From Fibrobacter sp. UWH6 (GTDB lineage Bacteria; Fibrobacterota; Fibrobacteria; Fibrobacterales; Fibrobacteraceae): 53,252 nucleotides of DNA. Where the stretch lies: the NCBI RefSeq assembly GCF_900142465.1, contig NZ_FRAX01000021.1:1-53252 (forward strand). The letters run 5' to 3'. Below, piece after piece: positions 1 through 53,252 of this stretch. The notes under the pieces were generated by a model that saw only the letters and a program-made list of their open reading frames with translations, had not been told where the DNA came from and ran no database searches. Made by a program: the position numbers and the translations under genes. Every line of letters starts with the position of its first letter. Position 1 is the stretch's first letter.

Positions 1-22
1 TTGCAATTTAGTTATCCTAGCT

Positions 23-46
23 GGCTCCCATCTGGGGGCCTTTTTT
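23..46 (+). terminator. Rho-independent terminator of an upstream gene
   Basis: A 7-bp stem (GGCTCCC with GGGGGCC, one G-T pair, loop ATCT) is followed by six T. It would end a plus-strand gene lying left of the window. From 47 to 293 I see no convincing gene; a short minus-strand frame at 17-241 has no recognisable features. Confidence 0.6.
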
Positions 47-293
47 GCATCCTTCAGATTCCGCTCGGATTATGCATTTGCAAATAGAATTCGGGATGTA
101 TAATATACCTTTACGTATTGCTTTCGTCAATACACCTATATTTTGTTTAGAACCTCCTTTATACACGAATTTTTCAGGAACTTTGCACGCAACTTGTTTG
201 ATAATTTTTGTTAAATAAACAACCAAACCCAACTGCCTCAATAAACATAGTCTATCTTTACCTACGTGTTTTGGGAATGAAAAGGAGATTCAA

Positions 294-1003
294 ATGAAAA
301 AATTTTTCTAGCGGCCACAGTTCTGTTGTCATGCGCACTTTCGGGATGCATGAGTTTCTTTTATAAGATGAACCGTCTTGAGAGCACCCCATTTGCCAGC
401 GAATTCATCAGTGACGCAAAACGGAATGTCGGTCTTGACACAACGTACAATGTTCCCGGAACAAACCTGGGCATGGAAAACATCTTCAAAAAGATTCCCT
501 ACGACACAAGAGCTCTTCTTCAAGGACTCATTGATAATTTCGGCGTTAAACAGCTTGAAGAAAATATGGAGCTCAATCTGGTGAACGGCTACGTTATGGA
601 CATTTTTATGAAATCCAAGACGGACGATTCCAAGCTTCATATGGTGCATATCAACTACGGTGGCGAAAAAGACGAAACCTTACGCAACGAGCTGAATGCA
701 TTTTACGATCTCTGGTATGTGGGCGGCCGCGTCACAAAACTAAGACGTCGTCTGCAGAATGGTTTTGAATACGACATGGACATCGAAAAGGAATATGAAT
801 ACTCATATTATGAAGACGGAAAACTTAAAGAAGAGTACCACGGTACCCTTTTGAACGACGGCGAAGGTGTTGTTAGACAAAACGGCACGATGGCCATCTA
901 CAGAGATAATGGTAGAAAAGCTGTTGAATGCAAAATTTCAGACCTACAAGTTGATAAAGAAAGTTGCAAAGTCTGGGACGAAAACGGAAATTTAAAGAAG
1001 TAA
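294..1003 (+). pseudogene. Lipoprotein with frameshifted signal peptide
   Basis: An ATG at 294 sits behind a strong Shine-Dalgarno sequence (AAAGGAG, about 281-287), but its frame stops at TAG 309. One extra base in the A6T5 run (297-307) would join it to the long frame that follows, giving a classic lipoprotein leader: MKKFFLAA..., a hydrophobic core and the lipobox LSGC. The mature part (about 215 residues) is of unknown function. Its C-terminal third has Tyr/Gly/Asp-rich stretches such as YYEDGKLKEEY, which resemble MORN/YwqK-type repeats. Without the shift, translation could begin only at TTG 326, inside the leader and without a ribosome site. It may be a pseudogene, a phase-variable gene or a base-call error. 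The reading frame is otherwise open to a hairpin terminator at 1016. Confidence 0.7.
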
Positions 1004-1015
1004 AAAACACAAAAA

Positions 1016-1046
1016 ATCTCGTCACACAAGACGAGATCTTTTTTTA
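1016..1046. terminator. Bidirectional terminator between lipoprotein and dut
   Basis: The perfect 8-bp stem ATCTCGTC/GACGAGAT is flanked by A6 on the left and T7 on the right, so it can serve both the plus-strand lipoprotein gene and dut, which converges on it. Confidence 0.8.
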
Positions 1047-1081
1047 TCCAATCGCAGAGTTTATTTGAGCCTGTGCTGTTA

Positions 1082-1516
1082 TTATTTCACGCCAGTGCTG
1101 CCGAAGCCGCCGCGGTCCTTGTCGGAGAGTTCGCCTTCCTCAAATTCCAGAGTAGGCTGGATTTCCATAATGCGGAACTGGGCAATGCGGGAGCCCTTCT
1201 CAATGGTCACGTCTTCGGTGGCATAGACCGGCATTTTCCACCAGTCGTTTGCGCCGCAATAGCTGGAGTCCACCACGCCAACAGAATTGGTCTGCAGAAT
1301 CTTGAAGTTCTTGAAGGTGGAGCTGCGGGGGGCCAGATGGGCTTCATACCCCTCGGGCAATTTCATAGCCACCCCCAAATGAATCAGGCGAAACTCCCCC
1401 TTCTTCAGGGTAACGGTTTCCGCGGCGCTCAAGTCGATCCAGTCGGACTTACCGCCCACATATTCCAGACGAGGAATGGAATCATCAAGATATTGGATGG
1501 TGATTTTCATTGCCAT
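1082..1516 (-). CDS. dut: dUTP diphosphatase (dUTPase)
   Basis: Hydrolyses dUTP to dUMP and pyrophosphate, keeping uracil out of DNA and supplying dUMP for thymidylate synthesis. At 144 residues it has the normal size of a trimeric dUTPase. Conserved motifs are visible in order: PRSS (residues 68-71), the uracil-binding hairpin beginning GVVDSSYCGAND (about 80-91), and the C-terminal Gly-rich arm RGGFGSTG that closes over the nucleotide. The start ATG at 1516 gives MAMKI; a second in-frame ATG lies two codons on. The ribosome site is weak. The 303-base stretch upstream holds three copies of a 37-bp inverted-repeat module (see the entry at 1540), the nearest ending 23 bases before the start codon. 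The gene is a single unit convergent with the lipoprotein gene. Confidence 0.95.
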   Translation of the reverse strand: MAMKITIQYLDDSIPRLEYVGGKSDWIDLSAAETVTLKKGEFRLIHLGVAMKLPEGYEAHLAPRSSTFKNFKILQTNSVGVVDSSYCGANDWWKMPVYATEDVTIEKGSRIAQFRIMEIQPTLEFEEGELSDKDRGGFGSTGVK

Positions 1517-1539
1517 AATGATGCCTTTTTGCGTTATGG

Positions 1540-1788
1540 GGTTACTATTTCCAAGTCAACAACCCATTTAGTAACCCATTTATTACTTTATTTTCAAAAA
1601 GATTGTGCTTTTTTCAAATTCTTTTTCTTGACAAGGTTACTAAACGCATTATTTACAGCAATTTAGTAACCTCTAGAACAGAATTTACAGCAATTTAGTA
1701 ACCTCTAGAACAGAAATTTCGCCCCAAAAGCATTACTTTATTTAAAACCAAGGTTACTAAAAGGGCTCAAAACCTCCGTTTAGTAACC
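1540..1788. repeat. Cluster of inverted 10-mer modules upstream of dut
   Basis: GGTTACTAAA and its complement TTTAGTAACC occur seven times in 250 bases: forward at 1540 (last two bases differ), 1635 and 1752; reverse at 1567, 1662, 1694 and 1779. Each forward copy is followed by a reverse copy exactly 27 bases later, giving three 37-bp modules of the form 10-N17-10, with unrelated N17 sequences. The fourth reverse copy comes from a perfect 32-bp tandem duplication (1651-1682 and 1683-1714). The string ATTACTTTATTT also recurs at 1582 and 1731. The cluster fills the gap between dut and the TrmJ-like gene. The arms have no T-tract, so operator sites are more likely than terminators; the binding protein is unknown. 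Confidence 0.85.
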
Positions 1789-1819
1789 TATTTTTCAAAT
1801 TTCTTAATGTTCGGCGTTA

Positions 1820-2635
1820 TTACCCGGCCTTTCCTTCTTCGGCAGCAGCCTTAGTTTCTTCAGCTTCGGCGGCGGCCTTTGCGGCAGCGGCCTTTGCAGC
1901 GCGGTCTTCGGCCTGTTCCAGGCGAGCGGGCTTACCGGCTACATTACGGAGCAAACCGAACAGGGCCGAAAGTTCGTTGCGGGTGGGGTGTAGTCTCTGG
2001 AGCAGAGTGTTCAGGAAGTTATCTCTCCAGGCCTGATCATGATACTGACCGGTGAGATAGCGGTCCAGGAACTTCTTGAATCCGTTAATCTGGTCGATGG
2101 TTGCGGGCTGAGTTTCGCAGGCTCCCTTGGAACCACGCTTGGCGCGGCCTTCACCGTTTGCCAAGGCACCAGAACGGCACAGTTCATACAAAGAAATAGA
2201 AACAGCCTGACCCAAGTTCAAGCTCATCAAGCCCGGTACGGGAATTTCGCACTGGTAGGTGCAAGCGTTCACTTCTTCAAGAGCCAGGCCGCAGGATTCA
2301 CGACCGAACACCAGAGCGATGGTTCCATCATCAGGAAGCATGCCCGACAGATCGGGAACCATGCAATGCTTAATAGCACTACCGAAAATGCGACGGCTGA
2401 AAGCGACTGCACAGGAGCAATCCCCAATAGCTTCGCGGAAGGTATGAACGATGGTTGCCTTGTCCAGAATGTCATGGCTGTTGGCTGCCGTGTGGTAGGA
2501 ATTTTCAATCACCTTGTTACGCTTGGGGTAAACGATGTACAGTTCATCCAGGGCGTAGCAATGCATGGCGCGGGCTACGAAGCCAACGTTGTGAGGATGT
2601 TCCGGTTCAACAAGCACTACTCTAAACTTTCTCAT
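1820..2635 (-). CDS. trmJ: TrmJ-like tRNA 2'-O-methyltransferase (SpoU/TrmH family)
   Basis: Likely methylates the ribose 2'-OH of a nucleotide in the tRNA anticodon loop (position 32 in known TrmJ) using S-adenosylmethionine. The SPOUT trefoil-knot motifs are clear: the N-terminal VEPEHPHNVGFVARAM (motif 1, conserved Asn and Arg), LVFGRESCGL (motif 2, about residues 108-117) and SLNLGQAVSISLYEL (motif 3). A helical C-terminal part follows. The last 30 residues are an Ala/Lys/Glu-rich tail not needed by the family fold. The ATG start at 2635 matches the usual family N-terminus. It lies 87 bases downstream of the nucleotidyltransferase on the same strand. The symbol is by family resemblance; TrmL or another SpoU member is possible. 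Confidence 0.8.
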   Translation of the reverse strand: MRKFRVVLVEPEHPHNVGFVARAMHCYALDELYIVYPKRNKVIENSYHTAANSHDILDKATIVHTFREAIGDCSCAVAFSRRIFGSAIKHCMVPDLSGMLPDDGTIALVFGRESCGLALEEVNACTYQCEIPVPGLMSLNLGQAVSISLYELCRSGALANGEGRAKRGSKGACETQPATIDQINGFKKFLDRYLTGQYHDQAWRDNFLNTLLQRLHPTRNELSALFGLLRNVAGKPARLEQAEDRAAKAAAAKAAAEAEETKAAAEEGKAG

Positions 2636-2722
2636 TTCAATCCTTCATCATTCAAATTCTTCTATGGATTCTTCGCTACGCTCAGAATGACGCGCAGCCA
2701 ATTCAACCATTCCAACACAAAT

Positions 2723-3571
2723 CTAAATCTTCCAGCTAAATCCCTTACCGCGGATTTCATTTTCTACAGTTTCGCCCTCACCCACTGTGGCTCCTGCAAA
2801 CACGATAGAATCGCGGGTCACAGCAACGCGTTCGTCAGTCCAGCTATCCACTCCAAGTTCATCAAGGCGGGCACGGCAAGCGGCCATCAGACCTTCAGGA
2901 GAACCCATGTCAATCCAGGTAGCATTCATCTGACTCATGTCCACAAAAGGTGGACGTCCTGCAGCAATTTCCTGCTTCCAGAATTCACGGATGTCAAATT
3001 CACCGTCAGCAATTCGGGCCAAAGCCTCGTCGCTGTAATAGGATACTCCGGAGAACGTTGCGGCGGCACCCTCTTCGGAACCAAAACGGCCAGCGATTCC
3101 TACCAGACGTCCATCCTTATTCACACGGAAGGTATTCACCTTGGGGAAATCCACAGCCAGCAGGGCCACACCAGGGGCAGAGCCGTCCTGAGCGGAGGCA
3201 AAAGTGCGCTTGGCATTTTCCACAAAGGCCTTCAGGTCAAAACTGCAGTAGGCATCGCCGTTCATGATCAGCAAGCCCCCACGGTATCCTTCGTTATAGA
3301 TTCGCTTTAAGGGGCCTGCAGTTCCAAGAATCTCGGGCTCCACCCACACTTTTTCAAAGCCAAGGCGTTTACCCTCGGCAACCACCTGTTCGGCCAGATA
3401 GTGCGCATTGGCGTGAAGTCTTACGTTTCCAATACCGTTAGCTTTAACCGCCTGCTGCTCCAATATAGAAGCATCAACTACCGGAACCAAGGGTTTCGGC
3501 ACATCGCTGGTCAACGGGCGCAAACGGGTTCCAAGACCCGCGGCAAGGATCAAAACGTTCAATTTTTTCAT
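2723..3571 (-). CDS. Sugar-phosphate nucleotidyltransferase (NDP-sugar pyrophosphorylase)
   Basis: Transfers an NMP from NTP to a sugar-1-phosphate. The N-terminal signature LILAAGLGTRLRPLTSDVPK (residues 6-25) holds the nucleotide-binding Gly-rich loop and catalytic Arg/Lys. ILGTAGPL and the metal-binding NGDAY follow, as in the MurU/ManC/RmlA group. At 282 residues it consists of the catalytic domain with only a short C-terminal segment and no long hexapeptide domain. That size is close to MurNAc-1-phosphate uridylyltransferase, but the substrate (mannose, glucose or MurNAc) cannot be read from the sequence. I place the start at the ATG giving MKKLNVLIL (3571); the frame is open up to an upstream TTG at 3580. 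There is no good ribosome site. Confidence 0.85.
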   Translation of the reverse strand: MKKLNVLILAAGLGTRLRPLTSDVPKPLVPVVDASILEQQAVKANGIGNVRLHANAHYLAEQVVAEGKRLGFEKVWVEPEILGTAGPLKRIYNEGYRGGLLIMNGDAYCSFDLKAFVENAKRTFASAQDGSAPGVALLAVDFPKVNTFRVNKDGRLVGIAGRFGSEEGAAATFSGVSYYSDEALARIADGEFDIREFWKQEIAAGRPPFVDMSQMNATWIDMGSPEGLMAACRARLDELGVDSWTDERVAVTRDSIVFAGATVGEGETVENEIRGKGFSWKI

Positions 3572-3643
3572 CAACATCAAAGATAGAAAACGTGGATATT
3601 TATCTTTTTACTAAAATTAAATGGTCTTACATTTTGAGCAATT

Positions 3644-5161
3644 ATGATTAAGTATATCATTGATTATTTGATAAGAGCCAGCCTCACCAACTCGGATCTG
3701 TATACTATCCGAGACAAGGAAACCAATCATAACCATAGAGCGCTGCTGGTATATTCAGCCATATCGACTTTCTTTTTTTCGTTCACCTGCATAGCCGCCT
3801 TTGCAACCCGACTCCCCGCCATGTTGGAAAAGGCCCCCATCTACGCAGGGTTCGCCATGTTCTCCATTGTAAGTCTCGCCATAGCATTTGCTGTCGGAAA
3901 GAAAAATCACACCGTTGTCGGAATCTTGTGTCACATCTTCTACCCCATGCTCCTATGCTTCGGCCTGTTTTCATCGCTTGTGATATCCTGCGACGAACCC
4001 TCCACCTCCCTATTGGCCATGTACGTGGTTTCGCCGCTGCTGTTTGTCATGCGACCAATCCACATCGTAATTATCACTATTATCGCCGATTTCATCTTCC
4101 TCTATTATTGCGGTTCCGTCAAGCCGGCCGAAATTGTTGGAACAGAAATCGTCAACTGCATCGTCTATAGCGGCATCGGCATGATTGTCGGCATATTCAA
4201 CGTCCGCGACAAATGCCAACGAATGCTTTTTGAAAATCGCGTATCCCAGTTCAGCACCAAGGATCAGCTTACCCACAACCTCAGATCCATTTCGGACATT
4301 TACGTTTCCATGCACCAGATCAACCTGGACTCGGACACGTTCTTCTCAATTAGAACAAACAACTTTATTGATTCTAGCGTAGACAGTTTCAACGAAAATT
4401 TCAGCAGACAAATAACGCTGGCCATGACGGCAACCACAGCTCCCGAATACCTGGACCGCATTCTGGATTTCGTAAACACCAAAACACTACCCGACAGGCT
4501 CAGAGGCAAGCGCACCATCACCCAGGAATTCATGGGCAAGAATTTTGGTTGGTGCCGAGCCCGCTTTATCGCCATTGGTCCCGTAAACACCGAAGTTAAG
4601 CCAAACCAGGTTATTTACGCCGTCGAAAATATCAGCGAACAGAAAAAGATCGAAACAACGTTGATTGCCAAAGCCGAAACCGACGCCATGACCGGACTGC
4701 TGAACCGCCAGGCCGGTATTGACAAGATAAAGACAGCCATCAACGAAAACCGAATCGGTATGTTGGCCCTGTTCGATGTAGATAAATTCAAGCACATCAA
4801 CGACAACTACGGTCACCAAATGGGCGACGAAGTTATTATCGCTGTCGCCAACGCCATGAAGGAAACTTTCCGCGAAGAAGACATTCTATTGCGTCTCGGC
4901 GGAGATGAATACATTTTCTTCGTGAGCGGAGTTTCTAACGAGGAACAGGGAATCCAGATTATCAGCAGATTCTTTGAATCTATCAGCAGGATTACTTTCG
5001 AAAAGGTGAACAACCTAAATATTTCTGTCAGCCTGGGCGCAACATTCCTAAACGGCGAAGAAGGAATCGACTTCGAGGAATACTACCGTAGAATCGATAA
5101 CTGCACTTACCGCAGCAAGAAGATCGAAGGCAAGGCCTTCACCTTCTGGCGTGACGAATAA
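3644..5161 (+). CDS. Membrane-bound diguanylate cyclase (GGDEF)
   Basis: Makes the second messenger c-di-GMP from two GTP. The N-terminal part (about residues 25-190) has roughly six hydrophobic helices, so it is an inner-membrane sensor. A middle region (about 200-335) resembles a PAS-type sensor and ends in a linker (ISEQKKIETT) typical of PAS-GGDEF joins. The GGDEF domain starts near DAMTGLLNR (about 350) and carries the active-site motif GGDEY (about 419-423). Five residues before it is REED, which fits the RxxD inhibitory site, so product feedback is likely. The start ATG at 3644 gives MIKYIIDYL. The gene is followed at once by recQ, which has its own promoter-like sequence. Confidence 0.92.
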   Translation: MIKYIIDYLIRASLTNSDLYTIRDKETNHNHRALLVYSAISTFFFSFTCIAAFATRLPAMLEKAPIYAGFAMFSIVSLAIAFAVGKKNHTVVGILCHIFYPMLLCFGLFSSLVISCDEPSTSLLAMYVVSPLLFVMRPIHIVIITIIADFIFLYYCGSVKPAEIVGTEIVNCIVYSGIGMIVGIFNVRDKCQRMLFENRVSQFSTKDQLTHNLRSISDIYVSMHQINLDSDTFFSIRTNNFIDSSVDSFNENFSRQITLAMTATTAPEYLDRILDFVNTKTLPDRLRGKRTITQEFMGKNFGWCRARFIAIGPVNTEVKPNQVIYAVENISEQKKIETTLIAKAETDAMTGLLNRQAGIDKIKTAINENRIGMLALFDVDKFKHINDNYGHQMGDEVIIAVANAMKETFREEDILLRLGGDEYIFFVSGVSNEEQGIQIISRFFESISRITFEKVNNLNISVSLGATFLNGEEGIDFEEYYRRIDNCTYRSKKIEGKAFTFWRDE

Positions 5162-5166
5162 GACTC

Positions 5167-5195
5167 TTGCACATTTGTACACCAAATATTATATT
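5167..5195 (+). promoter_or_regulatory. Promoter of recQ, probably leaderless
   Basis: TTGCAC (5167-5172) and TATATT (5190-5195) are separated by 17 bases. Transcription would begin about seven bases past the box, at or next to the recQ ATG (5203). No Shine-Dalgarno sequence lies in the short gap. Confidence 0.55.
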
Positions 5196-5202
5196 TACCT
5201 GC

Positions 5203-7062
<1,860 letters not shown>

Positions 7063-7127
7063 CATTATAAAGCGTGTACACGATAATTAACGTGCAATTT
7101 CCGGACACTTTTTTTATTATTTGAAAT

Positions 7128-9479
7128 ATGAAGAAACGTTACATTGCCCTCATTGTCCTGGCGGTATTGATCGTTCTCGTGATCGCCGCCCTCAAAATCG
7201 CCCCCGGTATCGCAAAAGACTATGTAGTCGAGCATTCCGAAGAACTCATCGGCCGCAAAATGAAGATTGCCGACGTAGACTTCAATCCGTTCACCTTCAC
7301 AGTTACCGTAGACGATTTCGCCATTTTCGAACAGGACGGCGCAACACCTTTCGTGGGATTTGAAAAGTTCCGCGTCAACGTGAATCCCACTCGCCTGCTG
7401 TCCAAAGAAATCAACGTCAGCGAAATCTATTTGAAAGGCCTTTATACCCAGGTAGTACAAGACGGCGACCGCTTCAACTTCAGCGACATCCTGGATAAGT
7501 TCGCCGCAAGTGAGCAGGACAGCGTCGCCACAGATTCCGCAGCCACCCCATCGGCAACCGCTGATGCAACTGCAGACTCCGCCGCAGGCGATTCTATCAA
7601 GGCCATAAACATTGACCCCGTCGAAATGACCGGAGGATTTGATGTCGCCATCCAGAACATCGTCCTGGAAAAGGGCAACATCATCTATCAGGATCGCAAG
7701 GTCGGTTCAAAAATTCACCTCCAGGATTTCTCTGTAGATATTCCCGCCGTCTACTTCAACAACAAGGACACCGACATTGGCGTAAACCTGAAGTTTGCAG
7801 ATGGCGGCGATCTGACCGTGAAAGTTCTCTTCAACATGAAAACTCAGGACTTCAATGTAGCAGTCGCCCTGAAGCAGTTTGAACTGGCCTGCGGCAAGCC
7901 CTACCTGAAGGACTTCATCAACTATAAGGACTTTAGCGGCTCCCTGGACGTCAACCTGAATGTTGCAGGCAACGTGAATGACGTTCTTTCTAGCAATGTT
8001 GCAGGTACCGTAGGCCTTAACAATATCGTCCTTACCGAAACATCCGAAAAGACCATCGGCGTGAACAGCGTACAGGTCGGCATCAAGAAGGCTAACCTGA
8101 ACGAAATGGACTTTGTCGTGGATTCCGTAGTGGTCGATGGCGCATTCGCCCATCTGGACCTGCTGAAGGGCGGCAAGACCAACATCGACATACTTCTAAA
8201 TCCCAAGGGTGCAGCCGAGGACACCAGCGCAGTTGACAGCGCCCTGGCCGCAGCCGTCGTTACCGAAGCACCTGTAGACTCTTCCAAGTCTGATTCCGCT
8301 GTCGCAGCCGCCCCCGAAACAGCCAAGGCCGCCCCAGCAAAGCCTCTGAAATTCGTACTGAACAAGTTGCAAGTCAAGAACACGTCCGTCTCCGCAAACG
8401 ATCTTACCATCAAGACGCCCTTCAACTATAAGGTTAGCGGCATCAGCGTTTCCGGTTCCAACATCAACTTTGACACCCCCTGCACCGTTAACGTAAACGC
8501 CAACTTCCCCGAAGGCGGCACCGTTTCTGTAAAGTACAAGGGAGCCCTCTCCGACCTGAGCACTATGGATGCCTATGTCAGCATCAAGAATCTGGCCCTG
8601 AAGCACTTCAGCCCCTACAGCCTCCACTACACCGGCTACCCCATCATTTCTGGCACCATGGCTTTCGCCAGCGACAACAAGATCAACAAGTTCAACCTGG
8701 ATAGCAAAAATACAATCGACATCTACAACATCGACGTTGGCGACAAGGTAGAAGGCAGCGACCCGGAATTCACCGTCCCCATGAAGGTGGGTCTGTACAT
8801 TCTCAAGGACAAGGACGACAAGATTCAGTTTGACGTTCCCGTGCAGGGCAACATGCAGGATCCCGAATTCTCTTACCTCAAGATTGTCTGGAAGACCGTG
8901 ATGAACCTGCTGATCAAGGTGGCCCTTTCACCCCTGAAGATTGTGGGTAACGTCGCCGCATCCGGTGCAAGCGCCATCGGTTTCGACCTGAGCAAGAACG
9001 ACGAAATCGTTATCGACCCGCTGAACAACCACATGGAAAGCGAACAGTACGCCAAGGCAATCAAGATGGTTTCTGCCCTGGCCAAGGATCCCAAGTTGAA
9101 GATGAACTTTGTGCAGTCCTTCAATATGAAGAAGACGGTGGAAGCCTACAAGACCCGCAAACTTAAAACCGAGTTCTACAAGTCTACTCAGGGCAAGACC
9201 GCCCTGAACGAGCTGGACGAAAAGGCTATCATCGCCATCGACGACAAGGACGAAGCCTACACCGCCTACGTTGCCGCCAACGCCGCCAATCTGGACCGCA
9301 AGGCTCTCGAAAAGGAACTGCTGGACATGGCTGCCAAGCGCAACGCAGAACTGCTGAAGACCCTTCAGCAGCAATCCGGTGTTACCAAGAAGAACGTCAC
9401 GGTCACAACCGCTCCCCGTTCCCAGCTGGTTAACCACAAGGGCAAGGCAAACTTCAAGGTACAGATCGACGTACAGTAA
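7128..9479 (+). CDS. AsmA-like envelope protein (DUF748 family)
   Basis: A 783-residue envelope protein with one N-terminal membrane anchor (residues 5-27, very Leu/Val/Ile-rich) and a long beta-rich periplasmic part. Repeated themes such as IADVDFNPFTFTVTVDDFAI, RVNVNPTRLL and ISEIYLKGL-type strands match the AsmA/DUF748 group, whose members bridge the periplasm and influence outer-membrane lipids or assembly. Two Ala/Asp/Ser-rich low-complexity inserts (about 125-160 and 365-405) probably form loops. The last 150 residues are Lys/Ala/Glu-rich and helical. TATTAT (7115-7120) lies seven bases before the ATG, with no ribosome site, like recQ. A strong hairpin terminator follows. The exact function is inferred from the family only. 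Confidence 0.8.
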   Translation: MKKRYIALIVLAVLIVLVIAALKIAPGIAKDYVVEHSEELIGRKMKIADVDFNPFTFTVTVDDFAIFEQDGATPFVGFEKFRVNVNPTRLLSKEINVSEIYLKGLYTQVVQDGDRFNFSDILDKFAASEQDSVATDSAATPSATADATADSAAGDSIKAINIDPVEMTGGFDVAIQNIVLEKGNIIYQDRKVGSKIHLQDFSVDIPAVYFNNKDTDIGVNLKFADGGDLTVKVLFNMKTQDFNVAVALKQFELACGKPYLKDFINYKDFSGSLDVNLNVAGNVNDVLSSNVAGTVGLNNIVLTETSEKTIGVNSVQVGIKKANLNEMDFVVDSVVVDGAFAHLDLLKGGKTNIDILLNPKGAAEDTSAVDSALAAAVVTEAPVDSSKSDSAVAAAPETAKAAPAKPLKFVLNKLQVKNTSVSANDLTIKTPFNYKVSGISVSGSNINFDTPCTVNVNANFPEGGTVSVKYKGALSDLSTMDAYVSIKNLALKHFSPYSLHYTGYPIISGTMAFASDNKINKFNLDSKNTIDIYNIDVGDKVEGSDPEFTVPMKVGLYILKDKDDKIQFDVPVQGNMQDPEFSYLKIVWKTVMNLLIKVALSPLKIVGNVAASGASAIGFDLSKNDEIVIDPLNNHMESEQYAKAIKMVSALAKDPKLKMNFVQSFNMKKTVEAYKTRKLKTEFYKSTQGKTALNELDEKAIIAIDDKDEAYTAYVAANAANLDRKALEKELLDMAAKRNAELLKTLQQQSGVTKKNVTVTTAPRSQLVNHKGKANFKVQIDVQ

Positions 9480-9525
9480 TTGGAAGTCGCGCTGCACCTA
9501 CAGCGAAAAACGTTTCCTATAGCGA

Positions 9526-9559
9526 AAAAATCCTCGGTTTAAAACCGAGGATTTTTCTT
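9526..9559. terminator. Bidirectional terminator
   Basis: The stem AAATCCTCGGTTT pairs with AAACCGAGGATTT around a two-base loop, with A-rich and T-rich flanks. It separates the convergent DUF748-like and ABC-F genes and can serve both. Confidence 0.85.
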
Positions 9560-9602
9560 TAAAGTTTGCGGGACCGACCTGCAGTCCCCACAAAATCAGG
9601 AC

Positions 9603-11204
9603 TTACTTCTTCTTGTTGCCCTTAGACTTCGATTCATACCATTCATCGAAGGTGATGGAGCGGTCAACAACGCCATTGGGAGTCAGTTCCAGCACGCGGT
9701 TTGCCACAGTCTGCACGAATTCGTGGTCCTGAGAGCAGAAGATCACCGGGCCCTGGAAAGCGGTCAGGCCGTTGTTGAGAGCGGTAATGGCTTCCAAGTC
9801 CAAGTGAGCGGTAGGTTCGTCCAGCAGCAAGCAGTTTGCGTTGGAGAGCATCATCTTGGAAAGCATGCAGCGAACCTTTTCACCACCGGAAAGAACGTTA
9901 CAGCACTTCAGGGCTTCTTCGCCGGTGAAGAGCATACGGCCCAGGAATCCGCGGATAAAGGATTCGTCCTGTTCCTTACTGTACTGGCGCAGCCAATCCA
10001 CCAGAGAAAGTTCGCTGGCAAAGTAAGCGTCGTTGTTCTTGGGGAAGTAGTTGTAGCTAATGGTGCTACCCCACTTGAGCACGCCGTCGGCAGCCTTGGT
10101 TTCTTCGGCAATGAGCTGGAAGAAGGCGGTCTTCAGGGTGTCATATTCGCCAACCAGGGCAACCTTGTCGCCGTTGTTCAGCTTGAAGTTCACACCGTTG
10201 CAAACGATGCCATCACCGCCGTCGATAGAAGCGTTATTCACTTCCAGCACGATCTTGCCCGGTTCGCGGTCCATCTTGAAGTTGACCCAGGGGAACTTAC
10301 GGCTAGAAGCCGGCATTTCTTCGACGGTCATCTTATCCAACAGCTTCTTACGGGAAGTAGCCTGCTTGGCCTTTGCGGCGTTGGAAGCGAAGCGGCGGAT
10401 AAAGGCCTTCAATTCTTCAATCTTTTCTTCGGCGCGGCGGTTCTGGTCCTTACGCTGCTTCTGGGCCAGCTGGCTAGCTGCATACCAGAATTCGTAGTTA
10501 CCACCGTAGATGTTAATCTTGCCGTAGTCAATATCGCAAGTATGAGTGCAAACCGCATTCAGGAAGTGACGGTCATGGCTCACCACGATCACGATATTTT
10601 CGAAACGTTCCAGGTAATCTTCCAACCAGGCGACGGTATCCAGATCTAAGTGGTTGGTCGGTTCGTCAAGCAGAAGAATGTCGGGGTTGCCAAAAAGAGC
10701 CTGAGCCAGGAGCACGCGAATCTTCTGACCGCCATCCAGATCGGCCATAAGGCTGTAGTGGAATTCTTCGGGAATGCCCAGACCCTTCAGGAGCACTGCA
10801 GCATTGGAGTCAGCTTCGTAACCGCCGATTTCACCGAAACGGGTTTCAATTTCCATGGCCTGCATGCCCTGTTCTTCGGTCATTTCCGGAAGAGCATACA
10901 GTTCGTCACGCTTCTTGCCCAGTTCATAGAGTTCCGGGAAACCCATCATCACAGTTTCAAGAACAGTGTTCTGTTCGTAGGCGAAGTGATCCTGCTTAAG
11001 GACGGCGATTCGTTCGCCCGGGTCCTTGGTCACGTCACCGGTATTGGGTTCCAGTTCACCGGAAAGGATCTTGAGGAAGGTGGACTTGCCGGCGCCATTT
11101 GCACCGATCACACCATAGCAGTTGCCGCGCTTGAAGGAAAGATTCACTTCCTTGAAGAGAACGCGGCTACCATATTGAAGACTTACATTAGAAACATTCA
11201 GCAT
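9603..11204 (-). CDS. ybiT: ABC-F family ATPase, YbiT-like
   Basis: A soluble tandem ATPase of the ABC-F class, which acts on ribosomes rather than in transport; no membrane segment is present. Walker A GANGAGKST (about residue 36) and Walker B LLLDEPTNHLDL are in domain 1. The second domain has the signature LSGGEKVR and LLLDEPTAHLDL. In domain 1 the signature is degenerate (DLDGGQKIR), as in E. coli YbiT, and VVSHDRHFLNAVCTH and DIDYGKINIYGGNY also match that subfamily. The inter-domain linker (about 240-310) is rich in Arg/Lys as expected for tRNA contact. Length is 533 residues. The ATG at 11204 has no ribosome site but a TAAATT box seven bases upstream. Confidence 0.88.
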   Translation of the reverse strand: MLNVSNVSLQYGSRVLFKEVNLSFKRGNCYGVIGANGAGKSTFLKILSGELEPNTGDVTKDPGERIAVLKQDHFAYEQNTVLETVMMGFPELYELGKKRDELYALPEMTEEQGMQAMEIETRFGEIGGYEADSNAAVLLKGLGIPEEFHYSLMADLDGGQKIRVLLAQALFGNPDILLLDEPTNHLDLDTVAWLEDYLERFENIVIVVSHDRHFLNAVCTHTCDIDYGKINIYGGNYEFWYAASQLAQKQRKDQNRRAEEKIEELKAFIRRFASNAAKAKQATSRKKLLDKMTVEEMPASSRKFPWVNFKMDREPGKIVLEVNNASIDGGDGIVCNGVNFKLNNGDKVALVGEYDTLKTAFFQLIAEETKAADGVLKWGSTISYNYFPKNNDAYFASELSLVDWLRQYSKEQDESFIRGFLGRMLFTGEEALKCCNVLSGGEKVRCMLSKMMLSNANCLLLDEPTAHLDLEAITALNNGLTAFQGPVIFCSQDHEFVQTVANRVLELTPNGVVDRSITFDEWYESKSKGNKKK

Positions 11205-11235
11205 GGCGCCAAATTTAGAATTTTTTTCAAAAAAC

Positions 11236-11272
11236 AAAAGGGACGCCGGCCTCAAAACCGACGTCCTTTTTG
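11236..11272 (-). terminator. Terminator of the large activase gene
   Basis: On the minus strand GGACGTCGG pairs with CCGGCGTCC (one mismatch) and is followed by CTTTTG and a further T-run. It lies 70 bases after the stop of the 1484-residue gene and upstream of the ABC-F gene. Confidence 0.65.
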
Positions 11273-11287
11273 CGGAAAGCGGAAAGC

Positions 11288-11350
11288 ATAAAGCGTAGAG
11301 GCGAAGCCCCTTTAACCTTTAAACTTTAACCTTTATCCTCTACGCTTTAT
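11288..11350. repeat. 13-bp perfect inverted repeat overlapping a stop codon
   Basis: ATAAAGCGTAGAG (11288-11300) and its complement CTCTACGCTTTAT (11338-11350) enclose 37 bases of CTTTAAACTT-like repeats. The right arm contains the last codons and TAG stop of the activase gene. In RNA it would form a long hairpin at the 3' end of that mRNA. Confidence 0.75.
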
Positions 11351-14300
11351 TAGCCTTTTCCAGTTCGCGAGCGTTGATGATCAGCATCTGCAAACGGTTT
11401 TCGATGTTTGCGAAGCTGGTATCCGGGTCGTAGTCCAGAGACAGGACCTGGATATGGGGGCAACGTTCCTTAACAGCCTTGGTCAGGCCGCGACCGGAAA
11501 TGTGGTTAGCCAAGCAGGCAAAAGGCTGCAGCACAATGTGGCTATTAATGCCATGCTGAGAATTGTAGATGATTTCGCCCGGAATCAACCAACCTTCACC
11601 CGTATTGTAGGTGGGGTCGATAATGTCGCGGACGTAATCCATCAACTCGTAGCAGTCTGCATGATGTTCGTAAAGGCTGAAGTGTTCCTTCATGATCTTG
11701 CGAACAGTTTCCAGGGCACGGGTGTAGGCCTTTGCGGTAATGCCACCCACAATGCGATCGCTAATGGGGTTTGCAGAGAAACCACGCTTCAGCTTTTCGG
11801 CACGCACGGCTTCGTCCACGCGGAAGAAGTCGGTCATACCCGGCAGGTAGACTTCCATACCGTTGTTCATTAGGTAGTTTTCCACAAAGCCGTTGGCACT
11901 GGGGTGATAGTTCATGAGAATTTCGCCAAGCACGGCAACACGAGGCTTGCGGATACCCTTCTTACGGTCTTCGGTGATTTCAATACCGTTGAAGGCATCG
12001 ATACACTTGGTGAATTCAGCCAGCATCTTGGTGGGGTGCGGCAATTCTGTCTTCTTCAGGTGACCGCCGATTTCCATGATGCGAGGCATCCAGACGTCGT
12101 AAACCTTCTGGGTGTCGCCAGCGTTCACTTCGTAGGGGCGAATAGCGCGGTACATGGTTTCAATAGCGTCCATGGTCACCAGGCCCCACAGCATATGGAG
12201 TCTGAAGTCCAGGCCAGTCTTAAAGCCCGGATGCATACCCTTCACGTCGTCACCGGTGGTAATGATACTTACATCTTCGAAACCAGCTTCGTCCAAAGCC
12301 TTACGGGCAAGCACGGCGTACTGCACGGCACGGCAGTTTTCGCAGTTCTTGGCCAAGCACATAGAAACGTTGGACGGCTTTACTTCGGGGTGTTCCACCA
12401 GCCACTTCAAACCTTCACCGATGTTCACCTGGCAGGGGAAGCAAATATCATTATGCACGTACTTCTTACCCAGTTCCACAGCCTTCTTGTCGGCCACAGG
12501 CAGGTATTCAGCGATAAAGCCGTTAGCCTTCATGTATTCGCTGGCAAGAACGGTAAATGCAGGAGACAGGTTCGGAGTCAAGATGCGACGGCGAGTCTTA
12601 TCTTCGGCAACGAACGGGGTATGGAACAGCGGTTCGTTGGAAGCGGGCTTGTCGGGCAGATTTGCAGCACGGCGAGCCTTCACCGTTTCGATAAAGCTCT
12701 TGATACGAATGCCAACAGGACCGCGAGCGTCGCCTTCGTCAAGCTTCAGCATCAGCATTTCCTTGTTGGAATCCAGATGGAGCATACGGGACATTTCGTC
12801 GGTCAAGATGGAGTCATGACCGCAACCGAAGCTAACGATCTGAGCCAGTTCCACATTAGGATCCTTGGCAGCGATCATGGTAGCGCCAAGCATACGCAGG
12901 TGGAAGGTGTTCTTGATTTCGATACGGGTATGGCTAGGAATATCCTGATCGTAAACGCCAGGGAGAGATTCGGTTGTAAGAACCGGAATGCCCATGGCGG
13001 TAAAGTGAGAGGCAATGTTGTGGTTGATCAGCGGGTCCACATGGTACGGACGACCGGCAATCACCACGGCAAAAGTATTCTTGGCGCGAACGTCATCAAG
13101 GATCTTCTGACCTTCTTCAAGCAAAGTAGTCTTGTAGTCGTTCAGAGCCTTTTCACCTTCATCCACAGCCTTGGAAATCAGCTTCTTGTCCAGCTTCCAG
13201 TTTTCATGGAACCAGTCGATGGTCTGAGAGCGACGGAGCTTGGAATTGAACCAGTGGAAGATCGGCTGATCCATGGGAACGCCATAGTTCTTTTCAGGTT
13301 CGTCGGTGTTCTTGATGATGTTGGGGTAAGCCTGCACCACCGGGCAAACAGAAGTGGCGTCAAACTTGGTGTGGTCACTGGGAACAGCCACCATCATGGG
13401 GAAGAAGATACGGTCAACCTTCTTTTCGATGAGGCTGAGCACATGACCGTGAACAAGCTTTGCCGGGAAGCAGACCGTATCGGAAGGCACGCTGTGCAAG
13501 CCAGCTTCGAACATCTTGTAGTCAGAGCTACGGCTTACAACAACCGTGTAACCCAGGCTGGTAAAGAAAGCCTTCCAGAAAGGCAGACTTGCCCAGAATT
13601 CAAGAGCGCGAGGAATACCGATGGTCTTCTGAGTACCATCAGCCTTCAACTGCGGTTCCACCAACTTGGCCGGAGCATAGTCCTTCACCAGCAGCTGGTT
13701 GGTACGCTTGATCATATCGGGCACGGCCATCATCTTCTTGTTGATTTCGGCGATGAGAGCCTTGGTCTTCGGATCGTTAGGATCGGCAGTCACTTCACCA
13801 CGTTCGCAGCGGTTGCCGGTAACGAAGTTCTGACCGTCGCTAAAGGTAACGATGGTTCTGGAGCAATGGTTGGTGCAGTACTGGCAAAGCTGACCCGGCT
13901 GGTTGTGCCAGCTGAAAGTCTTCATGGCTTCGAGGCCGATGAAGCTGGACTTCAGTTCCGGATTTTCCTTGCGCTTTTCTTCCATGAACTTCTTGGTGAG
14001 AAGAGCAATACCGATTGCACCCATTTCACCCGGACGTTCCGGACGGATGGGCTTGAGGCCCGTGTACTGTTCAAAGGCGCGGAGCACAGCGTTGTTCTTG
14101 AAGGTACCGCCCTGCACCACCACCTTCTTACCGAGAGTGTTGAGGTTGCGGATACGGATCACCTTGGTGAAAACGTTGTTAATAATGGAGCGGCAGATAC
14201 CGGCGATAATGTCTTCAGGCTGCTTACCATCACGCTGTTCGGTGATGATAGAGCTGTTCATGAACACGGTGCAGCGAGAACCCAGCTGAGACGGGCTCTT

Positions 14301-15794
14301 GGCATTGAAAGCCAGTTCTGCAATCTTTTCCATGGGAATGCCCAGGGAACGTGCATAAGTTTCGATGAAGGAACCGCAACCCGAGGAGCAAGCTTCGTTC
14401 AGGATAATACCGGTAACCACACCGTCCTGAACAGAGATTGCCTTCATGTCCTGACCACCGATATCCAGAATGAAGGACACGTCGGGGCAGATACGCTGGG
14501 CAGCGTTTGCATGAGCCACGGTTTCCACAGTGTGGTAGTCGGCATGAACGGCCTTAGCGAAGAGCTGTTCACCATAACCGGTAGTACCCACACCCAGGAT
14601 GTTCAACTTACAACCGTATTCTTCGTAACGGTCGGTCAGTTCGTTCATGGCATCCTTGAGCACCTGGAGCGGTTCGCCGTTGTTGCTAGCGTAGAAGCCA
14701 TCGATCACGTTGTCCTGTTCATCGATAAGAACGAACTTGGTGGTGGTGGAACCGGCGTCGATACCCAGGTAGCAATTGATGGTAGAACCGGAAGCGGGCT
14801 GCGGGTACACGTTGCTCGCCATCTTGTGATCTTCCAGGAACTGCTGGTATTCCAGGTCGTTCTTGAAGAAGAGGTCGGCGGCAGCCTTGGCCTTATGTTC
14901 GGCCTGACGGGCTTCGTTAAAGTGGACCAGGGAGTCCAGAGAGCCTTCTTCGCGGTAAAAGCATTCCTGGTCAGCAAACATGGAGCCCAGGGAGAGAGCG
15001 GCGCCCATAGCTACGAGTACTTCGGAATGTTCAGGCACGATAGCCTGTTCATCCGTGATTCCCAGACGTTCCTTGAAGGCGCGGACAAGGGTCGGGTTAA
15101 AGGTAAGGGGACCACCTTCGAAAATGACGGGCGGCTTGATTTCCATACCCTGGGCAAGACCACCGATGGTCTGCTTGGCAATGGCATGGAAGCTGGAAAG
15201 GGCGATATCTTCCTTGGCGATACCGTTGTTCAGCATGGGCTGAATGTCGGTCTTGGCGAACACACCGCAACGGCCGGAGATTTCATAAACCTTCTGACCG
15301 CGCTTGGCGTAACCTTCAAAGGCCTCGGTCTTCACACGGAGGAGTTCTGCCACCTGGTCGATGAACGCACCGGTACCGCCGGCGCAGACACCGTTCATAC
15401 GCATGTCGCTGGCAATCAGCTTGCCAGTAGTGGGATCCTTTTCAAAGAACACCACCTTGGCGTCCTGGCCACCCAATTCAATAGCGACACGGGTATCGGG
15501 GTAAGTAGCACGAACGGCGAGAGCGTTGGCCACCACTTCCTGTACGAAAAATGCGTGAGTTGCCTCGGCAAAGGGCTGACCGCCACTGCCACAGAAAGCG
15601 ACTCTAAAGTTCTTGCCCGGGAACAGACCGTGGGCTTCGCGCAGCACCTCATGGACCTTCTGGGCCTGCATGGCGTTATGGCGCTGGTATGTGTAGTGTA
15701 AAAGCTTGTTGGTTTCAGGTTCAACGACGGCAATCTTAACGGTTGTAGAACCGACGTCGACACCGACCCATAAATCATTCTTAGTTGTACTCAT
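11340..15794 (-). CDS. Fused acyl-CoA dehydratase activase (BcrAD/BadFG) and DUF2229 protein
   Basis: A 1484-residue cytoplasmic protein related to activators of 2-hydroxyacyl-CoA dehydratases. It has two ASKHA-type ATPase domains: the first opens with VGVDVGSTTVKIAVVE and carries GGQDAKVV and the Cys motif NGVCAGGTGAFID; the second opens near residue 345 with LGIDAGSTTTKFVLID and has EACSSGCGSFIE and GSRCTVF. The paired Cys motifs fit a 4Fe-4S cluster at a dimer interface. A Cys-rich stretch (CQYCTNHCSRT) follows, then a DUF2229 domain (from IPRALEFW) and a dehydratase-like C-terminal half with several conserved Cys (NDICFPCQVN, KNCENCRAVQ). Such fusions are common in anaerobes; their substrate is unsettled. 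The ATG at 15794 follows a TAAATT box nine bases upstream and no ribosome site. Confidence 0.88.
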   Translation of the reverse strand: MSTTKNDLWVGVDVGSTTVKIAVVEPETNKLLHYTYQRHNAMQAQKVHEVLREAHGLFPGKNFRVAFCGSGGQPFAEATHAFFVQEVVANALAVRATYPDTRVAIELGGQDAKVVFFEKDPTTGKLIASDMRMNGVCAGGTGAFIDQVAELLRVKTEAFEGYAKRGQKVYEISGRCGVFAKTDIQPMLNNGIAKEDIALSSFHAIAKQTIGGLAQGMEIKPPVIFEGGPLTFNPTLVRAFKERLGITDEQAIVPEHSEVLVAMGAALSLGSMFADQECFYREEGSLDSLVHFNEARQAEHKAKAAADLFFKNDLEYQQFLEDHKMASNVYPQPASGSTINCYLGIDAGSTTTKFVLIDEQDNVIDGFYASNNGEPLQVLKDAMNELTDRYEEYGCKLNILGVGTTGYGEQLFAKAVHADYHTVETVAHANAAQRICPDVSFILDIGGQDMKAISVQDGVVTGIILNEACSSGCGSFIETYARSLGIPMEKIAELAFNAKSPSQLGSRCTVFMNSSIITEQRDGKQPEDIIAGICRSIINNVFTKVIRIRNLNTLGKKVVVQGGTFKNNAVLRAFEQYTGLKPIRPERPGEMGAIGIALLTKKFMEEKRKENPELKSSFIGLEAMKTFSWHNQPGQLCQYCTNHCSRTIVTFSDGQNFVTGNRCERGEVTADPNDPKTKALIAEINKKMMAVPDMIKRTNQLLVKDYAPAKLVEPQLKADGTQKTIGIPRALEFWASLPFWKAFFTSLGYTVVVSRSSDYKMFEAGLHSVPSDTVCFPAKLVHGHVLSLIEKKVDRIFFPMMVAVPSDHTKFDATSVCPVVQAYPNIIKNTDEPEKNYGVPMDQPIFHWFNSKLRRSQTIDWFHENWKLDKKLISKAVDEGEKALNDYKTTLLEEGQKILDDVRAKNTFAVVIAGRPYHVDPLINHNIASHFTAMGIPVLTTESLPGVYDQDIPSHTRIEIKNTFHLRMLGATMIAAKDPNVELAQIVSFGCGHDSILTDEMSRMLHLDSNKEMLMLKLDEGDARGPVGIRIKSFIETVKARRAANLPDKPASNEPLFHTPFVAEDKTRRRILTPNLSPAFTVLASEYMKANGFIAEYLPVADKKAVELGKKYVHNDICFPCQVNIGEGLKWLVEHPEVKPSNVSMCLAKNCENCRAVQYAVLARKALDEAGFEDVSIITTGDDVKGMHPGFKTGLDFRLHMLWGLVTMDAIETMYRAIRPYEVNAGDTQKVYDVWMPRIMEIGGHLKKTELPHPTKMLAEFTKCIDAFNGIEITEDRKKGIRKPRVAVLGEILMNYHPSANGFVENYLMNNGMEVYLPGMTDFFRVDEAVRAEKLKRGFSANPISDRIVGGITAKAYTRALETVRKIMKEHFSLYEHHADCYELMDYVRDIIDPTYNTGEGWLIPGEIIYNSQHGINSHIVLQPFACLANHISGRGLTKAVKERCPHIQVLSLDYDPDTSFANIENRLQMLIINARELEKANKA

Positions 15795-15880
15795 AGTGCG
15801 CCAAATTTAGAAAAATAAGTTTAAAAACATAAACCTACAAAGCCCATTTTTTCTGTAATATGAGCAGAAATTCCCCATAA

Positions 15881-15911
15881 AAAAACAAAAAAGGTGGCAC
15901 TAGGCCACCCG
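15881..15911 (-). terminator. Terminator of the GH74 gene
   Basis: On the minus strand GGTGGC-CTAGT-GCCACC is followed by a run of seven T, then G and more T. It lies just past the GH74 stop codon. Confidence 0.8.
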
Positions 15912-15966
15912 GGTATATTTTTTACAGATAAGCTATTAGAACTGCAAACCTATAAAAAGGTTTGCC

Positions 15967-18777
15967 CTATCGGGCAATAATAACCTTATTGCTGAACAAG
16001 ACCTGCTTACCGCTCTCGACACGCACATAGAAACTGCCCTTGGCACCCACCAGTTCCTTCAGGGGGACGCTTACGGAACTGCCATAGAATCGGCTAAACA
16101 GTTTCTGTCCCTGCATATTGAACACGCTGACAGAAGCCCCGGAATTTTTCAGAGTCAATTCCAGATTGCCACGGGCATAAACCGCACGGCTAGCAGAAAC
16201 CGCCGGAGTCCTCGGGCCAACCTTGATTGTACCATCAGATTCAGAGGAACCCATCTTCCAGGTGTCGGGAACACGCACCGCAATGCCACGGCCTGCAGTA
16301 CTCATGTATACGACGCCATAGGTATTCATGTCGCCCATAACGAATTCACCATTGGCAAGACCGCCAAATTCATGACCGTCATCATTTACGCGGGTCCAGG
16401 AAGCGCCCTTGTCATCAGAGCCGAACACACCGGTAACGCCGTCAATTGTGGCAAACACATAAATTGCAGGATATCCGCCCTTCGTCTTGGGAGCGCCAAA
16501 ACCAACGGCCTCGCAATAGCCAACGCCCTTCACCGCAGACCAAGTCTTGCCCCCGTCAGTGGAGTGCTGCAGACTGCCGCCAACGCCCACACCAGTAGAC
16601 GGATCCTGTTCAGCAATGGGCAGCCACAAGTCGCCCTCATAACCAGGAATCGCACGGAACTTCTTAAAGACGCTCACACCGGGTTTTCCAACAGCGCTAA
16701 AACTAACACCCTTGTCGGAACTCTTGTAGAACAGGCCTTCCGTCTTGTTGTAAGCATAGAACACATCCGCATTTTCAGGATCGCCCACCACAAAGGAACC
16801 GTTATCGATACCCGTCACTTCCGTGTAGGCCGCATTGCTGTAGCGGTAAACGCTGGTACTACCTTCCATGGGAACAAACAAGGCCACTTCGCCGTCAGTT
16901 GAAATAGCGGCGGTGCCGTTGGCAATCTTTTCGTCAAGCTTGCAGTAAGTACCCACAGTCCAAGTCTTTCCGGAATCGCTAGAGAACTGCAGAGGTTCAA
17001 TAGGAACATCGCTATACTTGCCCTCATACTTACGGGCATTGGCCACCTTCACCAAAGTACCGGACTTCGCCGCATAGGCAAGCCCCTGGGTAGTTCCCAG
17101 AGGAACTGCCGTTCCGCTCACGTCCGTCATATGACGGAACTGCGGGAACTTGGTAATATCATCATGACGGAATCCGTCGTAGTCGCCAATAATGGAAATC
17201 ATGGGGCCGCCAGGAATGCTCACCACCTCGAAAGGCACGGTTTCTTCAACGCCATGGGCACTAAAATGCCAAACCTGATTCATGGCAATCTGATCTTCTT
17301 CCCAGGAGTTTTCCGCCTTCGTCACCGTATAATCAGTTAGATTGTCCGTCCTGAAAATTCCATTTCCAGAAGTCACGAAAACGCGATTATGGTCAAAGGG
17401 ATCCATGGCCACGCTACCCGCCCAGTGAATGGAACCGTCGTGCATCCAGCCGATCCCGTTAGCATCCATCTGCTGCGTTGTCGGATAAACTCCACCTTCC
17501 ATCCAATAGTAACGGAAAGAGGCAATCCATGTTTCGCCACCATCTGTGGTATGGAAAATATTGGAACCCCAGCGGTCGCTCCACACATCCTTTCCGTCTT
17601 CGCCCTTCTTGTACCAGAACTGCGGTCCATTGTAACCTTCCGTGGTCACCACCATTTCCTTATCATCGTTAGGGTTAATGGTGATGCCGCCATAAGGAGC
17701 AATATATTCGTACTCATCCGTCTTGGAGTAGTCGGTCATATCATACTTGGCCTCCCCTTCCCCATCCAGATAATCTGCAGGAGAAACGTCAGTCCAGGCG
17801 CCCGTCTTCAAATTGCACTTCAGTACGGCTCCGCGACCAAAGCCATCCCAGATCGGGCCCCAGCCTTCGTCCCAACCCATGGAATGAGGGCCGGCTCCAT
17901 CGGCAAAAGTCACCACCATGGAACTTCCATCCTTGGTAATCACGGCACGCTGAGGCATCAGACGGACAACGCCGCCACCCTTCGTAGTACGCAAGCTATC
18001 AGGAATCGGCAAAGCCTTCCACGAAGCACCGCCATCCGTCGAAGCAAACACATTTTCAAAAGTCTTGTTCTTGGTAGAACCCTCACGCAAAAAACCGGCA
18101 TAAAGATTCTTGGAACTGCCAGGCGCATACTGAACAAAGCTAAAACCGGAACCATTCCACGTCGTATCAGACCCGGCCGCAGTTGTCCAGGCATCCACAT
18201 GACTCCAGCTGGAGCCGTTATCAGCCGACTTCCACAAGCCCTTATTCTTCGAACCGTAGAACATAATCTTCGAATCGTTGGGATCCACAGCCAAGGCTTC
18301 CCCATTTCCGCGGCCCATGCCGTTTCCGTGGGCACCAAAGCGGGTAACCTTAGCTCCCTTGGTACCATCTTCGTCCCAAGTGTAGAGCAATTCCCAGGAA
18401 TTACCGCGATCCTTACTGCGCAAGAACGCACTACGGCCATTATTCCAGTAGCTGGTACCGGTCATCATATAGACCACGCCCTCTTCCTGAGGGTCAACGG
18501 CAATGGCTTCCACCCCCAGAAGGCCTCGTTCAGTCACATCGACCCAGTCCATGAGCGAAACCCAGCGGGCACCGGATTCATCCCAGCGATAGGCACCGCC
18601 CACGTCCGTACGAGCGTAAAAAAGGCCCTTTTCCAGCGGAGAAGCGACAATGGCACTAACGAATCCGCCACCGCCCATGCTGACAGCACTCCAATTAAAT
18701 CCATCTGCAGCTTTTGCGCCGGCAAAAACAGACAGACCCAACACGAGGCCAGTGGCCCCAAACAACCCTTTAACCAT
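15967..18777 (-). CDS. Secreted GH74 xyloglucanase-type glycoside hydrolase
   Basis: Likely cleaves the beta-1,4-glucan backbone of xyloglucan in plant cell walls. A signal peptide (KGLFGATGLVLGLSVFAGAKA) is followed by the GH74 start pattern W-x-V-x-GGGGFV and YARTDVGGAYRWD, whose Asp is the expected first catalytic acid. GDYDGFRHDD near residue 510 probably holds the second. Many sialidase/BNR-like Asp-box strands (for example STDGGASWK, TTDGGETW, DDKGASWT) mark the twin seven-bladed propellers. The last 75 residues (VFNMQGQKLFSRFYG..., ending SFYVRVESGKQ..NKVIIAR) look like a type IX or Fibrobacter-type sorting domain. I prefer the ATG at 18777 because AAGGGA lies the right distance upstream; an ATG at 18783 is the alternative. 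About 936 residues. Confidence 0.9.
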   Translation of the reverse strand: MVKGLFGATGLVLGLSVFAGAKAADGFNWSAVSMGGGGFVSAIVASPLEKGLFYARTDVGGAYRWDESGARWVSLMDWVDVTERGLLGVEAIAVDPQEEGVVYMMTGTSYWNNGRSAFLRSKDRGNSWELLYTWDEDGTKGAKVTRFGAHGNGMGRGNGEALAVDPNDSKIMFYGSKNKGLWKSADNGSSWSHVDAWTTAAGSDTTWNGSGFSFVQYAPGSSKNLYAGFLREGSTKNKTFENVFASTDGGASWKALPIPDSLRTTKGGGVVRLMPQRAVITKDGSSMVVTFADGAGPHSMGWDEGWGPIWDGFGRGAVLKCNLKTGAWTDVSPADYLDGEGEAKYDMTDYSKTDEYEYIAPYGGITINPNDDKEMVVTTEGYNGPQFWYKKGEDGKDVWSDRWGSNIFHTTDGGETWIASFRYYWMEGGVYPTTQQMDANGIGWMHDGSIHWAGSVAMDPFDHNRVFVTSGNGIFRTDNLTDYTVTKAENSWEEDQIAMNQVWHFSAHGVEETVPFEVVSIPGGPMISIIGDYDGFRHDDITKFPQFRHMTDVSGTAVPLGTTQGLAYAAKSGTLVKVANARKYEGKYSDVPIEPLQFSSDSGKTWTVGTYCKLDEKIANGTAAISTDGEVALFVPMEGSTSVYRYSNAAYTEVTGIDNGSFVVGDPENADVFYAYNKTEGLFYKSSDKGVSFSAVGKPGVSVFKKFRAIPGYEGDLWLPIAEQDPSTGVGVGGSLQHSTDGGKTWSAVKGVGYCEAVGFGAPKTKGGYPAIYVFATIDGVTGVFGSDDKGASWTRVNDDGHEFGGLANGEFVMGDMNTYGVVYMSTAGRGIAVRVPDTWKMGSSESDGTIKVGPRTPAVSASRAVYARGNLELTLKNSGASVSVFNMQGQKLFSRFYGSSVSVPLKELVGAKGSFYVRVESGKQVLFSNKVIIAR

Positions 18778-18958
18778 AAACATCCCTTGGGCAGAGCCCT
18801 AAATCAGAAAATTCCAAACACCGGAATTTTCAAAACCAGCCATAATATAAACCCAACAAACAACGAAAGTATCCTAAAAGACTTGCGAACCCCAATAACC
18901 CTTGAGGTCATTACAACGGAGCATAAGGGTACAACTATTGATTTATTATGGGAAATGC

Positions 18959-18991
18959 AAAAAAGCCCTGCGACTTGCGTCACAGGGCTCT
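18959..18991 (-). terminator. Terminator of the giant repeat-protein gene
   Basis: On the minus strand AGCCCTGTGACG..CAGGGCT forms a 7-bp stem followed by six T. It lies about 40 bases after the stop codon at 19032. The remaining 150 bases up to the GH74 start hold no gene that I can see. Confidence 0.8.
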
Positions 18992-19031
18992 AAAAGTCAA
19001 ACTTTTATTGGAATAGAAGATCGTTCAAGAA

Positions 19032-22000
19032 TTACTTCTTCTTGCCCTTCTTCTTACCCTTGGCCGGCTTGTTGTCTTCCTTGGGTTCTTCCTTCTTTGC
19101 TTCGGCCTTCTTGCCGCCGCGGAGGTCCTGCATCTTGAAACTTACGTTAATTTCAGCAGTTGCGACCTTGGAGTAGAGTCCACCCGGATCCTTCACCTTG
19201 AAGGTGAATTCATCGAGACCGGAGAAGCCCTTGTTCGGCATATAGGTGAAGGAACCATCCTTTTCATTCAGGTTGATCTTACCATTGCGCGGCTTCTGGA
19301 CAATCTGAACAGACACCGGCTTTTCGCCATCGGGGTCATTCACACCGGACATCAGGCCTTCAGAAGCGGAAACCTTAAGTTCATCGCCTTCCTGGGTCAT
19401 GTAAGTCTGGTTGCTTGCTTCCGGAGCGTTGTTCACGGGGATCACGGTGAACAGAGCGGACTTGCTAGCCTTTGCGCCTTCAGGGTCAGTGACGGTGAAG
19501 GTAATGCGTTCCGGCTTGCCCTTCCAGTGTTCGTGCGGCATAGCAACAATAGCGGTCTTAGCGTTCTTGTCATACTTGACAGTCAGGAACTTGTTGCCAG
19601 TGAAGGTCCACTTCAGTTCGTCGAAGCGATGGTCCTTATCGCGGGCATACTGGTCAAGCTTGATCTTACCCACAACGCCCTTGTTGTCATTTTCCTTGAT
19701 GGTGAAGTCAGGAATGTCGCGCATGATCGGAGCAGCATTCACATGCTTAACAACGAACTTGGCAACAGTCTTGTCCATGCCACCAGCCGGATCCTGAGCG
19801 GTAAAGACGAGGGTTTCTTCGCCGAACCAATCCTGCTTCTTCGGGCGGATCACAGCTTCGCGACCACCAGAAATTTCAACAGCCAGGTTCTTGGCACCGG
19901 TAACCTTCCACTTGATTTCATGAACCTTGTGGTCGGGGTCGGTAACGTAGTTATCCAGCTTGATAGCCTTGAAGGACTTACCTTCCAGAGTTTCCTGGCC
20001 AGGAATTTCCTTCACGACAGGAGGATCGTTTACGGGCTTCACGGTGAACTTCACAGGAATGGTAGCCTTTTCGCCAGCCGGGTCAAAGACGTTCACATTC
20101 ACAGTTTCGGTACCATTCCAGTACTTGTCCGGAATTTCAACAGTCAGCACACCCTTGTCGTCAATGTTGAAGATCAGGTCATGCTTAACAGCTTCAACAG
20201 CAGCACCCTTGGCCTTCTTGCCCTTCTTTGCCGGAGCATTCTTGGCAGCCTTGGAAGCCGGAGTTTCGTTATCCAGAGTCCAAACCAGTTCTTCCAGCTT
20301 GTTATCCGGATCGCTTACAACCTTGCTGAAGTCGAAGGGAGCAAACTGCTTCTTTTCTTCGATGACGAAGGGCTGAACAGGCTTCAGAACAGGAGGATCG
20401 TTCACCGGGGTCACTTCGAAGGTAGCCTTAGTAGAAGCAGAGGCACCTGCGATATCCTTAACGGTGAAGGTCAGGGTTTCCTTACCGAACCAGTTGGGGT
20501 TCGGGGTAATGACGTTAGCACGGTTACCCTTGATATCAACCTTCAGTTCCTTGTTGCCAGAAACAGACCAGTGGAGTTCATTGGGCTTGTTATCCGGGTC
20601 AGTTGCAGACTTGGACAGGTCAACAACCTGGAACTTTTCCTTTTCCTTGATCTTCTGACCAGCAACCTTGCTGATTACCGGAGGATCGTTAACCGGGGTC
20701 ACTTCGAAGGTCAGCTGCTGGGTAGCCTTTGCACCTTCCGGGTCAAAGACGTCGAGCTTGATCTTTTCGGTACCGTTCCAGTACTTATCCGGAGTAGAAA
20801 CAATCAGCTGCTTCTTGGCATTGATAGAAGCCTTGAGAGCGCGGGTCGGAGCCAGTTCGAACTTCAGCTGTTCAATCTTATGGTCAGGATCAGAAACGAA
20901 CTTGGTCAGGTCGATGGGCTGGAAGGATTCCTTTTCCTTGATGGTCTGGGTCGGAATCGGAGCGATAGCCGGAGCATCGTTCACAGATTCAACCAGGAAG
21001 TTAACGGTCTTGGAGTCCTTAGCACCTTCAGGGTCAGTAACAGTGAAGGTCACGTTACGTTCACCATTCCAGTACTTATCAGCAATCTTGATACGAGCAA
21101 TGTTCTTGTTGTCGATTTCCACCTGGAATTCGTCAACCGGTTCCGGTGCCGGTGCTTCCGGTTCTTCTTCAACCTTAGCACCCTTCTTGCCCTTCTTAGC
21201 AGGCTTCTTAGCCGGCTTCTTGGCAGGAGCAGGAGCAGCAGCGCCAACCTTGGCAACCTTAACGGTCCAAGTCAGGTCTTCCAGCTTGTGGTCCGGATCC
21301 TTAACGAACTTGTTAAGATCGATTTCCTTGAACTGGCCCTTTTCCTTGATCTTCTGAGCCGGGATGTCCTTCATGACAGGAGCATCGTTCACAGAAGTGA
21401 TTTCGAAGGTAGCGGTAGTAGAGGTAGTTGCACCATCCGGGTCAGTGACCTGGATAACCAGCATTTCAGGCTTGCACCAGAAATACGGATCCGGAGCGCT
21501 AACGGTAAGAATGCGGCTACCATTGATTTCAGCCTTCAGCTTCTTGTTGCCAGAAACGGTCCACTTCAGTTCGCTGGGCTTGTTGTCCGGATCCTTAACG
21601 TATTCGTCAAGCTTGATCTGGGCGAACTGCTGCTTTTCCTTGATCTTCTGGTCGGCAATCTTCTTGACGAAGACCGGAGCGTCGTTCACGCGGGTCACTT
21701 CGAAGATCATCTTATGAGTTGCAGATGCACCTTCAGGGTCGGTAACGGTGAATGCGATAGTTTCCTTGCCGTTCCACTGGTCATTGGGAACAGAAACAAT
21801 AGCGGTATTGTCCTTACGGAGGTCAACCTTCAGACCCTTGTTGCCAGACACGCTCCACTTCAGCTGAGTGGTCTTGTGATCCGGGTCAGAAGCGAGAGTA
21901 GAAAGGTCGATGGTCTTGAATACACCATTTTCCTTAATGGTTTCACCCTTCGGGGCCTTTTCAGAAATCTTCGGAGGATCGTTAATAGAACGAACTTCGT

Positions 22001-25000
22001 AGCGTGCGGTCTTTACAGCCTTTGCGCCTTCAGGGTCAGTAACGGTGAAGGTAATGTCTGCAGCACCATTCCAGTACTTATTGGGGATAACGACGGTAGC
22101 AACGCGAGCGCCACCTTCGCCCTTGTCCACCTTAACGGACAGGGTTTCACCTGCAGGAACTTCTTCAGCCTTTGCAGCCTTCTTGCCCTTGGCAGCAGGA
22201 GCACCAGCCTTAACCGGCTTCACGTCGAAGGACCACTTCAGATCAGCCTTCTTGTGGTCAGGATCGTTAACCAGGTCGTCCAGCTTGATGGTCTGGAACT
22301 GCTTCTTTTCGTCAATGGACTGATCCTTCAGTTCCTTAACAAAGACAGGAGCGTCGTTTACAGATTCAACGGTGAAGGTCACTTCACGGCTATCTGCAGC
22401 ACCTTCAGGGTCAACGACAGAGAACTTGATCTTTTCAGAACCGTGCCAGAACGGGTTGGGCTGGGTGATAGAAACGTTGTGGCTTGCATCCATAGCAACC
22501 TTCAGTTCCTTAGCACCTTCGATCTTCCACTTCAGCTTGTTCTTCGGGTGGTCAAGATCTTCAACATAGTTATCCAGGTTGAAGGACTTGAAGGAGCCCT
22601 TTTCCTTGATAGTCTGGTCAGCAATATCCTTCATGACCGGAGCATCGTTAATGGACTTCACGGTAAATGCAGCCGTAGCCTTGGCAGATGCACCTTCCGG
22701 GTCAGTAACGGTGAAGGTCAGCTTTTCGGAACCGTTCCACAGAACGTTCGGAGTCTTCACAGAAACCTTGCCGTCCTTGCCAACAGTAACCTTGAGGTCC
22801 TTAGCACCGGCAACATCAATCTTGAGCTTGTCGAATGCGTGGTCCGGATCCTTAACGATTGCAGCCAGGTCGAAGTCAGCAAACTGCTGCTTTTCGTCGA
22901 TGGTCTGATCCTTGATCTGACCGATAGTCGGAGCGTCGTTCACAGACTGAACGGTGAACAGAGCGGTGCAGGTAGCCTTGCCGCCATCCGGGTCTTCCAC
23001 CTTGAAGGTGATTTCTTCGGCACCATTCCAGTACTTGTCCGGAATAACGATCTTAGCCATACGCTGGCCATCAACAGACACCTTCAGAGCCGGGGTAGCA
23101 CCCTTGGCCTTGGGCTTGACATCGAAGGACCAGGTGAGCTGATCGGCCTTGTGGTCCGGATCGTTTACGATATCGTTCAGGTTAATGATTGCGAATTCAC
23201 GCTTTTCAGGAATGGTCTGATCCTTAATGGGCTTGGTGAATACGGGCAGGTCATTTACAGATTCAACAGTGAAGTTGACGGTACGCTTGTCAGCGGCACC
23301 TTCAGGGTCAGTAACGGTGAAGGTGATAGCTTCGGAACCATTCCAGTACTTGTTGGGAGTGGTAATGGTAGCCACATGCTTTGCGTCAATAGCAACCTTC
23401 AGGTCCTTGTTGCCGGAAACAGTCCACTTCAGCTTAGACTTATCGTGGTCAAGGTCTTCAACGAACTTATCCAGTTCGATGGTCTTGAATTCACCCTTTT
23501 CCTTGATGGTCTGGCCAGCAATATCCTTCATGACAGGAGGATCGTTGATGGACTTCACGGTGAACACAGCGTCGCTCTTGGCAGAAGCACCTTCAGGGTC
23601 AGTAACGGTGAAGGTCAGCTTTTCGGAACCGTTCCACAGCGGAGACGGAGCCTTAACAGTAGCGATACCGGACTTGTCGATATTAACCTTAAGTGCCTTG
23701 GCACCGGCAACATCCCACTTCAACTGGCCAAAGGCATGGTCAGCGTCAGAAGCGAGTTCAGCCAGGTTGATAGAAGCGAATTCCATCTTTTCGTCGATCA
23801 TCTGGTCCGGAATCTTCTTGAGAACCGGCACATCGTTTACAGACTGAACGGTAAAGACGGCCTTAGAGGTAGCCTTTGCGCCTTCCGGGTCAGTGGCGGT
23901 GAAGGAGATTTCATCGGCACCGTTCCAGAGCTTGTTGGGGATAACGATCTTGGCAACCTGCTGAGCGTCGATTTCAACAGTGAGGCCAGGTTCCTTGCCC
24001 TTGATAGTAGACTTGACATCAACAGAGAAGGTCAGGTCGCTAAGCTTGTGGTCCAGGTCACGAACCATTTCACCCAGCTTGACCGGAGTGAACTGGCCCT
24101 TTTCCTTGATGGTCTGCGGAGCAATCTGCTTTACGAATTCGGGAACGTCGTTCACGGATTCAACAGTGTAAGCCACAGAGCGTTCATCGGTAGCGCCTTC
24201 CGGGTCAGTCACCTTGATGGTGAGAGTTTCGGAACCGTTCCACTGCGGAGACGGAGGAGTTACCTTCATAACGCGGTTACCGTCAACAGCAACCTTAAGT
24301 TCGCGGTTACCGGTGATGGTCCACTTCAGCTTATCCTTGGAGTGGTCCAGATCATCAACATACTTATCCAGTTCAACAACCTTGAACTGTTCCTTTTCCT
24401 TGATGGTCTGTTCCGGGATATCCTTCATGACAGGAGGATCGTTGATGGACTTCACGGTGAGCTTCATCTGAGTCTTAGCAACGCCGCCTTCGGGGTCGGT
24501 TGCAGAGAAGGTCAGAGTTTCAGAACCGTTCCAGAGTTCGCTGGGGGTCTTGAAAGAAACTTCGCGAGTCTTGTTATTCAGGTTGACCTTGATATCCTTG
24601 TTGCCGGTAATTTCAACCTTGAGCTTGGAAATATCGTGGTCAGCGTCAGACAGATATTCGTCCAGAACGATAGAAGAGAATTCGTTCTTTTCTTCGATAG
24701 TCTGGTCAGGAATCTTCTTGAATACAGGCAGGTCGTTGATGGACTTCACAGACAAAGTCACATCCTGCTTGACAGAAGCGCCATCCGGGTCGGTGCAGGT
24801 GAAGGTCACCACTGCAGTACCGTTCCAGTAGGTATCCGGGATTTCGATGGAAGCCACGCGAGAATCATCGATGTTCACGCTGAGGGTACCAGATTCCGGT
24901 TCCTTGCCCTGATGCTTAACATCAGCTTCCCAGGACAGTTCGGAATTCTTGTGGTCGGCATCCTTCACGAATTCGTCAAGCTTGATCTTGGCGAACAGCT

Positions 25001-26354
25001 TCTTTTCGTCAATGGTCTGGTTGGGGATAGCCTTGACCAGAACAGGAACGTCGTTCACAGAGTTAACGGTGAAGGTATTTTCGGATTCAGCGCATGCGCC
25101 TTCGGGGTCGCAAGCCTTGAACTTGATGGATTCGCTACCGTTCCAGAGTTTGTTCGGAATCTTGATAGTAGCGGTCTTGCCATTCAGAACAACCTTCAGG
25201 TCCTTAGTACCAGAAATGGTCCACTTAAGTTGTTCGAAAGAGTGGTCCGGATCCTTGATCAGCTTGTCCAGTTCGATGGGCTTGAATTCCTGCTTTTCAT
25301 CGATGGTCTGTTCAGGAACATCTTGAACAAATTCAGGAGCATCGTTAATGGACTTAACGGTGAAGGTTACCTTAGCGCTAGCGGAAGCACCGGCAGCGTC
25401 GGTTGCCTTGAAGATAAAGGTTTCAGAGCCGTTCCAGAATTCATTCGGGATCTTGACGTTGGCGGTACCGTACTTGTCGATTTCGACCTTCAGGTCCTTA
25501 CCACCTTCGACAGTCCACTTCAGCTTGGCGACATCGTCATCAACGTCGCTCACGAAATCAGTGAGGCTGATGGATTCGAATTCATTCTTTTCATCGATGG
25601 TCTGGTCAGGAATCTTCTGCATGACCGGAGCATCGTTAATGGGCTTCACAGTGAACACAGCGGTCTTGGAATCGCTGGCGTATTCACCATCAGTTGCAGT
25701 GAACTTGATCTTTGCGGAACCATACCAGTTGGGGTCCGGGATCACCACAGTGGCAACGCGGTTCGGGTCGATTTCCACGTTCAGGTCGCCATCGGCCTGA
25801 TCCTTGCCATTGGGCTGGATATCGAATTCCCAAAGCATCTGATTCTTCGGATGGTCGGGGTCAGTAACGAAGTCATCAAGCTTGATCTTGGTGAACTGCT
25901 TACCTTCGTCGATGGTCTGGTCAGGAATCTGAGCCACCACCGGAGGATTGTTCACGGATTCAACATTGAAGTTTACAGTTTCAGAACCGATTGCGCCCTT
26001 AGTATCAGTAGCGGCGAAGGTAATGTCTTCGTTGCCGTTCCAGTACTGATCGGGTGTTTCGATGGTTGCCACGCGTTCCGGAGAAATGGACACCTTCAGC
26101 TTCTTGTTGCCGGAGACGGACCACTTCAGCTGGTTCGGCTTATCCATATCGTCGGATACGTAGCTATCCAACTTAATCGGTGCAAATTTGCCACCTTCGT
26201 TAATGGATTCACCAGGAATACCCATCACGGAAGGAGCGTTATTTTCGACAGCGGCTGCATTACCAGAACCAGCTTCTTGAGCAATTACGCCGACCGAGGC
26301 CAGTAGTCCGGTTGAAGCAAGCAGAGCTGCTACAGACCAGTTTTTTCGTTTCAT
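19032..26354 (-). CDS. Giant exported protein of about 23 tandem cadherin/Ig-like domains
   Basis: A 2440-residue exported protein, probably a long surface or adhesin-like rod. The signal peptide is MKRKNWSVAALLASTGLLASVGVIA. I count 22 domains of about 95-125 residues beginning with a V/I-ND-x-P motif, then Q-T-I-D/K-E-K, a D-x-DH motif, L-K-W, P-x-x-W-N-G-S-E and T-DPEGA. A 23rd, different cadherin-like domain (from about residue 2310, NNAPEASNQTY) and a Lys-rich tail ending GKKKGKKK follow. Every third domain (2, 5, 8, 11, 14, 17, 20) carries an extra loop, and in 14, 17 and 20 this loop is Lys/Ala/Pro-rich. A good ribosome site (GGGAG) precedes ATG 26354. No sorting domain or enzyme domain is seen. 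Acidic D-x-DH motifs between domains could bind calcium; this is inference. Confidence 0.88.
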   Translation of the reverse strand: MKRKNWSVAALLASTGLLASVGVIAQEAGSGNAAAVENNAPSVMGIPGESINEGGKFAPIKLDSYVSDDMDKPNQLKWSVSGNKKLKVSISPERVATIETPDQYWNGNEDITFAATDTKGAIGSETVNFNVESVNNPPVVAQIPDQTIDEGKQFTKIKLDDFVTDPDHPKNQMLWEFDIQPNGKDQADGDLNVEIDPNRVATVVIPDPNWYGSAKIKFTATDGEYASDSKTAVFTVKPINDAPVMQKIPDQTIDEKNEFESISLTDFVSDVDDDVAKLKWTVEGGKDLKVEIDKYGTANVKIPNEFWNGSETFIFKATDAAGASASAKVTFTVKSINDAPEFVQDVPEQTIDEKQEFKPIELDKLIKDPDHSFEQLKWTISGTKDLKVVLNGKTATIKIPNKLWNGSESIKFKACDPEGACAESENTFTVNSVNDVPVLVKAIPNQTIDEKKLFAKIKLDEFVKDADHKNSELSWEADVKHQGKEPESGTLSVNIDDSRVASIEIPDTYWNGTAVVTFTCTDPDGASVKQDVTLSVKSINDLPVFKKIPDQTIEEKNEFSSIVLDEYLSDADHDISKLKVEITGNKDIKVNLNNKTREVSFKTPSELWNGSETLTFSATDPEGGVAKTQMKLTVKSINDPPVMKDIPEQTIKEKEQFKVVELDKYVDDLDHSKDKLKWTITGNRELKVAVDGNRVMKVTPPSPQWNGSETLTIKVTDPEGATDERSVAYTVESVNDVPEFVKQIAPQTIKEKGQFTPVKLGEMVRDLDHKLSDLTFSVDVKSTIKGKEPGLTVEIDAQQVAKIVIPNKLWNGADEISFTATDPEGAKATSKAVFTVQSVNDVPVLKKIPDQMIDEKMEFASINLAELASDADHAFGQLKWDVAGAKALKVNIDKSGIATVKAPSPLWNGSEKLTFTVTDPEGASAKSDAVFTVKSINDPPVMKDIAGQTIKEKGEFKTIELDKFVEDLDHDKSKLKWTVSGNKDLKVAIDAKHVATITTPNKYWNGSEAITFTVTDPEGAADKRTVNFTVESVNDLPVFTKPIKDQTIPEKREFAIINLNDIVNDPDHKADQLTWSFDVKPKAKGATPALKVSVDGQRMAKIVIPDKYWNGAEEITFKVEDPDGGKATCTALFTVQSVNDAPTIGQIKDQTIDEKQQFADFDLAAIVKDPDHAFDKLKIDVAGAKDLKVTVGKDGKVSVKTPNVLWNGSEKLTFTVTDPEGASAKATAAFTVKSINDAPVMKDIADQTIKEKGSFKSFNLDNYVEDLDHPKNKLKWKIEGAKELKVAMDASHNVSITQPNPFWHGSEKIKFSVVDPEGAADSREVTFTVESVNDAPVFVKELKDQSIDEKKQFQTIKLDDLVNDPDHKKADLKWSFDVKPVKAGAPAAKGKKAAKAEEVPAGETLSVKVDKGEGGARVATVVIPNKYWNGAADITFTVTDPEGAKAVKTARYEVRSINDPPKISEKAPKGETIKENGVFKTIDLSTLASDPDHKTTQLKWSVSGNKGLKVDLRKDNTAIVSVPNDQWNGKETIAFTVTDPEGASATHKMIFEVTRVNDAPVFVKKIADQKIKEKQQFAQIKLDEYVKDPDNKPSELKWTVSGNKKLKAEINGSRILTVSAPDPYFWCKPEMLVIQVTDPDGATTSTTATFEITSVNDAPVMKDIPAQKIKEKGQFKEIDLNKFVKDPDHKLEDLTWTVKVAKVGAAAPAPAKKPAKKPAKKGKKGAKVEEEPEAPAPEPVDEFQVEIDNKNIARIKIADKYWNGERNVTFTVTDPEGAKDSKTVNFLVESVNDAPAIAPIPTQTIKEKESFQPIDLTKFVSDPDHKIEQLKFELAPTRALKASINAKKQLIVSTPDKYWNGTEKIKLDVFDPEGAKATQQLTFEVTPVNDPPVISKVAGQKIKEKEKFQVVDLSKSATDPDNKPNELHWSVSGNKELKVDIKGNRANVITPNPNWFGKETLTFTVKDIAGASASTKATFEVTPVNDPPVLKPVQPFVIEEKKQFAPFDFSKVVSDPDNKLEELVWTLDNETPASKAAKNAPAKKGKKAKGAAVEAVKHDLIFNIDDKGVLTVEIPDKYWNGTETVNVNVFDPAGEKATIPVKFTVKPVNDPPVVKEIPGQETLEGKSFKAIKLDNYVTDPDHKVHEIKWKVTGAKNLAVEISGGREAVIRPKKQDWFGEETLVFTAQDPAGGMDKTVAKFVVKHVNAAPIMRDIPDFTIKENDNKGVVGKIKLDQYARDKDHRFDELKWTFTGNKFLTVKYDKNAKTAIVAMPHEHWKGKPERITFTVTDPEGAKASKSALFTVIPVNNAPEASNQTYMTQEGDELKVSASEGLMSGVNDPDGEKPVSVQIVQKPRNGKINLNEKDGSFTYMPNKGFSGLDEFTFKVKDPGGLYSKVATAEINVSFKMQDLRGGKKAEAKKEEPKEDNKPAKGKKKGKKK

Positions 26355-26800
26355 TTATGATCTCCCATAAATTCCATCCACTATGCATTCGTTCACTTTT
26401 GTTTTCACAAAAACCATAAACACGCTAGCGGTAAAGCGAGTTATACCGCCCAAATATAGTGTTTTCAAACACATTTTTACAAAAAACTGACGTTTTTAAG
26501 CCCAAAATGGAACTTTTAACACTTGACAAAAAAGACAATCTTTCGTAAGTCGTTGATAATCAACAAGATACCAAAGTAATTAAAAAAAAAGTTTTTTTCA
26601 TAAAATAAGAGAGACAGGATAGTCTTTCCTGTAATGGGTTCACCCAGTCAGAACGTCTAATTGTAAATTTTTCGTAAAATTGAAACTTTTTTACGTCCGA
26701 GTTGCCCAGGACCCCCTTTTTGAGGCCCTTTTTCTATGACAAGTTTCCAACAAAAAATTATCTTGCATACAGAATTAACAATAATAAAAAGGTGTATATA
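26355..26800. other. Divergent intergenic region
   Basis: About 445 AT-rich bases separate the divergent repeat-protein gene and the next plus-strand gene. It contains the short palindrome GTTGAT-A-ATCAAC (about 26552-26564) and a small hairpin GGGT-TC-ACCC near 26637. The promoters of both genes should be here, but I cannot place them with confidence. No gene is seen. Confidence 0.4.
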
Positions 26801-27211
26801 ATGAAATTCGTATTCCTCTGCGACGCAAATTACCTCAAGGGTGACATGGTCAACTTCGTGAACAACTTCCCCACCAATCACGAACTGGTCACCATGACTT
26901 CCGACGAACTGCTCCAGACCAAGTCCATCTTTGACGGCACTTTCGCAGTTCTCGCCGAACGTACCACCTGGCAGAAGAATTTCAGCCTGTTCCGCTACTT
27001 CGGCCTGCTGCCCCTGCTGGAAGTCCTTCCCCTGGGCGTCGTTAGCCGTTCTCGCCGTAGCGAGCCCCTCAAGGGCCGTACCCAGAACCGCAACCAGGAA
27101 ATCTACTTCAACCCCTCCTCCACCGCCGAAGAACTCTTCCTCCAGGTGGACAAGTTCGTTGCAGCTCCTCCTGCAGGTTTCACCTACCCCCGCGGCACCG
27201 CAAAGGCTTAA
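26801..27211 (+). CDS. Hypothetical protein, 136 residues
   Basis: A soluble protein of unknown function. It starts MKFVFLCDANYLKGDMVNFV and has no signal peptide or membrane segment. The middle is Leu/Val-rich (RYFGLLPLLEVLPLGVVSRSRR), and the C-terminus is Pro/Gly-rich. I chose ATG 26801, with AAAAGG about nine bases upstream, over an earlier non-ATG frame start. It ends 12 bases before the M23 peptidase gene, so the two are probably co-transcribed and may work together at the cell envelope. I do not recognise a family. Confidence 0.7.
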   Translation: MKFVFLCDANYLKGDMVNFVNNFPTNHELVTMTSDELLQTKSIFDGTFAVLAERTTWQKNFSLFRYFGLLPLLEVLPLGVVSRSRRSEPLKGRTQNRNQEIYFNPSSTAEELFLQVDKFVAAPPAGFTYPRGTAKA

Positions 27212-27223
27212 TCAAAAGCTTTT

Positions 27224-28678
27224 ATGCAGCGTAAGGTTCTAGACAACCTGTACCGTCAAGGCGGTCTGACCCTTTTCGCCTTCCCTTGTGAACAAGCCGA
27301 CACCCAAAAGTCGGCTATTCCTCTGGAAAGCCTACAAAATCTGGCTCTGGCGCTCAACGCCGGGGCTTCTTTTGTGCTTATGGATTTTTCGGGCAAACAT
27401 CCTTTTAACGACACCGTACTCAAAAGGAGCCTTCCCGAAAACGACGACCAGTTCCGCGAACTTTACCACCTGCTGCAAGAAATCAAGAAAACAACGCCCC
27501 AGGTCATCGGCATCCTTCCGCAAGAAGTTACCGAGGTACAGGCCCGCTACCTGGCGCTTATCGCCCGCGGTCTCATCATCGCCGACAACGACGAACCCAA
27601 CAGCGACACGGCGGCAATTTATCTGGAAGACGCACCTAGCCTGCAGAAAATACCTCTGCTCTGGTTACACAAGTTTGTTCCAAACCGTCGTCGTTTCCCC
27701 GGTGCAGCAAAGGCAGTAAAGCGCAGCGTATCCCTGTTCGGCGAAGTCCGTAAAAGCAACTGGCAGACAAATCCAGCCGGCTTCGTCAAGATCATCGAGA
27801 ACCTGCACAAGCTGGAGATTCTCAGAAAGAATCCCCTAGACGGTATTTCCAAAGTCTTCAAGCGATTCTTCCCGCTGTTCCTGCTACTGGCAATTACAAT
27901 TCCGTTCTTCTTCTTCAGCCACCTGGAACCCGGAGTTTCGAACATCCGCAACAGGACCCAGGAGCGAGACCACCTGTCTGTGGCACCGTCCTTCGAATAC
28001 GTTTTCGACGGCAAGGAAACCATGCAACGAATCGCCCGTTACGCCATCGGACGATTCAACGCCACCATTACAAACGAACGCATGATCCGTCAATACGTCA
28101 ACGTCACCCTAGACGAAAACGGTTACGACGGCAAATCCTGGGAAAAGAACGGGTTCCACATCCCTCCCGCCGGAACAACAATCAAGTATTCCCGCCCCGA
28201 CTACCTGGGCCAAACAGCCACAGACTCCATCGGTGCCGCCTGGAAGTACTGGACCTCCATCGTCTCTGACAGCATCAGCTACCTTACTGAATTTTACCAC
28301 GCAAAGCCGAGCGCCAACCAGCGCCAGCACAACGGCATTGACCTGGCCAGCCGCCAGGGCGCCCGAATCCTGGCACCGTTCGCAGCAAAGGCCTGGACCA
28401 GCAAAGACGAAAGAGGCGGCGTCATCATCGGCCTTGTACGCGAAAAGGACGTCATCCTGTTCATGCACTGCGACAAGCTCCTTTACCTAGACGGCCAGGA
28501 AGTTATGGCAGGCGATCCCATCGCAACCGTAGGTATCACGGGACACACTACAGGCCCTCACGCCCACGTTGTCACAGGCCTTATCGACAGGAACGGAGAC
28601 AAGCGCATCGGCAACGTCCGCTACAAGGTAATCGACCCTATCAAGTGGTTCTATCTCTTTAAGCCAAACAGTCCCTAG
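27224..28678 (+). CDS. Membrane-anchored M23 (LytM-type) peptidase
   Basis: Probably a peptidoglycan endopeptidase or a regulator of cell-wall hydrolases. Residues 1-200 form a cytoplasmic or unknown region. One membrane helix follows (about 210-228, FFPLFLLLAITIPFFFFSHL), then a periplasmic linker, and a C-terminal M23 domain from about 360. The zinc ligands look intact: HNGID (about 368-372) and GPHAHV (about 443-448). At 484 residues, with the internal membrane helix rather than an N-terminal signal, the arrangement is unusual for M23 enzymes. The ATG at 27224 follows the 136-residue gene by 12 bases. The peptidase domain is clear; the N-terminal half is not recognised. Confidence 0.85.
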   Translation: MQRKVLDNLYRQGGLTLFAFPCEQADTQKSAIPLESLQNLALALNAGASFVLMDFSGKHPFNDTVLKRSLPENDDQFRELYHLLQEIKKTTPQVIGILPQEVTEVQARYLALIARGLIIADNDEPNSDTAAIYLEDAPSLQKIPLLWLHKFVPNRRRFPGAAKAVKRSVSLFGEVRKSNWQTNPAGFVKIIENLHKLEILRKNPLDGISKVFKRFFPLFLLLAITIPFFFFSHLEPGVSNIRNRTQERDHLSVAPSFEYVFDGKETMQRIARYAIGRFNATITNERMIRQYVNVTLDENGYDGKSWEKNGFHIPPAGTTIKYSRPDYLGQTATDSIGAAWKYWTSIVSDSISYLTEFYHAKPSANQRQHNGIDLASRQGARILAPFAAKAWTSKDERGGVIIGLVREKDVILFMHCDKLLYLDGQEVMAGDPIATVGITGHTTGPHAHVVTGLIDRNGDKRIGNVRYKVIDPIKWFYLFKPNSP

Positions 28679-28818
28679 TCCTTTATTTTAGCGGAATCCA
28701 GCCCGCCAGCCGTTGTAAAAAACACAACACTCTACATCGTTTTTTTCTGTGTGATTTTTAACACAAGCGAAACGAAAATATGTTCAAAAAAACTTTTTCT
28801 TATGCTTTTTAGGCATTG

Positions 28819-28836
28819 TGTAATCTAAAAATTACA
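28819..28836. promoter_or_regulatory. Small palindrome upstream of lipoprotein gene
   Basis: TGTAAT-CTAAAA-ATTACA is a perfect 6-6-6 palindrome about 90 bases before the lipoprotein start codon. It is of operator size; no binding protein can be named. Confidence 0.35.
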
Positions 28837-28927
28837 TTCGCCATCTCGCCAAGATATCCACAAATAAATAACTTTGCACGCGGAATTAGGGATTGGTAAA
28901 AAACAACGGGTAAAAAAGGAAATAAAA

Positions 28928-29377
28928 ATGAAGTTTAGTGTTTTGGCTTTCTTGACCATTACCGCCGCCCTACTCACCGCATGCTCCGGCATCGTCACCC
29001 CCAAGGCAGAACTGGCTTCCCACGACTCTGACCACAGCATTCCCGCTATTGACAACATGATCGTATCCCTGAAGCAGGAATACATCAACAAGTGCTACAT
29101 GCCCGTCGCCAAGCGCAATCCTCCAGAAAACGCCTGCCAGTCTGAACTGTTCCAGACTCTGGAACGCCGCTACAATTTGAACTTCAACCAGAACCACGTG
29201 GCCATGGCCGCAAACGTCCTGTTCTTCAAGGATGTGGATGCAAAGATCGTAGAAATGTCCCGTAACGATCCCGAAGTCCGTAACGCCATCCGCGCAGGCG
29301 CTTTCACCAGCACCAGCGAAATGCTGGCCTACTACAAGGGCAAGTATCAGTTCGAAACTCAGCTGGAACAGTACTAA
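28928..29377 (+). CDS. Lipoprotein of unknown function
   Basis: A 149-residue outer- or inner-membrane lipoprotein. The leader MKFSVLAFLTITAALLTAC ends in the lipobox LTAC, with Ser after the Cys, which favours outer-membrane sorting in many Gram-negatives. The mature part is helical and contains two further Cys (KCYMP, ENACQ) that could form a disulphide. It has a ribosome site AAAAGGAAAT before ATG 28928 and its own terminator downstream. The frame is intact here, unlike several other exported-protein genes of this window. No family recognised. Confidence 0.8.
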   Translation: MKFSVLAFLTITAALLTACSGIVTPKAELASHDSDHSIPAIDNMIVSLKQEYINKCYMPVAKRNPPENACQSELFQTLERRYNLNFNQNHVAMAANVLFFKDVDAKIVEMSRNDPEVRNAIRAGAFTSTSEMLAYYKGKYQFETQLEQY

Positions 29378-29415
29378 TCGCCCCTTGGCCAATCAATAAA
29401 TAAGGTTTGATTCAA

Positions 29416-29448
29416 ACGCCCTGGTTTAAAAACCGGGGCATTTTTTCT
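29416..29448 (+). terminator. Terminator after lipoprotein gene
   Basis: GCCCTGGTTT pairs with AAACCGGGGC and is followed by six T. Confidence 0.85.
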
Positions 29449-29473
29449 AGATTTACACCGCAAATTTTATTGA

Positions 29474-29490
29474 GTCCGTTATGTACGGAC
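29474..29490 (+). promoter_or_regulatory. Hairpin in the leuC leader
   Basis: GTCCGT-TATGT-ACGGAC forms a small perfect hairpin 22 bases before the leuC start. TAGATT at about 29448-29453, after TTTTTTC, could be the -10 box. A role in leucine control is possible but not shown; no leader peptide with Leu codons is visible. Confidence 0.35.
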
Positions 29491-29512
29491 CCGCAAACAA
29501 ACGAGACACACT

Positions 29513-30922
29513 ATGGGAAAATCATTATACCAGAAAATTTTCGAAAGCCACACTGTTGCTAAGCTCGAGAGCGGCCAGTGCCAGCTTTTCATCGGTCTCC
29601 ACCTCTGCCACGAAGTGACCAGCCCCCAGGCATTCGCTTCCCTTCGTGAAGAAGGCACCAAGGTCCTGTTCCCGGAACGCACCTTCGCTACCGTTGACCA
29701 CATTATTCCCACCACTTTCCCGGAACGTAACCGCCCCCTCCAGGACGGCATTTCCGAAGAAATGTTCTCCCATATCGAAAAGAACACCGAATCCAACGGC
29801 ATCAAGTTCTTTGGCCCCAAGACCTGCGAACAGGGTGTGATCCACATTGTTGGCCCCGAAGAAGGCGTTACCCAGCCGGGTATGACCGTCGCTTGCGGTG
29901 ACTCTCACACTGCTACCCACGGTGCTTTCGGCGCTATCGCATTCGGTATCGGTACTAGCCAGGTTGCCGACGTTCTCGCTACCCAGACTTTGGCCATGAG
30001 CCCCCTCAAGACCCGCCGCATCAACTTCACTGGTAAGCTGAAGCCGGGCGTTACCGCCAAGGACGTTGCCCTCGCCTACATCGCCAAGCTTGGCGTGAAC
30101 GGTGGCGTTGGCTACGCTTACGAATTTGCAGGCCCGGTTATCGAAGCTATGAGCATGGAAGGCCGTATGACCATCTGTAACATGGCTATCGAAGGCGGCG
30201 CACGCGTTGGCTACTGCAACCCCGACGAAAAGACCTTCGAATTCCTGAAGGGCAAGCCCTACGCTCCCAAGGCAGACAAGTGGGACGAAGCTGTTGCCTA
30301 CTGGAAGTCCGTGGCTACCGACGCCGACGCTCAGTTCGACGACGAAATCGAAATCAACTGCGACAATCTCGAACCCATGGTGACCTGGGGTATCACTCCG
30401 GCTCAGGCCATCCAGCTCAACGACAACATGCCGAAGATTTCTGAATTCGAAGGCTCCGAAAAGAAGGTCATCTCCGAAGCTTATGAATACATGGGCTGGG
30501 AAGAAGGTGGCAAGATGATCGGCACCCCCATCGACATCGCATTCGTGGGTTCCTGCACCAACGGCCGTCTCTCCGACCTCCAGGCTGCTGCTGAAATCAT
30601 CAAGGGCCACAAGGTTGCCGACACCGTCAAGATGTGGGTTGTTCCGGGCTCCATGAAGATCAAGGTTGAAGCAGAAGCTCTCGGCCTCGACAAGATCTTT
30701 AAGGAAGCAGGTGCAGAATGGCGTGAAGCAGGCTGCTCTCTCTGCCTCGCCATGAATCCGGATAAGCTGAAGGTTCGCCAGGTTAGCGCTTCTTCCAGCA
30801 ACCGTAACTTCAAGGGCCGCCAGGGTTCTCCCACCGGCCGTACCATTTTGATGAGCCCCGCCATGGTTGCCGCTGCCGCTATCGAAGGCAAGGTTACCGA
30901 CGTCCGCAAGTACATCAAGTAA
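29513..30922 (+). CDS. leuC: 3-isopropylmalate dehydratase large subunit
   Basis: With LeuD it isomerises 2-isopropylmalate to 3-isopropylmalate in leucine synthesis. The aconitase-family signatures are present: [16 protein letters not shown], the 4Fe-4S ligands in FVGSCTNGR and CSLCLAM, and the substrate-contact region [11 protein letters not shown]. It has 469 residues, the usual LeuC size. The ATG at 29513 gives [15 protein letters not shown], matching the family N-terminus; the ribosome site is weak. leuD follows after 21 bases, so the two form an operon. leuA and leuB are not in the window. Codon use is strongly biased, suggesting good expression. Confidence 0.97.
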
Positions 30923-30943
30923 TAGGAACAAGGAGATTTAAAA

Positions 30944-31546
30944 ATGAATTCTATTGACATCGTTAAAGGTTCCGGCGTTCCTGTTCGCGGTAACGACATC
31001 GATACCGACCGTATCATTCCGGCTCGCTTCCTCAAGTGCGTGACTTTCGAAGGTCTCGGCGCAAACGCTTTCGCTGACGATATCGCCGGCCTGGAAGCCC
31101 AGGGCAAGGTTCACCCCTTCCGTGACCCGGCCTACAAGAACGGCACCATCCTGGTCAGTAACCAGAACTTCGGTTGCGGTTCCAGCCGCGAACACGCTCC
31201 GCAGGCTCTGAAGCGCTGGGGCATCAAGGCAATCATCGCTGAAAGCTATTCCGAAATCTTCTTCGGCAACTGCGTCGCCCTGGGCGTTCCCTGCTTCAAG
31301 GTGGACCACGCTACTGCCGACAAGATTCTCGCATGGATCGAAGCCAATCCTTCCAAGGAATTGGAAACCAGCACCGACGCTCGCACCCTGAAGCTGGGCG
31401 ACGAAACCATCGCCCTCACTTTGGCTGACGGCCCCCGCGGTCAGTTCCTGGACGGTTCCTGGAACGCACGTTCCGCTCTCCAGGCTAACGCCGACAAGGT
31501 GCAGGAACTGGCATCCAAGCTTCCGTACATGAACTTCCTTAAGTAG
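30944..31546 (+). CDS. leuD: 3-isopropylmalate dehydratase small subunit
   Basis: Swivelling partner of LeuC. The 200-residue length and the motifs GNDIDTDRIIPARFLK and NFGCGSSREHAPQALK (substrate-recognition loop) are typical. A strong AAGGAG lies before ATG 30944. It closes the leuCD operon. The 140 bases after the stop hold two small hairpins (GGAACTAAAGTTCC and GGCACTCCGTGCC) before the terminator near 31690, so the mRNA has a structured 3' tail. Confidence 0.97.
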   Translation: MNSIDIVKGSGVPVRGNDIDTDRIIPARFLKCVTFEGLGANAFADDIAGLEAQGKVHPFRDPAYKNGTILVSNQNFGCGSSREHAPQALKRWGIKAIIAESYSEIFFGNCVALGVPCFKVDHATADKILAWIEANPSKELETSTDARTLKLGDETIALTLADGPRGQFLDGSWNARSALQANADKVQELASKLPYMNFLK

Positions 31547-31685
31547 TAGGGCGCACCTGCTCCACAAGGTGGATAACTCTACTACGGAACTAAAGTTCCA
31601 AGTATCGTATAGGTGCTTTGAGGCAAGAGGTCGCATCGCTTAGAGGTCGGCACTCCGTGCCTTAAAGGCAAAAGAGCGAATTAAA

Positions 31686-31717
31686 AATGCTCGGGTCACC
31701 AGACTCGGGCGTTTTTT
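31686..31717 (+). terminator. Terminator of leuCD
   Basis: GCTCGGGT and ACTCGGGC pair with two G-T pairs around CACCAG, followed by GTTTTTT. The AT-rich bases from 31718 to 31868 hold only the hipBA promoter. Confidence 0.65.
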
Positions 31718-31842
31718 AGTTACACAAAAACCGTAATTCAGCATCACAAAATTTAATTCTTTATTTTTACTGATTTATAATAAATATTTAGTATTTATTC
31801 GTATATTTTAAATAAAAATACATCATTTCGAAATAAAATTTG

Positions 31843-31848
31843 TATATT
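31843..31848 (+). promoter_or_regulatory. -10 box of hipBA
   Basis: TATATT (31843-31848, in TTGTATATTACC) lies 20 bases before the antitoxin ATG and is followed by the ribosome site GGAGG. The surrounding 150 bases are very AT-rich. Confidence 0.5.
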
Positions 31849-31868
31849 ACCCCATGGAGGAATAAACC

Positions 31869-32291
31869 ATGGTCAAGTACACACCCTTTTCTGACGAAGC
31901 AGTCCTTGTTGAATTCGGCAAACGCATTGCAGGCTACAGGCTCAACAACAACTGGACACAGGCGGAGCTCGCTAACAGGGCGGGCGTCAGCAAAAGCACC
32001 GTGGAGCACATCGAAAAAGGGCAATCCACCCAACTTCTGAACATGGTAAAAATTCTGCGCGCACTGGGGCTTTTGAACCAGTTTATCAGCATTGTTCCTG
32101 AGCTTGGCCCGAGCCCCATGGAACTTCTGATGCAGTCCAAGAACCAGCAAAAGAACAAGCGCAAGCGTGCCTCCAAACCAAGAAACAATACGCAGAGGCA
32201 GGCAAGTTCTTTCGACAGTCCAAATGATTTTTCTGAAACAAGTATCGCCGCCGAATCTAAGTCCAAATGGGTTTGGGACGAAGACAAGTAA
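31869..32291 (+). CDS. hipB: HipB-like antitoxin (XRE-family HTH)
   Basis: Probably neutralises the HipA kinase next to it and represses the operon. An XRE helix-turn-helix is clear at residues 15-70: RIAGYRLNNNWTQAELANRAGVSKSTVEHIEKG. The C-terminal half is Lys/Arg/Ser-rich and probably disordered; it ends in WVWDEDK, and HipB C-terminal Trp residues are known to matter for HipA contact or degradation. At 140 residues it is longer than E. coli HipB (88). A clear GGAGG precedes ATG 31869. It ends 18 bases before the hipA start. Confidence 0.85.
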   Translation: MVKYTPFSDEAVLVEFGKRIAGYRLNNNWTQAELANRAGVSKSTVEHIEKGQSTQLLNMVKILRALGLLNQFISIVPELGPSPMELLMQSKNQQKNKRKRASKPRNNTQRQASSFDSPNDFSETSIAAESKSKWVWDEDK

Positions 32292-32309
32292 GTCCATTTG
32301 GGAGGATTC

Positions 32310-33626
32310 ATGATCGCCGTCGAAGTCAAGCTTTGGGGAACAACCATCGGGGCGCTTTCCATGCAGGAAGGCGAATCTGTGGCGCATTTTGAATACGCAC
32401 CCGCATTTGTCGGGGCCGGCGTCGAGCCCTCGCCCATTACCATGCCCGTAAGCCGTCAAATTTACACATTTCCGCTTTTATCTAACACGTTTAAAGGTCT
32501 GCCAGGGCTTTTCGCCGACTCCATTCCCGACAAGTTCGGCAACAGGCTCATCGATTCCTGGCTTATAAAGCAAGGGAGGAATCCCGAGTCTTTTACGGCA
32601 CTGGAGCGTCTCTGCTATACAGGCAACCGCGGCATGGGCGCCCTGGAATTTTATCCAGTCGAAGGTCCCGCCGCAAGCGAGAACGACATTCTGAATGTAG
32701 AAAACCTCCGAAACTTCGCCGCAAGCATTTTAGACAGCCGAAAGAATTTCAGGGCTAGCATCGGCAAAGGAGCCGCGCTCCCTCTAAAGACAAAAAAGCA
32801 GCAGCAGACCTTCGAGCAGATTCTTCGCGTAGGCACATCCGCAGGCGGCGCAAGGGCAAAGGTGCTTATCGCCCTGGACGAAACCACCAGCGAAATCCGA
32901 TCCGGGCAAGTCGCCAATGGCGAAAACTTTTCCTATTGGCTTCTGAAGCTGGACGATGTGCAGAACAACAGCGACAAGGAAAAGGCTGATTTCCAAGGCT
33001 ACGGCCCTATCGAATACACCTACTACCAGATGGCACATGCAGCAGGCATCCAGATGTCGGAATGTCGTCTGTTGGAAAAGGCTGGACACAGGCACTTTAT
33101 GACAAGACGCTTTGACCGCCTCGCCGGTGGCAAGAAGTTGCATTACCAGTCCCTCTGCGCACTCGCCCACTACGACTTCAATGCTGCAGGTGCCTACAGC
33201 TACGAGCAGGCAATTACCATAATCAAACAGCTAGGCCTCGGTTACGACACCCTCGAAGAATTTTTCCGCAGGGCCGTTTTCAATATCTGTGCCCGCAACC
33301 AGGATGATCACGCCAAGAACATCGGATTTCTGATGAACAAGCGGGGCGAATGGAGCCTGGCCCCCGCATTCGACATGACTTACGCCTACAATCCGGGCGG
33401 TCTCTGGACCGGCACCCACCAGCTCACCTTCAACGGCAAGCGGGACTATTTCACCACTGACGATTTCAAGGCCGTGGCAAAGTTTGCTGGCCTTAAGCAA
33501 GGCCGCTACAAAAAAATATTGGTCGACGTGCAAAGCGCAGTCAGCCAATGGAGTAAGTTTGCAAAAACAAACGAAGTTAGAGCGGAATACATCAAGCAGA
33601 TCAAGGCTGCACATAGAGCATTTTAG
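32310..33626 (+). CDS. hipA: HipA-like Ser/Thr kinase toxin
   Basis: In the known system HipA phosphorylates glutamyl-tRNA synthetase and causes growth arrest. Family features are seen in order: N-terminal subdomain with FADSIPDKFGNRLID; a Gly-rich loop TSAGGARAK (about residues 175-183); the hinge and core YWLLKLD; MTRRFDR; the catalytic NQDDHAKN (about 330-337); and the metal-binding APAFDMTYAYNP. All catalytic residues look intact. ATG 32310 is preceded by GGAGG five bases upstream; an in-frame TTG at 32298 is less likely. The length, 438 residues, fits. The pair sits next to a decayed AT-rich segment, consistent with an acquired module. Confidence 0.9.
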   Translation: MIAVEVKLWGTTIGALSMQEGESVAHFEYAPAFVGAGVEPSPITMPVSRQIYTFPLLSNTFKGLPGLFADSIPDKFGNRLIDSWLIKQGRNPESFTALERLCYTGNRGMGALEFYPVEGPAASENDILNVENLRNFAASILDSRKNFRASIGKGAALPLKTKKQQQTFEQILRVGTSAGGARAKVLIALDETTSEIRSGQVANGENFSYWLLKLDDVQNNSDKEKADFQGYGPIEYTYYQMAHAAGIQMSECRLLEKAGHRHFMTRRFDRLAGGKKLHYQSLCALAHYDFNAAGAYSYEQAITIIKQLGLGYDTLEEFFRRAVFNICARNQDDHAKNIGFLMNKRGEWSLAPAFDMTYAYNPGGLWTGTHQLTFNGKRDYFTTDDFKAVAKFAGLKQGRYKKILVDVQSAVSQWSKFAKTNEVRAEYIKQIKAAHRAF

Positions 33627-33770
33627 GCTTTACGCCTTCATCTTCCACAACGCCACCATCTACACAGCTTTCTCTAAAATTAACATTTTCATTCATCAGC
33701 CCAATTTTAAAAGCAAAAGCCGCAAAATCAAACAGAACAATACAAACAAAACGAATTTCGCAATACAAGA

Positions 33771-33797
33771 AAGGGCATGGTCAAAGCCATGCCCCTT
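33771..33797. terminator. Terminator after hipA
   Basis: GGGCATGG-TCAAAG-CCATGCCC with AAA before and CTTT after. It lies between hipA and the minus-strand decayed genes, and could act for either. Confidence 0.6.
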
Positions 33798-33814
33798 TGC
33801 TACATCATAGAGAA

Positions 33815-33880
33815 TTACGCATTCCTAACTACCCAAACATCAGTCAAAAAAATCAGAAATGTCAGTACTAGAATTTTCAT
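33815..33880 (-). CDS. Possible 21-residue hydrophobic peptide
   Basis: A tiny frame (ATG 33880, TAA 33815) lies two bases after the stop of the frameshifted gene upstream. It encodes MKILVLTFLIFLTDVWVVRNA: a single hydrophobic segment resembling a signal peptide or a membrane microprotein. A GGAG lies about 16 bases before the ATG, which is rather far. It may be a real small protein, or the leader of a gene whose body has been lost. Confidence 0.3.
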   Translation of the reverse strand: MKILVLTFLIFLTDVWVVRNA

Positions 33881-33882
33881 TG

Positions 33883-34670
33883 TTAATACTTGCAGTCTCC
33901 GTTGATTTTGATGACAAAGTCGAACTTCTTATCAATCGTTACAGAATCAATCTGGATTTTCGCACGATTTTCAATTAGCAATTGACGGGCTGAATTATTC
34001 AGAATGTACTCATCTGACACGTCGATAAAATCAGTCAAAACGTATTCATCACAGCCCTTTGTAATGAAATCTTCCAAGACCAAAAGCATATTTTTAGGAT
34101 TTCTGATATAGGTCGTGACTTGTTCGACGTATTTTTTACAGTTGCACAAACTATTTTCGATTCCCGAAAACAAGAATTTAGGAAGATAGTCTAAATCCTT
34201 AGTCTTGTACAATCGCTTACCCTTTTTGTCAACACAATATTCAGCAACAACAAGATTGTTTTGACACTCACCCTTAATTTTGAATTTAAAGAATTTTGTC
34301 TTTTTTTCTTGGTTGTCATATCAAATGACTCAACCTTGCCGTTTAAATGCGCGCCATAATGTGTTTCCAGTTTTCTTGATGCGTCATTCAAATGAAAGTT
34401 GAAATCAAAAACAGGAGGGCCACCCAGCACGGCGCATCCTCCCATAAGTGAATCCAAACTATCTGATGGCGCGTCGAACTTAAAATGAACATACGGTTCT
34501 TTTCCTGATGTATAATTCGCACCAAAAGACTCACTAATCAAATCGTTATTCAATACAGGATGAATACTGTATTCATTTGGGTTTTCTGCAAAGTATGCAC
34601 AGAAGTCATACACATCTTCATGCCCGAAGCAGAATGCGCAAAGAATCAAATAAGCACTAATCTTTTTCAT
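33883..34670 (-). pseudogene. Secreted protein of unknown function, frameshifted
   Basis: Two overlapping frames form one former gene of about 262 residues. The first (ATG 34670) starts with the signal peptide MKKISAYLILCAFCFG and continues through a Cys-containing, beta-rich region. At the run of seven A on the minus strand (plus 34301-34307) one base is missing. Past it the correct reading is found in the other frame (FFKFKIKGECQNNLVVAEYC) and runs through the second frame to the stop at 33883. Without an extra base the first frame goes on as nonsense and ends at 34191. The family is unknown. The stretch is much more AT-rich than the core genes around it. Confidence 0.7.
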
Positions 34671-34692
34671 ACATAATTAAATCTAATTTATC

Positions 34693-35369
34693 TTATTTTT
34701 TTAAGCATATTTGACTAATTAAACTATTGTAGTTATTTATCAATTCCGCATTTACATCGATGCGATCTTTACAATTATTATTTGTATCGTAATCATCCCA
34801 TGCGTTTTGTACATTGTATAAATCACTGAGTTTAACAGATATTTTCTGCCACCACATTATTTCAACAGCATTTCCACAAATTTCTTTTTTTTGTTTTTGA
34901 TGACGCAACTGAGAATTCCAATGTCCAACTTCCGCTATATTTGCTATCAGACCATATTTCTTTATGCCTTTTTTCATGAGAAATCAGAGTTTCGTTATTT
35001 CCTTGGTATACTAGCCTACCCACTTTCATTCGCAAAGAACCTTCAGATATAAAATATCTAGCGTCCCCTTCAATCCGTATGGACTTGTAACAAATTCTTA
35101 TCATGGGTTCCGCTTTAACATATCCACTCAAAGTTTCAGATTTTAGTAAGGCATGAACATTAGACTCTTTTTTGCGTTTTGATTTATTCCAAACTCTTTG
35201 ATAAACGTTTTTTTTCTAAATCAAAAGATATTTTATACCCTAAATTTCTGCCTAGTGCATCATAATGATATGCATCACTATTTAACTCTAATGCATTATT
35301 ATTCTGTAATACAGTTTCATCTTTGTATGTATTTTCACTTGTTCGTTTTGTCCTGCAATAACAACCCAT
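34693..35369 (-). pseudogene. Protein with HExxH motif, broken by two frameshifts
   Basis: Three overlapping frames read as one protein of about 225 residues if one A is removed at each of two A8 runs (plus 35208-35215 and 34885-34892). The joined product passes through SFDLEKNVYQRVWNKSK, then ICYKSIRIEGDARYFISEG, then NNETLISHEKRHKEIW, which contains HEKRH, a HExxH zinc-binding pattern. It ends in a Cys- and Trp-containing helical part. The 5' end is uncertain: ATG 35369 lies within the TIGR02147 remnant, and no signal peptide is seen, so the true start may be lost. A short YHYDALGRN near the N-terminus resembles an RHS repeat but is single. Confidence 0.55.
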
Positions 35370-35619
35370 ATCTACACATCAATTTCAAAGCCTCGCTAAC
35401 CTCACTTGCGGGAATTTCCGGATAACACAGCTTTGCAATTTCTGCCGGTTTAGGATTTTTCAATGTGGAGGCAACTTCGCGGATAACAGAATATTTCCAG
35501 GATTTAAAGAACTTGTAGGATTCACTATTCAAAACCGCTTCCTTGCGATTTTTTACAAGATCCTTGTAAAAGTCAAGAAGAAATTGACGATAATCAATAT
35601 ATTCAACAATATTGGTCAT
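35335..35619 (-). pseudogene. Truncated TIGR02147-family protein
   Basis: The first 22 residues (MTNIVEYIDYRQFLLDFYKDLV) match the characteristic start of the TIGR02147 family, a set of paralogues numerous in Fibrobacter. The next part (YKFFKSWKYSVIREV and KPAEIAKLCYPEIPASEVSEAL) corresponds to the middle of that family. The usual HTH-like segment between them and the whole C-terminal half are missing, leaving 94 residues instead of about 270. An internal deletion plus 3' loss is the simplest reading. TIGR02147 members are thought to be regulators; this one is probably inactive. Confidence 0.65.
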
Positions 35620-35668
35620 AAATCAAAACATAGTTAAACGCCACTCATCCCGAAAACAAGAACAATAC

Positions 35669-35702
35669 AAAAAGTCCGGGTCTCTAGACTCGGACTTTTT
35701 TC
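35669..35702. terminator. Bidirectional terminator
   Basis: AAAAAGTCCG-GGTCTCTAGACT-CGGACTTTTTT; the inner GTCT/AGAC also pairs. It lies just past the stop codon of the second diguanylate cyclase gene. Confidence 0.8.
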
Positions 35703-35720
35703 ATATTTAAAGCAAAACTT

Positions 35721-36803
35721 TTATTCCTTGCAGATCTGATTTTTTCCGTTAGCTTTAGCCTTGTACAACAAGGCGTCTACCCCACTCAAAATCTTATTCT
35801 GACTTTCAAAGGCTTCATCGCCGCAACAGACCAAACCGCCGCTGATGGATATCACCATCTCGGGCTTGTCGGCATAGGCAATTCCACGGACCTGGGTGCG
35901 GATATATTCCGCCTTGGCAAAGGCCATTTCCATGGAACTGGCGCGGATCAGCTGGATAAACTCCTCGCCACCATAACGAACAGCGCATTCCCCCTTGCTG
36001 GCATCCTCGACGCTGCGCCCAATAGTCGCAACACCGCGCAACACCATATCACCAAAAGGATGGCCGTAAGTATCGTTAATCTCCTTGAAGTTATCGATGT
36101 CGTACATGAACACGTAATAGCCATCCTTGCGATCATGCCATACCGTTTTCGACAGGTAGTCAATAAAATGGCGACGGTTGTACAAATCGGTCAGCGGATC
36201 CTTTTCGGCCAGATACCGCAGTTTCTCCAGAAGTTCGTCCTTGTCTTTCTGGTTCAAGGCATAAAGTTTCAGCAAATACGAAGTCGTCGCACCAAGGCAA
36301 ATGGACAGCACCAGATAAGTGGCGCAATAATCGATAAACGTGGTTTCGGCATCGATGTTGGTCACCCACTCCGGATGCAGCCAGGACACCACAAAAGAAG
36401 CTTCGCCCGACACAATGGCAAAGGCGATCAACATATAACGGGTCGCCCTCTTTTCGTGAAGCGCACAGAGGAACACCGAGCCAAAGAAATAGATGATGAT
36501 ACTGCTGTTCAGAGCGCCATACATGAAAAACTGAAGAGGCAGGATAATGCCGCACATCAAAAGGCACAGCGCCACATAGCAAAACGAGATTTTCTGAGTT
36601 ATCTTGGCGAGAACCCCCAGGAGGACAACACACAAGAAGCAGAAAAAGCAAAAAGTAACTGTCGATCCCGGCAGCTTTTCAACAACAGAGGAAACTGCAG
36701 ACATGAACGATGCCAGGCCTACAAGGCCTAAAGTCACCCAAAAGAAGACATTTTCCAATGTATCCTGCTTACGCAGGAATTCGTCCAGACGTTCCTGAAA
36801 CAT
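35721..36803 (-). CDS. Membrane diguanylate cyclase (GGDEF), no I-site
   Basis: The N-terminal half (about residues 18-185) has five or six hydrophobic helices. The GGDEF domain begins at KDPLTDLYNRRHFIDYL (about 205) and has the active-site motif YGGEEF and the downstream ISISGGLV. The residues where an RxxD inhibitory site would lie (SKGE-CAVRY before GGEEF) do not match, so product inhibition at that site is probably absent, unlike in the diguanylate cyclase at 3644. At 360 residues there is no PAS or EAL domain. The ATG at 36803 is preceded by GGAGAGG on the minus strand, a good ribosome site. Confidence 0.92.
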   Translation of the reverse strand: MFQERLDEFLRKQDTLENVFFWVTLGLVGLASFMSAVSSVVEKLPGSTVTFCFFCFLCVVLLGVLAKITQKISFCYVALCLLMCGIILPLQFFMYGALNSSIIIYFFGSVFLCALHEKRATRYMLIAFAIVSGEASFVVSWLHPEWVTNIDAETTFIDYCATYLVLSICLGATTSYLLKLYALNQKDKDELLEKLRYLAEKDPLTDLYNRRHFIDYLSKTVWHDRKDGYYVFMYDIDNFKEINDTYGHPFGDMVLRGVATIGRSVEDASKGECAVRYGGEEFIQLIRASSMEMAFAKAEYIRTQVRGIAYADKPEMVISISGGLVCCGDEAFESQNKILSGVDALLYKAKANGKNQICKE

Positions 36804-36906
36804 GACACCTCTCCTTCAATACCATACCCAACAGAGTTCTTAATATAAAATTGTATTATAAGAATTTCAACAAGAATCACCATTTTTTATGGGTAATAAG
36901 CATAAA

Positions 36907-36940
36907 GCAAAAAGCGCCCGCCACAGCGGACGCTTTCGCA
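36907..36940 (-). terminator. Terminator of the NamZ-like gene
   Basis: On the minus strand AGCGTCCGC-TGTG-GCGGGCGCT is followed by TTTTGC. One mismatch in the stem. Confidence 0.65.
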
Positions 36941-36958
36941 CAAGTCTAACTTTAATAA

Positions 36959-38056
36959 TTAGATAGAAGACTCGATAAATTCCTTACGGAAGGTTCCATT
37001 GCCCAGCAAGATGTCGATGGGCAGCTTGTGGAATTCGTATTCGTAAGGCGGCTGCTTCCAGGCGAAATCCTTGGGATATTCGTTGAAGATGTACTGCAGA
37101 AGTTTAATTGCCATGTCGAAACTGCGGAACTTGTCGCGATCCAGAACGTGAATCTGGGCACCACCGCAAATCTGGCCAGCGCCCTTGTGGAAGGTAGGCT
37201 GGAAGTAGTTTTCGCGGAAGTACACACCAGGCAGCTTCAGACCGTTCATGTACTTGCAAAGTTTAACGGCATCGATGAAGGGCGCGCCAAAGATTTCGAA
37301 GGGGCGAGTAGTTCCGCGGCCTTCGCTGACGTTGGTGGCTTCAAAGAGGCACATACCCGGATAGACGATTGCGGTATCCAGGGTCGGCATGTTGGGGCTG
37401 GGAAGAATCCACGGGAGACCAGTCTGGTCGTACCACATCTTCTTATCGTAACCTTCCATGTGCATCACGTAAAGTTCGCACTTGGGGAAACATTCAGCCT
37501 TGAACTGTTCAGCCAATTCGCCGATAGTCTTGGCGTGGCGGGTACGGATGCTGTGGAGGCCCACAAAACTTGTGTAATTCAAATCCAGAACCGGACCTTC
37601 TTCGTCCACACAATTAATGGGGTTCGGGCGATCCACGACCACAACGGGAATACCCAGCTTTTCGCAAGCCTTCATGCACAGGTAAAGAGTCCAGATGAAG
37701 GTGTAATAGCGGGCACCCACATCCTGCAAGTCTACCAGGAGGGCGTCCACGTGAGAAAGCATTTCGGCGGTAGGTTCGCGGTGTTCGCCATAAAGGCTGT
37801 AAACAGGAATTCCAAGTTCCGGGTCGGTGTAGCCTTCCCATTCAATCATGTTGTCCTGGGTGTGGCCCTTGATACCATGCTGGGGGCCGAACAATGCAGA
37901 CAACTTAAACAGTTTGCCATCATAGGACTTCAGAAGATCAAGAGTATAGCTCAGGTCTGCACAGACAGAAGCCGGATGGAGAACGGCGCCAAGGCGCTTG
38001 CCACGGAGGGCGGCAGGGAAAGACTTTTCGAAATTGGAAAGAGCGAGAGTAACCAT
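36959..38056 (-). CDS. DUF1343 protein, NamZ-type exo-beta-N-acetylmuramidase family
   Basis: Members of this family (NamZ) remove terminal MurNAc from peptidoglycan fragments in cell-wall recycling. Conserved stretches are HPASVCADLSYTLDLL, ALFGPQHGIKG, VYSLYGEHREPT, LVDLQDVGARYYTFIWTL and VVDRPNPI. Length is 365 residues. There is no signal peptide, so it should act in the cytoplasm, whereas many relatives are exported. ATG 38056 lies close to the heptamer repeat array that fills the upstream gap; no clear ribosome site is seen. The specificity is inferred from the family. Confidence 0.85.
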   Translation of the reverse strand: MVTLALSNFEKSFPAALRGKRLGAVLHPASVCADLSYTLDLLKSYDGKLFKLSALFGPQHGIKGHTQDNMIEWEGYTDPELGIPVYSLYGEHREPTAEMLSHVDALLVDLQDVGARYYTFIWTLYLCMKACEKLGIPVVVVDRPNPINCVDEEGPVLDLNYTSFVGLHSIRTRHAKTIGELAEQFKAECFPKCELYVMHMEGYDKKMWYDQTGLPWILPSPNMPTLDTAIVYPGMCLFEATNVSEGRGTTRPFEIFGAPFIDAVKLCKYMNGLKLPGVYFRENYFQPTFHKGAGQICGGAQIHVLDRDKFRSFDMAIKLLQYIFNEYPKDFAWKQPPYEYEFHKLPIDILLGNGTFRKEFIESSI

Positions 38057-38087
38057 GGTTAGTTAGTAGTTAATAGTGAAGAGTGAA

Positions 38088-38156
38088 GAGTTATGAGTTA
38101 TGAGTTATGAGTTATGAGTTATGAGTTATGAGTTATGAGTTATGAGTTATGAGTTA
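38088..38156. repeat. Heptamer tandem array (GAGTTAT)n
   Basis: Nine perfect copies of GAGTTAT follow each other from 38088 to 38150, and a tenth partial copy GAGTTA ends at 38156. The array begins about 30 bases upstream of the NamZ-like start. The 407-base gap to ssb holds no gene, but it contains this array and the hairpin elements at 38163 and 38240. Confidence 0.95.
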
Positions 38157-38162
38157 AAATAT

Positions 38163-38182
38163 GGCGCCTTCGGCGCGATTAT
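38163..38182. repeat. Dispersed intergenic hairpin element, copy 1
   Basis: GGCGCCTTCGGCGCGATTAT, a GCGCC-TTCG-GCGC hairpin plus a constant GATTAT. It also occurs at 38240 (one base different) and, inverted, at 44118. It is followed here by a second hairpin GGAGCCACAGGCTCC and CTCATACCT repeats. Confidence 0.8.
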
Positions 38183-38239
38183 TTAGCTGAAAGGAGCCAC
38201 AGGCTCCGCCCTCATACCTGATACCTCATACCTAACTTT

Positions 38240-38259
38240 GGTGCCTTCGGCGCGATTAT
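38240..38259. repeat. Dispersed intergenic hairpin element, copy 2
   Basis: GGTGCCTTCGGCGCGATTAT, differing from copy 1 at one base. It is flanked by CTCATACCT-like direct repeats. Confidence 0.8.
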
Positions 38260-38463
38260 AAGATTTCGTATCTGACAACTCATATCTAATATCCAGCCTC
38301 GTACCTTTAGCCTTTAAACTTGCTGCTTTAAGATAGTTATTTGAGCAAAAAATGTCGCATATTGTTTGCAAAATGCTCTGGTTTTTCAAATTGACAGTTT
38401 AATGACATTCGTTTTTTTTATCTTTGCTCCCGTAGAAACAAAAAAATAAAAATAGGATTAATT

Positions 38464-38943
38464 ATGGCTTATCTCAATAAAGTGATGCTCATCGGTAACA
38501 TCGGCAAGGATCCCGTCATTAGCGCAGGTCCCACTGGCCGTAAGCGCGTGTCTTTCTCCCTGGCAACTTCCCGCCGCTACCGTGACAACAACGGCGAACA
38601 GAAGGAACAGACCGACTGGCACAACATCGTCGGCTGGGGCAAGGTTGCCGAAACCATGGAACAGCTGGGCGTCCACAAGGGCATGACCCTCTATGTCGAA
38701 GGTTCTCTCACCAACCGCAGCTGGACCGACCAGACTTCCGGCCAGAAGCGCTACGCCACCGAAGTCAGCCTGGATACCTTCCAGCTTCTGACTCCCCGCA
38801 ACCAGAACGGCGGCAATTTCGGCGGCGGCTCCTTCAACCAGGGCAGTAGTTTCAATCAGGGTAACAGTTTCAACCAGCAGAGTTCCGCTCCCGCCTACGA
38901 CGCTCCCATGGCCGAAGGCGCAGACGAAGACCTGCCGTTCTAA
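38464..38943 (+). CDS. ssb: Single-stranded DNA-binding protein
   Basis: Binds and protects single-stranded DNA in replication and repair. The OB-fold start MAYLNKVMLIGNIGKDP and the stretch TDWHNIVGWGKVAE are standard. A flexible Gly/Asn/Gln/Ser-rich linker (about residues 115-145) with FNQGSSFNQGNSFNQ repeats leads to the acidic tip EDLPF that recruits partner proteins. Length is 159 residues. The ribosome site is weak (TAGGATTA before ATG 38464). TTGACA at 38391 could be a -35 box. The next gene begins four bases after the stop, so ssb is co-transcribed with the membrane protein and asd. Confidence 0.97.
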   Translation: MAYLNKVMLIGNIGKDPVISAGPTGRKRVSFSLATSRRYRDNNGEQKEQTDWHNIVGWGKVAETMEQLGVHKGMTLYVEGSLTNRSWTDQTSGQKRYATEVSLDTFQLLTPRNQNGGNFGGGSFNQGSSFNQGNSFNQQSSAPAYDAPMAEGADEDLPF

Positions 38944-38947
38944 CTAG

Positions 38948-39910
38948 ATGAACCATCAAGTCGCAGACATTGCATTAAAGCTCGTGCTTCCGCTGGGAAT
39001 CACCTTTACGGCGATTCTCCAGTCAGCAGCAGCCTATACCCGCAGTCAGAAGATTCTGGGAGTCCTTCTGTCTATTTTGATTGTAGCCATGGACTGCGTG
39101 TTCTACTTCGCCAAGAACACCTACATCACCTACAACTGCGACGGCGGCCTGCTGTTGACTTTCGCCAGCATGGTAATCCTGTCTATCATCTACGCCATCC
39201 GTAGCGAAGACCGAGCCACCATGAGCGGAAACATCTTCCTTGCCGTATTTATGCTGGCCGGCTTCCTGGGAATCGCCTATTGGGACCGCCCCACGTTCAT
39301 TCCCACTTCGGAATACAACCCGAGGGAACTGGCCGAACAGAACGCCCGCTACCAGGACTACATCGCCTCCTTCGAAAATGGCGACGGAGGCAAGGCTGTT
39401 CAGTACAAGGCAAAGCAGTACGCCGCATCTAAAATCGGCGCCCCCGCTTCTTCTGACAGGGAATTCGCCAACAGCCGTCTCGAGAGCTATGTAGACGAGG
39501 CAGAATCCGTCATTCGACGCATGCTGGACATCTCGAACTCCATCGACGTCTTTGAACCTATCCCTGCCAACATCAGCGAAAGCGAACGTGAGATTCGTAG
39601 CCAACAGGCATTGGCCATCAACAACAATGCCGTTGCCCTGAACAAGAAGGTTCTGGGACTGTTCCACCCCCACGAGTCCAGCGAAGCTCACTCCGAACTG
39701 ATTCAGGCAAGTGAAAGCGCCCGTCTGGCCGCTTATTCCCTTTACAACTATACGCTCCAGGATAACCCCGAGGAACAGCTTGTGCAATACAGGCAGACTC
39801 GAAGCCAGATTGCCCAGATGAACGTCTATCTGGACCGCTTCCGGAACGATATCGAAAATTTGAAATCAAACAATAAACCACAACCAATAGAACAACAGGA
39901 TCAACAATGA
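38948..39910 (+). CDS. Membrane protein of unknown function between ssb and asd
   Basis: A 320-residue protein with four predicted membrane helices in the first 110 residues (for example VLLSILIVAMDCVFYF and GNIFLAVFMLAGFLGIAYW). A soluble, largely helical C-terminal part follows (about 115-320), rich in Glu/Ala/Gln and ending in NNKPQPIEQQDQQ. ATG 38948 is four bases after the ssb stop, and its own TGA overlaps the asd ATG (ATGA), so translation of the three genes is probably coupled. No conserved domain recognised. Confidence 0.75.
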   Translation: MNHQVADIALKLVLPLGITFTAILQSAAAYTRSQKILGVLLSILIVAMDCVFYFAKNTYITYNCDGGLLLTFASMVILSIIYAIRSEDRATMSGNIFLAVFMLAGFLGIAYWDRPTFIPTSEYNPRELAEQNARYQDYIASFENGDGGKAVQYKAKQYAASKIGAPASSDREFANSRLESYVDEAESVIRRMLDISNSIDVFEPIPANISESEREIRSQQALAINNNAVALNKKVLGLFHPHESSEAHSELIQASESARLAAYSLYNYTLQDNPEEQLVQYRQTRSQIAQMNVYLDRFRNDIENLKSNNKPQPIEQQDQQ

Positions 39911-40917
39911 TTCGTAACGTAGCTATTATGGGCGCCACCGGTGCCGTTGGCCAGGAACTGCTTTCCATCTTGGAACAGCGCAACTTCCCTCTCCAGAACC
40001 TCAAGCTTCTCGCTTCCGAACGTAGCGTCGGTAAGGAATTCACCTTCAAGGGTGAAAAGCTGAAGGTCGAACTGACCTGCGCCGATGCATTCAAGGGTGT
40101 CGACCTGGTTCTCTCTTCCGCAGGCGCTGCAGTTTCTAAGGAATTTGCACCCATTGCTGTAGAAAATGGCGCAGTCGTCGTCGACAACACCAGCTACTTC
40201 CGTATGATGGACAACGTTCCTCTGGTCGTTCCCGAAGTGAACGCTTGCGACATTCCGCTGCACAAGGCCGAAAACGGTGGCTGCGGCATTATCGCAAACC
40301 CCAACTGCACCACCATCATGATGGTTGTGGTTCTGAACCCCATCGAAAAGATTTCCCACATCAAGAAGATCCGCGTTTCCTCTTACCAGAGCGCAAGCGG
40401 TGCAGGTGCAGTTGCTATGGAAGAACTCCAGCAGCAGTACAAGGACATCATTGAAACCGGTTCTACCACCCACATCAAGAAGTTCCCCTTCCAGCTGGCT
40501 TACAACGTCATTCCGCAGATCGACAAGATGACCGAAAATGACTACACCAAGGAAGAAATGAAGATGTTCAACGAAACCCGTAAGATCATGCACTCCGATG
40601 TTCGCACCAGTGCAACTTGCGTACGCGTTAGCTCTCTCCGTTCTCATTCCGAATCCGTGTGGTTCGAAACCGAAAAGCCGGTTTCCGTCGAAGAAATCCG
40701 CGCAGCCCTCAAGAACGCTCCGGGCGTATTCCTGAAGGACGATCCGCAGAACTACGTCTACCCCATGCCGCTGGAAAGCGCTGGTCACGACGACGTTTAT
40801 GTCGGCCGTATCCGTAAGGATCTCGCTGACGATTGCGGCAACACTCTGTGGCTCACCGGCGACCAGATCCGTAAGGGTGCTGCACTGAACGCTGTCCAGA
40901 TTGCAGAACTCCTGTAA
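39907..40917 (+). CDS. asd: Aspartate-semialdehyde dehydrogenase
   Basis: Reduces aspartyl-phosphate to aspartate semialdehyde with NADPH, the branch point to lysine/diaminopimelate, threonine and methionine. The NADP-binding GATGAVGQELL is at residues 9-19. The catalytic Cys is in NPNCTT (about Cys134). SYQSASGAGA and the active-site His region RVSSLRSHSESVW follow. Length 336 residues is typical. The start overlaps the preceding gene by four bases. A terminator follows at 40961. Confidence 0.97.
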   Translation: MIRNVAIMGATGAVGQELLSILEQRNFPLQNLKLLASERSVGKEFTFKGEKLKVELTCADAFKGVDLVLSSAGAAVSKEFAPIAVENGAVVVDNTSYFRMMDNVPLVVPEVNACDIPLHKAENGGCGIIANPNCTTIMMVVVLNPIEKISHIKKIRVSSYQSASGAGAVAMEELQQQYKDIIETGSTTHIKKFPFQLAYNVIPQIDKMTENDYTKEEMKMFNETRKIMHSDVRTSATCVRVSSLRSHSESVWFETEKPVSVEEIRAALKNAPGVFLKDDPQNYVYPMPLESAGHDDVYVGRIRKDLADDCGNTLWLTGDQIRKGAALNAVQIAELL

Positions 40918-40960
40918 AGGCGAGTGCGCGGACAGGTTCCGCGACAAAATGCAATTGAAA

Positions 40961-40991
40961 AACGACCCGGTTCAAGCCGGGCCGTTTTTTT
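40961..40991 (+). terminator. Terminator of the ssb-asd operon
   Basis: ACGACCCGG-TTCAAG-CCGGGCCGT, with two central mismatches, is followed by seven T. Confidence 0.85.
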
Positions 40992-41074
40992 ACCGCCAAA
41001 AAGAATTACTTTATCTAAACAACCCTGCCCGATAAAATTCCTGATTGGTTATATTAGGTAAAAGAGGTTTGAAT

Positions 41075-41455
41075 ATGGCAAGCAAACTTGCAAAAATGAT
41101 TTTGGTATTTGCCGTAGCGACCACAACGATGGCCGGATGTACGGAGAATGGAGAAAAATCGCAGAAGCAACAACAGGAAAAACGTCTGATTGAAAAAGCA
41201 AAAGTTGATGAAGCGAAACTATTAACGGAAGAATTCCTTATTGAAACGGACGAAAAAAAATTGGATTCTCTGGTCGAATTAAAAGTGAAAAAAAAGATGG
41301 AAAAAGATTCCTTTAGATTGTACGTCACAGAAGTAAAAAAATACAATGATTCTCTTGACCAAATAAAAGGAAACCAGTCACCACATAAACCCGACCCAGA
41401 AATATTGTTTAGAAAGATGATGAAAGAGTGTTTAAAGAAGGGAATGTGCAATTAA
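41075..41455 (+). CDS. Small lipoprotein of unknown function
   Basis: A 126-residue lipoprotein: leader MASKLAKMILVFAVATTTMAGC with the lipobox MAGC. The mature part is highly charged and helical (Lys/Glu-rich), with CLKKGMC at the end. ATG 41075 has a fair ribosome site (AAAGAGG). Its TAA stop is directly followed by the ATG of the next gene, so the two form a unit. It contains two A8 runs (41253 and 41288) but is intact, which shows that such runs are not always mis-set in this sequence. Confidence 0.75.
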   Translation: MASKLAKMILVFAVATTTMAGCTENGEKSQKQQQEKRLIEKAKVDEAKLLTEEFLIETDEKKLDSLVELKVKKKMEKDSFRLYVTEVKKYNDSLDQIKGNQSPHKPDPEILFRKMMKECLKKGMCN

Positions 41456-42834
41456 ATGAATAAAATTTTACTTTATCTAACTATTTTTTGTCGATTTCTT
41501 CTGCCGTAGAATATTGTGAAAAATTGTCACCTTATATAGAAGAAGGTGGACTTAGCAAGGAAAATGCGATATCGCTTATTGAAACGCTAATGCACGACCA
41601 CTACGCAAACGAATGTTTTTCTGAGGGAGGCGAAGTGTCTCGCTACGTCAGCACAACAAGACCCGAAATGAATGGCATTCCTACCCTGGACTTAGACGGC
41701 GGAGCAGTTGAAATTTATTGTTGGCACGAAAACAATGAAACATCCTTGGGCATAAGGGCTAAATTTGCAGCAGTACAGTATTACGACAATTACGACCATA
41801 TTTTTTACCGATGCTACAACGATAAAGAAAGTTGCGGTCAGAATGGAGCCTACCTTGAACAGCCATACTATACATGTTTCAGAGGAGCCTTGGATGAAAG
41901 CGGCTGTACAGAACACACTTCTGACGTAATTTATTTCGACAAGGATTTGGAATTTACAGAGAAAACATTACGTCGAATCCCTGCTAATTTCACACGAAAA
42001 ATGGCTATTGAACTCGGGGATGAATCGATTAAGACATTCCCGACAATGTATGTATACTACGACTACGATTACATCGGCAGAGGCCATCTTTCAACTTTAA
42101 GTCCGAGGACACTTTCAAACGCATACGATTTCTGCGAATATATCATCGAAGAACATCAGAGGAAAATCACTCCTAGCATAAATCCAACAAGTTCATCGGC
42201 AGCGGTTTCAAGTTCAAGCATAGAGGTTCAGCAGTCCAGTTCCAGCAAGGCAGAATCTTCTTCATCCTTGGCCACAAACGTTTTTGACGGTATCGTCAAC
42301 AACCCCGATCAAATTTTCAATTCGGGTCTACAAAACATGGAAGAGGGCTCTTGCTATTCCCTGAATCCCGCCCGAGCCAACGAGTTCAATGGCTGGGTAA
42401 ATGACAATGCATCGGATTCATGGTGGTGGCGAGAGGTTGATTGCAATACAGGGAACCGAATCGAAAAAAATAAAATCGGAGCATGTCCCGGTTTCCCGTT
42501 GGACGAAATTCCAAGCAATCCAACATCAGCCTGTTTCGCATACAACGGCACATGCTATAAATGCAACCCATCCCGCGGTGGCGATTGCGGAAACTCCTGG
42601 CTGTGGAGCGGCTCCTTCAGCTACGGCAACATTGGCTGGTGGTATGTAGAAATCGACTGCCACACATCATTGCAAAAACAAGCTCCCTACGGCCAGAGCC
42701 AAGACATCACCACCGAAGAAACCTTTGATATAGATTTCACCATATCTCAAAAAAATTTTGACATTCTTGGTCGAAGGAAAAATAGTCGTCCAACAGCAAA
42801 ACAAATAATATACAGAACACAAAAGCCGTTCTAA
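41456..42834 (+). pseudogene. Secreted Ser-linker surface protein with frameshifted signal peptide
   Basis: ATG 41456 begins MNKILLYLTIF, then the frame is lost at the T6 run 41484-41489 and stops at TAG 41507. One more T gives a perfect signal peptide (MNKILLYLTIFLSISSAVEYC) joined to an open frame of about 445 residues. The mature protein has an N-terminal Cys-rich domain (about 20-230), a Ser-rich linker with SSSSKAESSSS typical of Fibrobacter exported proteins, and a Trp/Cys-rich C-terminal domain with two similar motifs (WWWREVDCNTG and WWYVEIDCHTS). The last residues (FDILGRRKNSRP..QIIYRTQ) recall a sorting tail. The function is unknown, but duplicated Trp/Cys motifs suggest carbohydrate or cell-surface binding. 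May be inactive, phase-variable or mis-called. Confidence 0.7.
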
Positions 42835-42842
42835 GACAACAA

Positions 42843-42882
42843 AAAGTCCCCGCCCATCAAACAGATGCGGGGACTTTTTCGT
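42843..42882. terminator. Bidirectional terminator
   Basis: AAAAAGTCCCCGC and GCGGGGACTTTTT pair perfectly around a 13-base loop, between the convergent surface-protein and aminopeptidase genes. Confidence 0.85.
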
Positions 42883-42927
42883 CGTAAGGAGGCGAGCAAC
42901 GCAGTAATGCGCAGGTTATGGACAAAA

Positions 42928-44043
42928 TTAAGCGAGTTCTTCTGGATTCAGGCATTTCAGTTCGTCGATGACGAACTTGCCGTCCTTGCGGATCAGAACG
43001 TCGTCGAACCAGATTTCGCCACCGCCGTATTCCGGGCGCATGATAAGGACCAGGTCCCAGTGGATGGCAGAAACGTTACCGTTGGGAGCGTCTTCGTAGC
43101 AACGGCCCGGGGTAAAGTGAATGGAGCCAGCAATCTTTTCGTCAAAGAGAATATCGCACATGGCGCTGTTCACGTAGGGGTTAAAGCCGATGGCAAATTC
43201 ACCCACATAGCGGGCGCCTTCATCGGTATTGAACAGGGCCACCAGAGCATTGTTATCGCCGGTTTCGCAAGAAGCTGCCACAATGGCACCGTCCTTGAAT
43301 TCCAGGCGCACATTGCCGAACTGCTTGCCGTCATAGAGGGACGGAGTATTGTACTGGATTACGCCATTGACGCTGTTGCGGACCGGGGCGGTATAGACTT
43401 CGCCATCGGGGATGTTCATGTTGCCGCAGCAAGGAACGGCAGGAATTCCCTTGATGCTGAAGGTCAAATCCGTTCCCTTGGAAACCAGGCGCACCTTGTC
43501 GGTACGGTTCATCAGGTCCACCAGATTCTGGGCGGCCTTGGCCATGCGGGGGTAATCGGCCAGGCAAGCTCCAAAGTAGAAGTCCTCGAAAGCTTCGGTG
43601 CTCATCTTGGCGGCCTGTGCCATAGAGGGGTTGGGCCAACGAAGTACGCACCAGCGGGTCTTGTTCACACGATAGTCCAGAACAGCCTGGTTGATGATTC
43701 GATAGTTCCTCATCTGCGGGCCAGGAATGTCGCAGTTTTCCATGGCGTTTTCTGCAGCACGGATAGAAATGTAGCACTGCATCTTCTGCATTTCTTCCAT
43801 GGCCAGATCCGCAGCCAGCTTCATCTGCTCCACAGAAGCGGACTTGATCATTTCGCGACGGACACGGCCATTGTAGTTATGCACAAAGGCATTGCCACCA
43901 GCCTTGGAAACAGCCTTGATCAACTCCGTCGTCAGTTCATCGGGAGTGTCGGTGGTTTCGATGAGAATGTTTTCGCCAGCCTTAAGAGCAATGGCGTTAT
44001 TAATCAAATTTTCAGCAAGCTTGGTAATGCGAGGATCTTTCAT
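42928..44043 (-). CDS. M29 family metallo-aminopeptidase
   Basis: Releases N-terminal amino acids from peptides in the cytoplasm; the family includes AmpS, PepS and AmpT. Length 371 residues. Ligand-bearing motifs in order: NIPDGEVYTAP (Glu), GEFAIGFNP (Glu), GSIHFTPGRCYED (His, Tyr) and HWDLVLIM (His and Asp), which together fit the two-metal site. No signal peptide. ATG 44043 gives MKDPRITKLAENLI. The upstream gap holds TGAG-rich repeats and an inverted copy of the hairpin element seen at 38163. Confidence 0.9.
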   Translation of the reverse strand: MKDPRITKLAENLINNAIALKAGENILIETTDTPDELTTELIKAVSKAGGNAFVHNYNGRVRREMIKSASVEQMKLAADLAMEEMQKMQCYISIRAAENAMENCDIPGPQMRNYRIINQAVLDYRVNKTRWCVLRWPNPSMAQAAKMSTEAFEDFYFGACLADYPRMAKAAQNLVDLMNRTDKVRLVSKGTDLTFSIKGIPAVPCCGNMNIPDGEVYTAPVRNSVNGVIQYNTPSLYDGKQFGNVRLEFKDGAIVAASCETGDNNALVALFNTDEGARYVGEFAIGFNPYVNSAMCDILFDEKIAGSIHFTPGRCYEDAPNGNVSAIHWDLVLIMRPEYGGGEIWFDDVLIRKDGKFVIDELKCLNPEELA

Positions 44044-44117
44044 AATGAGCAGTGAGTGATGAGCCGTGAGAGATGAGCGGTGAGTAGTGAGTGATGAGCC
44101 GTGAGATACGAGTCTTT

Positions 44118-44137
44118 ATAATCGCGCCGAAGGCGCC
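44118..44137. repeat. Dispersed intergenic hairpin element, copy 3 (inverted)
   Basis: ATAATCGCGCCGAAGGCGCC is the exact complement of copy 1 at 38163. It is flanked by degenerate TGAGTGATGAGCCGTGAG repeats on one side (44046-44110) and ACTCATA/CTCAAAACTCATACC on the other (44145-44178). Confidence 0.8.
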
Positions 44138-44187
44138 TAACTTATTAACTCATAGCTCATGACTCAAAACTCATACCTAAATATAAA

Positions 44188-44216
44188 AATGTCCGACAGC
44201 CTTGGGGGCTATCGGG
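44188..44216 (-). terminator. Terminator of the TonB/AgmX-like gene
   Basis: On the minus strand CCGATAGCC-CCCAA-GGCTGTCGG (one mismatch) is followed by ACATTTTTA. Confidence 0.65.
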
Positions 44217-44231
44217 GTTTAGGGTGTTATA

Positions 44232-45179
44232 CTATTCAGAGAACGTGAAGGGGATTGTCACGGTGGTATTGCCCGCCTTAATCTTACTGAAGGTCCAACG
44301 GCTCACGGCATTCCTGATTTCACTATCGAATTCCGCGTAGCCGGTTGTCGACCCGACAATGGCGTTGCTAATGACTTCACCGCCCGGAGCAATGGTAAAC
44401 CGCAAAGTCACCTTGCCCTGGAATCCCGGTTTTTTCTTGAGGTACTTGTTGTAGATATGGCGAAGCCCAGGCGTTCGAGTCCTAATCACCTTCATCACAT
44501 CAGAAGACGAACGGACCGAATGATCGGAACCCCACTCAATATCCGTAGGCGACGGAATTTTCATAGGCCCCCTAGCCCTTGTGGAAAGCGCTCCGGCAGA
44601 GCCTCCAATAAGACTGCTGAGAGCATCTCCCACGCCACCGCTACCGCCAGCAGCATAGCCCTGATTAAAGCCCCCATCCACCTTACCGGCACGTTCACCG
44701 ATTCGATGTTTTCCGGAGAGCTGAAGGCCGCTGCTGTGCTTAAGCACCTTGTCGATATCCTTGGCGAACTTCTGCGTCATCAGATCGTAGGCCCCGGCGC
44801 TTGCGCTATGGGTCTGCGCCGTTAGCATTTTTAGAACACTACGTTCCTGGACCGCATTAGGTCTACCCGTACCACGACGGGGGCCGCCGCCACCCGCTCT
44901 CCTGCGATTGACCTGTTCCATATTTCTTTTGGGACGTTCCTCCTTCTTTTCTTCTTTTCGGTCTAGGATCTGCATGGTAGCCCTGATGTTCTCGTTCACC
45001 GAATCCACAAAGGCCACTTCGGGAACAAGCTGTTCGAATGCCGCCGCCCAAAAGCAAAGGGCAAGCGCCACCAGAAGAGAACCACTTGCAATGGCACCCA
45101 TCTTCTTGTCGGAATCCGGCATCAGCGCAGCTACCAGCGGATCCAATTTTACTTTCTTCTTTTCGTTTACGTTTTTCAT
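44232..45179 (-). CDS. TonB/AgmX-like envelope protein
   Basis: A 315-residue protein with one membrane helix near the N-terminus (about residues 28-48) after a Lys-rich cytoplasmic start. A basic linker with RRRAGGGGPRRG and a Gly-rich middle (about 165-195) follow. The C-terminal 95 residues, from RTPGLRHIYNKYLKKKPGFQGKV through GGEVISNAIVGSTTG to VSRWTF, match the AgmX/PglI-TonB type C-terminal domain. The protein therefore spans the periplasm and could pass energy or force to an outer-membrane partner. No exbB/exbD is adjacent. GGAGG lies just before ATG 45179. Confidence 0.8.
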   Translation of the reverse strand: MKNVNEKKKVKLDPLVAALMPDSDKKMGAIASGSLLVALALCFWAAAFEQLVPEVAFVDSVNENIRATMQILDRKEEKKEERPKRNMEQVNRRRAGGGGPRRGTGRPNAVQERSVLKMLTAQTHSASAGAYDLMTQKFAKDIDKVLKHSSGLQLSGKHRIGERAGKVDGGFNQGYAAGGSGGVGDALSSLIGGSAGALSTRARGPMKIPSPTDIEWGSDHSVRSSSDVMKVIRTRTPGLRHIYNKYLKKKPGFQGKVTLRFTIAPGGEVISNAIVGSTTGYAEFDSEIRNAVSRWTFSKIKAGNTTVTIPFTFSE

Positions 45180-45636
45180 GATTTTATCCTCCTTTCCTTT
45201 CGGAAAGAGTTTGGTGATTTATGGGAGAAATACCTTAGAAACGGCTCTTTTTGGGAGAGTCTTTTTTTATGAGGGGGTAAAGCAGAGAACGACATTGCAG
45301 GGCAATGTCCAACACTCAAACTTTATATGAAACGGGAATACAAAAACGTTAAGTTAGCTTGTTCTCAACTCCGTTCTACCACCGCTCCTTACTTCGGGGA
45401 ATGAACGAAATTCATCTCGAACATCTTGAATGTACAAAGAAAAAATCAGGCGGGAACGTCGGCATCGGTAAACAAATCTTTATGGGATTTTCTGTAAAAA
45501 ATCAGTCGAACCGCCAATGCCATATGGCATAAGGGCTAGAGGCGGATTCACCCCATCATTTTAGCGGTCCATTTTTACAAAAAATACGGCAACCTGTTCT
45601 ATTCCAAATTAGAGTTTTCTTATATTTTTTTGCATC
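45180..45636. other. Long intergenic region before alr
   Basis: No gene seen in 457 bases between the divergent TonB-like and alr genes. A perfect 14-bp palindrome ATGCCATATGGCAT (45517-45530) lies inside an outer pair CCGCC (45511) and GGCGG (about 45541), a possible operator or structured RNA. TATATT (45621-45626) is the likely -10 box of alr, ten bases before its ATG. Confidence 0.45.
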
Positions 45637-46860
45637 ATGAAGCTTTTACAGAATTCTCCCGATCTTAATAGAATCGCGCGCCCCAATTGGATTGAAATCA
45701 ACCTCGACGCCCTTTGTAACAATATTCAGTTTATCCGTAGCCAGATTCCTGCCAACACCAAGATTCTCCTGCCCGTCAAGGCAGACTCCTACGGTCACGG
45801 CAGCCTGGCCTGTTCCTTTGCCGCCAAGTTCGGCGGAGCAGACTACCTCGGCGTAGCCCACATCAGCGAAGGTATGGTCCTGCGCCAGTACGGCATGGAC
45901 TTGCCCATCCTGGTTCTTGGCCCCTGCACCCCCGCAGACTTCGCCTACTTCGTAGAATTCCAGCTGACCGCCGTCATTACGGACATCCGTACCGCCATGG
46001 CCTTCGACCAGTTCCTCCGCGAAAACGATTGCACCTGCAAGGCCCACCTGAAAATTGACACCGGCATGAACCGCTACGGTTTCGACGCCGAAGACTTCAA
46101 CAACGTACGTGCCGCCCTCAGCCTCAAGAACCTCAAGTTCGAAGGCATGTTCACTCATCTGGCCACCGCCGACATGCCGGGCAACCCCAAGACCGAAATC
46201 CAGATCCAGAGATTTGCCCGCTTGGTAGATGTGCTGGAAGCCGAAGGCCTCCGTCCCGAAATTTGTCACTGCTCCAGTTCTGCAGGCACACTGACCCATC
46301 CCGAAAGTCATTTCGACATGGTCCGTCCCGGCCTCGCCCTGTACGGTTACAATCCCATGGGAGCCGCCCCTTCCCCCTGGCCCATCAAGCCTGTCATGAA
46401 GATCAAGTCTACTATCCGTCACATTCACGATGTGAAGCCCGGCGAAACCGTAAGCTACGGCGGATACTGGATGGCACAGCAGCCCACCCGCATCGCCACC
46501 ATCGCCATCGGTTACGGCGACGGCTACCTTCGCGGTGAATACAACAAGGGATTCGTCTTTATCCGCGGACAGCTCTGCCCCATCCTGGGTCGAGTCTGCA
46601 TGGATGCCACCATGGTGGACGTGAGCCACATTCCCGACGTGCAAGTCGGTGAAACCGTAGACGTGGTGAACGGCGAACTGGATTTCCGCATTTCCATGGA
46701 AAGTGTGGCCGACGACCATCACACCATTCCCTACGAACTGACAAGCCGCGTGGCTCGCCGTCTGTACCGCAAGTACTACTGGAAGAACCGCCTGGTCCGC
46801 TGGGACTACCTGCGTCAGGAATTCGGCGTAAAGGAATTCAAGGAATACCCGTTGAGATAG
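45637..46860 (+). CDS. alr: Alanine racemase
   Basis: A PLP enzyme converting L-Ala to D-Ala for peptidoglycan. The PLP lysine lies in LPVKADSYGHG (about Lys48), substrate regions TGMNRYGF and VRPGLALYGYNP follow, and the second catalytic Tyr is probably in VSYGGYWM (about 273). C-terminal beta domain with GRVCMDATMVDVS. Length 407 residues, slightly long because of an N-terminal extension of about 18 residues and a C-terminal tail after SRVARRLYRK. ATG 45637 has no ribosome site and a TATATT box close by, like recQ. It is a single-gene unit ended by a hairpin at 46884. Confidence 0.95.
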   Translation: MKLLQNSPDLNRIARPNWIEINLDALCNNIQFIRSQIPANTKILLPVKADSYGHGSLACSFAAKFGGADYLGVAHISEGMVLRQYGMDLPILVLGPCTPADFAYFVEFQLTAVITDIRTAMAFDQFLRENDCTCKAHLKIDTGMNRYGFDAEDFNNVRAALSLKNLKFEGMFTHLATADMPGNPKTEIQIQRFARLVDVLEAEGLRPEICHCSSSAGTLTHPESHFDMVRPGLALYGYNPMGAAPSPWPIKPVMKIKSTIRHIHDVKPGETVSYGGYWMAQQPTRIATIAIGYGDGYLRGEYNKGFVFIRGQLCPILGRVCMDATMVDVSHIPDVQVGETVDVVNGELDFRISMESVADDHHTIPYELTSRVARRLYRKYYWKNRLVRWDYLRQEFGVKEFKEYPLR

Positions 46861-46883
46861 TGGTTCGCTGAGTTCGCAGCAAA

Positions 46884-46932
46884 AAAGGCGGTGGAAATAC
46901 CTTTTATAGGGTCAATCCACCGCCTTTCTTTT
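46884..46932. terminator. Terminator of alr
   Basis: AAAGGCGGTGGA and TCCACCGCCTTT pair perfectly over 12 bases around a 20-base loop, followed by CTTTTAG. Confidence 0.8.
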
Positions 46933-47048
46933 AGTTTATCCGTGTAAAAGGCATAAAAAAGAGGATTTTCGCTTCTATTTTTTCAAAAAGAAGGAGATTT
47001 TCTTCAACATCAAGTGCGTTTTGCAGGAAAATTCACATACAACATAAC

Positions 47049-47097
47049 AAAAAGGCGGTTAAAAATCCTTTTTAAAGGAAAAAGCACTGCCTTTTTT
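47049..47097. terminator. Second hairpin before ogt
   Basis: AAAAAGGCGGT pairs with ACTGCCTTTTT (one mismatch), with an inner palindrome TCCTTTTTAAAGGA. It resembles the alr terminator in its AAAAAGGCGGT arm. The 116 bases between the two hairpins hold no open frame; an independent small RNA ending here is possible. Confidence 0.5.
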
Positions 47098-47132
47098 CAT
47101 CCACATAAAAAATAATCTTGTATATTCAGGAT

Positions 47133-47681
47133 ATGGACTTTTCAGACGAAAAATACACAACCATACGCCACCGAAACTTATGGGGCGAATGGACTTTTGT
47201 ATTCGAGAAGTCTAAACTTTGCAGCCTGCGCTACAATTCTGACAACGCAAAGCCAAGCCAGGTTCAGGCCTGCACTTACGCCGTTGCAGACATCGAAGCG
47301 AACCTGTCGCCAGTGGTGAGCAGAGCCTATCGCAAGGCGGTTCAGCAGCTCAACGAATTCTTGGCGGGTAAGCGGAAAGAGTTCAGCATACCATATAAAT
47401 TATACGGCACGGAATTTCAGACAAAAGTCTGGAACGCCCTCAAGGAAATCCCCTACGGTGAATCCCGCACCTACAAGGAAATCGCAGAAATCGTGGGGAG
47501 TCCAAAGGCCATGCGAGCCGTCGGGCAGGCGCTGCACCAGAATCCGATTCCGCTGATCCTCCCCTGCCATCGCGTTATCGGGAAAGGCGGAGCCTTGGTA
47601 GGTTTCGGGCTGGGCCTAGATATGAAAAGACGCCTCCTGGTAATAGAAGGCGCAATTCCACAGGAAATGCTGTTGGAGTAA
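47133..47681 (+). CDS. ogt: Methylated-DNA--protein-cysteine methyltransferase
   Basis: Repairs O6-alkylguanine by irreversible transfer of the alkyl group to its own Cys. The active-site motif PCHRV is present (about Cys145). The helix-turn-helix region (GESRTYKEIAEIVGSPKAMRAVG) and the conserved Asn/Gly lid (GGALVGFG) surround it. Length is 182 residues. The N-terminal domain is short and poorly conserved, as usual. I chose ATG 47133 (MDFSDEKY); TATATT (47121-47126) lies six bases upstream, so the mRNA is probably leaderless, and the in-frame start at 47118 would lie upstream of transcription. Confidence 0.92.
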   Translation: MDFSDEKYTTIRHRNLWGEWTFVFEKSKLCSLRYNSDNAKPSQVQACTYAVADIEANLSPVVSRAYRKAVQQLNEFLAGKRKEFSIPYKLYGTEFQTKVWNALKEIPYGESRTYKEIAEIVGSPKAMRAVGQALHQNPIPLILPCHRVIGKGGALVGFGLGLDMKRRLLVIEGAIPQEMLLE

Positions 47682-47683
47682 AG

Positions 47684-47713
47684 GAGATCCCGGGACAAGC
47701 CCGGGATGACATT
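47684..47713. repeat. Dispersed hairpin element GGAGATCCC..GGGATGACA, copy 1
   Basis: GGAGATCCCGGG-ACAAG-CCCGGGATGACA forms a strong hairpin between ogt and the converging helical-protein gene. A second copy is at 52911. On the complementary strand it encodes the spurious peptide VIPGLSRDLL often seen in bacterial intergenic repeats. Confidence 0.75.
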
Positions 47714-47769
47714 TCGGCTTCGCTCAATGACTAGCGGAATCAAACCTCGGTAGGTGAGCGGAGTCGAAC

Positions 47770-48885
47770 CTAGTCCTTGTCGTCGAAGGCTTCGGCTTCT
47801 TCGGGCTCTTCTACGATCCAGTCACGGATGTGCTTGGCCAGATCCTTTTCGCCATCCTTTTCGGCGGCATCGGCTATTTCGTTCAGCTCTTCGGCATCCA
47901 TGCCAGCCAAGTCTTCTTCAAACTTGTCTACATAACCGGCCAACTGCTTATAACGCTTCATGCCTGCCAGAAGCTGCATGAATTCCATATTGGCTGAAGA
48001 ACCGCAACGGAACTTTTCGTGTTCGGTAAACAGCTGATCCGCTTCGGAATCCGAAAGCAATGCGGCCAGGCGACCCAGGTTCATGATTCTCGGATAGGTT
48101 TCGTAAAGCTGGCGGGCAATCTTCAGGCAATCCGACTTGCGGCCTTCCTTGTCGGCGATGGCTGCCTGCAAATCAAGGTAAGCTTCTTCGTCTTCGTTGC
48201 CGGGATTCTTCACATCGTTCATCCACTGCTTGGCAAGCACCAGGTCGCCAGCCATGAAGTAGGCGTTTGCAATGTCGATGATGGTAGCGTTGCTCTTGTC
48301 CGGATCCTTCAGCAGGGCGGCCTTGGCATAGTTTGCAGAATCGTTGATAGCGTCTGCCATATCGCAAATGGCGTCCAGAACGTCTTCGCGGTTTTCGTCG
48401 GCGAACTGAGCTTCTTCCGCCACAAGTTCATTCAAAAGCTTGCTTGCCCTTTCCAGCGGCATCACCTCTTCAAGGCTCAGGAACACCACGGAACGGCCTT
48501 CACCGCCCACATGGCGCACGGCCAGGTCGTGAATCAGGTCGGCCACGTAATCCTTGTCTTCGTACTGCTTGGCAATTTCCACAAAGAACGTACCAGCGTC
48601 ATAGAACAGGCTGTCCCAATATTCCTTTTCTTCGTCATCTACCTTGAAGGAGACGAAATCGGTACGCAAGGTCCAAGCCAAAAGTTCCAGCTGAACCTTG
48701 GGATCCTTGCAATCCTCGATATCGTCAATACCCTTGCCGATGGTTTCGTACAAGTCATCGGGGCGGTTCAACAGGCGGCTTTCACCGCTAACGATCTGAG
48801 TCAAGGTATCGCGAAGGCGATCTTCTTTGCTGCGGTTGGCCTGAGCCAGCGCCGGGGACTTAAAAAACTTTTTCTTCTTTGCCAT
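47770..48885 (-). CDS. Helical (TPR-like) protein of unknown function
   Basis: A 371-residue soluble acidic protein starting MAKKKKFFKSPALAQANRSKEDRL. Apart from the basic N-terminus it is predicted all-helical with repeated A-x-x-Y/F and helix-turn-helix spacing such as ANAYFMAGDLVLAKQWMND and LDLQAAIADKEGRKSDCLKIARQLYETYP, which suggest TPR-like repeats. The C-terminus is very acidic (EEPEEAEAFDDKD). No signal peptide. ATG 48885 has no ribosome site; a TAAATT box lies seven bases upstream. The family is not recognised with confidence. Confidence 0.75.
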   Translation of the reverse strand: MAKKKKFFKSPALAQANRSKEDRLRDTLTQIVSGESRLLNRPDDLYETIGKGIDDIEDCKDPKVQLELLAWTLRTDFVSFKVDDEEKEYWDSLFYDAGTFFVEIAKQYEDKDYVADLIHDLAVRHVGGEGRSVVFLSLEEVMPLERASKLLNELVAEEAQFADENREDVLDAICDMADAINDSANYAKAALLKDPDKSNATIIDIANAYFMAGDLVLAKQWMNDVKNPGNEDEEAYLDLQAAIADKEGRKSDCLKIARQLYETYPRIMNLGRLAALLSDSEADQLFTEHEKFRCGSSANMEFMQLLAGMKRYKQLAGYVDKFEEDLAGMDAEELNEIADAAEKDGEKDLAKHIRDWIVEEPEEAEAFDDKD

Positions 48886-48903
48886 GATTAAAAATTTAGA
48901 AAA

Positions 48904-49898
48904 CTAGAATAAAACGCGGTAAGGCAGTTCTTTCTTTTGCTTTGAGAAACGACGACCCTTCAGGTCGATGTAGTGGTCTCGAGATTTAAACACAGGCTCA
49001 GCTTTCATCCGCTTCGCAATCGCCAGCGTTGTATCCTTCGAAGTTTCTACTGAATCCACAGGCGTAACAACGGAATCCTTAGGCAGTTCAACCACTGTGG
49101 TATCGGGGATTTCGGCTGCAGAAGTATCTGGATTTTCTACAGAACTATCATCCTTCAACACAGTAAAGAAATACTGTTGAAGGGGCTTGCTATTTTCGTC
49201 AACGTCAGTCAAAAAAAGAGAATAGCCATTTTCTATTTTTTAAATTCGCCTTTACGATCCTGTACGGTATCTCCCGTAGCCAAAACAACCCATTGATTAC
49301 ACAAGGTAGAATCATTTTTATCGACAGCAAGAATAAACTCTGTCTGAACGTACAAATCTCCAGAACTATTTTTTGTCCATTTCCTGGTGAACAAGGTATC
49401 GTTCCTTGTAATCAATTCCTCACGATCGAAAAGAGAACTCACAGATTCATCCGGTAAAAATTCTATGACAAGATTTTCACCGAAAAACAAGCCTCTGCTA
49501 TTTACGAAACTTTTTCCATCGGTATATCGAGTATGATTAACAACCGTGGTATCGCCATTCAGCTCCTTTGACAAAAGGATTTCAAAGCCTGTTTTCTTCG
49601 GTTCACTTTCTCTTTCTACATAAAAAGGAACAACCGAGCTCATTGCAGACAATCCATCAGAAAGAATTCTTATTCCACTGTAAGATTCAAGGTAAGGTCC
49701 GTTCCACAAAAAATTATAGGTCGTTCCAGAAACACCATCTCGATTCACAGATTTATTGCTATCGAGACGAACGGATTCATCTAGAGAGAACAACATCTGT
49801 TCTGTAATATTCACCAATCTTACGGCATCGATGCAGTTAAAAGCACTTGCAATTCAGACGAAACCTAAGACAGCGAGAGATAAAATTTTATTCATCAT
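48904..49898 (-). pseudogene. Secreted protein with in-frame stop and frameshift
   Basis: GGAGG and ATG-ATG (49893-49898) start MMNKILSLAVLGFV, a signal peptide that meets TGA at 49854-49856 in the same frame, then continues IASAFNCIDAVRLVNITEQM and about 200 further residues. At A6 on the minus strand (plus 49236-49241) the frame ends (EFKK, TAG). One more A joins it to KIENGYSLFLTDVDENSK and the remaining 100 residues, which have Thr/Val/Asp-rich repeats (PDTTVVELPKDSVVTPVDS) and the end FKSRDHYIDLKGRRFSKQKK. That end resembles the MKGRK tail of the secreted protein at 51584. Two separate lesions make a real pseudogene likely. Function unknown. Confidence 0.7.
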
Positions 49899-49958
49899 AG
49901 CCTCCACCCTTAAATCTAACAACTAAGATTCCCTTAACCTAGTTATCAATCATCAAAG

Positions 49959-51314
49959 TCACTGATTTTTTCTGGCTTTACGCTGCTGAATTTGTCTAGC
50001 CTTTCGGCGTTCCTTGCGACGGCGGCGGCGTATCCTGTTACGGGCGGCATTCATTGCAGACACCTGATGCAGTACGTCCATGATGCGTTCGGCAGCGAAT
50101 GCATTATTCAACTTCTTACGGGTAACGTAATCCAACAGGCAAACGCAAATCAGAAGACAACTCACAAACACAGCCAATGCAACAGGCCAGAGAATCACAG
50201 AAAAATGAGCCGCAATCAATCCAAAAGTAGGAGGCATTATAATGGACCCCACATAAGAGCCCGCCATTTGTATACTAATGGCTCGCCCCGAAAGATTTTC
50301 CCCAAAACGGGCCGGAGTCGCGTGAATTAAGGATGGATAAACAGGGGCACAGCCCAAACCAAGCAAACAAATGCAAAGAGGCGTGAACCATAACGGCAAC
50401 GGAAGGATCAAAGTAAAACAGCCAACAATCACAATGGCTATACCCGCATGCACCAGGCGCATATCCGTAAACTTGATGGCAAAGAATCCGCTTGCAACGC
50501 GGCCTATCATAACACATGCAAACATCAGAGAAACCGCCAAAGCACCAATCTCCGGAGCAAAGCCGCGGGCAACCAAATAAGTTCCACACCAAAGGCTAGT
50601 GGAAATTTCAAGCGCCGAATAAAAGAAGAACGTTAAGAAGGAAAGCTTCATGCCAGGTACGCGAAGGGCCGCCCGCAAGGATATGTCATTTTCCACCGGA
50701 GCGGAGGTCTTGCCACCACGATTTTCGGAACCGTTGCCTCGCCCACTCTCGCTACTTGGCCTCGGTTTTTCGACACGTTTCCACAACGGGAGAGCCCCCA
50801 GCATCATCACCACGATGGCTCCGAGCAAGACTGCATTCAGTTCATAGGCACCTCGCCACCCCGCCCCCACAAAAACGGAAGCCGACAGGATTGCAGGCCC
50901 CAGGCAGGCCCCGACGCCCCAGCTGGCGTGCAGCCAGTTGGTGTGCTTTGATTCCAAATAGATTGCCGCAAAGTTATTGAGGGCAACGTCGATGGCTCCG
51001 GCGCCAAGGCCCATGGGTATGGCACAGACGCACATCATCCAGAAAGCGGTCGCAAGGCCGTATCCAGCCGTAGCCACTGCAGTACAGCAAATGCTAATCG
51101 CCACCAGCTTGCCCGTACCAAGCCTGCGCATCAACGTAGGCGTAATCAGGCTGGAAATTATCGTCCCGACACTCACGATAATCGAAAGGATTCCCGCCGC
51201 AGAAAGAGGGGCCGCCAGATCAGTCTGCATCAAGGGCCATGCCGCCCCCAGAATCGTATCCGGGAGACCCAAGCCGATAAAGGCGACATATATGACCACA
51301 AGCAGGAATGTCAT
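49959..51314 (-). CDS. MFS transporter
   Basis: A 451-residue inner-membrane transporter of the major facilitator superfamily with about 12 hydrophobic helices. The loop 2-3 region TPTLMRRLGTGKLV corresponds to the MFS motif A, and GLGAGAIDVALNNFAA is typical of FucP- and YfkF-like sugar or drug porters. A central loop (about residues 185-210) is Ser/Gly/Glu-rich. The last 25 residues are strikingly basic (RIRRRRRKERRKARQ). The substrate is not inferable. ATG 51314 gives MTFLLVVIYVAFIGLGLPD. The gene stands alone, separated from the peptide gene upstream by a terminator. Confidence 0.88.
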   Translation of the reverse strand: MTFLLVVIYVAFIGLGLPDTILGAAWPLMQTDLAAPLSAAGILSIIVSVGTIISSLITPTLMRRLGTGKLVAISICCTAVATAGYGLATAFWMMCVCAIPMGLGAGAIDVALNNFAAIYLESKHTNWLHASWGVGACLGPAILSASVFVGAGWRGAYELNAVLLGAIVVMMLGALPLWKRVEKPRPSSESGRGNGSENRGGKTSAPVENDISLRAALRVPGMKLSFLTFFFYSALEISTSLWCGTYLVARGFAPEIGALAVSLMFACVMIGRVASGFFAIKFTDMRLVHAGIAIVIVGCFTLILPLPLWFTPLCICLLGLGCAPVYPSLIHATPARFGENLSGRAISIQMAGSYVGSIIMPPTFGLIAAHFSVILWPVALAVFVSCLLICVCLLDYVTRKKLNNAFAAERIMDVLHQVSAMNAARNRIRRRRRKERRKARQIQQRKARKNQ

Positions 51315-51366
51315 ACCCTTGAAGATAAATAAAAATTTCGGAAAAAAGAAACCACTTTACAGAACG

Positions 51367-51401
51367 AAAAATGCCCGGCCACCTGGCCGAGCATTTCTAC
51401 T
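51367..51401. terminator. Terminator of the secreted-protein/peptide unit
   Basis: AAATGCCCGGCC-ACC-TGGCCGAGCATTT (one mismatch) with A-rich left flank (T-run on the minus strand). Confidence 0.75.
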
Positions 51402-51415
51402 GCAAATTTTAACAA

Positions 51416-51574
51416 TTAGGCATTCTTGTTCATTTCGGGATTGTAGTCAAAACCGAATTCGCCATCGTATTCGGTAGCGTCGGGGCCGCCTTCGGTACCG
51501 GAGCCTTGCAGCAGTGCGGCATTTACGCAAACTTCCAGAACATCCATCTTCGGGGCTACATATTCTTTCTTCAT
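51416..51574 (-). CDS. 52-residue peptide with LLQGSG motif
   Basis: A small gene with its own good ribosome site (GGGGAG eight bases before ATG 51574) and start nine bases after the stop of the secreted protein at 51584. The product begins MKKEYVAPKMDVLEVCVNAA, then LLQGSG, then an acidic Gly/Asp/Tyr-rich tail ending NPEMNKNA. This arrangement (amphipathic leader, Leu-Leu-x-Gly-Ser-Gly, short acidic tail) resembles small KKxYxxP peptides found in Bacteroidota and Fibrobacter, some of which look like leader-core precursors. It has a single Cys. No processing enzyme is adjacent. A real expressed small protein is likely; its role is unknown. Confidence 0.7.
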   Translation of the reverse strand: MKKEYVAPKMDVLEVCVNAALLQGSGTEGGPDATEYDGEFGFDYNPEMNKNA

Positions 51575-51583
51575 GGTTCTCCC

Positions 51584-52633
51584 CTACTTGATGACGACCT
51601 TCTGGCCTTTGTTGTAGTAAGTTCCCTTGGCGGTAGGCTTCTTGTTCAGCTTGCGGCCCTTCATGTCGAACCAGAGATTATCATCCGTCGAGATTTCTCC
51701 AGTGCGGGTATTCATCACGCCAATGGGGGTCAAGTCGCCATCGCTTCCGCGAATGACAATTTCAATCTTTTCGGGAAGTTCCTCATCCAGGGAGGCAGTT
51801 TCCTCCGGCTTTGCAGCAGCCTTCATACCGACGAACTTGCCAGTTGCGCAGTTGTTGCAGAAGTAAGCTCGCATGGGGCGGATAAATGCGCCGGCAGAGC
51901 CCTTCACAAAGTCGCCAACAGAAACTTCTTTCTTGCCATCCGTGGCTTCACGCTTTTCGGCGGCATAGCCATACACGCGGCCGAGATCCTTATCGCCAGC
52001 CACCCATTTTTTGTAGCTGTAAGTGCCAACGAATTTCCAGCCCTTGGAATCTTCGTCTTCGGACACGACGACCCCGTTATTTCCACCCTTGGTGCTCAAC
52101 GGATAGCTTGGTACCTTCAGGAAATTTTCATAGGTCTGTCGAAATTCAATTTGACTAGCCCCATCAACACCACCAACCTTTACAATGTAGGGGGTATTGG
52201 CTTCCAAGGTATCAGCTCTTTTTACTTCATCGACAACAGCCTGCACAACGCATTGTGGACAATAACGTTTCAGCATTACAAACTTGTAAACGTTCGCGCC
52301 AAAAAGCTGAAGTCCATCACCACCAAAAAGAGTGGATTCAAAGGGGAACATTACCGTTCCATATGTATTGCCACTGAAATCACGATGATAGATAATATGT
52401 TCCACATATTCCGTATCAGGAACACTAATCGTAGAATCACGATTCGGGCTCTTATCGTCAAAATAGGCAACACACCGAACATACTTGCCAACGTCATTAC
52501 CAAAATCAACGGTCATGGTGTCTATGGTAAGGGAGCCGTACACCTTCGGAGTCCCCGGCGTGCAAGTATTCACGGCAGTGGCGCCTACAGCGCAGAGTAA
52601 AATAGCAGCTACAGCTATTGCAAACTTCTTCAT
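51584..52633 (-). CDS. Secreted protein with C-terminal MKGRK sorting-like tail
   Basis: A 349-residue exported protein: signal peptide MKKFAIAVAAILLCAVGATA, then a beta-rich body with paired Cys (YCPQCVVQ, FCNNCATG). The body has tracts like APYIVKVGG-type strands found in Fibrobacter and Bacteroidota surface proteins. The end (DNLWFDMKGRKLNKKPTAKGTYYNKGQKVVIK region) fits a sorting-like tail: WFDMKGRKLNKKPTAKG then YYNKGQKVVIK. I chose ATG 52633 over upstream in-frame codons because the signal peptide starts there. It forms a unit with the 52-residue peptide. The family is not recognised. Confidence 0.75.
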   Translation of the reverse strand: MKKFAIAVAAILLCAVGATAVNTCTPGTPKVYGSLTIDTMTVDFGNDVGKYVRCVAYFDDKSPNRDSTISVPDTEYVEHIIYHRDFSGNTYGTVMFPFESTLFGGDGLQLFGANVYKFVMLKRYCPQCVVQAVVDEVKRADTLEANTPYIVKVGGVDGASQIEFRQTYENFLKVPSYPLSTKGGNNGVVVSEDEDSKGWKFVGTYSYKKWVAGDKDLGRVYGYAAEKREATDGKKEVSVGDFVKGSAGAFIRPMRAYFCNNCATGKFVGMKAAAKPEETASLDEELPEKIEIVIRGSDGDLTPIGVMNTRTGEISTDDNLWFDMKGRKLNKKPTAKGTYYNKGQKVVIK

Positions 52634-52910
52634 ATTGAACCCCAGTCTTAGGAAGTCCCTATACAACCGCAGCCAAAAATAGAAGTCAAAAAATTACGAT
52701 TAAAGCCTATTACATATTATAAAAAATTTACTAAAGACACTTAATAATGTTATCGCAAGGCTACAAAATCAGCGAAATCGGAGCATCGTGAATGGTTCGT
52801 GAGCGCAGCAAGGAGTTCGAGGGCTGAGCCAATCTTTTGGGAAGGCTTTGCAGGACTTTTGAGTGTGCGAAAAAGCCTTTGTAAGCCGCAGTAGCTTCGT
52901 TTGGAGAAAA

Positions 52911-52940
52911 AGGAGATCCCCGAACAAGTCGGGGATGACA
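52911..52940. repeat. Dispersed hairpin element GGAGATCCC..GGGATGACA, copy 2
   Basis: GGAGATCCCCGA-ACAAG-TCGGGGATGACA, like the copy at 47684 but with compensating changes in the stem (CGG/CCG to CGA/TCG), so the pairing is kept. From 52634 to 53018 I see no gene; the rest of the gap is unremarkable. Confidence 0.75.
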
Positions 52941-52965
52941 CCGGAGGGGCGCGGGGGAGACGCAA

Positions 52966-52995
52966 ACAAAAAAAGAACCCGCGAGGGGTCCTAAC
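52966..52995 (-). terminator. Terminator of the right-edge gene
   Basis: On the minus strand GACCCC-TCGC-GGGTTC (mismatched ends) is followed by TTTTTTTG. Confidence 0.55.
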
Positions 52996-53018
52996 GTTAT
53001 GCGAAATGATCGCAGCAG

Positions 53019-53252
53019 CTATTTGCTTTTTTCGGCCAGCTTCGCCTGAAGAGCAGCAATCAGTGCATCCTTCTCAGCAAGAGCATTGTCCTTCTCAGCG
53101 AGAGCATTGGCCTGGTCGGCCAGTTTAGCTTCACTCGCAGCCAGTTTCGCATCTTTTGCCTTGCTTGCCGACTCCATTCTGCGAACCTTGCGTTCAAGAG
53201 CGCGTCGTTCGTCGCCTGCACTCACAAAGCCAAGCCTTTGTCCAATACTCTT
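53019..53252 (-). CDS. C-terminal part of a coiled-coil protein (cut by window end)
   Basis: An open minus-strand frame enters from the right edge and ends at 53019. It reads SIGQRLGFVSAGDERRALER, then a long coiled coil with repeated ALAEKDN-ALAEKDA units and the end LIAALQAKLAEKSK. Such Ala/Glu/Lys tails occur at the end of Rpn-family (PD-(D/E)XK) recombination-promoting nucleases in Fibrobacter, but the catalytic part is outside the window, so this is only a guess. The start is not in the window. Confidence 0.6.
   Translation of the reverse strand, partial: KSIGQRLGFVSAGDERRALERKVRRMESASKAKDAKLAASEAKLADQANALAEKDNALAEKDALIAALQAKLAEKSK

Follow-up and report, generated by a model that had tools for sequence, protein, structure and literature searches.

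Dispersed, helically phased palindromic elements and their candidate nuclease-like partners in Fibrobacter

What is the role of a cluster of palindromes in the gap between dut and a trmJ-like gene of Fibrobacter sp. UWH6? The cluster lies near one end of a 53,252-nucleotide contig (NZ_FRAX01000021.1, referred to here as the window, i.e. the whole stretch of DNA that was analysed), where six exact copies of one arm sequence are found at 1567(-), 1635(+), 1662(-), 1694(-), 1752(+) and 1779(-). A preliminary description had seen in them three identical modules that would suit a dimeric or looping regulator, or a nucleotide-stress operator of dut.

The element is built of three 37-bp palindromes, each with 10-bp arms and 17 intervening bases (N17) with an A/T centre (Table 1). 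Two of the modules described as identical are exact (1635-1671 and 1752-1788), whereas the third (1540-1576) has the arm GGTTACTATT, with 2 mismatches. The offset between arm starts is 27 bp in all three, as had been noted, and their spacers are indeed unrelated in sequence, yet all have the A/T-rich centre seen in other family members. The extra arm at 1694 likewise proved to derive from a tandem duplication of 32 bp (about three helical turns), with identical copies at 1651-1682 and 1683-1714. Because of this duplication the element is 249 bp long instead of the usual ~217 bp; its module distances, 95 and 117 bp, equal 95 + 85 bp plus the duplicated 32 bp. A search of the whole genome of this strain (G000), in which the gap could take any length from 5 to 30 bases, gave 10 modules, and in every one of them the arms were separated by exactly 17 bases. 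The reversed pattern, used as a control, gave 0 modules, thus the pattern is not due to chance. With up to 3 mismatches allowed, there were 18 modules in this genome versus 0 for the control. The geometry (27-bp offset, helically phased modules) suits a multimeric protein that reads inverted half-sites, in keeping with the regulator first envisaged.

Table 1. Features of the two elements in the window and of the genes that border the first
Feature	Position	Strand	Remarks
Module 1	1540..1576	.	GGTTACTATT-N17-TTTAGTAACC; left arm with 2 mismatches
W linker motif	1582..1593	+	ATTACTTTATTT; 6 bp past module 1; same strand as the W preceding module 3
Module 2	1635..1671	.	exact GGTTACTAAA-N17-TTTAGTAACC; 95 bp from module 1
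32-bp unit, two exact tandem copies	1651..1714	.	yields extra arm 1694-1703
Second W motif	1732..1743	+	ATTACTTTATTT; precedes module 3
Module 3	1752..1788	.	exact GGTTACTAAA-N17-TTTAGTAACC; 117 bp (85 + 32) from module 2
dut (dUTPase)	1082..1516	-	neighbour gene
trmJ-like RNA methyltransferase gene	1820..2635	-	neighbour gene on the opposite side of the element from dut
Second element, module	46888..46923	.	GCGGTGGAAA-N16-; right arm diverged; between alr and ogt
Second element, W-like motif	46930..46939	+	TTTAGTTTAT
Second element, degenerate last module	47055..47091	.	GCGGTTAAAA...

The genome-wide pattern search, suggested earlier as a test of the operator, found the same element at unrelated intergenic loci: G000 has six intergenic GGTTACTAAA elements, none at a locus related to another. 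Conservation upstream of dut is also absent in close relatives. The trmJ-dut gap has no element in four genomes (G011, G030, G032 and G040) and contains unrelated elements of other arm classes in G031, G033-G036 and G028; those of G031 and G035 cannot be aligned with each other and are oppositely oriented, between flanks that are 87-93% identical. The TTGACT taken as a possible -35 box of dut sits inside a spacer, and nothing was found to speak for that role. Although the element ends only 24 bp ahead of the dut start codon in G000, its many copies at unrelated loci and the empty or differently occupied gaps of close relatives leave a dut-specific operator with almost no probability; the window element is not a control switch for dut.

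The same architecture recurs throughout the genus. Among 105 clusters in Fibrobacter, 67 have three modules, and every one of the 158 distances of 60-130 bp between adjacent modules is 74, 84-86, 94-96, 105-107 or 117 bp, a strong periodicity (R = 0.957) at 10.5 bp. A pattern-free scan of 1.36 Mb, which uses no knowledge of the arm sequence, gave 179 hits at phased spacings versus 1 at control spacings. Almost every element in the species with TGNTACCAAA arms (G066, G069) has distances of 85 and 95 bp and an overall length of 217 bp. Scans with N17 overlook arm classes with N16 and N18 and therefore undercount the family; G046, for example, seemed free of elements until its gene of the family described below revealed an N16 class. 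Many of the genomes compared are metagenome-assembled (MAGs).

The spacer centre is an A/T run of five, most pronounced in the TGNTACCAAA class. A linker motif follows the first module (consensus TTACTTTGT) and precedes the third (TTAATTTAT), and, since it is on a single strand, the elements have a direction. The outer flanks carry T-runs and GCG and are loosely inverted (TTTTgCG..). Pairing is in excess at arm position 3 (55 seen, 37 expected), which leaves room for hairpin-based processes. The elements matched no family in Rfam, and an RNA-structure reading was rejected on this ground and because helical phasing and strand symmetry speak for duplex DNA. All 65 elements with known neighbours are intergenic (the adjoining genes are tandem in 35 cases, convergent in 19 and divergent in 11), and one further call falls inside an unconvincing 131-bp ORF. 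Their distance and orientation relative to neighbouring genes vary, and the neighbours are not consistent.

More than 20 arm classes are found in Fibrobacter, including GGTTACTAAA, GGGTAC[CT]AAA, TGNTACCAAA, GGRCTCCAAA, TACCTATAAA, ACGTACTAAA and GTGACTAAA; they differ both between and within genomes. G000 has at least 6 GGRCTCCAAA elements besides those of the GGTTACTAAA class, and the window itself holds, at 46888-47091, a partly decayed element of another class (GCGGTGGAAA, N16). A single genome-wide motif evolving in concert was rejected, as several classes coexist in one genome.

Beside many of these elements is a gene of one uncharacterised protein family, with matches in 50 of 80 genomes of the genus. 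The protein, about 280-285 residues long, is helical in its N-terminal part and has a PD-(D/E)XK nuclease-like domain at the C-terminus, with the motif RSKSE...PY.YE...PDFT...WEH.G (alignment A1). No Pfam or NCBIfam family scored above cut-off, and seven members submitted to Pfam also lacked a Y1_Tnp match. The C-terminus matches the PADLOC candidate PDC-S68 (E 8.6e-22 to 8.1e-30), though only at profile positions ~1095-1220 of ~1220, in proteins of 285-347 residues. A structure model built from three sequences (mean pLDDT 79) had TnsA (1f1z) as its nearest solved fold in VIA-align, with Z 8.2 over 119 residues at 3.8 A, a score close to the background usually obtained; Bax1, Vsr, XisH and Holliday-junction resolvases ranked below TnsA. 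Foldseek found no match for the model at E 0.001, and a sequence search of solved structures found no relative of the family. The PD-(D/E)XK-like domain and its conserved acidic residues suggest an enzyme. Matches among phage and plasmid proteins are few and mostly to the nuclease domain alone.

The cognate gene of the window class (GGTTACTAAA) is located at G000:C27:22520-23566. In this gene (L017, 5027-6070) an insertion of ~60 residues separates conserved blocks of the nuclease-like domain and is not present in the shorter G033 ortholog, at G033:C103:31843-32706. An in-frame TGA interrupts the TGTCACTAAA-class gene of three species (L300, L301 and L302, from G032, G031 and G034), perhaps an old shared pseudogene.

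Genes and elements are closely paired. A phased-palindrome element lies within 620 bp of 48 of the 53 distinct family genes analysed with their flanks, compared with 1 of 400 control windows; 39 of these elements are upstream and 15 downstream of the gene, some genes having both. A 49th gene (L090) has an array beside it with a spacing outside that pairing scan, and four others (L263, L315, L326 and L340) had no element by any method used. Where elements occur on both sides of a gene they are direct repeats, of 300 bp at 94.7% identity in G040 and of 253 bp at 90.9% around the GCGGTGGAAA-class gene of G000 (C2:20236-21081, L319). For GGTTACTAAA, GGRCTCCAAA, TGNTACCAAA, TACCTATAAA, ACGTACTAAA, ACTAACCAAA and GCGGTGGAAA, the genome also carries dispersed elements of the class that adjoins the gene, and for several classes solo copies away from the gene were confirmed. 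Likewise, the genomes with genes beside GGTTACTAAA, GGRCTCCAAA, GGGTAC[CT]AAA and TGNTACCAAA elements carry those classes, and G066 has family genes of its own for TACCTATAAA and ACGTACTAAA, as G028 has for GTGACTAAA.

Proteins with similar arms group together. Protein distance correlates with arm distance (r = 0.62, 0 of 2000 permutations as high), also after dereplication to 29 (r = 0.35, 0 of 2000), a relationship that indicates co-divergence and not binding, because related proteins have in common not only their arms but also their ancestry. Some genomes contain T-type elements and no detected family gene (e.g., G042 and G075); these are possibly relics, or the genomes incomplete. Among the few elements available, arm intactness did not differ between genomes with and without a detected cognate gene, and the simplest test of the idea that the protein maintains the arms failed, as arm decay was not relaxed where no gene was detected.

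Within a genome, non-homologous loci align only from about -13 to +231 of the element, and it follows that the element itself was copied. Younger duplicates are 79-84% identical. In 17 orthologous pairs, the proportion of differing positions was 5.2% in arms, 14.7% in spacers, 13.8% in linkers and 19.6% in outer flanks, so that arms change ~2.5 times more slowly than spacers (Fisher p = 5e-15). Simulated neutral change, passed through the same detection filter, gave an expectation of 12.0% in arms, compared with the 5.2% observed, and the arms are thus under selection where they sit. Direct element pairs flank accessory genes (L158, L164, L172, L160 and L236), which suggests that cargo can travel between direct copies or that recombination between copies reshuffles neighbours. 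Across 78 elements, mostly old copies, no excess of target-site duplication was seen at any junction beyond conserved T-runs. No DNA similar to the elements was found on plasmids, and scans of viral contigs gave scattered single modules and partial relatives.

The explanation that we favour, and hold to be probable, is that the window site is one copy of a dispersed element family in which each arm class has a cognate nuclease-like gene, a two-part system similar to RAYT-REPIN. In each element, three 37-bp palindromes on the same side of the helix would serve as a platform. The cognate protein is predicted to bind both arms of each module as a dimer, and three dimers might assemble on the phased modules. 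The protein would act in trans on every copy of its class, and could occasionally copy or move an element into intergenic DNA, along with any genes that lie between two direct copies. The data establish the architecture with its helical phasing, the dispersal, the pairing of genes with elements, the co-variation of proteins and arms and the conservation of the arms; we infer that the protein binds these sites, has nuclease activity and is the cause of their mobility. Against this explanation stand the selection on arms at fixed sites, which exceeds what is expected of a purely selfish repeat, the lack of a target-site duplication among 78 mostly old copies, the equally intact arms in genomes with and without a detected cognate gene (few elements), the four family genes that have no element, the genomes with T-type elements in which no family gene was detected, and the weak structural match. 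The elements seem to belong to a type of small DNA, mobile or genome-organising, that has not been described before. A bolder claim, towards which we are evenly disposed with a slight leaning to doubt, is that a protein of the PD-(D/E)XK family, and not a DDE, HUH, tyrosine or serine recombinase, recognises and spreads triple phased palindromes, with cargo between direct copies, as a class of mobile DNA not described before. In Fibrobacter such a class would include over 20 specificities that have diverged from one another; at least one more would occur in a rumen Lachnospiraceae and share the GCTACCAAA arm core.

The selection on arms could also be read differently. The elements might be fixed chromosome-organising or regulatory sites, selected platforms for a nuclease-like protein that serves as a site-specific DNA-binding (nucleoid or regulatory) protein, their mobility being incidental and old. 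The arms and spacing kept at orthologous sites, the exact 85/95 architecture of nearly all G066 and G069 copies, the intergenic placement throughout and the separate gene for each class are what such sites would be expected to show. However, close species differ in occupancy and classes replace one another at a single site, copies within one genome are alike only inside the element bounds, gene neighbours, distance and orientation are inconsistent, and the acidic residues conserved in the PD-(D/E)XK-like domain point to an enzyme. We therefore regard this as unlikely, if still deserving of attention.

The accessory genes between direct pairs would be accounted for if the elements were crossover sites between which circular cassettes integrate, as with attC. 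The trpS element of two species bears on this (L259 7791-8071 versus L263 4500-4219): it is 99% identical to 20 bp past the first module and 73% identical beyond. The trpS protein of the same two species is 100% identical and the adjoining outer-membrane-like protein 53%, so the recombination boundary falls inside the element. This chimera had been considered proof of site-specific recombination, which was withdrawn, as an ordinary homologous-recombination tract suits it equally. With no gene for a site-specific recombinase tied to the elements in an unsystematic look, and with elements that are mostly solo and outside arrays, a cassette-boundary system seems improbable. A defence or addiction role, in which the nuclease attacks DNA and the genomic elements mark self or keep the enzyme inactive, would fit the match to a candidate defence family and the many diverged specificities per genome, but is very improbable given that the match covers only the last ~120 of ~1220 residues, that elements dispersed singly are too few for dense marking of a genome, and that no linked immunity gene was seen.

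The two-part system that we favour is closest to RAYT-REPIN among known systems. Each type of RAYT (REP-associated tyrosine transposase) gene is single-copy and flanked by REPs, and palindromic doublets are dispersed in the genome (PMC3116915). As in RAYT-REPIN (PMC3116915, PMC2817692), each repeat class in Fibrobacter has its own enzyme gene with class-specific palindromes in the gene flanks, the palindromic copies are dispersed and mostly extragenic, and several classes occur per genome. In contrast, RAYT is an HUH Y1 transposase whereas the Fibrobacter protein has a PD-(D/E)XK-like domain; a REPIN is an inverted REP doublet whereas the Fibrobacter unit is three helically phased 37-bp palindromes; and the Fibrobacter arms are conserved in place between species. 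If the shared logic is weighed as decisive, the system could be read as a variant of RAYT-REPIN.

MITEs and other non-autonomous IS derivatives are also short, dispersed and non-coding, with sharp ends and a cognate gene that is sometimes bracketed by copies. The Fibrobacter gene, however, is flanked by long direct (LTR-like) copies and not inverted ones, no target duplication was found (78 elements, mostly old copies), an internal third module and the spacing are under selection, and no DDE transposase is tied to the elements. To our knowledge, the PD-(D/E)XK enzyme fold does not mobilise repeats on its own. Integron attC sites resemble the elements in their diversity, in palindromes whose arms are conserved and whose centres vary, and in the genes found between direct copies, but the Fibrobacter elements are three phased palindromes, mostly solo and dispersed, and an unsystematic look tied no integrase to them. 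Tn3-family res sites and TIMEs (PMC4133298) are a further comparison. A res site has three inverted-repeat subsites, helically set and of unequal length, about 28, 34 and 25 bp. The elements share the three helically set subsites, but the Fibrobacter modules are equal, 37 bp long and 74-106 bp apart, and no resolvase was noticed with them in an unsystematic look. TnsA of Tn7 may share the PD-(D/E)XK fold of the C-terminal domain, a weak structural match (Z 8.2), but no TnsB or TnsC partner was seen beside the Fibrobacter gene. PADLOC PDC-S68 has in common the C-terminal nuclease domain detected by HMM; only the last ~120 residues match and the N-terminal part of the Fibrobacter protein is different. 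No earlier description of the elements was found in open-access literature text; they are considered new only on the strength of searches in databases and in such text, and of an enzyme and DNA unrelated to those of the nearest analogue.

If true, this would extend by one the short list of enzymes paired with dispersed DNA (RAYT-REPIN, transposase-MITE and integrase-attC). More than 20 protein-arm pairs would offer a readable recognition code, whose co-variation makes specificity directly testable. The system would also provide a practical assay for the old question of why some bacterial repeats persist for long at fixed sites.

Related sequences occur outside the genus. In a MAG of a rumen Lachnospiraceae, GGCTACCAAA palindromes form intergenic arrays that repeat every 74 bp, or 7 helical turns (L090 895-1500, L091 3027-3560 and L082 1434-1550). 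The arms are nearly identical to those of a Fibrobacter class, and the gene beside one array is a relative of the genes beside Fibrobacter elements; transfer between phyla is possible. Single GGCTACCAAA-N17-TTTGGTAGCC modules with a spacer in common are present on three contigs of a Thiothrix MAG and, with a related single module in another gammaproteobacterial MAG, form a separate repeat (L069, L074, L088 and L089). Several Fibrobacter genomes also carry a dispersed repeat, GTTTACTAACCACTAAATTCATTCCTGTTTACTAACC, that is unrelated to the elements (L035, L037, L044 and L046-L048).
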